Shown here piece by piece: positions 1 to 32,801 of a stretch of 32,801 nt of DNA (its first letter is position 1; each line of letters opens with the position of its first letter). A program made the position numbers and the translations under genes. Below the pieces are notes generated by a model. It saw only the letters and a program-made list of their open reading frames with translations, was not told the DNA's origin and did no database searches. Source of the DNA: an uncultured bacterium (GTDB lineage: Bacteria > Dictyoglomota > Dictyoglomia > Dictyoglomales > Dictyoglomaceae); the NCBI GenBank assembly GCA_938034905.1, contig CALHLF010000071.1, positions 1 to 32,801 of the forward strand. Direction: 5' to 3'.

Positions 1-1
1 A

Positions 2-808
2 GGAAAAGATGAGGAATTACTTAGAAAAGCAGAAGAAAATTTACTAAGAGCTTTAACTTTTGATAAATATTCTGTTCCCCCCATGGAAAATCTTCTCAGA
101 CTATATTCTACAGATTTAAAAGATAATAAAAAGGTTGAAGAGATAGCTAAAAGGATAATAAATATAGATCCTAATCATTATGATGCCAATATGATTCTGG
201 CTTCGTTGTATTATAATAACAAAAAATATAACGATGCAAAAAAAATATACGAAAGTTTATCTAAAATTTACACCAATAATGTTGATATCTGGAATAATCT
301 CGGTATAACCTATTTCCAATTAAAGGAATATGACGAGTCAGAAAAAGCCTTTTTAAAGGCATTAGAAATAGATCCTACTTATCAGTTGGCGAGGAAAAAT
401 CTTGAGGCTCTCTCTAAGAAATTAGGAAAAAAGATTCAGTTACCACCTATTCCTAAAATAGAAGATATTAATTATTACTTAAGTAAAGGAGTTGAAGCTT
501 ATAATAATAAAAATTATGAACTAGCAGAAGAATTGTTTAGAAAGGCTATCTCTTTAGATAATAAATCTTCAGAAGGTTATAATAATTTAGGAGCAGTTCT
601 CTTTATTCAAGGAAAACATGAAGAGGCGATAGAAATGTTTAAAAAGGCTTTAGAAATAAATGATAAATATTTACAAGCATATGGAAATATTTCTGTTGCT
701 CTTTTAAAATTAGGGCGAAAGAGAGAGGCAAAGGAATATTTAGAGAAAGGACTAAGATATTTTCCTAATAATCAAGATTTGAAAAAAATATTGGAGGATA
801 TAAAGTAA
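2..808 (+). CDS. TPR-repeat protein, 3' part (5' end outside window)
   Basis: The reading frame is open from the left edge with no stop, so the gene begins upstream; the ATG at 83 is internal and already inside helical repeat sequence. At least five tetratricopeptide repeats of about 34 residues are visible, roughly at 170-280, 281-382, 470-566, 567-666 and 667-771. They show the W/Y-N-N-L-G...Y...A...F.KAL.I.P pattern, for example WNNLGITYFQLKEY and YNNLGAVLFIQGKHEEA. TPRs are protein-interaction scaffolds, so no enzymatic role can be given. No signal peptide can be judged because the N-terminus is missing. The stop lies one base before the nrdJ ATG and the gene end supplies the GGAGG for nrdJ, so the two are probably co-transcribed. 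The partner is unknown. Confidence 0.85.
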   Translation, partial: GKDEELLRKAEENLLRALTFDKYSVPPMENLLRLYSTDLKDNKKVEEIAKRIINIDPNHYDANMILASLYYNNKKYNDAKKIYESLSKIYTNNVDIWNNLGITYFQLKEYDESEKAFLKALEIDPTYQLARKNLEALSKKLGKKIQLPPIPKIEDINYYLSKGVEAYNNKNYELAEELFRKAISLDNKSSEGYNNLGAVLFIQGKHEEAIEMFKKALEINDKYLQAYGNISVALLKLGRKREAKEYLEKGLRYFPNNQDLKKILEDIK

Positions 809-809
809 T

Positions 810-3053
810 ATGAAAAAGAAATTAGAATTAACTCCTCAAGCCTTACTTATATTAGAGAAAAGATATTTAAGAAAGAATGAGAATAAAGAGATTATTGAGA
901 CTCCGGAGGAAATGTTTGAAAGAGTAGCAGAAGCTATAGCAAGAGTTGATCTTTCCTATAATCCTAAGATAGATGTGGAAAGGGTAAAAGAGATATTTTA
1001 TGATATGATGGTATCCTTAGAATTTCTTCCTAATTCTCCTACACTAATGAATGCAGGAAAACCCTTTGGACAACTCTCTGCCTGTTTTGTTTTACCTGTT
1101 GAAGATTCCCTAACGAGTATTTTCGATACTTTAAAATATGCAGCATTAATACACCAATCAGGTGGTGGCACAGGTTTTTCTTTTTCAAGATTACGGCCAA
1201 AAGGGGATATTGTTAGAACTACTGGAGGAATCGCATCAGGACCTGTAAGTTTTATGAAGGTTTACGACTCTGCAACAGAAACTATAAAGCAAGGTGGGGT
1301 AAGAAGGGGAGCCAATATGGGAATATTAAGAATCGATCATCCTGACATCATTGAATTTATTAAAGTAAAGGATGAAGAAGGGATATTGAGTAATTTTAAC
1401 ATATCAGTAGCAATAACCGATGATTTTATGAAAAAGGTTTTAAAAGATGAGGAGTATGAATTAATTAATCCACGAAATAAGGAAGTGGTTAAAAAATTAA
1501 GAGCAAAAGAGGTTTTTGATTTAATTGTTAAACAAGCATGGAAGAATGGAGAGCCCGGAATAATTTTTATTGATGAGATAAATAGAAAAAATCCAACTCC
1601 TGAATTAGGAGAGATTGAATCTACCAATCCCTGTGGTGAACAACCTCTTCTTCCCTTTGAATCTTGTAATTTGGGTTCGATAAATTTAAGTAGAATGGTA
1701 AGGGAAAAAGATAGAAAATATGAAATTGATTGGAATAAACTTGAGAAGACAGTATATAACGCTGTTCATTTTTTAGACAATGTTATAGATGCCAATTATT
1801 ATCCTTTGAAGGAAATAGAGAAAATTACAAGAGCAAATAGAAAAATTGGTTTAGGAGTAATGGGATTTCATGATTTATTAATTAAGTTAAAAATTCCATA
1901 TAATTCTCAAGAGGGAAGAGATATTGCAGAGAAAATAATGAAATTTATTTTAGAAAAAGCTCGAGAAGAATCCCAAAGATTAGCAGAAGAAAGAGGAGTA
2001 TTTCCCAATTGGAATAAAAGTATTTATAAAAGTAGTAACTTAAGATTAAGAAATGCCACACTAACAACTATTGCTCCTACAGGAAGTATAAGTATTATAG
2101 CAAATTGCTCTTCTGGAATTGAACCAATATTTGCATTAGCATATAAAAGAAAAATAAGCTTAGGTGAATGGTTTGAGATTCATACTCTTTTTAAAGAATA
2201 TTTGGAAGAAAATAATCTTTACTCCGAGGATCTAATCCAAAAGATAATAGAAAAGGGCTCTATTCAGGAGATAGATGAAATACCTGAAGAAGCAAAAAGA
2301 ATTTTTGTTACTGCTTTGGATATTTCTCCTGAAGATCACCTTCTAATGCAAGCTGCTTTTCAAAAGTATGTGGATAATGCAGTATCAAAGACAGTAAATC
2401 TTAAAAATTCAGCTATGGAAGATGATATCAGAAAAATTTATCTTTTAGCATATGAATTAAAATTGAAAGGAGTTACAGTTTATAGAGATAAATCTCGAAC
2501 CGCCCAAGTTTTAAAAGTAGAGGGGGAAAAAAGTAGTGGAGAAAAACTCAAACCAAGACCAAGACCTCATATAACAAAGGGTGTTACTATGAAAATGAAA
2601 ACTGGATGTGGAAATTTATATGTTACTATTAATGAGGATGAATTTGGAATATGTGAAGTTTTCTCTACTCTTGGAAAAGCTGGGGGTTGTGCAGCATCTC
2701 AGACAGAAGCTATATCTAGATTAATTTCTTTAGCCTTAAGAAGTGGGATTGATTTAAATTCAATTATAAAACAACTAAGAGGAATTCGCTGTCCTAGCCC
2801 TACAAGAGACGAGGAGGGGGAATTTATTCTTTCTTGTTCTGATGCTATTGCAAAAGCTTTAGAAAAGTATATAATTTTAAAAGAAGGGAAAAGTACATCT
2901 AAAAATAGCATATTTTTATTTTCAGATAAAAAAGTAGAAGAAAAAAGTGAGAATGAGTATTCAGGAATTCCTTGCCCAGAATGTGGAACTCCTCTTGAAG
3001 TTCAAGAAGGCTGTTTCACTTGTAGAGTTTGTGGGTATTCAAAGTGTTATTAA
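810..3053 (+). CDS. nrdJ: Adenosylcobalamin-dependent (class II) ribonucleoside-diphosphate reductase
   Basis: This enzyme reduces ribonucleotides to deoxyribonucleotides using a radical generated from adenosylcobalamin. The 747-residue length fits the NrdJ family with a C-terminal extension. Visible landmarks are NSPTLMNAG and LSACFVLP near the N-terminus (first redox cysteine), the active-site loop NPCGEQ at residues 273-278 (catalytic N273, C275, E277), and the phosphate-binding stretch TTIAPTGSIS. A TSCPD-type domain follows (about residues 590-690, with GCGNLYVTINED). The last 30 residues hold a cysteine-rich zinc-ribbon/redox tail with C722, C725, C735, C738, C741 and C746. The ATG at 810 sits 12 bases after GGAGG (793-797) and one base after the upstream stop. 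The B12 dependence links it to the riboswitch-controlled cobalamin importer at 19.7-22.6 kb. Confidence 0.97.
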   Translation: MKKKLELTPQALLILEKRYLRKNENKEIIETPEEMFERVAEAIARVDLSYNPKIDVERVKEIFYDMMVSLEFLPNSPTLMNAGKPFGQLSACFVLPVEDSLTSIFDTLKYAALIHQSGGGTGFSFSRLRPKGDIVRTTGGIASGPVSFMKVYDSATETIKQGGVRRGANMGILRIDHPDIIEFIKVKDEEGILSNFNISVAITDDFMKKVLKDEEYELINPRNKEVVKKLRAKEVFDLIVKQAWKNGEPGIIFIDEINRKNPTPELGEIESTNPCGEQPLLPFESCNLGSINLSRMVREKDRKYEIDWNKLEKTVYNAVHFLDNVIDANYYPLKEIEKITRANRKIGLGVMGFHDLLIKLKIPYNSQEGRDIAEKIMKFILEKAREESQRLAEERGVFPNWNKSIYKSSNLRLRNATLTTIAPTGSISIIANCSSGIEPIFALAYKRKISLGEWFEIHTLFKEYLEENNLYSEDLIQKIIEKGSIQEIDEIPEEAKRIFVTALDISPEDHLLMQAAFQKYVDNAVSKTVNLKNSAMEDDIRKIYLLAYELKLKGVTVYRDKSRTAQVLKVEGEKSSGEKLKPRPRPHITKGVTMKMKTGCGNLYVTINEDEFGICEVFSTLGKAGGCAASQTEAISRLISLALRSGIDLNSIIKQLRGIRCPSPTRDEEGEFILSCSDAIAKALEKYIILKEGKSTSKNSIFLFSDKKVEEKSENEYSGIPCPECGTPLEVQEGCFTCRVCGYSKCY

Positions 3054-3064
3054 TTTTTTTAAAT

Positions 3065-3093
3065 TTGACTTTTCAGAATTTTTATTTTATACT
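3065..3093 (+). promoter_or_regulatory. Sigma-70-type promoter for the rho operon
   Basis: TTGACT (3065-3070) and TATACT (3088-3093) are separated by exactly 17 bases, close to the housekeeping sigma consensus. It lies in the only gap (3054-3198) between nrdJ and rho. The predicted start near 3100 leaves an AT-rich leader of about 100 bases before the rho ATG. Rho autoregulates through its leader in other bacteria; no specific leader structure could be assigned here. Confidence 0.7.
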
Positions 3094-3198
3094 ATTTCGA
3101 TTGATGGAAAAAATTAAATCGTATATGTTTTTTCATTTTTAGAAAAATCTTAATCCTATTTTAACTAAAAAATTATTTCCCAGAAAAGGAGGTTTCAA

Positions 3199-4575
3199 AT
3201 GATTTCCCAAGAAGAACTAAGTTTAAAAACAAGAGCAGAATTAGTAGAAATTGCTAAAGAACTTAAAATTGCTGGTTATTATCGTATGACAAAGGATGAG
3301 TTAATACAGGCATTAGTTTCAAAATCTAAGGAATCTCCCAAAGAACTAGAAGAAAAGGAGGGTTTTGAAGAGAAAGCAGTAGTTTTGACAAAAGAAACTC
3401 CTGTAGAAGAGAAAGAAGAAAAGAAGGATAAAGTGATAATTGACGGTTTTGAATGTGTATATAGAGAAGGCTATTTGGAAATAAAGGAAGAAGGTTTTGG
3501 ATTTATTAGGAGAAATTTTAAACCCAGTGAGGAAGACGTTTATATTTCTGCATCTCAAATTAAGAAATTTGGACTTAGATATGGAGACTGGATCGGAGGA
3601 ATGGTAAGACCCCCAAAGGAAAATGAAAGATGGTATGCTATTTTAAGAATTGATACAGTAAATGGAAGAGATCCTCTTCTTTCCCGTCAAAGACCAAAGT
3701 TTGATGATTTAATTCCCTATCATCCCACTGAAAGATTAAGATTAGAAACGAGTTCTGATGAGTTAGATACAAGACTTATTGATCTATTGGCTCCTATTGG
3801 TAAGGGACAAAGGGGGTTAATTGTATCCCCTCCAAAGGCAGGTAAAACTACTTTATTGAAGAAAATTGCAAATGGAATTACTGCAAATCATAAAGAGATA
3901 AAGCTATTTGTTCTCTTAGTTGATGAGAGACCAGAAGAAGTAACAGACTTTAGAAGATCTGTCCAAGGAGAAGTTATTGGATCTACTTTTGATGAAACAC
4001 CAGAAAGACATATCCAAGTTGCAAAGCTTGTATTAGAAAGAGCAAAGAGATTGGTGGAATATGGGGAACATGTTGTTATTCTTTTAGATAGTATAACAAG
4101 ATTAGCAAGAGCGTATAACTGGGCAGTTCCCTCCAGTGGAAGGACACTATCTGGAGGTGTAGAACTTTCTGCTTTACATCATGCAAAGGAATTTTTTGGG
4201 GCAGCAAGAAATATTGAAAATGGAGGTAGTTTAACAATATTAGCTACCGCATTAATCGAAACAGGAAGTAGGATGGATGATGTGATTTTTGAGGAATTTA
4301 AGGGAACAGGAAATATGGAGTTGGTATTAGATAGAAAAATTGCTGATAGAAGAATATTCCCAGCAATCAGTATAACACGCTCAGGAACAAGAAAAGAAGA
4401 GCTCCTTTATCCTGAAGAACAGCTAAGAAAAATCTGGATTCTAAGGAGAAGTTTGGTAGGACAAGAAGAAGGAGAAGCTATCGAGATGCTCAAGAGAAAA
4501 TTGAGAGAAACAAGAAACAATGAGGAATTCTTAAAATTTATTGAAGAAGTAATTGGTAGACCCAATAGAAGATAA
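3199..4575 (+). CDS. rho: Transcription termination factor Rho
   Basis: Rho is a hexameric RNA-dependent ATPase and translocase that ends transcription at C-rich unstructured RNA. Domains in order: an N-terminal SAP-like helical domain (about residues 5-38), a highly charged Lys/Glu linker (about 39-75), the S1-like RNA-binding domain (about 80-155, with GFGFIRR), and the RecA-type ATPase. Walker A is PPKAGKTT (P212, K216, T217), Walker B is [16 protein letters not shown], and the Q-loop/R-loop region includes SGGVELSAL and [12 protein letters not shown]. At 458 residues it is somewhat longer than E. coli Rho (419) because of the charged linker. The start is preceded by AAAGGAGGT seven bases upstream. 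It is the first gene after the promoter at 3065 and heads a four-gene run. Confidence 0.97.
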
Positions 4576-4595
4576 GAGTTTTAGGAGGTTTTTCT

Positions 4596-5099
4596 TTGAA
4601 AAGAATTTTACTTATATTTTTTCTTATAATTTTTATAATATTGGTTATATTTGCGGTATTAAAAGAAAAGATAGTTTTAAAAATTTACTATTATGATCCA
4701 AAAGCTTTAAAATTAGTACCTGAAGAAAGAGAGATCTCCTTTTATAGATGGAAACTATTATTTAAAAGAGAAGATATTGTAAAAGATATAATTTCTGAGT
4801 TAATAAAGGGACCTATAAATAATAAACTAAAATCTCCAATACCCTCTGGAACAAAAATACTTGGAGCTTCAATTAAAAAAGACATTGCCTATGTAAATTT
4901 TTCTAACGAATTAAGGAAAAATCATCCTGGAGGGAGTTTAGGGGAGATTTTAACTATTTATAGTATTGTAAATACATTAACAGAACTTCCTTATATTAAG
5001 AGGGTTCAGATCTTAATTGATGGAGCTATAATAGAAACCTTAGCAGGACATATGGATATTTCGGAACCTTTAGAAAAGGATTTAAGTATTTTGAAATGA
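4596..5099 (+). CDS. GerMN-domain membrane-anchored protein
   Basis: A hydrophobic N-terminal segment (about residues 3-22, rich in I, L and F) acts as a membrane anchor or uncleaved signal, with the remaining 140 or so residues outside the membrane. The C-terminal part has the GerMN pattern: VKDIISELIKGP, then a predicted strand DIAYVNFSNEL, then GGSLGEILTIYSIVNTL and VQILIDGAIIETLAGHMD. GerMN domains occur in spore-germination protein GerM and in lipoproteins such as LpqB, but also in non-sporulating bacteria, so sporulation should not be inferred. The start is a TTG at 4596 supported by AGGAGG (4583-4588). It follows rho by 20 bases and overlaps the next gene by four (ATGA). The exact function is unknown. 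Confidence 0.8.
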   Translation: MKRILLIFFLIIFIILVIFAVLKEKIVLKIYYYDPKALKLVPEEREISFYRWKLLFKREDIVKDIISELIKGPINNKLKSPIPSGTKILGASIKKDIAYVNFSNELRKNHPGGSLGEILTIYSIVNTLTELPYIKRVQILIDGAIIETLAGHMDISEPLEKDLSILK

Positions 5100-5830
5100 A
5101 GATAGGTTTTATCTCGGATATACATAGTAATTGGGAAGCATTAGATATTGCAATAAAAAAGTTGGAAAAAGAGGTAGACGAGATATACTGTTGTGGAGAT
5201 ATTATAGGATATGGTCCTGATCCCAATGAGTGCGTTAATTATGTAAGAAAGTTAAAAATTTCAGTATTAGGTAACCATGATGCTGCATGTGTCGGAAGAT
5301 TAAATTATGATAATTTCAATCCATTAGCTCAATATGCAATAGATTGGACAAAGGAGAATCTTAGTAGGGAAAATTTTGAATTTATTTATAAATTGCCCCT
5401 TAAAATTAATTTTGAAGATATAGGAATTGTACATGGGAGTTATAGAAATCCTTTAGAAGAATATCTCCTAACTTATAATTCTGTTTTTTCAAATTTTCAG
5501 CTTATAGATAAAAGTATATATTTTTTTGGACATACCCATATTGCAGGAGTCTTTATTTATTCTCCTGAAAATAACAGAGAAATAAAATATTTAAGTTTAG
5601 TTAAGGGAGGAGAAATAGAACTAAAATCAAATTATAAATATCTTATAAATCCAGGAAGTGTTGGACAGCCAAGAGATGGAAACTGGAAAACTAGTTTTGG
5701 AGTTTTTGATACCAATAAAAATATATTTAAAGTTTACAGAATGGATTATTTAGTTGAAATAACTCAGAAAAAAATGCAAATATTAGGTCTACCAAGACCA
5801 TTATGGGAGAGATTAAGTTTTGGGAGGTAA
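5096..5830 (+). CDS. Calcineurin-like metallophosphoesterase
   Basis: This is a binuclear-metal phosphoesterase of the MPP superfamily. All five blocks are visible: DIHSN near residue 9, GDIIGYGPDP around 38, GNHD around 59, VHGS around 112, and GHTH around 147 followed by NPGSVGQPRDG. The 244-residue size and the blocks match the widespread bacterial serine/threonine-phosphatase-like or diadenosine-tetraphosphatase-like group; substrate cannot be decided from sequence. The ATG overlaps the previous stop as ATGA, implying translational coupling to the GerMN gene. A second, smaller phosphoesterase follows three bases later. No signal peptide is present, so it is likely cytoplasmic. Confidence 0.88.
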   Translation: MKIGFISDIHSNWEALDIAIKKLEKEVDEIYCCGDIIGYGPDPNECVNYVRKLKISVLGNHDAACVGRLNYDNFNPLAQYAIDWTKENLSRENFEFIYKLPLKINFEDIGIVHGSYRNPLEEYLLTYNSVFSNFQLIDKSIYFFGHTHIAGVFIYSPENNREIKYLSLVKGGEIELKSNYKYLINPGSVGQPRDGNWKTSFGVFDTNKNIFKVYRMDYLVEITQKKMQILGLPRPLWERLSFGR

Positions 5831-5833
5831 ATT

Positions 5834-6388
5834 ATGAAAATATTAGTAATTAGCGATACCCATGGAGATATTTATTTCTGGGAAAAAATTAAAAAGTATA
5901 TTGAAAAATCAGATCTAATTTTACATGCAGGGGATGTACTTTATCATGGTCCTCGAAATCCATTTCCTAAGGAATATTCTCCTGCAAAACTTTCTGAACT
6001 CATAAATAATTTAAATATTCCTGTTATTATAAGTAAAGGAAATTGTGATGCCGAGGTGGATCAATTGGTCTTAAAATATCCATTATTGTCTCCATACGCT
6101 TTTGTTTTCTTGTCTCCCTTAAAAATTCTTATAATGCATGGCGAAGATAAAAGTGAAGAAGATCTTTGGAAAATTATTAATGACTTTCAATTAAATATTT
6201 TAATATTTGGTCATATTCACACACCTGTATTAAAAAAGAAAGAAAATAAGATTTTACTAAATCCAGGAAGTCCAGCTCTTTCTAAAACAACTTCTAAGAC
6301 TGTTGCATTTATCGAAGATAAAGAAATATCTATAATTGATATAGAAAATGATAAAGTTATTCAAAAAGAGGTTATAAACCTGGAGTAA
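5834..6388 (+). CDS. YfcE-type metallophosphodiesterase
   Basis: This 184-residue protein belongs to the small YfcE/MJ0936 phosphodiesterase family. The metal-binding blocks are SDTHGD (residues 7-12), HAGDVLYHGPRN (about 31-42), KGNCDAEVD (about 65-73), IMHGE (about 98) and FGHIHTP (about 123), followed by NPGSPALS. Family members hydrolyse phosphodiesters such as bis-pNPP; the natural substrate is generally unknown. AGGT just upstream (GGGAGGTAA at the end of the previous gene) serves as the ribosome-binding site. Its last 17 bases overlap the convergent pilT gene, leaving no room for a terminator hairpin. Confidence 0.87.
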   Translation: MKILVISDTHGDIYFWEKIKKYIEKSDLILHAGDVLYHGPRNPFPKEYSPAKLSELINNLNIPVIISKGNCDAEVDQLVLKYPLLSPYAFVFLSPLKILIMHGEDKSEEDLWKIINDFQLNILIFGHIHTPVLKKKENKILLNPGSPALSKTTSKTVAFIEDKEISIIDIENDKVIQKEVINLE

Positions 6389-7448
6389 TTCCTTTAAGGA
6401 GTAAGGCAAGATCAGATGGATTTGGACTTCCTAATAATGCTTCTTTCTCATCTATTAGATTCTTTCTATAAAGTTCTAATAAATGCTGATTAAAGGTTTG
6501 CATTCCTTCTAATTTACTTTCCTGAATAATTTTAGGAATTTCATAGGTTTTTTGATCTCGGATCAGTTTTCTTACACTTAGATTTCCCACAAGAATTTCA
6601 CAGGCAGGTATTAAACTTTTCCTATCTTTTCTCTTTAACAATCTTTGAGAGATGATTCCTTGAAGAACATTAGAAAGTTGTATTCTTACTTGATTTTGTT
6701 GATAAGGAGGAAAAATATCAATAATTCTTTCTAAGGTTGTTACTGCATCATTAGTATGAATTGTACTTAACACTAAATGGCCAGTTTCTGCAGCTTGTAG
6801 TGCTATACTTGTTGTTTCTAAGTCTCTTAATTCACCTACCATTATTACATTAGGATCTTCTCTTAATGCCATTTTTAAGGCAGAAGTATAAGATTTTGTA
6901 TCTATTCCAATCTCTCTTTGGGTAATCAAAGATTTCTTATCAAAAAAAACAAATTCTATAGGATCTTCGATGGTAATTATTTTTAAACTAAAATTAGAAT
7001 TCAAATATTCTATCATAGAAGCTAAGGTGGTAGATTTACCACTCCCTGCAGGACCTGTTACCAATATCAAGCCAGATCTCTTCTCAGCTAAGGTCTTCAA
7101 TACGGGAGGCAATGAAAGCTCTTCTATAGATGGAATTTTTAAAGGGATAAGCCTAAGAGAGATAGTGATTGATCCTCTTTGCAAGTATATATTTCCTCTT
7201 AATCTAACTTTACCATTTTTTTCATAGGCAAAATCTAATTCTCCATTCTCCTCGAAAATCTTAATAAGGGTTGGTTTTATTAAAGAATATGCTATATCTT
7301 TTATTTCTTCATGAGTTAACGGTTCTTCATCTAAAAAGACAATATCACCTAAAACCCTTATCACTGGAGGAACCCAAGGTTTCAGATGAATATCAGAAGC
7401 ATTTTCTCTTATTGCTATCTCAAGAATCTTATCAAATCTTTCAGACAT
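6372..7448 (-). CDS. pilT: PilT-family twitching-motility / type IV pilus ATPase
   Basis: PilT ATPases power retraction of type IV pili at the inner membrane. Motifs in order: N-terminal SDIHLKPW, Walker A GPAGSGKST, the Asp box ITIEDPIEF, Walker B region NVIMVGELRD and the His box ETGHLVLSTIHTNDA. A C-terminal SVRKLIRD corresponds to the PilT AIRNLIRE motif, which favours PilT over the assembly ATPase PilB. I chose the ATG at 7448 (358 residues), because GGAGGAAG lies just before it; an upstream in-frame ATG at 7478 lies inside plsX and has no comparable site. It overlaps the plsX stop by eight bases and is last in the rsmI-plsX-pilT operon. No other pilus genes are in view. Confidence 0.9.
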   Translation of the reverse strand: MSERFDKILEIAIRENASDIHLKPWVPPVIRVLGDIVFLDEEPLTHEEIKDIAYSLIKPTLIKIFEENGELDFAYEKNGKVRLRGNIYLQRGSITISLRLIPLKIPSIEELSLPPVLKTLAEKRSGLILVTGPAGSGKSTTLASMIEYLNSNFSLKIITIEDPIEFVFFDKKSLITQREIGIDTKSYTSALKMALREDPNVIMVGELRDLETTSIALQAAETGHLVLSTIHTNDAVTTLERIIDIFPPYQQNQVRIQLSNVLQGIISQRLLKRKDRKSLIPACEILVGNLSVRKLIRDQKTYEIPKIIQESKLEGMQTFNQHLLELYRKNLIDEKEALLGSPNPSDLALLLKGITPGL

Positions 7449-8454
7449 TTTCTTCTTCCTCCATACGGAAAATTCCATTCTTAATTTTTTCTATTAACTT
7501 CATATCTACAACTCTTTGGGCTAATTTAATAGCATTCTTTATTGCCTTTGCTTTAGATCTTCCATGGGAAATTATCACAACTCCATTTACCCCAAGAAGA
7601 GGTGCCCCTCCGTATTCACTATAGTCTAATTTCTTTTTAACATTTTTAAATTTTGGTAGTAACATTCCTCCTAATATCTTACTCCACAAAGATGATTTTA
7701 GTTCATAAGATAAAAGGGTAAATAAAGCCTCTGCAACCCCTTCTGCAGTTTTTATACAAACATTTCCTACAAATCCATCACACACAATAACATCCGCTAA
7801 GGAATGAAATAAATCTTTTCCTTCTATATTTCCAATAAAATTTAGTAAAGAATTATTTTTCAAAAGATAATAAGTCTCCTGAGAGAGAGAATTTCCTTTT
7901 CCTTCTTCTTCTCCAATATTTAAAAGACCTACTTTAGGATTTGGAATATTAAATATCTCTTCCATATATATTTTACCCATAATAGCAAATTGTTCTAAAT
8001 ATTCCTTTTTACAATCCACATTTGCTCCAACATCCAACAAAAGGGAAGGCTTATCAGAAAGAGTTGGAATCACAGTAGCAATAGCAGGTCTTTTAATACC
8101 AGATATTCTCCCAAGATGAAGAAGAGCAGAGCTCATTACTGCCCCTGTATTTCCTGCTGAGACCACTGCATCTACTTTTTTATTTTTTAAAAGTTTTATA
8201 GAAATAACTATAGAAGAGTCTTCTTTTTCTCTTACCGCAAAAGCAGGATGCTCCTTCATTTCTATTACTTGAGAAGCAGGATAAATTTCAATTAGATCTT
8301 TTGGATAGTCGTATTTCTTTAGTTCTTCCTCAATTTGTTCCCTTTTCCCTACTAATATAGTTTTTATTTTAAATTCCTTCACACATTCCACTGCTCCTTT
8401 TACTGTTTCAGAGGGAGCATAATCTCCACCCATAGCATCTAAAGCAATTGTCAT
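7441..8454 (-). CDS. plsX: Phosphate acyltransferase PlsX
   Basis: PlsX converts acyl-ACP and phosphate to acyl-phosphate, the donor for the first step of phospholipid synthesis with PlsY. The N-terminal signature IALDAMGGDYAP is present, as are SAGNTGAVMSSAL, LLDVGANVDC, IGNIEGKDLF and VCDGFVGNVCIKTAEG. The 337-residue length is standard. The ATG at 8454 has AGGAGG seven bases upstream within the end of rsmI, with one base between the genes. In many bacteria plsX sits in the fapR/rpmF-plsX-fabD-fabH lipid operon; here it is between rsmI and pilT, with no lipid gene adjacent. Confidence 0.96.
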   Translation of the reverse strand: MTIALDAMGGDYAPSETVKGAVECVKEFKIKTILVGKREQIEEELKKYDYPKDLIEIYPASQVIEMKEHPAFAVREKEDSSIVISIKLLKNKKVDAVVSAGNTGAVMSSALLHLGRISGIKRPAIATVIPTLSDKPSLLLDVGANVDCKKEYLEQFAIMGKIYMEEIFNIPNPKVGLLNIGEEEGKGNSLSQETYYLLKNNSLLNFIGNIEGKDLFHSLADVIVCDGFVGNVCIKTAEGVAEALFTLLSYELKSSLWSKILGGMLLPKFKNVKKKLDYSEYGGAPLLGVNGVVIISHGRSKAKAIKNAIKLAQRVVDMKLIEKIKNGIFRMEEEENV

Positions 8455-8455
8455 T

Positions 8456-9313
8456 TTAGATCCTCCTTACTATTGCTTTTAAATTTAATGCCTTTTTATA
8501 AACTTCTTTTTTAGAAATTTTATAATTTTTTGATACATAATCTACTGCAGACTTTAAATCAAGATTATTTTTTACCATAGCTTCAACTATTAAAGATTCA
8601 ACTATTAATTCTTCTTTTTCTTCTTCCTCCTCATACTCATTATACACTATAACAGTATACTCTCCTAAATAAGAATATGGATTATTTTCTAACTCTTCCA
8701 AAACTGTTTTTATTGACCCATAATATACTCTTTCATGTATTTTTGTTAAATCATTGCAAAAACATACTTTAGATAAGGGAAATATTTTATATATTAATTT
8801 TGCTAAGGATATTATCCTCTTGGGAGATTCAAATAAAACTAAGGTTTCTATTTTCTTTTCTTTTATCTCTTTTAAAATCTTTTCTCTCTCCCTCTCTTTA
8901 TTGGGAAGAAATCCATAAAATAAAAAGTGATTGGAAGGAAGTCCAGAGATGGATAAAGCAGAGGTTATTGCAGATGGTCCACATACACTAATAACCTCTA
9001 TTCCCCTTTCTCTTGCCTCTTTCACAATTATATATCCTGGATCTGATATACATGGGGTTCCTGCATCAGATACTAAACCTACCTTCATATCTCTATCAAC
9101 TAAATATTCCATTAATATCCTCACTCGCTCCTTTTCGTTATACTTATGATAAGAAATCATCTTCTTTTTGATATTATAATAGTTTAAGAGCTTAAGAGTA
9201 TGTCTCGTATTTTCTACAGCTAAAATATCACATTCTTTAATAACTTCTAGAGCCCTTAGAGTAATATCTTTTAAATTACCAATAGGAGTTGCAATAACAA
9301 ATAACTTTCCCAT
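8456..9313 (-). CDS. rsmI: 16S rRNA (cytidine-1402-2'-O)-methyltransferase RsmI
   Basis: RsmI 2'-O-methylates C1402 in the decoding centre of 16S rRNA. It is a tetrapyrrole-methylase-fold enzyme. The opening ATPIGNLKDITLRAL, the block AVENTRHTLKLL, the SAM-site loop VSDAGTPCISDPG and SVCGPSAITSALSISGLP are all diagnostic. The 285-residue length is normal. The ATG at 9313 is preceded by a weak GGAAG about 11 bases upstream. It is the first gene of the minus-strand rsmI-plsX-pilT operon and is divergent from yicC across a 98-base gap. Confidence 0.96.
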   Translation of the reverse strand: MGKLFVIATPIGNLKDITLRALEVIKECDILAVENTRHTLKLLNYYNIKKKMISYHKYNEKERVRILMEYLVDRDMKVGLVSDAGTPCISDPGYIIVKEARERGIEVISVCGPSAITSALSISGLPSNHFLFYGFLPNKEREREKILKEIKEKKIETLVLFESPKRIISLAKLIYKIFPLSKVCFCNDLTKIHERVYYGSIKTVLEELENNPYSYLGEYTVIVYNEYEEEEEKEELIVESLIVEAMVKNNLDLKSAVDYVSKNYKISKKEVYKKALNLKAIVRRI

Positions 9314-9411
9314 TTACAACTTTTCTTCCAATTAATGATTACACAGATAATTTTATCATATATATTTTTATTCTTTACAAGAAATTTTTTTTATGATAAT
9401 TTAACTTTAAA
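9314..9411. promoter_or_regulatory. Divergent promoter region between rsmI and yicC
   Basis: This 98-base AT-rich gap must carry both promoters. On the plus strand TTTACA (9374-9379) and GATAAT (9395-9400) are 15 bases apart, which is short. The -10 ends 11 bases before the yicC ATG, so that transcript would have almost no leader. On the minus strand TTGTAA (complement of 9376-9381) is followed by an AT-rich TATGATAAA stretch at suboptimal spacing. Both assignments are tentative. Confidence 0.45.
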
Positions 9412-10266
9412 ATGAGAGGAATGACCGCTTCATGTTATAAAGAAATTTCCATCGGAACCCTTAAAGTATATATGGAATTTAAGGGGTATAATCATCGATT
9501 TTTAGAAACTAAAATAAATCTTCCCCAAAATTTAACCTTTTTAGAAAAGGAATTTTTAGAAAAAATAAGAGGAAATATTAGAAGAGGGGTCGTAAATTTT
9601 TCTTTAAGAATATCAAACAATATAGATGTTCTTCCTAAAATAAATACTTTTATTATAGAAGAAATCTTAAGAGAAATTGAAAAAATTACAAAAAAGCCTG
9701 AAAAAATAGAAGATTGGAAGATAATCCTGGGAAATCCCCAAATATTTACTATAGAACCAAGAAGTTATAACGAACAGGAGTTATATAAAATTAGAGAAGA
9801 ATTTGATGAACTTTTAAAGGTTTTCATTGAAGAAAGAGAAAAAGAAGGAAAAAGTATCGAAAGATCTATTCAAATATGTTTAAGAAATATTGAAGAGAAT
9901 CTAAGAAAAATTGAAGACGAGAATAAAAACCTTCCCTCTGAGGTTAAAGCTATTCTTCAAAAAAAGATAGAAGAGTGGAAGATAAATATTGAGAAAGATA
10001 GAATTTTACAAGAAATAGCATTAATCCTTATGAAAGCAGATATAAATGAAGAGTTGGAAAGGCTTAAAAGCTTTATTGAAAAAATTAGAGATAAAATGCA
10101 AAAGGATGAATTCACCGGGAAATACTTAGATTTTATTATTCAAGAAATGCTTCGAGAAACAAATACTCTCTCAAGCAAAACTTCAAAAACTAAAATTATT
10201 GAGTATGCATTAGAAATAAAAAACGAATTGGAAAAGATAAGAGAGCTAATTTCAAATGTTGAATGA
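9412..10266 (+). CDS. yicC: YicC-family endoribonuclease / stress-induced protein
   Basis: YicC proteins (YicC N domain plus DUF1732 C-terminal domain) are reported endoribonucleases in E. coli. This 284-residue protein has the expected N-terminal start MRGMTAS resembling MIRSMTGF of the family, a family-like segment FKGYNHRFLETKINLP, a long helical middle, and the conserved C-terminal stretch GKYLDFIIQEMLRETNTLSS followed by IKNELEKIREL. The ATG at 9412 has no Shine-Dalgarno sequence and lies about 11 bases after a possible -10, so a leaderless or nearly leaderless message is possible. It heads the long housekeeping operon ending at 19713, and yicC-remA-gmk-rpoZ is a classic order. Confidence 0.92.
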   Translation: MRGMTASCYKEISIGTLKVYMEFKGYNHRFLETKINLPQNLTFLEKEFLEKIRGNIRRGVVNFSLRISNNIDVLPKINTFIIEEILREIEKITKKPEKIEDWKIILGNPQIFTIEPRSYNEQELYKIREEFDELLKVFIEEREKEGKSIERSIQICLRNIEENLRKIEDENKNLPSEVKAILQKKIEEWKINIEKDRILQEIALILMKADINEELERLKSFIEKIRDKMQKDEFTGKYLDFIIQEMLRETNTLSSKTSKTKIIEYALEIKNELEKIRELISNVE

Positions 10267-10278
10267 GGAGTGAAACTT

Positions 10279-10539
10279 ATGAAAATTAAATTAATAAATG
10301 TTGGATTTGGGAATATAGTAGTAAGTTCAAGAATTGTAGCTATAATTAGTCCTGATTCTGCACCTATAAAGAGATTTTTAGCCGATGCCAGAGAAAAAAA
10401 TGAGGTCATCGATGCAACTTATGGAAGAAAGACAAGAGCAGTATTGGTATTGGATAGTGGACATATAATATTATCTGCTCTTCATCCTGAAACTATTGCA
10501 TCAAGAATTGAAGGAACAAATGAAAAGGAGGAAGAATGA
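10279..10539 (+). CDS. remA: RemA-like regulatory protein (DUF370)
   Basis: RemA is a small DNA-binding regulator, known in Bacillus subtilis for activating biofilm-matrix operons. The sequence here is nearly canonical: [50 protein letters not shown] and [13 protein letters not shown] chose the ATG at 10279 (86 residues) because GAGGAG at 10265-10270 is eight bases upstream; the in-frame GTG at 10270 overlaps that site. The stop overlaps gmk as ATGA. Whether it regulates a matrix in this organism cannot be said; the family is broadly conserved next to yicC and gmk in non-biofilm species. Confidence 0.95.
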
Positions 10540-11174
10540 AAAATTTAGGAAATCTTTTTGTTCTTTCAGGCCCATCAGGGGTAGGTAAGGATGCTATATT
10601 GGAAAGACTATTGAGAGGAGTTCCCAATTTGGTAAAATCAATCTCAGTAACAACTCGCCCTAGAAGAACAGGAGAAGAAGATGGAAAGGACTATTTCTTC
10701 GTAGATGAAGAGACTTTTAAAAAGATGATAGAAAGAAATGAGTTTTTAGAATGGGCAATAGTTCATTCTTATTTTTATGGGACTCCTAAAAACTTTGTAG
10801 AAAAAAATTTAAAAGAAGGAATTGATGTTCTTTTAAAAATTGATGTTCAAGGGGGATTAAGCATAAAGAAAATTATTAAAAATGCAATACTAATTTTTAT
10901 TATCCCTCCTTCCTTAGAAGAGCTTAAAAAAAGATTATTAAAAAGAGACTCAGAAGGAAAAGAAGATTTTAATATAAGATGGAAAAATGTTCCCCTTGAA
11001 ATTTCCAAAATTTTCTATTATGATTATTTAGTTGTGAATTCTGATATAGATTCTGCAGTGGAAGAAGTAAAAGCAATTATTTTTGCAGAAAGATGTAGAT
11101 TAACTAAGGAAAAAGCAGAATATTGGATAAATAAATTAGGAGGTAAAATAGATGAAGGAACCATCAATAGATAA
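10536..11174 (+). CDS. gmk: Guanylate kinase
   Basis: Guanylate kinase phosphorylates GMP to GDP with ATP in purine nucleotide metabolism. The P-loop [10 protein letters not shown] is at residues 11-20. The GMP-binding block [20 protein letters not shown] follows, with [15 protein letters not shown] and the lid region [19 protein letters not shown] after it. The 212-residue length is usual. It has an ATGA overlap with remA, and its last 23 bases overlap the start of rpoZ, so the three are translationally linked. Confidence 0.97.
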
Positions 11175-11349
11175 ATTATTAGAAAAGATCCCCAATAAAT
11201 ATATTTTAACTGTATTATCTGCAAAAAGAGCAAGACAAATTAATGAAGAACTTAAATTCTTAAGACAAGTAATGGCAAAAGATCCATTAACAATTGCTTT
11301 AGAAGAAATATTAAATAATAAAGTAAAATACGAGGAGGAAGAATTATAA
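11152..11349 (+). CDS. rpoZ: RNA polymerase omega subunit
   Basis: Omega assists assembly of the beta-prime subunit of RNA polymerase and can take part in ppGpp binding. The 65-residue protein has the short-omega pattern: [20 protein letters not shown], then AKRARQINEE, PLTIALEEILNNKVKY and an acidic tail. The ATG at 11152 lies within gmk, preceded by TAGGAGG (11138-11144). The position directly after gmk supports the call independently of the weak sequence constraint typical of omega. Confidence 0.93.
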   Translation: MKEPSIDKLLEKIPNKYILTVLSAKRARQINEELKFLRQVMAKDPLTIALEEILNNKVKYEEEEL

Positions 11350-11359
11350 GCTTTATAGA

Positions 11360-13477
11360 GTGTTAATATCGAAAATAATTCTTTTTGATACAAGGATCCC
11401 TGAAAAAGATTTTCTATATTACTCTATTCCTAAGGAATTTGAAAAAGAGATTTGTATAGGAAAAGGTGTTATTGTACCATTAAAAAAAAGGAAGGTTTTA
11501 GGATATATTTGGGATATTTTAGAAAATAATATTGAAGATTCCATTTCTCTTAAACCTATATATTCAATTTTAAAAGGAATTCCTCCTCTTCCAAAATCTT
11601 TAATTTCTCTTGTCAATTGGATTAGCAAGTATTATGAAAACTCCCTTTACGCATCAGCAAATTATATTTTTCCTTCAGGGGTTGACCTAAAAATAAGAAG
11701 AAAATTTAAAAGTAAGGATTATTCTAATATCAAACTTTCAAAAAAACAAAGAGCTCTTTTAGAACTCTTAAATCAAGAAAGATCTTTAGAAGAATTAAAG
11801 AGATATATAAAAGTTTCAGAAAATTATATAAATAAATTAGTGAAAATGAATTTAATAGAGGAAGAAGTAGAATTAGAAGTTATCGAAAAACATCCTAAGA
11901 AGAAGGAATTTTTTCAAGAACCAAAAACTAAAAATTGGAATATTAGGCAAGAAATTGTAAAAGAATGTGAAAAAATTAAAGAAAATCCTAACAAAATTCC
12001 CTATTTACTTTTAATAGAAAATAAAAGAGAAAGATGGGAATATTATTTAAAGTTAATAAGAGATTATTATAATAAAGGGAAACAAATATTAATAATATTT
12101 CCCACCTTAAACGCTCTACAAGATTTTCAAGTCTTCTTAGCAGAGAGAGCGCCCATAAAATTCTATATTTTTCATGGGTTTCTTACCCCTGCACAATCCT
12201 ATCAAGTTTTTAAGATTTCTGAAATAGAAAGTCCATTATTGGTAATTTCTACAGGAAAAGGAATTTTTCTCCCCTTTAATAATTTAGGAATAATCATATT
12301 GGAAGAAGAAGAAAATGAATTCTATAATTTTCGAGAAAGAGAACCCCGTTTTGATTTAGGAAGGATTTCTTTAAAGAGGGCAGAATTAGAAAATATACCT
12401 ATTTTTTTAGGAAGTAGCTCTCCATCTGTCTCTTCCTTTTATAATTTTTTAACAGGTAAGTTTTTGTTTTATAGAAAAACGGCAAAAAAAAGCAAAATTA
12501 CAATTTTAGACATGCGTAAAGAAAGAGAAGAAATTTTATCATATTATTCAATAACAAGAATTAAAGAAAATTTAAAATCTCAAAAACAAGTATTTTTTCT
12601 ATTAAATAGATTAGGCTATTCATCATATCTTCAATGTCAAGACTGTGGGTATACATTCTATTGTCCCAATTGTAGCACCTCTCTTGTTTACCATTCTGAG
12701 GAATTAGAGTTAAGATGCCACTATTGTGGGTATAAGATCTCTTCTGTAATCACCTGTCCTAATTGTGGAGGATATAGTTTTATCTATGGAGGATTGGGTA
12801 CAGAAAAATTAGAAACTTATATAAAAAGAATTTTTCCTAAATATTTAATCCAAAGATGGGATAGCGACTGGGAGATAAAGGAAGAAAGCCTATTATATAA
12901 AAGTCAAATGATAGTAGGAACTCGACTTATTGTCCCCTGGATATCAAGACTTAATGTAGGGTTATTAGTTATAGTCAATTTAGATAATTTCCTTCATCTT
13001 CCAGATTTCTCTGTTTCCGAAAAAACTTTTAACTTATTAAGAAGAATATTAAGTGATTTTCCAGGAGAGGAAATTATAATTCAAACCTATTCTCCCAATC
13101 ATTATCTATTAAGAGCACTGGAAAAAAATTCATATAATATTTTTCTTCACGAGGAATTAAACTTAAGAAAAGCTCTAAAATATCCTCCTTTTTCTATTCT
13201 TCATCAAATTTTATTGATTGGAGATGATGAAGGAGAAATTATTAATGCGGGAAAAATGATTAGAAAAGAACTGGAAGAAAAATTAAAAAATATCGAGATT
13301 TTAGGGCCTGCTCCCTATTTTCCGTATATTCTAAAAGGAAAATACAGATATCAAATTCTTATAAAAGTTTTAGATGAAAAAAACAATTCTATAAATCTTA
13401 GTGAATTGATTCAACTCGAGGATGTATTTTCTAATTATAGAGTTATAATAAATAAGGATATAAGAGAAATTTTGTAA
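11360..13477 (+). CDS. priA: Primosomal protein N' (PriA-like) with degenerate helicase motifs
   Basis: PriA restarts stalled replication forks. The 705-residue protein has the 3'-DNA-binding domain at the N-terminus (about 1-110), a winged-helix region (about 125-175), two helicase lobes and the eight-cysteine zinc module CQDCGYTFYCPNC ... CHYCGY ... CPNCGG, then a C-terminal domain. Unlike E. coli PriA, the Walker A loop expected as GVTGSGKTE reads LIENKRERWE near residue 218. The DEEH box reads about EEEN near 316, and the motif V region reads GTRLIVPW. ATP hydrolysis therefore looks lost while the fold and zinc module remain, as known for actinobacterial PriA. The start is a GTG at 11360, with the only AGGAGG 22 bases upstream, so initiation may depend on coupling to rpoZ. 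Confidence 0.9.
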   Translation: MLISKIILFDTRIPEKDFLYYSIPKEFEKEICIGKGVIVPLKKRKVLGYIWDILENNIEDSISLKPIYSILKGIPPLPKSLISLVNWISKYYENSLYASANYIFPSGVDLKIRRKFKSKDYSNIKLSKKQRALLELLNQERSLEELKRYIKVSENYINKLVKMNLIEEEVELEVIEKHPKKKEFFQEPKTKNWNIRQEIVKECEKIKENPNKIPYLLLIENKRERWEYYLKLIRDYYNKGKQILIIFPTLNALQDFQVFLAERAPIKFYIFHGFLTPAQSYQVFKISEIESPLLVISTGKGIFLPFNNLGIIILEEEENEFYNFREREPRFDLGRISLKRAELENIPIFLGSSSPSVSSFYNFLTGKFLFYRKTAKKSKITILDMRKEREEILSYYSITRIKENLKSQKQVFFLLNRLGYSSYLQCQDCGYTFYCPNCSTSLVYHSEELELRCHYCGYKISSVITCPNCGGYSFIYGGLGTEKLETYIKRIFPKYLIQRWDSDWEIKEESLLYKSQMIVGTRLIVPWISRLNVGLLVIVNLDNFLHLPDFSVSEKTFNLLRRILSDFPGEEIIIQTYSPNHYLLRALEKNSYNIFLHEELNLRKALKYPPFSILHQILLIGDDEGEIINAGKMIRKELEEKLKNIEILGPAPYFPYILKGKYRYQILIKVLDEKNNSINLSELIQLEDVFSNYRVIINKDIREIL

Positions 13478-13495
13478 CTACGAGGTGAAATTTAA

Positions 13496-13945
13496 ATGGT
13501 ACTTAAGATAATTACTATCGAAAATCCGATATTAAGAAAAAAGGCAAAAAAAATAGAGAAGATTGACGATGAAATTAGAAAATTAACACAAGATATGCTG
13601 GAAACAGTGAAAAACTCTAATGGAGTTGGGCTTGCTGCGCCTCAAGTAGGAAAAAGCATAAGATTAATTGTAGTAAGCTACGAGGGAAAAGATTATATTT
13701 TTATAAATCCTGAAATTATCAAGAAGGAAGGAGAAGATATTGATATAGAAGGATGTCTAAGTATTCCGGGAATTGAGGTTCCTGTAAGAAGGGCAGAAAA
13801 AATTCTATTAAGATATAATAATCTAAAAGGGAAAACATTGAGTATAGAAGTTAGTGGTATTTTAGCAAGAATTATTCAGCATGAAATTGATCATCTTGAT
13901 GGAATACTTATTGTTGATAAGATAGAGGAGGATATAAAAGTTTGA
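13496..13945 (+). CDS. def: Peptide deformylase
   Basis: Def removes the N-formyl group from nascent proteins. All three motifs are present: GVGLAAPQVG (residues 43-52), EGCLSIPG (85-92, metal ligand C87) and HEIDH (129-133, ligands H129 and H133, catalytic E130). The 149-residue length is typical of short bacterial deformylases. It lies between priA and fmt, 18 bases after priA, and its stop overlaps the fmt TTG start as TTGA. Def and Fmt act on opposite ends of the formyl cycle, so the coupling is functionally sensible. Confidence 0.97.
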   Translation: MVLKIITIENPILRKKAKKIEKIDDEIRKLTQDMLETVKNSNGVGLAAPQVGKSIRLIVVSYEGKDYIFINPEIIKKEGEDIDIEGCLSIPGIEVPVRRAEKILLRYNNLKGKTLSIEVSGILARIIQHEIDHLDGILIVDKIEEDIKV

Positions 13946-14874
13946 ATATTATATTCTTTGGAACACCAATTTTTGCAAGAATAATTTTAGAAAGGCTTTA
14001 TACCAAAGAAAAAATAATAGCTATATTTACACAACCTGATAAACCAAAGGGAAGAGGAAAGAAGATTGAATTCTCACCTGTCAAGCAATTCGCTTTAGAG
14101 AAAAATATTATTTTATTTCAACCAGAAAATTTAAAAAGCAGGGAAGTGGAAAATATCATTTTAGAATTAAAGCCAGATATTTTTGTTGTAGCATCTTATG
14201 GAAAAATCATTCCGGAGAATCTATTAAAAATACCTCCATATGGCGGAATAAATGTTCACGCATCTCTTCTTCCAAAGTATAGAGGTGCCGCTCCCATTGA
14301 GAGAGCATTGTGGAACTGCGAAGAAGAAACTGGAGTGTGCATCATGCAAATGGAAAAGGGACTAGATACAGGTCCCATATGGAGTGAAAGAAAAATTATA
14401 ATTGATCCTCATGACAATAGAGAAACTCTAACTTTAAAATTAGCAAATTTAGGCAGTGAGCTTCTTTTGGAAACTTTGCCCATAATTAAAGAAGGAAAAA
14501 TAAAACCTATACCTCAAGATGAATCCCTTGCAACTTATGCTCCTAAGATCTCTCCTTCCGAAGAGAAAATAGATTGGAATAACCCTATCAAAAATATATG
14601 GTGTCAAATTAGAGCTCTTTCTCCAGAACCTGGTGCCTACACCTATTTTAGGGAAGGCATATTAAAGATTTTAAAGGCGTATCCTTATTATGAAAGGATA
14701 GAAGATTTTCCCTTAGGGAGTATAATATTTATAGATAAAAAGAAGGGTTTTGCAGTAAAAGGAATTGATGGTATACTTTGGATTTTAGAAGTAAAGCCTG
14801 AGAATAAAAAAAAGATGCTTGCAACGGATTTTTTAAATGGATATCGTCTAAAGATAGGTGAAATACTAAAATAA
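13942..14874 (+). CDS. fmt: Methionyl-tRNA formyltransferase
   Basis: Fmt formylates initiator Met-tRNA using 10-formyltetrahydrofolate. Diagnostic segments are FFGTPIFA, the loop TQPDKPKGRGKK, the folate/catalytic block NVHASLLPKYRGAAPIERAL (catalytic Asn and His), and MEKGLDTGPI with the catalytic Asp. A C-terminal OB-like domain (about 205-305, starting ISPSEEKIDWN) binds tRNA. The 310-residue length is normal. The start is TTG at 13942 with GGAGG at 13927-13931 in def, overlapping the def stop by four bases. Confidence 0.97.
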   Translation: MNIIFFGTPIFARIILERLYTKEKIIAIFTQPDKPKGRGKKIEFSPVKQFALEKNIILFQPENLKSREVENIILELKPDIFVVASYGKIIPENLLKIPPYGGINVHASLLPKYRGAAPIERALWNCEEETGVCIMQMEKGLDTGPIWSERKIIIDPHDNRETLTLKLANLGSELLLETLPIIKEGKIKPIPQDESLATYAPKISPSEEKIDWNNPIKNIWCQIRALSPEPGAYTYFREGILKILKAYPYYERIEDFPLGSIIFIDKKKGFAVKGIDGILWILEVKPENKKKMLATDFLNGYRLKIGEILK

Positions 14875-14892
14875 ATAAGGAGGTGAAAATAT

Positions 14893-15579
14893 ATGTTTCT
14901 GTTTGATCCAACATATATAATACTTTTACCTGCATTAATACTTTCCCTTTATGCAAGTTGGAAAGTAAGAGCTACTTTTAGTTACTTTTCCCAAATTCCT
15001 AATTCCCGCAGAATAACTGGTGCTGAGGCAGCAAGAATATTATTAGGTGCCTTAGGATTGCACGATGTAAAGATAGAATTAACCCCAGGTTCATTAACTG
15101 ACCATTATGATCCTAGGACAAAAACATTAAGACTTTCAGAGCCTGTTTATTATTCTCCATCAATTTCGGCCCTTGGAGTTTGTGCCCATGAAATAGGCCA
15201 TGCCATTCAACATGCTCAAGGTTATCTTCCATTAGTTTTTCGATCCACTTTAGTTCCTGTAGCAGCACTGGGAACAAATATGGCATTTCCTCTATTCTTT
15301 ATAGGATTTTTATTTGGTAATCCTTCCCTTATGACTATTGGTATTCTTGCCTTTTCCCTTGGGGTTCTTTTCTACATTGTTACTCTTCCTGTAGAAATTA
15401 ACGCAAGTAAAAGAGCAAGAGAGCTTCTTTTGTCTTCAGGCATGATAACTGCAAGAGAGGCAGAGGGAGTAAAAGCAGTACTAAATTCTGCTGCATTGAC
15501 CTATCTTGCAGCGGCTGCTATGGCGCTTCTTCAACTCTTAAGATTAATACTATTAGCTAATATGAGAAGAAGAGACTAA
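14893..15579 (+). CDS. YugP-like membrane zinc metallopeptidase
   Basis: This 228-residue integral membrane protein belongs to the neutral zinc metallopeptidase family typified by YugP (PF04298). An N-terminal hydrophobic segment (about 8-24) precedes a cytoplasmic loop with NSRRITGAEAARILL and the zinc site HEIGHAIQHAQGY (HEIGH at 99-103). Two or three further transmembrane segments follow (about 115-155 and 205-222), with LPVEINASKRARELL between them. The gene has a strong AGGAGGTG site eight bases before the ATG. It ends in TAATG, overlapping rsmB by one base. Physiological substrate is not known; location in the fmt-rsmB interval recurs in related genomes to my knowledge. Confidence 0.88.
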   Translation: MFLFDPTYIILLPALILSLYASWKVRATFSYFSQIPNSRRITGAEAARILLGALGLHDVKIELTPGSLTDHYDPRTKTLRLSEPVYYSPSISALGVCAHEIGHAIQHAQGYLPLVFRSTLVPVAALGTNMAFPLFFIGFLFGNPSLMTIGILAFSLGVLFYIVTLPVEINASKRARELLLSSGMITAREAEGVKAVLNSAALTYLAAAAMALLQLLRLILLANMRRRD

Positions 15580-16871
15580 TGGAGGTAAGATTAAGGGCAG
15601 GAGAAATTCTCTACGAGATAGAAAGGAGGGAAGGATATGCCAATTTAATTTTAAGAAGTATCCTTCCCTCTTTAGACTTATCTTTAAAAGAAAAGAAATT
15701 AATAACGGAATTGGTTTATGGTATATTAAGATGGGAGATGACCTTGGATGAAATTTGGAAAAGATATGTTAAATACCCCAATTATCTAACCCAGTGGGCA
15801 AAGATTCTTCTTAGAATGGCAGTATATCATGTATATTTTATCAAGAATACAAATATCCCTGTTGCCATGAATGAAATTGTAGAAATCTCCAAAATTAAAG
15901 CAAAAAAAGAAAAAAGCCTAATAAATGCTGTGGTAAGAAAAATATCTTCAGAGAGAATTAATATAGAAGATTTTCCTGAAGATATTAAATACAGTCATCC
16001 TTCATGGATTTTAGAGGAATTAGAAGATTATTTAGGAAAAGAAGCAACAATAGAGATAGCAAAGTGGAATAACTCTCCTTCTTTTACTACCATAAGAGTA
16101 AATACTCTAAAAACTACAAAAGAAGAATTAAAGGAATTTTTAAAGAAAGATGGAGTTAAAGTAAGAGATGGATATTTAGTTTCTCAGGCATTAATAATAG
16201 AAGAAGGGATACCCTTTGAGAATTATCACCTATTTAAAGAGGGATTTTTTACAATTCAAAGTGAAGCTTCTATGTTAACTTCAATAATATTAAACCCGAA
16301 ACCTAATGAGAGAATTGCAGATCTTTGCTCTGCTCCAGGTACAAAAAGTACTCATCTTGCTGAGATTATGGAAAACAAAGGAGAAATTCTTTCTATAGAT
16401 ATTAATAAATCACGATTAAAACTTGTTGAAAAAAATTCCAAGAGATTAGGGATAAACATAATAAAAACTTTAAATTCTGATATATTGGCCCTTCCAGAAG
16501 ACTTAAATGGGACCTTTGATAAGGTACTATTAGATGTTCCCTGTACAGGTTTAGGGGTTATAAAGCATAAACCTGAAATAAAATGGAGAAGAAAAAGAGA
16601 AGATATATATAACTTATCAAAACTTCAATATTCTATGTTAGAAAAAGCAGTAAAACTTTTAAAAAAAGGTGGCGAGATTTTATATAGTACCTGTACCTTA
16701 ACTTGGCAGGAAAATGAAGGAGTTGTCTTATCATTTTTACAAAAAAATCCATCTTTTTATTTTAAACCTTTTACCTTAAAGGATAAAGAATTTCCAGGAA
16801 TTTTAAGAATTCTCCCCTTTTTATACAATACTGATGGGTTTTTTCTTTCTCTCTTAAAGAATGAAGAATAA
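15579..16871 (+). CDS. rsmB: 16S rRNA (cytosine-967-C5)-methyltransferase RsmB
   Basis: RsmB methylates C967 of 16S rRNA. The N-terminal NusB-like RNA-binding domain (about 1-130) contains YGILRWEMTLDEIW, VAMNEIVEISKI and SLINAVVRKI. The C-terminal SAM-dependent domain has ADLCSAPGTKSTHLAE (SAM binding), the catalytic pair VPCTGLG and YSTCTLTWQENE, and ends at residue 430. Length is standard. The start overlaps the protease stop (TAATG), and the last 11 bases overlap rlmN. Confidence 0.95.
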   Translation: MEVRLRAGEILYEIERREGYANLILRSILPSLDLSLKEKKLITELVYGILRWEMTLDEIWKRYVKYPNYLTQWAKILLRMAVYHVYFIKNTNIPVAMNEIVEISKIKAKKEKSLINAVVRKISSERINIEDFPEDIKYSHPSWILEELEDYLGKEATIEIAKWNNSPSFTTIRVNTLKTTKEELKEFLKKDGVKVRDGYLVSQALIIEEGIPFENYHLFKEGFFTIQSEASMLTSIILNPKPNERIADLCSAPGTKSTHLAEIMENKGEILSIDINKSRLKLVEKNSKRLGINIIKTLNSDILALPEDLNGTFDKVLLDVPCTGLGVIKHKPEIKWRRKREDIYNLSKLQYSMLEKAVKLLKKGGEILYSTCTLTWQENEGVVLSFLQKNPSFYFKPFTLKDKEFPGILRILPFLYNTDGFFLSLLKNEE

Positions 16872-17904
16872 TATTCTTTCCTTTGACATAGATCAATTAA
16901 CTCAATATTTTAAAGATATTGGAGAGGCTTCCTATAGAGTTAATCAAGTAATGGACTGGATTTACAAAAAAATGGTTTGGGAATTTTATAAAATGACGAA
17001 TTTACCTATTAAATTAAGAGAAAAACTAGAAGAAGACTTTTATATTTATATCCCTAAGGTTTTAAATAAAATAGAAGAATATAATACAATAAAAGTTTTA
17101 TTTCAGTTGGAAGACAAGGAAATCATTGAAGCAGTCTTAATATCTCATAAAAATAGAAGAACCTTATGTGTATCTACTCAAGTAGGATGTTCCTTTAGAT
17201 GCAATTTTTGTGCTACAGGCCTTATGGGATTTAAAAGAAATCTTTCGTCAGGAGAAATTTTAGCTCAAATTTTGTGGGCTAAAAATTTTCTCTTTGAAAG
17301 GGGAGAGAATTTAAATAATGTTGTTTATATGGGAATGGGAGAACCCTTAGCAAATTATGAGGAGGTAATAAAATCAATTAAAATCTTAAACTCCCCCATT
17401 GGGATTGGTATAGGTGCAAAACATATATCCTTATCTACTGTAGGACTTGTTCCCCAGATTTATAAACTCTCTAAGGAAAAAATTCCAATAACCTTAGCAA
17501 TTTCTCTTCATGCTCCTGATAATGAATTAAGGAATGTTCTAGTTCCAATAAATAAAAAATATCCTTTGGAGGAACTTCTTCCTGCCTGTTGGTATTACTC
17601 CGAGAAGATGGGAAGAAGAATTTCCTTCGAATATGTTCTTTTAGAAGAAATTAATGATACCATTGAGATGGCAGAAAAACTGGTAAATTTATTGAAGAAT
17701 AAGCCCGCTCATGTAAATCTTATCCCATGGAATAAGGTTTCTGAATTTCCGTGGAAGAGACCCTCTATACTTAGAATAAAAAAATTTGAGAAGTTTCTTA
17801 AAGATAAGGGAATAAATGTTACTTTGAGAATCTCCTATGGAGAAAAAATAAAGGCAGGCTGTGGGCAACTAAGGGGAGAATTTATAGGGAGGAAAAAGAT
17901 ATGA
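16861..17904 (+). CDS. rlmN: 23S rRNA A2503 / tRNA A37 C2-methyltransferase RlmN
   Basis: RlmN is a radical-SAM enzyme that methylates C2 of A2503 in 23S rRNA, and A37 in some tRNAs. The 4Fe-4S motif is CSFRCNFC (C110, C114, C117), preceded by STQVGCSF and followed by GLMGFKRNLSSGEI. Further marks are YMGMGEPLANYE, LSTVGLVP, ISLHAPDN and VNLIPWN. C334 in AGCGQLRGE is the conserved C-terminal catalytic cysteine. The 347-residue length is normal, and it follows rsmB with an 11-base overlap and precedes the PASTA gene with an ATGA overlap. Confidence 0.97.
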   Translation: MKNNILSFDIDQLTQYFKDIGEASYRVNQVMDWIYKKMVWEFYKMTNLPIKLREKLEEDFYIYIPKVLNKIEEYNTIKVLFQLEDKEIIEAVLISHKNRRTLCVSTQVGCSFRCNFCATGLMGFKRNLSSGEILAQILWAKNFLFERGENLNNVVYMGMGEPLANYEEVIKSIKILNSPIGIGIGAKHISLSTVGLVPQIYKLSKEKIPITLAISLHAPDNELRNVLVPINKKYPLEELLPACWYYSEKMGRRISFEYVLLEEINDTIEMAEKLVNLLKNKPAHVNLIPWNKVSEFPWKRPSILRIKKFEKFLKDKGINVTLRISYGEKIKAGCGQLRGEFIGRKKI

Positions 17905-18455
17905 AGAAAATTAAATATTTTCTTATCTTTTTAACTGCCTTTAACATTCTACTACTAATTATAAATTTATATACTCTTTTTGCATTCATAAATCCTTCAT
18001 CACAAGAAAGTATTCCTGTTCCTGACGTTAGAGATAAAGATATTGTATATGCTACGAAAGTCCTAATAGAAAAAGGCTTTAAACCAAGAATTCAAGGAAT
18101 TCTTATGGACAGAAAAAAGGGAAATTTTATTGTTTTAGATCAAAATCCTTTATCTAGGGCTCCTGAGGGAAGTATAGTAGATTTATGGATAAATCAGCCT
18201 GTGAAAATGGTTCTTATTCCTAATTTAAGATATGAAAGTGCTGAGTCAGCAAGAAATAAATTAGAGAGATTAGGGCTCATAGTAGAGGTAATACCATCGG
18301 AGGAAGGATATGTGGTAAGACAAATACCTGAAGGTAATTTCTTTATAGAAAAAGGAGGAAATGTCCTACTGTGGACAGAAAATTATAAAACTTATTTTCA
18401 GGAAGAAAGAACAGAAAGTATAAATACTTTAAGGGGAGATGACGATTATGATTAA
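17901..18455 (+). CDS. Membrane-anchored two-PASTA-domain protein without kinase
   Basis: The 184-residue protein has an N-terminal membrane segment (about residues 5-29, hydrophobic with few charges) and then two PASTA units outside the membrane. The first is about residues 38-97 (PVPDVRDKDIVYATKVL ... DQNPLSRAPEGSIVDLWI). The second is about 101-161 (IPNLRYESAESARNKLERLG ... RQIPEG ... VLLWTE). PASTA domains bind muropeptides or cell-wall lipid II in PrkC/PknB kinases and PBPs. No kinase domain is present. In Bacillus subtilis the kinase PrkC, with PASTA repeats, lies between rlmN and rpe, so this looks like the sensor half of that gene standing alone. Function as a wall sensor is inference. 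Confidence 0.85.
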   Translation: MKKIKYFLIFLTAFNILLLIINLYTLFAFINPSSQESIPVPDVRDKDIVYATKVLIEKGFKPRIQGILMDRKKGNFIVLDQNPLSRAPEGSIVDLWINQPVKMVLIPNLRYESAESARNKLERLGLIVEVIPSEEGYVVRQIPEGNFFIEKGGNVLLWTENYKTYFQEERTESINTLRGDDDYD

Positions 18456-19107
18456 AGTTTATCCCTCTTTATTGGCAGTGGATATTTTACACATTGGTGA
18501 TTCTATTAAAAAGATAGAAGATCTTGCTGATGCCTGGCACATAGATATAATGGATGGTCATTTTGTTCCAAATCTTTCCTTTGGACCCAGCCTAATTAAA
18601 GCATTAAAAAAATTTTCTGATAAACCTATTGATGTACATCTTATGGTAGAAAATCCAGAAATTTTTGTAGACTCTTTTATATCTGCTGGTTCAGACCACT
18701 TAGGATTTCATATTGAAGCAACGTATCACCCCCAAAGACTTATCAAATATATAAAATCTCATGGAGTAAAGCCTTACTTAGTATTAAATCCTGCAACTTC
18801 ATTATCTACTTTAGACTATTTATTAGAGGAAATAGATACTATTTTAATTATGACAGTAAATCCAGGATTTGGAGGACAAGAATTTCTTCCCTTTACTTTA
18901 AAAAAGATTCAAGATTTAAGAGAAAGAGCTTTAAAAGAAAATTTAAACTTGAATATAATGGTAGATGGTGGTATAGATTTAAAAACCGCACCTATGGTGG
19001 TAGAAAAGGGTGCAAATATCTTGATAAGTGGAGTAGGTATTTTTGAAAATAGTAATCCAAGATCAGTTATATTAGCTTATAAATCTCTAAGTCTAAAGGA
19101 GGTATAA
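18448..19107 (+). CDS. rpe: Ribulose-phosphate 3-epimerase
   Basis: Rpe interconverts ribulose-5-phosphate and xylulose-5-phosphate in the pentose phosphate pathway. TIM-barrel marks are YPSLLAVD, WHIDIMDGHFVPNLSFGP (metal and substrate site), DVHLMVENPE, HIEAT, LIMTVNPGFGGQ and MVDGGIDL with ISGVGIFE. I prefer the ATG at 18448 (219 residues), nine bases after GGGGAG (18433-18438); an ATG at 18439 abuts that site and adds only three residues. The start overlaps the PASTA gene stop by eight bases. Together with rlmN it flanks the position where prpC-prkC-rsgA lies in Bacillus. Confidence 0.96.
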   Translation: MIKVYPSLLAVDILHIGDSIKKIEDLADAWHIDIMDGHFVPNLSFGPSLIKALKKFSDKPIDVHLMVENPEIFVDSFISAGSDHLGFHIEATYHPQRLIKYIKSHGVKPYLVLNPATSLSTLDYLLEEIDTILIMTVNPGFGGQEFLPFTLKKIQDLRERALKENLNLNIMVDGGIDLKTAPMVVEKGANILISGVGIFENSNPRSVILAYKSLSLKEV

Positions 19108-19110
19108 GAA

Positions 19111-19713
19111 ATGGGATTAATCTATCAAATTTGGTTTATGCCTCTTCTTCTCTTATTTTTAATATTTTGGGGAAGAAGATTGGCAAAGAAAGAAGATGAA
19201 GTTTATAAAGAAGATGCAAGAAAATATGTAAACATAGAGGGTAGGGTAGAGGAAAGTAGAGAAGTAGTTCCTCCTTGGAGAAGAAAAGAGGAAGTTAAAA
19301 AAGAAGAAAAAAAGGGTCTTCCAATAGGTTTTTGGATTTTAAATATACTAGTTATAACCTATATTGTTTTTGTTTGGTTTTTAACAACAAAAGAAGGATT
19401 TAGCAATAAGATATATGAAATAATCACAGGATTTGCCTTTGCCTTTTACTTTTTTAATTTTAATATTCCAAGTTTATTAGGAAATATATGGACCTTTAGA
19501 GAGTACCCAGGAAGTGTAAAGGGAGAAATAACTTTAAGTAAACATTTTGTATTAGCATCTCGAAAGATTGAAACAAAGATCTACTTATATACCTTTACTA
19601 TTCTTTTTCTTGCAACCTTTTCTTTTTTTATTCTAGGGATTCTTCTTTCGTTGATAATAAGAATTTGGCTTATAGATAGGCACTTGTCAAAAACCCCATT
19701 ACCTGATTGGTAA
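19111..19713 (+). CDS. Predicted four-helix membrane protein of unknown function
   Basis: I do not recognise a family for this 200-residue protein. Four hydrophobic segments are visible: about residues 3-20 (IYQIWFMPLLLLFLIFW), 74-94, 106-128 and 150-190 (possibly two helices). A charged loop of Lys, Glu and Arg (about 22-70) lies between the first two. It starts three bases after rpe with AAAGGAGG upstream, so it is the last gene of the operon begun at 9412. Its final 15 bases overlap the convergent btuD gene. No catalytic motif, zinc site or signal peptide was seen. Confidence 0.7.
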   Translation: MGLIYQIWFMPLLLLFLIFWGRRLAKKEDEVYKEDARKYVNIEGRVEESREVVPPWRRKEEVKKEEKKGLPIGFWILNILVITYIVFVWFLTTKEGFSNKIYEIITGFAFAFYFFNFNIPSLLGNIWTFREYPGSVKGEITLSKHFVLASRKIETKIYLYTFTILFLATFSFFILGILLSLIIRIWLIDRHLSKTPLPDW

Positions 19714-20457
19714 AAAGAATTTTCCTTCTTTAGTTTTTATCTCTTTAAATTTTAAATTATAAACCTCTTCTAAAATAGAAGAGTTTAAAATGTCTTCTTT
19801 TTTACCATAATCAACTATTGCACCGTTTTTGAGAAACAATATATAATCACAAAACAATCCAGCTAAATTTACATCATGAAAGCTTGAAATTATTAATATA
19901 TTTTTACTCAAATTTTTTATAAAATTTAAAAAATATATTTGATAATAAGGATCAAGATTATTTGTGGGCTCATCTAAAAGCAAAATTTTGGGCTCTTGTA
20001 CTAATACCCTTGCTAAATGTACCCTTTGCAATTCTCCGCCAGAAAGCTGAAATAACTTTTTACTTTTAAAATTAATAGTCTCTGTAACAATTAAAATTTC
20101 GTTAATCTTTTCCCAATCTCTTTTACTTAGATTTTTCCAGTAGGGATGGTGGGGATATCTTCCCAGGGATACATATTCTTCAACATTAAAAGAAAGGTTG
20201 AAACTTACTTTTTGAGATAAAAATGCTATATTTTTAGCAAGATCTTCCTGTCTATATCTTTTTATTTCTTTTCCATTTATATAAATTTCTCCCTCCCAAG
20301 GTTCAATATACCGAACTAAAAGTCGTAGAAGAGTTGTTTTTCCAGCCCCATTTGGTCCTAAAATTCCTACAAGTCCTGTGTTAGGAGATTCCCAATTTAT
20401 ATTATTAATCACTATTTTAGAATTATAACCCGCTTTAATCTTTTCTAATTTAATCAT
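19699..20457 (-). CDS. btuD: Cobalamin-type ABC transporter ATP-binding protein
   Basis: This is the ATPase of the B12/siderophore class of importers. Walker A LGPNGAGKTT is at residues 33-42, the Q-loop FLSQKVSFN at 79-87, the signature LSGGELQRVHLARVL at 138-152, Walker B ILLLDEPTNNLD at 158-169 and the H-loop SSFHDVNLA near 201. The length from the ATG at 20457 is 252 residues. A longer open frame extends to 20634 but reads through btuC in another frame and is rejected. The ATG overlaps the btuC stop by four bases (ATGA). Substrate is inferred from the cobalamin riboswitch upstream of btuF; sequence alone would also allow iron-siderophore transport. Confidence 0.92.
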   Translation of the reverse strand: MIKLEKIKAGYNSKIVINNINWESPNTGLVGILGPNGAGKTTLLRLLVRYIEPWEGEIYINGKEIKRYRQEDLAKNIAFLSQKVSFNLSFNVEEYVSLGRYPHHPYWKNLSKRDWEKINEILIVTETINFKSKKLFQLSGGELQRVHLARVLVQEPKILLLDEPTNNLDPYYQIYFLNFIKNLSKNILIISSFHDVNLAGLFCDYILFLKNGAIVDYGKKEDILNSSILEEVYNLKFKEIKTKEGKFFLPIR

Positions 20458-21428
20458 TTTTCCTTTCTTAATAAAAAAATGAAAAAGGGTACGCCTAAAA
20501 AAGAGGTTATTATTCCAATGGGAATTTCTGTCGGAGAAAGAAGGATTCTTGCCAATATATCTGAAAAAAGAAGGAGTATTCCTCCAAATAAGAAACTTGA
20601 AGGAATGAGCCATTGAAAATCTGAGGTCTTCCATAGTCGCATTATATGAGGGGCAATTAAGCCTACAAATCCAATAATTCCAGAGACAGAAACAGAAGGT
20701 GCAATAAGAAGAGAAATTAAAATCAAGAAGTACTTCTGATATTTTCTTATAGAAAGACCCAAACTATAAGCTTCTTCCTCAGTAAGACTCAGTAGGTTAA
20801 ATTTTTTTCTCCAAAGAAATGCCCATGGGATTGAAATGAGAGAATATATAAATAAAATTTTTAGATGTTGCCAACCTTTACCATTGAACCCTCCCAAAAT
20901 CCAAAAATATACTCCTTGAAAAATCTTTTGATTTTTAAACAAAAGGAAGGAGATAAGAGAAGAAAGAAAAGCATTTAGAGAAACGCCTAATAAAATTAAG
21001 CTGGAATTATATAGGGATTTTCTACTCCATAGAATTAAAATAAAAAGGACAATAAGAGCTCCAAGAAGGGAAACCCAGGGTGTAATAAGAGGATCGATCT
21101 CCCAAGTTCCTCCTGAGAAAATAAAGTAAATCGTAGCACCAAAAGCAGACCCTGCAGATATACCTATTATATGGGGTTCTGCCAAGGGATTATGAAAATA
21201 ACTTTGCAAAATACTTCCTGCAACTGCAAGATTTCCACCTACTAAAAAAGCAAGAAGAGTTCTTGGTAGTCTCAAATTCCAAAAAATATTTTCCTTAACA
21301 AATTCCCCCTCTCCTAAGATTATATTTTTTATATCCTTAAAATCTAAAAATATTTCACCAATCGATAAAGATAGAATAAGGAAGAAAATTAAAAAGAAAA
21401 AAAGTAATGTTAATTCTTTATATCTCAT
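20454..21428 (-). CDS. btuC: Cobalamin-type ABC transporter permease (FecCD/BtuC family)
   Basis: The 324-residue integral membrane protein has about nine to ten transmembrane segments typical of FecCD permeases. Family motifs are LRLPRTLLAFLVGGNLAVAG, FHNPLAEPHIIGISAGSAFG, the EAA-like coupling region AYSLGLSIRKY and GFVGLIAPHIMRL. The ATG overlaps the btuF stop by one base (TAATG) and its own stop overlaps btuD, so the three transporter genes are tightly coupled. Regulation is through the riboswitch and terminator upstream of btuF. Confidence 0.93.
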   Translation of the reverse strand: MRYKELTLLFFFLIFFLILSLSIGEIFLDFKDIKNIILGEGEFVKENIFWNLRLPRTLLAFLVGGNLAVAGSILQSYFHNPLAEPHIIGISAGSAFGATIYFIFSGGTWEIDPLITPWVSLLGALIVLFILILWSRKSLYNSSLILLGVSLNAFLSSLISFLLFKNQKIFQGVYFWILGGFNGKGWQHLKILFIYSLISIPWAFLWRKKFNLLSLTEEEAYSLGLSIRKYQKYFLILISLLIAPSVSVSGIIGFVGLIAPHIMRLWKTSDFQWLIPSSFLFGGILLLFSDILARILLSPTEIPIGIITSFLGVPFFIFLLRKEK

Positions 21429-22318
21429 TATTTATTTTCATATAAAATCCTATATAAAGCTTCTAATCCATCAATCAGTCTTGGACCAGGTCTAAAAACA
21501 AGATCATCATTAATATAAAATACTTTTTTATTTTTCACTGCTGAGATATTAGAGAATTCAGGCTTTTTTATTATGGATTCTATTGAAATTCCTGACATCT
21601 CACTAATAATTATAATATCAGGATTTTTTTGAAGAATATATTCAAAACTCAATATAGGATATTCTGGATCTTCTTTCTCAACTATATTTTCAGTCTTAAG
21701 TTTTTTTAGCAAATCTCCAACAAAGGTTGAGGGAGAACAGGATATAAAAGGATCATTCCAAAGGAGGAATAAAACTTTTAATTTATTTTTAACAGATATT
21801 AACTTCCTTTCTATTGTTTTCAACCTTCTTAACATATTTGAATAAATATATTGAGCTTCCTTTTCTCTTCCTGTTATTTTTCCAAGAAGTAAAATATTAT
21901 TTAACACATCTTCAAAATTTTTAGGATCTAACACTACAAAATTTGTATTAGGAAGGGATGAAATCAATTGATTAAATATCTCCTTTGGAAAGCTTTTATA
22001 AAGAACTACTAAATCAGGATTTAAGCTTATTATTTTCTCCAAATTAGGATTACTAAATCCCCCTATCTTTTCCTTTCTCTGTGCTTCCTTTGGATAATCG
22101 CAAAAATCAGTAACTCCTACAATTCTATTATTGAGCTTTAATGCAAAAAGAATCTCAGTAGAAGATGGAGCTAAAGAAATAATCCTTTGAGGTTCCTTTT
22201 GTATAGTTATGATTCTTCTAAGATCATCTTGAACTGTTAAAGGATAAGTTGTTTTAGAAAAACTAAAAGAGAAAATAAAAACCAAAAAGACGATAAAATA
22301 CTTTAAAAATCTTCTCAT
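21428..22318 (-). CDS. btuF: Cobalamin-binding extracytoplasmic solute-binding protein
   Basis: The 296-residue protein has an N-terminal signal segment (about residues 3-21, IVFLVFIFSFSFSK). No clear lipobox cysteine was seen, so it may be soluble or anchored otherwise. The TroA/BtuF-type fold is marked by RIISLAPSSTEILFAL, VGVTDFCDYP, NPDLVVLY and FYINDDLVFRPGPRLIDGLE. It is the first gene of the importer operon, and AGGAGG lies directly behind the U-tract of the riboswitch terminator at 22333-22374. The riboswitch strongly supports cobalamin or a precursor as ligand. Confidence 0.92.
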   Translation of the reverse strand: MRRFLKYFIVFLVFIFSFSFSKTTYPLTVQDDLRRIITIQKEPQRIISLAPSSTEILFALKLNNRIVGVTDFCDYPKEAQRKEKIGGFSNPNLEKIISLNPDLVVLYKSFPKEIFNQLISSLPNTNFVVLDPKNFEDVLNNILLLGKITGREKEAQYIYSNMLRRLKTIERKLISVKNKLKVLFLLWNDPFISCSPSTFVGDLLKKLKTENIVEKEDPEYPILSFEYILQKNPDIIIISEMSGISIESIIKKPEFSNISAVKNKKVFYINDDLVFRPGPRLIDGLEALYRILYENK

Positions 22319-22332
22319 AGTTCTAACCTCCT

Positions 22333-22374
22333 AAAAAAAATAAACTCTACCTTCAAGGAAAGAAGGCAGAGTTT
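22333..22374 (-). terminator. Intrinsic terminator of the cobalamin riboswitch expression platform
   Basis: On the minus strand a 13-base-pair stem (AAACTCTGCCTTC with GAAGGTAGAGTTT, one G-U pair) closes a seven-base loop and is followed by eight T residues. The T-run runs straight into AGGAGG, the btuF ribosome-binding site. Position between the aptamer and the gene indicates transcriptional attenuation when ligand is bound. The antiterminator pairing was not resolved. Confidence 0.88.
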
Positions 22375-22414
22375 TTTCCTCCAACTCCCTTTCCTCGAAG
22401 GTGTTGGATTTCTT

Positions 22415-22576
22415 GGAATAGGGCAGGTCTCCTGACTTCTGGATCATCGCCTTCCTCGCCTTCCCAGGATTTTTCAACCCCAGTGGCATTCTGAGGAAGA
22501 CTCCCCAGTTACAGTGGCGGGACCGTGGCGGATTTTCACCGCCTTCCCTTTTAATCCCCAAAGGGAACCCTATTCC
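22415..22576 (-). promoter_or_regulatory. Cobalamin (B12) riboswitch aptamer
   Basis: In the minus-strand RNA the closing stem GGAATAGGG (22568-22576) pairs with CCCTATTCC (22415-22423). The B12 box AAGTCAGGAGACCTGCC is at 22422-22438. Core segments GGTGAAAATCCGCCACGG and CCCGCCACTGTAACTGGGG match the conserved aptamer centre. It lies upstream of btuFCD and is followed by an intrinsic terminator, the usual arrangement for B12 repression of its own importer. Confidence 0.95.
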
Positions 22577-22595
22577 TTATAAAAATCCAAATGAT

Positions 22596-22604
22596 ATTAT
22601 AGCA
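22596..22604 (-). promoter_or_regulatory. Extended -10 promoter for the riboswitch-btuFCD transcript
   Basis: The minus strand reads TGCTATAAT, a perfect TATAAT (22596-22601) with an extended-minus-10 TG one base before it. No convincing -35 lies 17 bases upstream, as expected for extended -10 promoters. The predicted start near 22589 falls just before the riboswitch closing stem. Confidence 0.65.
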
Positions 22605-22660
22605 TAATTTTTGGTTAAATTTTAACTTAACATAATAAACATTATCGGAAGTTAATAAAG

Positions 22661-22677
22661 AAAAATGGCATAATGCC
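22661..22677 (-). terminator. Possible weak terminator after the alcohol dehydrogenase gene
   Basis: On the minus strand GGCA-TTA-TGCC (complement of 22667-22677) is followed by ATTTTTCTTTATT. The stem is only four or five pairs. It is correctly placed 17 bases after the adh stop and before the btuF promoter, but may be too weak to act alone. Confidence 0.35.
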
Positions 22678-22693
22678 TTATATCTTTGTATTA

Positions 22694-23731
22694 TCATGAT
22701 ATTTTCAGAACTTTTGCTCCTCTTATTTTTCCCTCTTTAAGATCTCTTAGAGCTTTATTAGCTTCTTCTAATTTATATATTTCGATAACTGGTTTTAAAG
22801 TAATTTTTTCTGTTATACTTAAAAACTCTTCTACGTCTTTTCTTGTCACATTAGCTACACTTTTTATTTCTTTCTCTAACCATAAGTCCCTTTCATAATT
22901 CAAATTAGTAAGAAAGGCTTTATCATGCTCTTCCTTTCTTATAGCATTAATAACTAATCTTCCCCCTTTTTCTAAATTTTTAAGTATAGACACTATAGTT
23001 TTCCAAACAGGAGTAGTATCTATAATAACATTTAGTTTTTCAGGGGGTAGATCCTCAAAATCTCCTGTCCAATGAGCTCCGAGCTCTTCTGCTAATTCTC
23101 TTTCCTTTTCACTTCTTGCAAATACAAATATTTTAGAGTCAGGATAAAGATATCTAACCATTTTTAAAACCAAGTGTCCCGAGGCACCAAATCCAGAAAG
23201 TCCCACATTATCTCCATTTTTTATATTAGCAAGCTTAATAGACCTATATCCAATAGATCCTGCACATAGAAATGGACTTGCTTCTTCATCAGAATAATGA
23301 GTAGGAATTTTATAAGCAAAATCTTCTAAGATAGTGATATACTCTGCATATCCTCCGTTAACGTCTTTTCCCGTAGCCTTAAAGTTATCACATAAATTTT
23401 CAAACCCAGATCTACAGAATTTACATATTCCACAAGCATAGTTTATCCATGCAATACCAACTCTATCTCCAATTTGAAATTCGTTAGCTCCTCTTCCTCT
23501 TTCTACAACTCTACCTACTATTTGGTGGCCTAAAATTAAAGGTAACTTTGTAGGAGGAAGCCTTCCCTCTATAATATCTAAATCTGTCCTACAGACAGCA
23601 CAAGTAGAAACTTTTACTAAAATCTCCCTTTCCTTTGGTATAGGTATGGGAATTTCTTCAAGAACAAGAGGATCTTCCCATATTGATAAATTTTTAACCT
23701 CTTTAAGAAGCATAACTTTCATCTTTTTCAT
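22694..23731 (-). CDS. Zinc-dependent medium-chain alcohol dehydrogenase
   Basis: This is an NAD(P)-dependent zinc alcohol dehydrogenase of the MDR superfamily. The catalytic-zinc block is CAVCRTDLDIIEGRLP followed by GHQIVGRVVERG (GHQ rather than the commoner GHE, as in one bacterial AdhP-like subgroup). The structural-zinc cysteines are in CGICKFCRSGFENLC. A Rossmann region follows with GLSGFGASGHLVLKM. About 345 residues is typical. The start is uncertain: the ATG at 23731 lies one base after the csx1 TAA and fits reinitiation, 23722 matches family starts (MKVML), and 23749 overlaps csx1. It is the last gene of the csx3-csm-csx1 run and has no obvious defence role. Confidence 0.9.
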   Translation of the reverse strand: MKKMKVMLLKEVKNLSIWEDPLVLEEIPIPIPKEREILVKVSTCAVCRTDLDIIEGRLPPTKLPLILGHQIVGRVVERGRGANEFQIGDRVGIAWINYACGICKFCRSGFENLCDNFKATGKDVNGGYAEYITILEDFAYKIPTHYSDEEASPFLCAGSIGYRSIKLANIKNGDNVGLSGFGASGHLVLKMVRYLYPDSKIFVFARSEKERELAEELGAHWTGDFEDLPPEKLNVIIDTTPVWKTIVSILKNLEKGGRLVINAIRKEEHDKAFLTNLNYERDLWLEKEIKSVANVTRKDVEEFLSITEKITLKPVIEIYKLEEANKALRDLKEGKIRGAKVLKIS

Positions 23732-23732
23732 C

Positions 23733-24995
23733 TTAAAATTTAATCTCATTCTCCCAATCCACTAAAAATCCACAAATATCCTTATATTTTTCCTTCTTAT
23801 ATGCTATAGAGTGTTCCACTTTATTTTGTTCTAAAAAATCCAATATAAGGCCTGCATGAGCATTAAAATTTCTTGTAATATCTGAATGACCACCTTTTCC
23901 CTTAAGATCTCTATTTTCTCCCCTTTGAAAGGATTGTTGAAATTCCTTTAATTCCTTAGAAACAATTATATCCGTTCCATATTCTTTAAAGACTTCTTCA
24001 ATTATCTCCTCATTGAATCTTTGAAGAGTCTCTATTTTTACCCATTTTAGGTTGTTTTCTATTTTGATCTCATCTTTGTAATTAGAATATATTTCCCAAA
24101 AAGATTTTAAAAAGTAAATATAGATCCATAAATTGCCTAAAGGATAATTTAAAGAATATTTTCGCTCTATAGTATTTCCCTTATATTCTGTAAGCAGAGA
24201 ATTTAGGTTTTGTAGCCTTGTTATACTTAATTTTTCTTCTGCCTTTTTCAAAAGTTCTTCAATTTTATCCCAAGGTAATATAGTTAAAAAAGCTAAAATA
24301 AATCCCCTCTTCATAGTATAGATGCATGTATTTACTAACTTAAGAATTTCTTTTATAAAATTAAATTCGGAATAAAGTTCTTTTTCTGTTTCTTTAAAGT
24401 TAAAAGGAAGTTTATTATAATTTTTAAAATAATCAAAAAATAAAGGAGAGTCTATTTTTTCCAATCTTATTTCACTTATTATTCCTCCCTCTTCTAAGGG
24501 TGTGAGATATACATACTTAAATTCTGGGATATCTTCTTTATGCAAGAGATTTTGAGCTTTTAAAGAGACAATGAATCTTCTGTAAGCTTCTATAGCACTC
24601 AAAACTAAAAAATTTAGCCCTCTTGAGACATCTAATATGATCTCTTTATATTCTTCTTTATACGTTTCTTTTAGAGAAAGAAAGATAAAATCAGAGATTA
24701 TTTTGGGATCAGTAATAAATCTTTTTCCTTCATAACCTCCTGTTATTAAAATTTCATAAGATCTAATGTTTTCTTCTTCTATCCCAAGGTACATTAATCT
24801 TTTTTTTAATTCAATCTCTAAGATTCGATCCAAAGATTCAGGTCTAAGAAGCAAAATTTGGGGAGTAATGGAGTTTTTTAAAAAATATGAAGATAAAGCC
24901 TCAATAGTAGAATGTCCTATGTATTCAGAATTATCTATAATGTACTTAAACTCTTTACTATCTTTGGGAATAAAACCAATAACTAACTTAGACAT
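23733..24995 (-). CDS. csx1: Csx1-family CARF-HEPN ribonuclease (type III CRISPR effector)
   Basis: Csx1 proteins bind cyclic oligoadenylate made by Cas10 and then degrade RNA. The N-terminal CARF domain (about residues 1-170) has the strand-turn motif ILDVSRGLNFL at 120-130, corresponding to D-x-T-H-G-x-N of Csx1, and TGGYEGKRF near 85-93. The C-terminal HEPN domain carries the catalytic R-x4-H as RNFNAH (R375, H380). The 420-residue length fits. I prefer Csx1 to Csm6 because of the DVSRGLNFL motif. The ATG at 24995 overlaps the csm5 stop by eight bases, placing it in the csm operon. Confidence 0.85.
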   Translation of the reverse strand: MSKLVIGFIPKDSKEFKYIIDNSEYIGHSTIEALSSYFLKNSITPQILLLRPESLDRILEIELKKRLMYLGIEEENIRSYEILITGGYEGKRFITDPKIISDFIFLSLKETYKEEYKEIILDVSRGLNFLVLSAIEAYRRFIVSLKAQNLLHKEDIPEFKYVYLTPLEEGGIISEIRLEKIDSPLFFDYFKNYNKLPFNFKETEKELYSEFNFIKEILKLVNTCIYTMKRGFILAFLTILPWDKIEELLKKAEEKLSITRLQNLNSLLTEYKGNTIERKYSLNYPLGNLWIYIYFLKSFWEIYSNYKDEIKIENNLKWVKIETLQRFNEEIIEEVFKEYGTDIIVSKELKEFQQSFQRGENRDLKGKGGHSDITRNFNAHAGLILDFLEQNKVEHSIAYKKEKYKDICGFLVDWENEIKF

Positions 24996-26058
24996 TTCTT
25001 ACCAATCCACACCACCCTATAGGATAATATTTCACTCCTATTTTTACTGCCCAACGAGTTTGAGGATAAATTTTAGGATCTTTTACTTTGAGTTTTTGGG
25101 GAATAGGAATCTTATTCTCAGGAATAAAATAGCCTAAAGAGTTAAAATAATATGTCTTTCCAAATCCTATAGGAAGAAAGATTATATCTCTCTCTGCTGA
25201 TCTATTTTTTATTTCATTATAGTGATTAATAAAATCCTCAAATATTTCTTTTGCATCCTTATTATTTGAGAATTTTTGTCTTAATCTTTCCAATATTTTT
25301 ATCTCTTTATCTATAAGTTTTTGAGAATATTTTTTAAGATAGTTCCATATTTTTTCTTCTGGATTTTCTGCAAAAAAACTTTTCCAAAAATCTGGGCCAG
25401 AATAATTTTCATCTTTTCTTACAATTATTTCTATAGATATTTTTTTCTTATTAGGTATTGCAATAATAAGTTGTGAGAGTTTTCTGTGTGGAATTCTCTG
25501 GATTTCATAAACTTCTAACTCTTCAAAATCTATAGTGGTACTATCCCTTATAATTACATACTTCATTATATCTGTGTCTACTTTCTTAGCATCTTTTCTT
25601 AGAATATCTTCTCCTATATAAACTTTATCTTTTGGGTATATTTCTGGATCTATTTCTAATCCTTTAGTATTAAAGTGGTAGAAAAGTAATGCACTTCTTA
25701 TTGTTCCCTTTAAAGTACTTCCAGGAATATAGGCCTTTCCAAAAGAAGTTATAGGTAAGTAGACATTTCTTCTTCTATTAAGGTCTATATTTCCATTTAT
25801 CTTTAAAGAGTATTTATAGACTTCATTGATACGTATATTATTTTGGACTAAAAACTCCCTTATATTTCCACCCCTGATAATTATATTAGAAAGTTCCTTA
25901 AAAGCTTTAGGACCAGCTTTAGATTTTAGTAAATCCATTAACTTACTTTTATCTACAATATGTAAAGTTCCATTCTCTATTACACATTCTACAGCTGTAG
26001 AAATCTCCTCACCACTTCTTATTAAAGTAGGGGTTATTGTAGTAATAGTTAATTTCAT
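24988..26058 (-). CDS. csm5: Csm5, type III-A RAMP subunit
   Basis: Csm5 is a Cas7-like RAMP protein at the 3' end of the crRNA in the Csm complex. This 356-residue protein begins with a RAMP-type strand LTITTITPTLIRSG, has the glycine-rich loop AYIPGSTLKGTIRSALL (about 118-134) shared with Csm3, and ends GWCGLVRN, all expected of Csm5. The ATG at 26058 follows csm4 by 19 bases with GGGGGAT upstream. Assignment as Csm5 rests on order (after csm4, last RAMP) and on the IPGST-LKG motif. Confidence 0.9.
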   Translation of the reverse strand: MKLTITTITPTLIRSGEEISTAVECVIENGTLHIVDKSKLMDLLKSKAGPKAFKELSNIIIRGGNIREFLVQNNIRINEVYKYSLKINGNIDLNRRRNVYLPITSFGKAYIPGSTLKGTIRSALLFYHFNTKGLEIDPEIYPKDKVYIGEDILRKDAKKVDTDIMKYVIIRDSTTIDFEELEVYEIQRIPHRKLSQLIIAIPNKKKISIEIIVRKDENYSGPDFWKSFFAENPEEKIWNYLKKYSQKLIDKEIKILERLRQKFSNNKDAKEIFEDFINHYNEIKNRSAERDIIFLPIGFGKTYYFNSLGYFIPENKIPIPQKLKVKDPKIYPQTRWAVKIGVKYYPIGWCGLVRNV

Positions 26059-26077
26059 TTATATCCCCCTTTTCCCT

Positions 26078-27079
26078 TTAAAGGAATTTATAGCCTAAAT
26101 TTTTGCCATATGAAATTACTCTTAGGCTTTCTATAGGTGAAACATCAATATTTTCTCCTATATACGGAGATTTAACTAAGGCACCTTCTTTTACTTTGTA
26201 ATGGGTTTTTTTCTTAAAACCCATAGGTTGATTATAAAAAATGAAACCATCTCTTTTTATAATTTGATAGTAGATAAGATTATTTACTTCTTCTTTTTTA
26301 GGAGTGGTTAGAGATAATGTAATCTCAAAATTTCCTTCGTTGGGAATTTCTATATTGTCTTTCTCATAATAATCGAATATTCCTTTTCCTGTGCTTCTTT
26401 CCCCTCCTAATCCTTCTTCAATAAATAGATTTAGTGTAGGTATAAAAATTTTTTCTAATTCAGGAGCTTCTTCTTTGAGGAAATATAAAAAAGGCTTTAT
26501 TTCAATATTATTAGAGGTTTTTGTTTGCCATAAAAGTATATTTTCTTGGAAGAATAGACTTTGAGAATTGTTATTTTCACGATCTATGCTTACTTTAGGC
26601 TCTAATATAGTATCTACAAATTCAATCTCTTCATTTATTTCACTAAATTCTTCCTTTGATACTAAAAATTTATTGTTGAGAAATTTAAAATCTTCTAAAT
26701 TTTCTAAATTTATTAAGAGACTCTCTTTATCAAAGAACTCTAAAATTTTAGTAAGACCTCTTAAGGATATCCATTGAACTTTTTTGTACTTTTTATGTTG
26801 ATCGTGTTTCTCGGGAGGCAATTTGAGAAAAATATCTGGCATGGGTAGGAAGAGTATATCAAAATTAGTAAGTCTTAGACCTATAAAAATAGAGGAGATG
26901 ATAAGTTTTTTCTCAAAAAGATTAAACTCTTCCTCTCCAAAAAGTTTTATGAGTGAATTACTTAGAGCAGAAAATAGAGTATCAGAGTGGATTAGAGTAG
27001 AGGTTCTATCCATTCTACGAAGACCTATATGTAATAAGATAGGATCTTCTTTGAATAATTTGAAAACCTCAACTTTCAT
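26078..27079 (-). CDS. csm4: Csm4, type III-A Cas5-like RAMP subunit
   Basis: Csm4 caps the 5' handle of crRNA and contacts Cas10. The 333-residue protein shows the N-terminal RTSTLIHSDTLFSALSN motif (the HSDTLFSAL family mark at about 32-40). The late glycine-rich loop GLGGERSTGKGIFDYY (about 225-240) and PMGFKKKTHYKVKEGALVKS near the end are also family-like. Its ATG overlaps the csm3 stop by four bases (ATGA). Size is close to the usual Csm4 (about 300). Confidence 0.9.
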   Translation of the reverse strand: MKVEVFKLFKEDPILLHIGLRRMDRTSTLIHSDTLFSALSNSLIKLFGEEEFNLFEKKLIISSIFIGLRLTNFDILFLPMPDIFLKLPPEKHDQHKKYKKVQWISLRGLTKILEFFDKESLLINLENLEDFKFLNNKFLVSKEEFSEINEEIEFVDTILEPKVSIDRENNNSQSLFFQENILLWQTKTSNNIEIKPFLYFLKEEAPELEKIFIPTLNLFIEEGLGGERSTGKGIFDYYEKDNIEIPNEGNFEITLSLTTPKKEEVNNLIYYQIIKRDGFIFYNQPMGFKKKTHYKVKEGALVKSPYIGENIDVSPIESLRVISYGKNLGYKFL

Positions 27080-27840
27080 TTTATATTCACCTTTAAATTT
27101 TCTTCGATTTTTTTGATTAAACTCTTAATTTCTATATCCTCTAAAATTTTAGTTGTTTCTATTTTCTCCTTTTTATTGTCTTCTGAATACTTCTTAGAGT
27201 TTTTTACATAAAAAGATAAATTCTCAAATTTTATATGACCATATCCTCGAGTACCACTACCACCTAAATAATCATCTTCAAGCATTCTCATTCCCTCTAT
27301 TAAGGTTGTCACTAATTCTTCAATATTGTCATTCTCATAAAATGCTATACTAGTTGAAAATTTAAATTTGGCCCCTGCGGGAACTCTTTCCATAGTTCGA
27401 GGATGCTTTGCAGTTCCAGTTATTCGATCAATAATATTTTCTGTTTTTTCCTCGGTATACTCGATATTTTCTTCAAAATATTTGCTAAAATTATTATTAA
27501 AGTCTTCTTTATCTAAAAAGGAATCTCTAATAATCAATCTTGAGATAGTCTTATTATCAGTAGAATGAGAGCCAAAAAGAAGACATATATAACATTTACC
27601 GCATCTACAAGGTTCTCCTTTTTTTTCCTCTTCGTTCTTAGTACCGTGTTTCCTTTCTAATAAACATCTTATTTTTCCCTTCAAGGATGATCCTGGAATA
27701 TATGGAATTCCTTCTATTGTTTTAATAACAGGATTATCTAATCCTCCTATCTCAGCTGTTTCTTTAGATCCTCCGATATGTAATCCTGTCAATAATTTGA
27801 TTTCGCCCTCTATGAATAATTTTCCTATAAATATATTCAT
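27076..27840 (-). CDS. csm3: Csm3, target-RNA-cleaving backbone subunit
   Basis: Csm3 forms the helical backbone of the Csm complex and cleaves target RNA every six nucleotides. The N-terminal block LLTGLHIGGSKETAEIGGLD is followed by NPVIKTIEGIPYIPGSSLKG. D35 in GGLDNP matches the catalytic aspartate of Streptococcus Csm3 (D33), so RNA cleavage should be intact. The cysteines in CRCGKCYICLLFG (about 74-86) and the block ITGTAKHPRTMERVPAG are also typical. The 254-residue length is slightly above average. ATGA overlaps with csm2 and csm4 show coupling. Confidence 0.95.
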   Translation of the reverse strand: MNIFIGKLFIEGEIKLLTGLHIGGSKETAEIGGLDNPVIKTIEGIPYIPGSSLKGKIRCLLERKHGTKNEEEKKGEPCRCGKCYICLLFGSHSTDNKTISRLIIRDSFLDKEDFNNNFSKYFEENIEYTEEKTENIIDRITGTAKHPRTMERVPAGAKFKFSTSIAFYENDNIEELVTTLIEGMRMLEDDYLGGSGTRGYGHIKFENLSFYVKNSKKYSEDNKKEKIETTKILEDIEIKSLIKKIEENLKVNIK

Positions 27841-28301
27841 TTATCTCCCCTCCTCTTAGTTCCCTCATAGAATTTTTGATAGGCTACTAAGGCCTCAGCA
27901 AACTTTTTTATATTTTTTACATGTTTTTCTTCATTTTTCACTTCTTCTATAGAATCTTTAAGTACCACATATAGCTTACCTAAAGCATTCTTTTTTCCAA
28001 TGTTTTCTTCTTTTCCAACCATATAGGCTATGTAGGGAATTGTAAAGAGTAAATCAGAAGCATCTTTAGATTTTTTAATTAGATCATACACCTTTCTTAA
28101 ACTAGAAGAAGTTATATCTTTTGCTATCCTACTGACAAATTCTTGTATTTTGTAGTTAAAGTCTTTAAATTCTTCTATGTTCAGTTCTTGGAAACCTAAA
28201 GCTCTATTTACAAAATTTTCTCCTAATATCCTTTTGGCCTCAATTCGCCAAGTTTCTTCTTGGGAACCCTGATTTTGAGAAGGAAAATTTTTCTCTCTCA
28301 T
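27837..28301 (-). CDS. csm2: Csm2, small helical subunit
   Basis: Csm2 is the small helical subunit that lines the inner filament of the Csm complex. The 154-residue sequence is charged and alpha-helical. A Gln/Ser/Pro-poor, disordered N-terminus (about 1-15) precedes helices such as FKDFNYKIQEFVSRIAKDIT and LRKVYDLIKKS. The typical LFTIPYIAYMVGKEENIGK-like segment of Csm2 lies around 85-105. Sequence identity in this family is low, so the call rests mainly on order between cas10 and csm3 plus size. The ATG is three bases after the cas10 stop. Confidence 0.85.
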   Translation of the reverse strand: MREKNFPSQNQGSQEETWRIEAKRILGENFVNRALGFQELNIEEFKDFNYKIQEFVSRIAKDITSSSLRKVYDLIKKSKDASDLLFTIPYIAYMVGKEENIGKKNALGKLYVVLKDSIEEVKNEEKHVKNIKKFAEALVAYQKFYEGTKRRGDK

Positions 28302-28304
28302 TTT

Positions 28305-30698
28305 CTATCTTCCCCCTTCCAATTTTCTGGTTTTCATTTTAGCAATCTTAGTGGCTACAAGAATAAATCTAGGATTTCTAATCTTCTCACCCTCTCTCAA
28401 TAGATTAATCATAATTATATCGGCTAATTTTTCTGCAATTTCCCTTTGATCTCTTAAGTAGTACATAAATCTCCATACAGCAGGAGGGCTAATTTTTCTT
28501 TTTAAGCTTTGCTCTAAGAGAGGATTAAATCCCTTAATTGATCTTTCTATTTTTGAAATTATTGCGCGAGATACTGGTTTCTCTTTGTTAGTTCTTAATA
28601 TCTTCTTTGTTATTTCCTCTGCAAGGTTTAAAGCCTCTTCATATTCCCTATAACTTAAGATTTCTCCTTCTATACATATTTTGTTCTTTTTGGGTCTATC
28701 TTCCTTAGGGTATATAAAATTTTTTGCTTTTTCTAAGGCCTCTTCTAAAATGCGAGCTCCTCTAATTAAAGGAAAATTCTCAGGAAAATAATATATTCCT
28801 GCAGACATGGTAAAAATCCTCTGAGAGCCTGTATATTCGTAATATTTTTCTTTTATTTTTTGGGCTAAATCGTTAATCTCATCATAGGCACCAATTACAA
28901 AAAGATCATCTCCCCCTATGAATACGGGGTAAATACTACCCTTACTTTTTTCCTTTATTAATTTAAGTACTTCTTCTCCAAAGAAAAGTTCAATTCTTCT
29001 ACTTAATATTCCATATCTTGTTAAAGCTAAGCCCTTTCTTTCTTTTTCTATATTTGCTAATTTTCTAAAAATATTTCCCATATTGTCTGCATCCATTTTC
29101 AAATAGGCAAGTTTTTTATCTCCGTATCCCTCTGGAGAAATGTTCTTTTTGACAATTTCTTCAAAATTACCCTCGATAATATTAAAACTTCCAAGCAAGA
29201 ATCCATCAGGTATAAAATTATCTTTTAATGAAATATTTTCTAATTGGTATATTTTATTATATTGGTCTTGAGCAGAGATATTATCTACAAAATTAATAGC
29301 ATATCCTAATTTTTCTAAGAATTCACTCCAGGTTTCTGGGATTTCTAAGGAGGTGTTTTTCTTTCTCTCCACTAAGAAGGAAGAAGTTTTTAATTTATCT
29401 GTTAATTCTACAAAGGAACGACAAGTTTTACACCATCTATCTTGTTGACTTGCGTCTTCTACTTTTTTCTTTCCACAAATTGTACAAGATTCCCCTTCTC
29501 CTATATTTTCTTTGCAAGGTATAAATATTAACTCATATATATTACTTAATACTTTATATTTCTGCTTTTTTCCTCTATTAAGTTTTTCTATGACTTCTTC
29601 TCTTTTGTCGATAAAATTAAATAGATCATTTATAGATAAAAAACTCCACTCTATTCCTAGATATAATTCCTCTCCTATGAATTTCCATATATTTTCTGCG
29701 ATATATTCTCTTATCTTCTTCAATTTTTCCTCGGGTATATACGAAAGTAAAAGCTCAAAGTTTCCTCCTCCTAAATAAATAGTATTTACTCTTGTAAATC
29801 CAGTAGTATCAAGTATATATTTTGCAGAATATCGTGATAGAAGATCTAAGAATACTGATTTACCTTTGAGCATTCTTCCAGCCTTTTCTGAAGAGACATT
29901 GAATAGAAAATTCTGTATTCCAGAGAGATCTCCAAGTATAAGAGTAAAAAGCTTTTTGTTGAAGATTTCTTCTTGAATTTCTCTCTGATCTTCTCTTTTT
30001 CTCAAAATATCTTTAATTTTATTAAGGTCATTTTTAAGCAACAATTGATTCTCATAACTTCTATATAAGGCATGAGCTAAGGCTGCTGTGATTCGTGAAT
30101 GATCATATATGGATATATCTGGCTCATATCCTATTGTTTGTGCAGGAACTTGAGAAAAATAAAATTCGAATAAAGTTAGTAATTGATCTATATTATTAAT
30201 TTTAGGGAATAATCTTAAGAAAGATTCTATTAATTTAGAGTAATCATTTTCATCTATTTTAATATTTTCCGGTGTGGGAAAGATATTTTCTAAAGTATAT
30301 AAGGGATAATTAAGTTCTTTTGCCTCTTCATCTATTCTCTTAAAGGGAGCTTTTAGGGGAATATTGAGATAATAGCCTGTTTGCTCTCGAGATTCTTCTC
30401 TTTCAGAAGAGGCTAACCAATCCGCAATTTGTATTATATCTCCATACTCATCTTTAGGTTCGTGGTGATAGAGAGTTAGATCTATTACTTCTTCTGTTAA
30501 ATTTTCTTTTAAAAAATTGGATAACTTAGATTTTTCTTTAGTCAAAACTTCTAGGAAATGGGCAGAAAACTTGGGATGAGCATACTCAACTTTATTAAAC
30601 TTTTCAGGAAGATCTCTAGAACTGTATTTTTTTGTTCTTTCTAGGACTTTTCCTAAATCATGTAAAAGGGCAGAGATTAAAATTTTAATATCATCCAA
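28305..30698 (-). CDS. cas10: Cas10/Csm1, type III-A large subunit
   Basis: Cas10 cleaves single-stranded DNA and makes cyclic oligoadenylate on target RNA binding. The N-terminal HD nuclease motif is LLHDLGKV (H13, D14), with downstream YHHEP near 78-82. The first Palm (about 255-390) includes GDLSGIQNF. The zinc module is C405/C408/C423/C426. The second Palm has MDADNMG and the cyclase site GGDD at 595-598 (complement 28905-28916). Both DNase and cyclase activities appear intact. At 797 residues the length is standard. The start is a TTG at 30698 with GGAGGGG six bases upstream; an ATG at 30694 is out of frame. Confidence 0.97.
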   Translation of the reverse strand: MDDIKILISALLHDLGKVLERTKKYSSRDLPEKFNKVEYAHPKFSAHFLEVLTKEKSKLSNFLKENLTEEVIDLTLYHHEPKDEYGDIIQIADWLASSEREESREQTGYYLNIPLKAPFKRIDEEAKELNYPLYTLENIFPTPENIKIDENDYSKLIESFLRLFPKINNIDQLLTLFEFYFSQVPAQTIGYEPDISIYDHSRITAALAHALYRSYENQLLLKNDLNKIKDILRKREDQREIQEEIFNKKLFTLILGDLSGIQNFLFNVSSEKAGRMLKGKSVFLDLLSRYSAKYILDTTGFTRVNTIYLGGGNFELLLSYIPEEKLKKIREYIAENIWKFIGEELYLGIEWSFLSINDLFNFIDKREEVIEKLNRGKKQKYKVLSNIYELIFIPCKENIGEGESCTICGKKKVEDASQQDRWCKTCRSFVELTDKLKTSSFLVERKKNTSLEIPETWSEFLEKLGYAINFVDNISAQDQYNKIYQLENISLKDNFIPDGFLLGSFNIIEGNFEEIVKKNISPEGYGDKKLAYLKMDADNMGNIFRKLANIEKERKGLALTRYGILSRRIELFFGEEVLKLIKEKSKGSIYPVFIGGDDLFVIGAYDEINDLAQKIKEKYYEYTGSQRIFTMSAGIYYFPENFPLIRGARILEEALEKAKNFIYPKEDRPKKNKICIEGEILSYREYEEALNLAEEITKKILRTNKEKPVSRAIISKIERSIKGFNPLLEQSLKRKISPPAVWRFMYYLRDQREIAEKLADIIMINLLREGEKIRNPRFILVATKIAKMKTRKLEGGR

Positions 30699-30701
30699 TT
30701 T

Positions 30702-31010
30702 TTACCCCTCCTTATCAAGATAAATATCTAATATATCCCCAGGTTTAAGCTCTGGTATGTGAGATTCTATGATAACTGCTCCTAATCGTGGATCATAAAT
30801 TGCTAAGAATGGAGTTGAATGGTAAAAATGAATAAGGAAACCATATAACCATATTGGACCTCTACCATTTAGTACTACTCCCTTCCTTGTATTTATCTTA
30901 GGTGGGTAAATTCTTTTTAGTATAGAAGGAGTTAGATTTTCGTTAATGTAGAAGGATAATATAATATATTTTTCTTTTTCTTCTATTTCAAAAGAAATGA
31001 CATCTTTCAT
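30702..31010 (-). CDS. csx3: Csx3 (Crn3-type) probable cyclic-oligoadenylate ring nuclease
   Basis: This 102-residue protein matches Csx3, a CARF-like type III accessory protein described as a cA4 ring nuclease (Crn3). The hallmark segments are PPKINTRKGVVLNGRGPIWL (about 36-55), LIHFYHSTPFLAIYDPRLGA and ESHIPELKPGD. The conserved residues visible are H61, H64, D73, R75 and H84. It sits first in the operon, three bases before the cas10 TTG, so the off-switch would be made with the Cas10 signal generator and the Csx1 effector. No ribosome-binding site is seen before its ATG. A tentative promoter TTGAAA-17-TAGTTT ends at about the start codon, suggesting a leaderless message. Confidence 0.88.
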   Translation of the reverse strand: MKDVISFEIEEKEKYIILSFYINENLTPSILKRIYPPKINTRKGVVLNGRGPIWLYGFLIHFYHSTPFLAIYDPRLGAVIIESHIPELKPGDILDIYLDKEG

Positions 31011-31081
31011 ATTTTAAAACTAACACTTTTTTTTAAATTTTTCAAGACAGAATAAATCACTATCATGTCAAAATCTAACAA

Positions 31082-31105
31082 GGGGGGAGTTAAAACTATC
31101 CCCTC
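31082..31105 (-). terminator. Candidate terminator after the lipoprotein gene
   Basis: On the minus strand GGGG-AT-AGTT-TT-AACT-CCCC forms a bulged hairpin about 18 bases after the lipoprotein stop, followed by CCTTGTTAGATTTT. The tract after it is only moderately T-rich. It would separate the lipoprotein unit from the csx3-csm operon. Confidence 0.4.
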
Positions 31106-31120
31106 TACTTTAAATAATTT

Positions 31121-31770
31121 TCACCAGTAAATTTTTACAAAGGCAGTCTTTCCTTTTGCTATCATATAGTCCTTTAATACATTAGAAAAAGAGATTACTA
31201 GTTTTTGTTTATTTTTTAATGTAGTTTTTTCTACGAAAGGATAAGGTATGTTGTTTATATATACTCCCTGAAATTCTACAGTAACATCCTTCCTAATATC
31301 ATTAATTAGGATTACGCTAATAGCTATTTCTTTGGGATCAATGGTGTAATAAAATTCCTTTAATATTGTCTTATTCAAATTATCAAAACTTTCCTTATCA
31401 AAGCTCATAATAAGCTTGCCCTCTTTATCTGTAGAAAATCCTATCATACTATCAAGAGATTCTTCCAAAGAAAAAGGTATCTCAATATCTGCTACGTAGA
31501 AACTACTGTAATTTATCTCTTCGTATCGTGCATTAGAAACTTCTCTAAAATATTCCCTTAATATACTAGTAATTCTAGCCCTATATTCTTGGAAACTTTC
31601 TTTAGAAGTTATTTCTAATTTTAACGTGGAAGGAATTGTAAAATTAGCATTGTAATTCTTAATAGAATCATATATATCACTTAAATATATCTCTGAAGTT
31701 ATTTCGAGAGCACATCCTGAAAGGAAGAATATGATCAGAAAAGTTGAGAAAATCAATAATTTTTTCTCAT
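31121..31770 (-). pseudogene. Lipoprotein of unknown family with start-region frameshift in an A-run
   Basis: From a TTG at 31756 the frame encodes 211 residues that start inside a lipoprotein signal (hydrophobic stretch, then lipobox LSGC). The best start is different: an ATG at 31770 has GGAGG seven bases upstream, but its frame reads MRKNY then stops. Adding one A to the six-A run at 31760-31765 (minus strand) would give MRKKLLIFSTFLIIFFLSGC and then the whole downstream frame. So this is either a recent frameshift, a transcriptional-slippage or phase-variable start, or a sequencing error. The mature part (about 195 residues) has no recognised domain; conserved-looking patches include YLSDIYDSI and VEFQGVYINNIPYPFVE. 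The TTG alone lacks a ribosome-binding site in range. Confidence 0.6.
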
Positions 31771-31798
31771 TTTAGTACCTCCATTGTTTTTTAAATAC

Positions 31799-31804
31799 AT
31801 TATA
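31799..31804 (-). promoter_or_regulatory. Promoter -10 for the lipoprotein gene
   Basis: TATAAT on the minus strand (31799-31804) lies about 30 bases before the ATG at 31770 and gives a leader of roughly 22 bases. A good -35 is not evident at 17 bases; the region is occupied by the palindrome at 31814-31834. Confidence 0.5.
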
Positions 31805-31813
31805 AGAGAGACA

Positions 31814-31834
31814 AAAGGTCAATAATAGACCTTT
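31814..31834. repeat. Operator-like palindrome upstream of the lipoprotein gene
   Basis: AAAGGTC at 31814-31820 and GACCTTT at 31828-31834 form perfect seven-base arms around a seven-base AT spacer. The palindrome occupies the -35 zone of the lipoprotein promoter, so a repressor or activator binding site is plausible. It could also act as a weak hairpin; the plus strand has AAAATTTTT after it. Confidence 0.5.
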
Positions 31835-31914
31835 AAAATTTTTATAGCCTTAAAAATATTCTTAATCTTTCTCTTTCAAAAAATTATTTGTCTTCTTAAA
31901 AGTTTATTAATATG

Positions 31915-31944
31915 ACTTCAATCCTTTATAGGCACCCTACAAAC
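31915..31944 (-). CRISPR. Isolated degenerate CRISPR repeat at the trailer end
   Basis: A 30-base copy differs from the array consensus at five positions, including both first bases and the inner GGTACG (here GGCACC). It retains the TTATAGG and CTACAAAC segments. It lies 239 bases away from the next repeat. Decay at the leader-distal end is expected, and the repeat orientation puts that end here. Confidence 0.8.
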
Positions 31945-31964
31945 GTATTTAGCTTAACATACAT
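31926..31964 (-). other. Truncated 12-codon ORF with strong ribosome-binding site, ending in the decayed repeat
   Basis: GGGAGGTGA is five bases before an ATG at 31964 that opens MYVKLNTFVGCL and stops at 31926. The first six codons lie outside the repeat and the rest inside the decayed repeat. It looks like the 5' stub of a former gene cut at the repeat boundary, or chance. The ribosome-binding site includes the stop of the 64-residue ORF upstream, an operon-like arrangement. Confidence 0.25.
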
Positions 31965-31969
31965 GGATA

Positions 31970-32164
31970 TCACCTCCCGCCAAAGAATTTTTTATAAAAC
32001 TTGATTATCTTTTTTTGCTGCTTTACTTCATCTTGGCTGTCTTCCTTTTTGTGTTCCTGGTTAGTCGAGTTATTGCTATTTCGCTTCCTCCTGCTTCCTG
32101 GGTATATATCTTGTGGCCTGAGATACTTTTTAGCGGAAAAGATAAGGTAGATACGTATACACAT
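31970..32164 (-). CDS. Small ORF (64 residues) in the CRISPR trailer gap, function unknown
   Basis: The ORF begins with an ATG at 32164 preceded by GGAGG nine bases upstream and ends in TGA at 31970. The N-terminus is hydrophobic (CIRIYLIFSA), the middle is rich in Ser, Asn, Glu and Lys, and the C-terminus is basic (KKIIKFYKKFFGG). I recognise no family. It fills most of the 239-base stretch between the decayed repeat and the first near-intact repeat, in the same direction as array transcription. It could be a genuine small gene, a remnant, or an accident of a former spacer region whose repeats are erased. Confidence 0.3.
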   Translation of the reverse strand: MCIRIYLIFSAKKYLRPQDIYPGSRRKRNSNNSTNQEHKKEDSQDEVKQQKKIIKFYKKFFGGR

Positions 32165-32183
32165 AATATCTAGCCTCCTTTTA

Positions 32184-32801
32184 GTTTTAATCCCTTATAG
32201 GTACACTACAAACAGGCACAACCCCTATGCCAACCATTTACTTCACCAAGTTTCAATCCCTTATAGGTACGCTACAAACTGTTTACTTCTTTTACCCTAT
32301 AGTTATGTTCTGAGAAGTTTCAATCCCTTATAGGTACGCTACAAACTCAAGGTGTGCAAGTATCTGCAGACGCCTATAGAACGTTTCAATCCCTTATAGG
32401 TACGCTACAAACACTAATTTTTGCAACACCTGCACTAAAATTCCTCTCCTGGTTTCAATCCCTTATAGGTACGCTACAAACATTATTCCTATTCTTTCAT
32501 CTAACTTTTTTACAACAGTTTCAATCCCTTATAGGTACGCTACAAACTCCGGACGGGTTCCGGGTGCGGAGTGGCGCAAGCCAGTTTCAATCCCTTATAG
32601 GTACGCTACAAACAAAAATTTCGATGATGTAATTGAATTTTTAAATGAGCGTTTCAATCCCTTATAGGTACGCTACAAACAGGGTACAAATTGTCGTGCC
32701 TTTCGTGCAGGACGCATCGTTTCAATCCCTTATAGGTACGCTACAAACTTTAAAATCCCAACCGCCCATGGGATATACATCCCAGTTTCAATCCCTTATA
32801 G
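32184..32801 (-). CRISPR. CRISPR array, continues past the right edge
   Basis: Ten 30-base repeats are visible, starting at 32184, 32250, 32317, 32383, 32452, 32518, 32584, 32651, 32719 and 32785, the last cut at 17 bases by the edge. The first (32184) differs at two positions; the next eight are identical, beginning GTTTCAATCCC and ending GCTACAAAC on the plus strand. The nine spacers are 36-39 bases (36, 37, 36, 39, 36, 36, 37, 38, 36). Read on the minus strand the repeat ends in ATTGAAAC, the usual eight-base crRNA 5' handle, so transcription runs right to left and the leader lies beyond 32801. The array points towards the csm operon. Plus-strand ORFs here are repeat translations. Confidence 0.98.

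Follow-up and report, generated by a model that had tools for sequence, protein, structure and literature searches.

PriA is often termed a helicase; Escherichia coli can live without the PriA motor, yet the motor is conserved. In Deinococcus radiodurans, PriA neither hydrolyses ATP nor unwinds forks, while binding single-stranded DNA, forks and DnaB, and it has been named a pseudohelicase (Lopper et al., 2015; PMC4504706). Arginine stands in place of the catalytic lysine across Deinococcus-Thermus PriA proteins, and the corresponding E. coli substitution, K230R, abolishes ATPase and helicase activity according to earlier work cited in the same study, where ATPase-deficient PriA is also described as still assembling primosomes (PMC4504706). 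In a reconstituted in vitro assay, E. coli PriA K230A supports DnaB loading (PMC10175261), and actinobacterial PriA was described in 2005 as smaller and very divergent (PMC1193525). No paper containing both 'PriA' and 'Dictyoglomus' was found among openly searchable texts.

The gene considered here, from a heat-loving relative of Dictyoglomus, lies within the window, which is the whole stretch of 32,801 nucleotides that was analysed (Table 1). Its product scored 305.6 bits against TIGR00595, the NCBIfam PriA model, exceeding the curated cut-off of 230.35, and its sequence matches in the PDB were PriA chains (E about 1e-52). The Pfam cut-offs were passed for PF17764 (3'BD), PF18319 (Cys-rich region) and PF18074 (C-terminal domain), and no helicase domain (DEAD, ResIII or Helicase_C) was matched in the same scan. 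The eight cysteines lie at residues 426, 429, 435, 438, 453, 456, 466 and 469, while Y662-R663-Y664-Q665 in the C-terminal domain resembles the W-R-W-Q of E. coli. Named by inspection, the neighbourhood consists of yicC, a RemA-like gene, gmk, rpoZ, priA, def and fmt, and gmk-rpoZ-priA-def-fmt is a usual order, common among bacteria. In the 1.84-Mb window genome, which is 99.6% complete, neither a protein search nor a TIGR00595 search returned a second PriA, the better secondary matches to the model being Mfd, RecG, UvrB and a Cas3.

Table 1. Features of the priA locus, with the single-stranded DNA-binding protein (SSB) gene of the same genome. Positions refer to the window unless a contig is given.
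Feature	Position	Strand	Description and basis
gmk	10536..11174	+	Guanylate kinase, 5' neighbour; named by inspection
rpoZ	11152..11349	+	65 aa, in the gmk-priA interval; named by inspection; standard gene order
priA	11360..13477	+	ORF, 705 aa, GTG start; PriA ortholog lacking ATPase motifs (predicted pseudohelicase)
3'-DNA-binding domain	11360..11674	+	Residues 1-105; PF17764 8.2e-17 over residues 15-104
Winged-helix-like segment	11735..11887	+	Residues 126-176; AF2 helices 128-136, 143-150 and 154-162, then a strand; place matches PriA
Degenerate Walker A / motif I	12011..12040	+	LIENKRERWE, residues 218-227; ungapped alignment with E. coli, AF2 helix from residue 222
Degenerate motif II	12302..12316	+	EEEEN replaces DEEHD; EEEE at residues 315-318, then N319
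Altered motif III	12407..12427	+	LGSSSPS replaces LGSATPS (GSATP to GSSSP); alignment
Cys-rich region	12635..12766	+	Eight zinc cysteines, C426-C469, all retained; PF18319 4.9e-10, columns checked
Motif V	12917..12940	+	GTRLIVPW, residues 520-527 (GTQMLAKG in E. coli); GT kept, QxxxKG lost
Motif VI region	13043..13060	+	RILSDF replaces QVAGRAGR; arginines gone, two columns deleted
C-terminal domain	13175..13474	+	Residues 606-705; PF18074 2.2e-10, alignment
def	13496..13945	+	Peptide deformylase, 3' neighbour; named by inspection
fmt	13942..14874	+	Methionyl-tRNA formyltransferase; named by inspection
SSB gene	L222, G000:C20:11529-11831		SSB of the window genome

The window protein and E. coli PriA align without an indel across motif I (GVTGSGKTEVYL -> IENKRERWEYYL, that is G229E, K230R and T231W), the G229-K230-T231 columns of E. 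coli corresponding to E224-R225-W226 and the catalytic lysine to arginine. IENKRERW thus stands where an active SF2 3'-5' PriA helicase carries the Walker A pattern GxxxxGK[ST], the QxxGRxGR of motif VI is likewise missing, and no [AG]xxxxGK[ST], GK[ST] or QxxGRxGR was found anywhere in the protein. The AF2 model, built from 37 sequences (pLDDT 84.5, pTM 0.83), starts a helix at residue 222, within what is the phosphate loop of active PriA. All of the top nine PDB structure matches of this model were PriA; the E. coli PriA-PriB complex on a fork (8fak) superposed best (TMq 0.79, rmsd 4.9), and the model retains the general PriA fold. Judged from these motifs, the assignment of the window protein as a motorless PriA, whose residues for ATP binding and hydrolysis are gone, is well supported. 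The sequence-only reading had placed LIENKRERWE at the Walker A position and GTRLIVPW at motif V, and had described the eight zinc cysteines and the overall layout as kept, all of which agrees with the alignment and the Pfam matches; it was also right that the DEEH box is lost, and its letters there ('about EEEN') were one residue off. It had named a second canonical priA in the genome, or an intact P-loop elsewhere in the protein, as findings that would speak against it; both were searched for and neither was found.

The genome of the window belongs to a family of seven genomes in two genera, with priA found in six of them, the window genome included; the seventh genome, 72% complete, gave no PriA match. 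One member (G004) encodes a xylanase which, across 198 residues, differs visibly at a single position from PDB 1f5j, the XynB of D. thermophilum. From this match we infer that G004 is Dictyoglomus thermophilum and that the family is therefore Dictyoglomaceae, the window coming from a second genus of it. The other five PriA proteins are 50-78% identical to that of the window, and the same motif losses recur in all six, with R-W at the K-T position each time. Because all six share the loss and 92 PriA proteins from outside the family have an intact motif I, the loss in the window protein is not a chance event. Whole-gene dN/dS was 0.115 for the window against L064 and 0.096 for L066 against L067, with 0.06-0.09 across the former helicase lobes in the same pairs (HL1 0.084 and 0.060), all rough figures given that dS is near or above 1. 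Constraint is strong across all domains; priA is under purifying selection, and dN/dS near 0.1 excludes decay.

Compared with the published description, D. radiodurans PriA resembles that of the window in its degraded Walker A and Walker B, in the exchange of the GKT lysine for arginine (here R225, with equivalents in 6/6 family proteins), and in its retained DNA-binding parts (PMC4504706). It differs in belonging to another phylum and in that its absence of ATPase and unwinding activity and its binding of DnaB were measured, whereas the window protein is known from its sequence. Two actinobacterial PriA proteins of the PRK14873 family (L175, L176) also lack Walker A (ALPGEQWC and ALPGPEWS) and retain the eight cysteines; unlike the window protein, they have no arginine at the lysine position and have diverged far more from canonical PriA. 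Against the PRK14873 models, the window protein reached at best 97.5 bits, compared with a cut-off of 812. Canonical PriA (E. coli and K. pneumoniae; PDB 6dgd, 4nl4 and 8fak) shares with it the domain order, the fold, the eight cysteines and the status of single-copy restart protein, whereas the window protein lacks Walker A, DEEH and QxxGRxGR and has an SSB partner without the PF tip. The motorless PriA of Dictyoglomaceae is well supported as the same kind of protein as the Deinococcus case, so that motor loss outside Actinobacteria was already known, if rarely noticed. The earlier reading correctly stated that actinobacterial PriA has lost helicase motifs, the two actinobacterial-type copies lacking Walker A, and correctly took the gene order to be non-actinobacterial, as is the organism; the question it raised of whether relatives share the loss is answered by all six family genes found. 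The novelty it implied for such a loss outside Actinobacteria does not hold, given the Deinococcus-Thermus precedent (PMC4504706) and the survey below. Its suggestion of fork restart without unwinding is a reasonable reading, in which DnaB loading without unwinding is still presumed.

A survey with TIGR00595 of 389 genomes from 271 families is the more interesting result than the single case of Dictyoglomaceae. The PriA proteins that were read comprised most of those with E-values worse than 1e-150 and many better-scoring ones, and Walker A was clearly absent in at least 29 of the 271 sampled families, or 33 when four weak matches are counted. None of the better-scoring proteins that were read lacked Walker A, and as these were a part of the better-scoring set, the family count is a lower bound. 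In a separate draw of 60 genomes, in which every PriA outside Dictyoglomaceae was read, 5/49 were clearly without Walker A (six including a weak one). Each of the eight cysteines is retained in 39-40 of 41 motorless PriA proteins from outside Dictyoglomaceae, and the DNA-contact positions R427 of motif IV, T539 of motif V and T303 of motif Ib in 32, 38 and 37, respectively; R587 of motif VI persists in 3/41. K230 is replaced by arginine in 28/41 of these proteins and in 6/6 from Dictyoglomaceae, a figure that is soft outside the ungapped cases, as aligners prefer to pair K over R. An exception to the near-fixed eight cysteines is seen in L170 (G193, a 0.6-Mb genome) and L126, for each of which one alignment gave a count of four in this region. 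Walker A is intact in L069 (G044, GPPRTGKT) and L140 (G060, GPPRSGKT), from families f39 and f55. Like the window protein, these two lack motif VI and have partly lost motifs II, III and V; they differ from it in the intact Walker A, and may represent a half-way state of motor loss.

The balance of these observations leans towards a convergent process in which PriA repeatedly became a motorless fork clamp, its P-loop turning into a helix and its lysine mostly into arginine, with the zinc cysteines and several DNA-contact positions held fixed. If so, the common job of PriA would be to mark forks and recruit the loader, with unwinding an optional extra. Annotations as 'primosomal protein N'' or 'helicase PriA' are probably wrong on activity in about one in ten of the sampled families. 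The motorless lineages serve as natural experiments on the purpose of the motor, and the family list enables a comparison of which forks, accessory helicases and loaders accompany its loss.

The number of origins was examined by parsimony on trees, which are limited by long branches and odd composition. With the motif columns included, three changes were obtained, suggesting few origins, and most losses cluster; with these columns removed, six changes were obtained (bootstrap 4-7), and no bootstrap tree gave a single change. A single origin of all motorless PriA proteins was rejected (p-AU 0.021), and more than one origin of motor loss is favoured. A narrower proposal, that Dictyoglomaceae and Actinobacteria owe their losses to one shared ancient event or transfer, draws on the clustering obtained with the motif columns left in and on a tree holding Dictyoglomaceae together with two actinobacterial-type proteins, which was not rejected (p-AU 0.117). 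It is nonetheless unlikely: the free tree joins Dictyoglomaceae to family f14 rather than to the actinobacterial types, one origin for all losses is rejected, and the window protein scores low against the actinobacterial models, as given above.

As to partners, DciA was found in every Dictyoglomaceae genome except the one that is 72% complete (six of seven), and in the window genome its gene lies, by inspection, near a gyrB. Joint action of DciA and PriA has been proposed (PMC9825169). Across a sample of 80 genomes, DciA occurred in 31/36 with motorless and 35/44 with intact PriA (p 0.56), and DciA as a factor permitting motor loss was rejected for want of association. Searches for DnaC/DnaI in the seven family genomes matched DnaA, apart from one DnaI-like gene in G001; a family-wide loader of this type was rejected, with the gene in 1/7 genomes. 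That gene (L204 / L218, G001:C1:325247-326146) encodes a helicase-loader homolog of 300 aa, which scores 127.6 bits against PRK08939, below the cut-off. The sole SSB detected in each of the seven genomes (L221-L227) lacks the canonical acidic C-terminal tip ending in PF; instead, it has a Glu-rich tail that carries a conserved EEEIL-x-E-I/L-L core and finishes with EEEKDE or similar, and the contact with SSB must therefore differ.

The window protein most probably acts as a passive clamp on forks and brings in DnaB, its SF2 motor lost and its fork-recognition frame kept under purifying selection. It would bind abandoned forks by their structure, with the lagging-strand single-stranded DNA threaded through the pore which the Cys-rich region helps to form in E. 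coli PriA, and would recruit DnaB, probably with DciA, the lagging arm not being unwound by PriA itself. A duplex lagging arm might be cleared by another helicase, RecG being present in the window genome, or DnaB might be loaded on existing single-stranded DNA. Counting against this clamp model, R304 and S305 of motif Ib are lost in Dictyoglomaceae and mostly kept in other motorless PriA proteins, the sole SSB detected has no acidic PF tip, and the presence of DciA fails to separate genomes with motorless PriA from those with intact PriA.

That the protein has instead left replication restart, having been repurposed as a DNA-binding or scaffold protein with a PriA fold, would fit an alteration that takes in the whole motor rather than one residue, changes in motifs Ib and II that extend past the ATP contacts, and the lack of a PF tip on the only SSB detected. 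This appears improbable for the sole PriA of its genome, encoded in a standard operon, with 3'BD, Cys-rich region and C-terminal domain all retained and strong constraint in every domain, the more so as D. radiodurans PriA retains fork and DnaB binding. It is more doubtful still, to the point of being very improbable, that ATP is bound or hydrolysed through a rewired site. An acidic cluster (EEEE, DEEE or DQEE) does persist at motif II, and arginine can in principle contact phosphate; against this, the whole protein carries no P-loop signature, the AF2 model puts a helix in the loop, the motif VI arginines and the motif V K-G are gone, and K230R alone abolishes the E. coli ATPase (earlier work cited in PMC4504706). 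A pseudogene, frameshift or assembly artefact found no support, the window genome being divided into 80 contigs, and is refuted by conservation, the reading frame of some 700 aa being unbroken in six independent family genomes, two of them single-contig, and by dN/dS near 0.1.

Beyond the clamp model, the same window carries a type III-A CRISPR locus at 23733-31010 on the minus strand and at 32184-32801. Its genes encode Cas10/Csm1, Csm2, Csm3, Csm4, Csm5 and a Csx1-like CARF protein, and upstream of cas10 lies the gene for a Csx3 ring nuclease. The array, with a repeat of about 30 bp (GTTTCAATCCCTTATAGGTACGCTACAAAC), runs off the end of the window, and a degenerate copy of the repeat lies at 31915.
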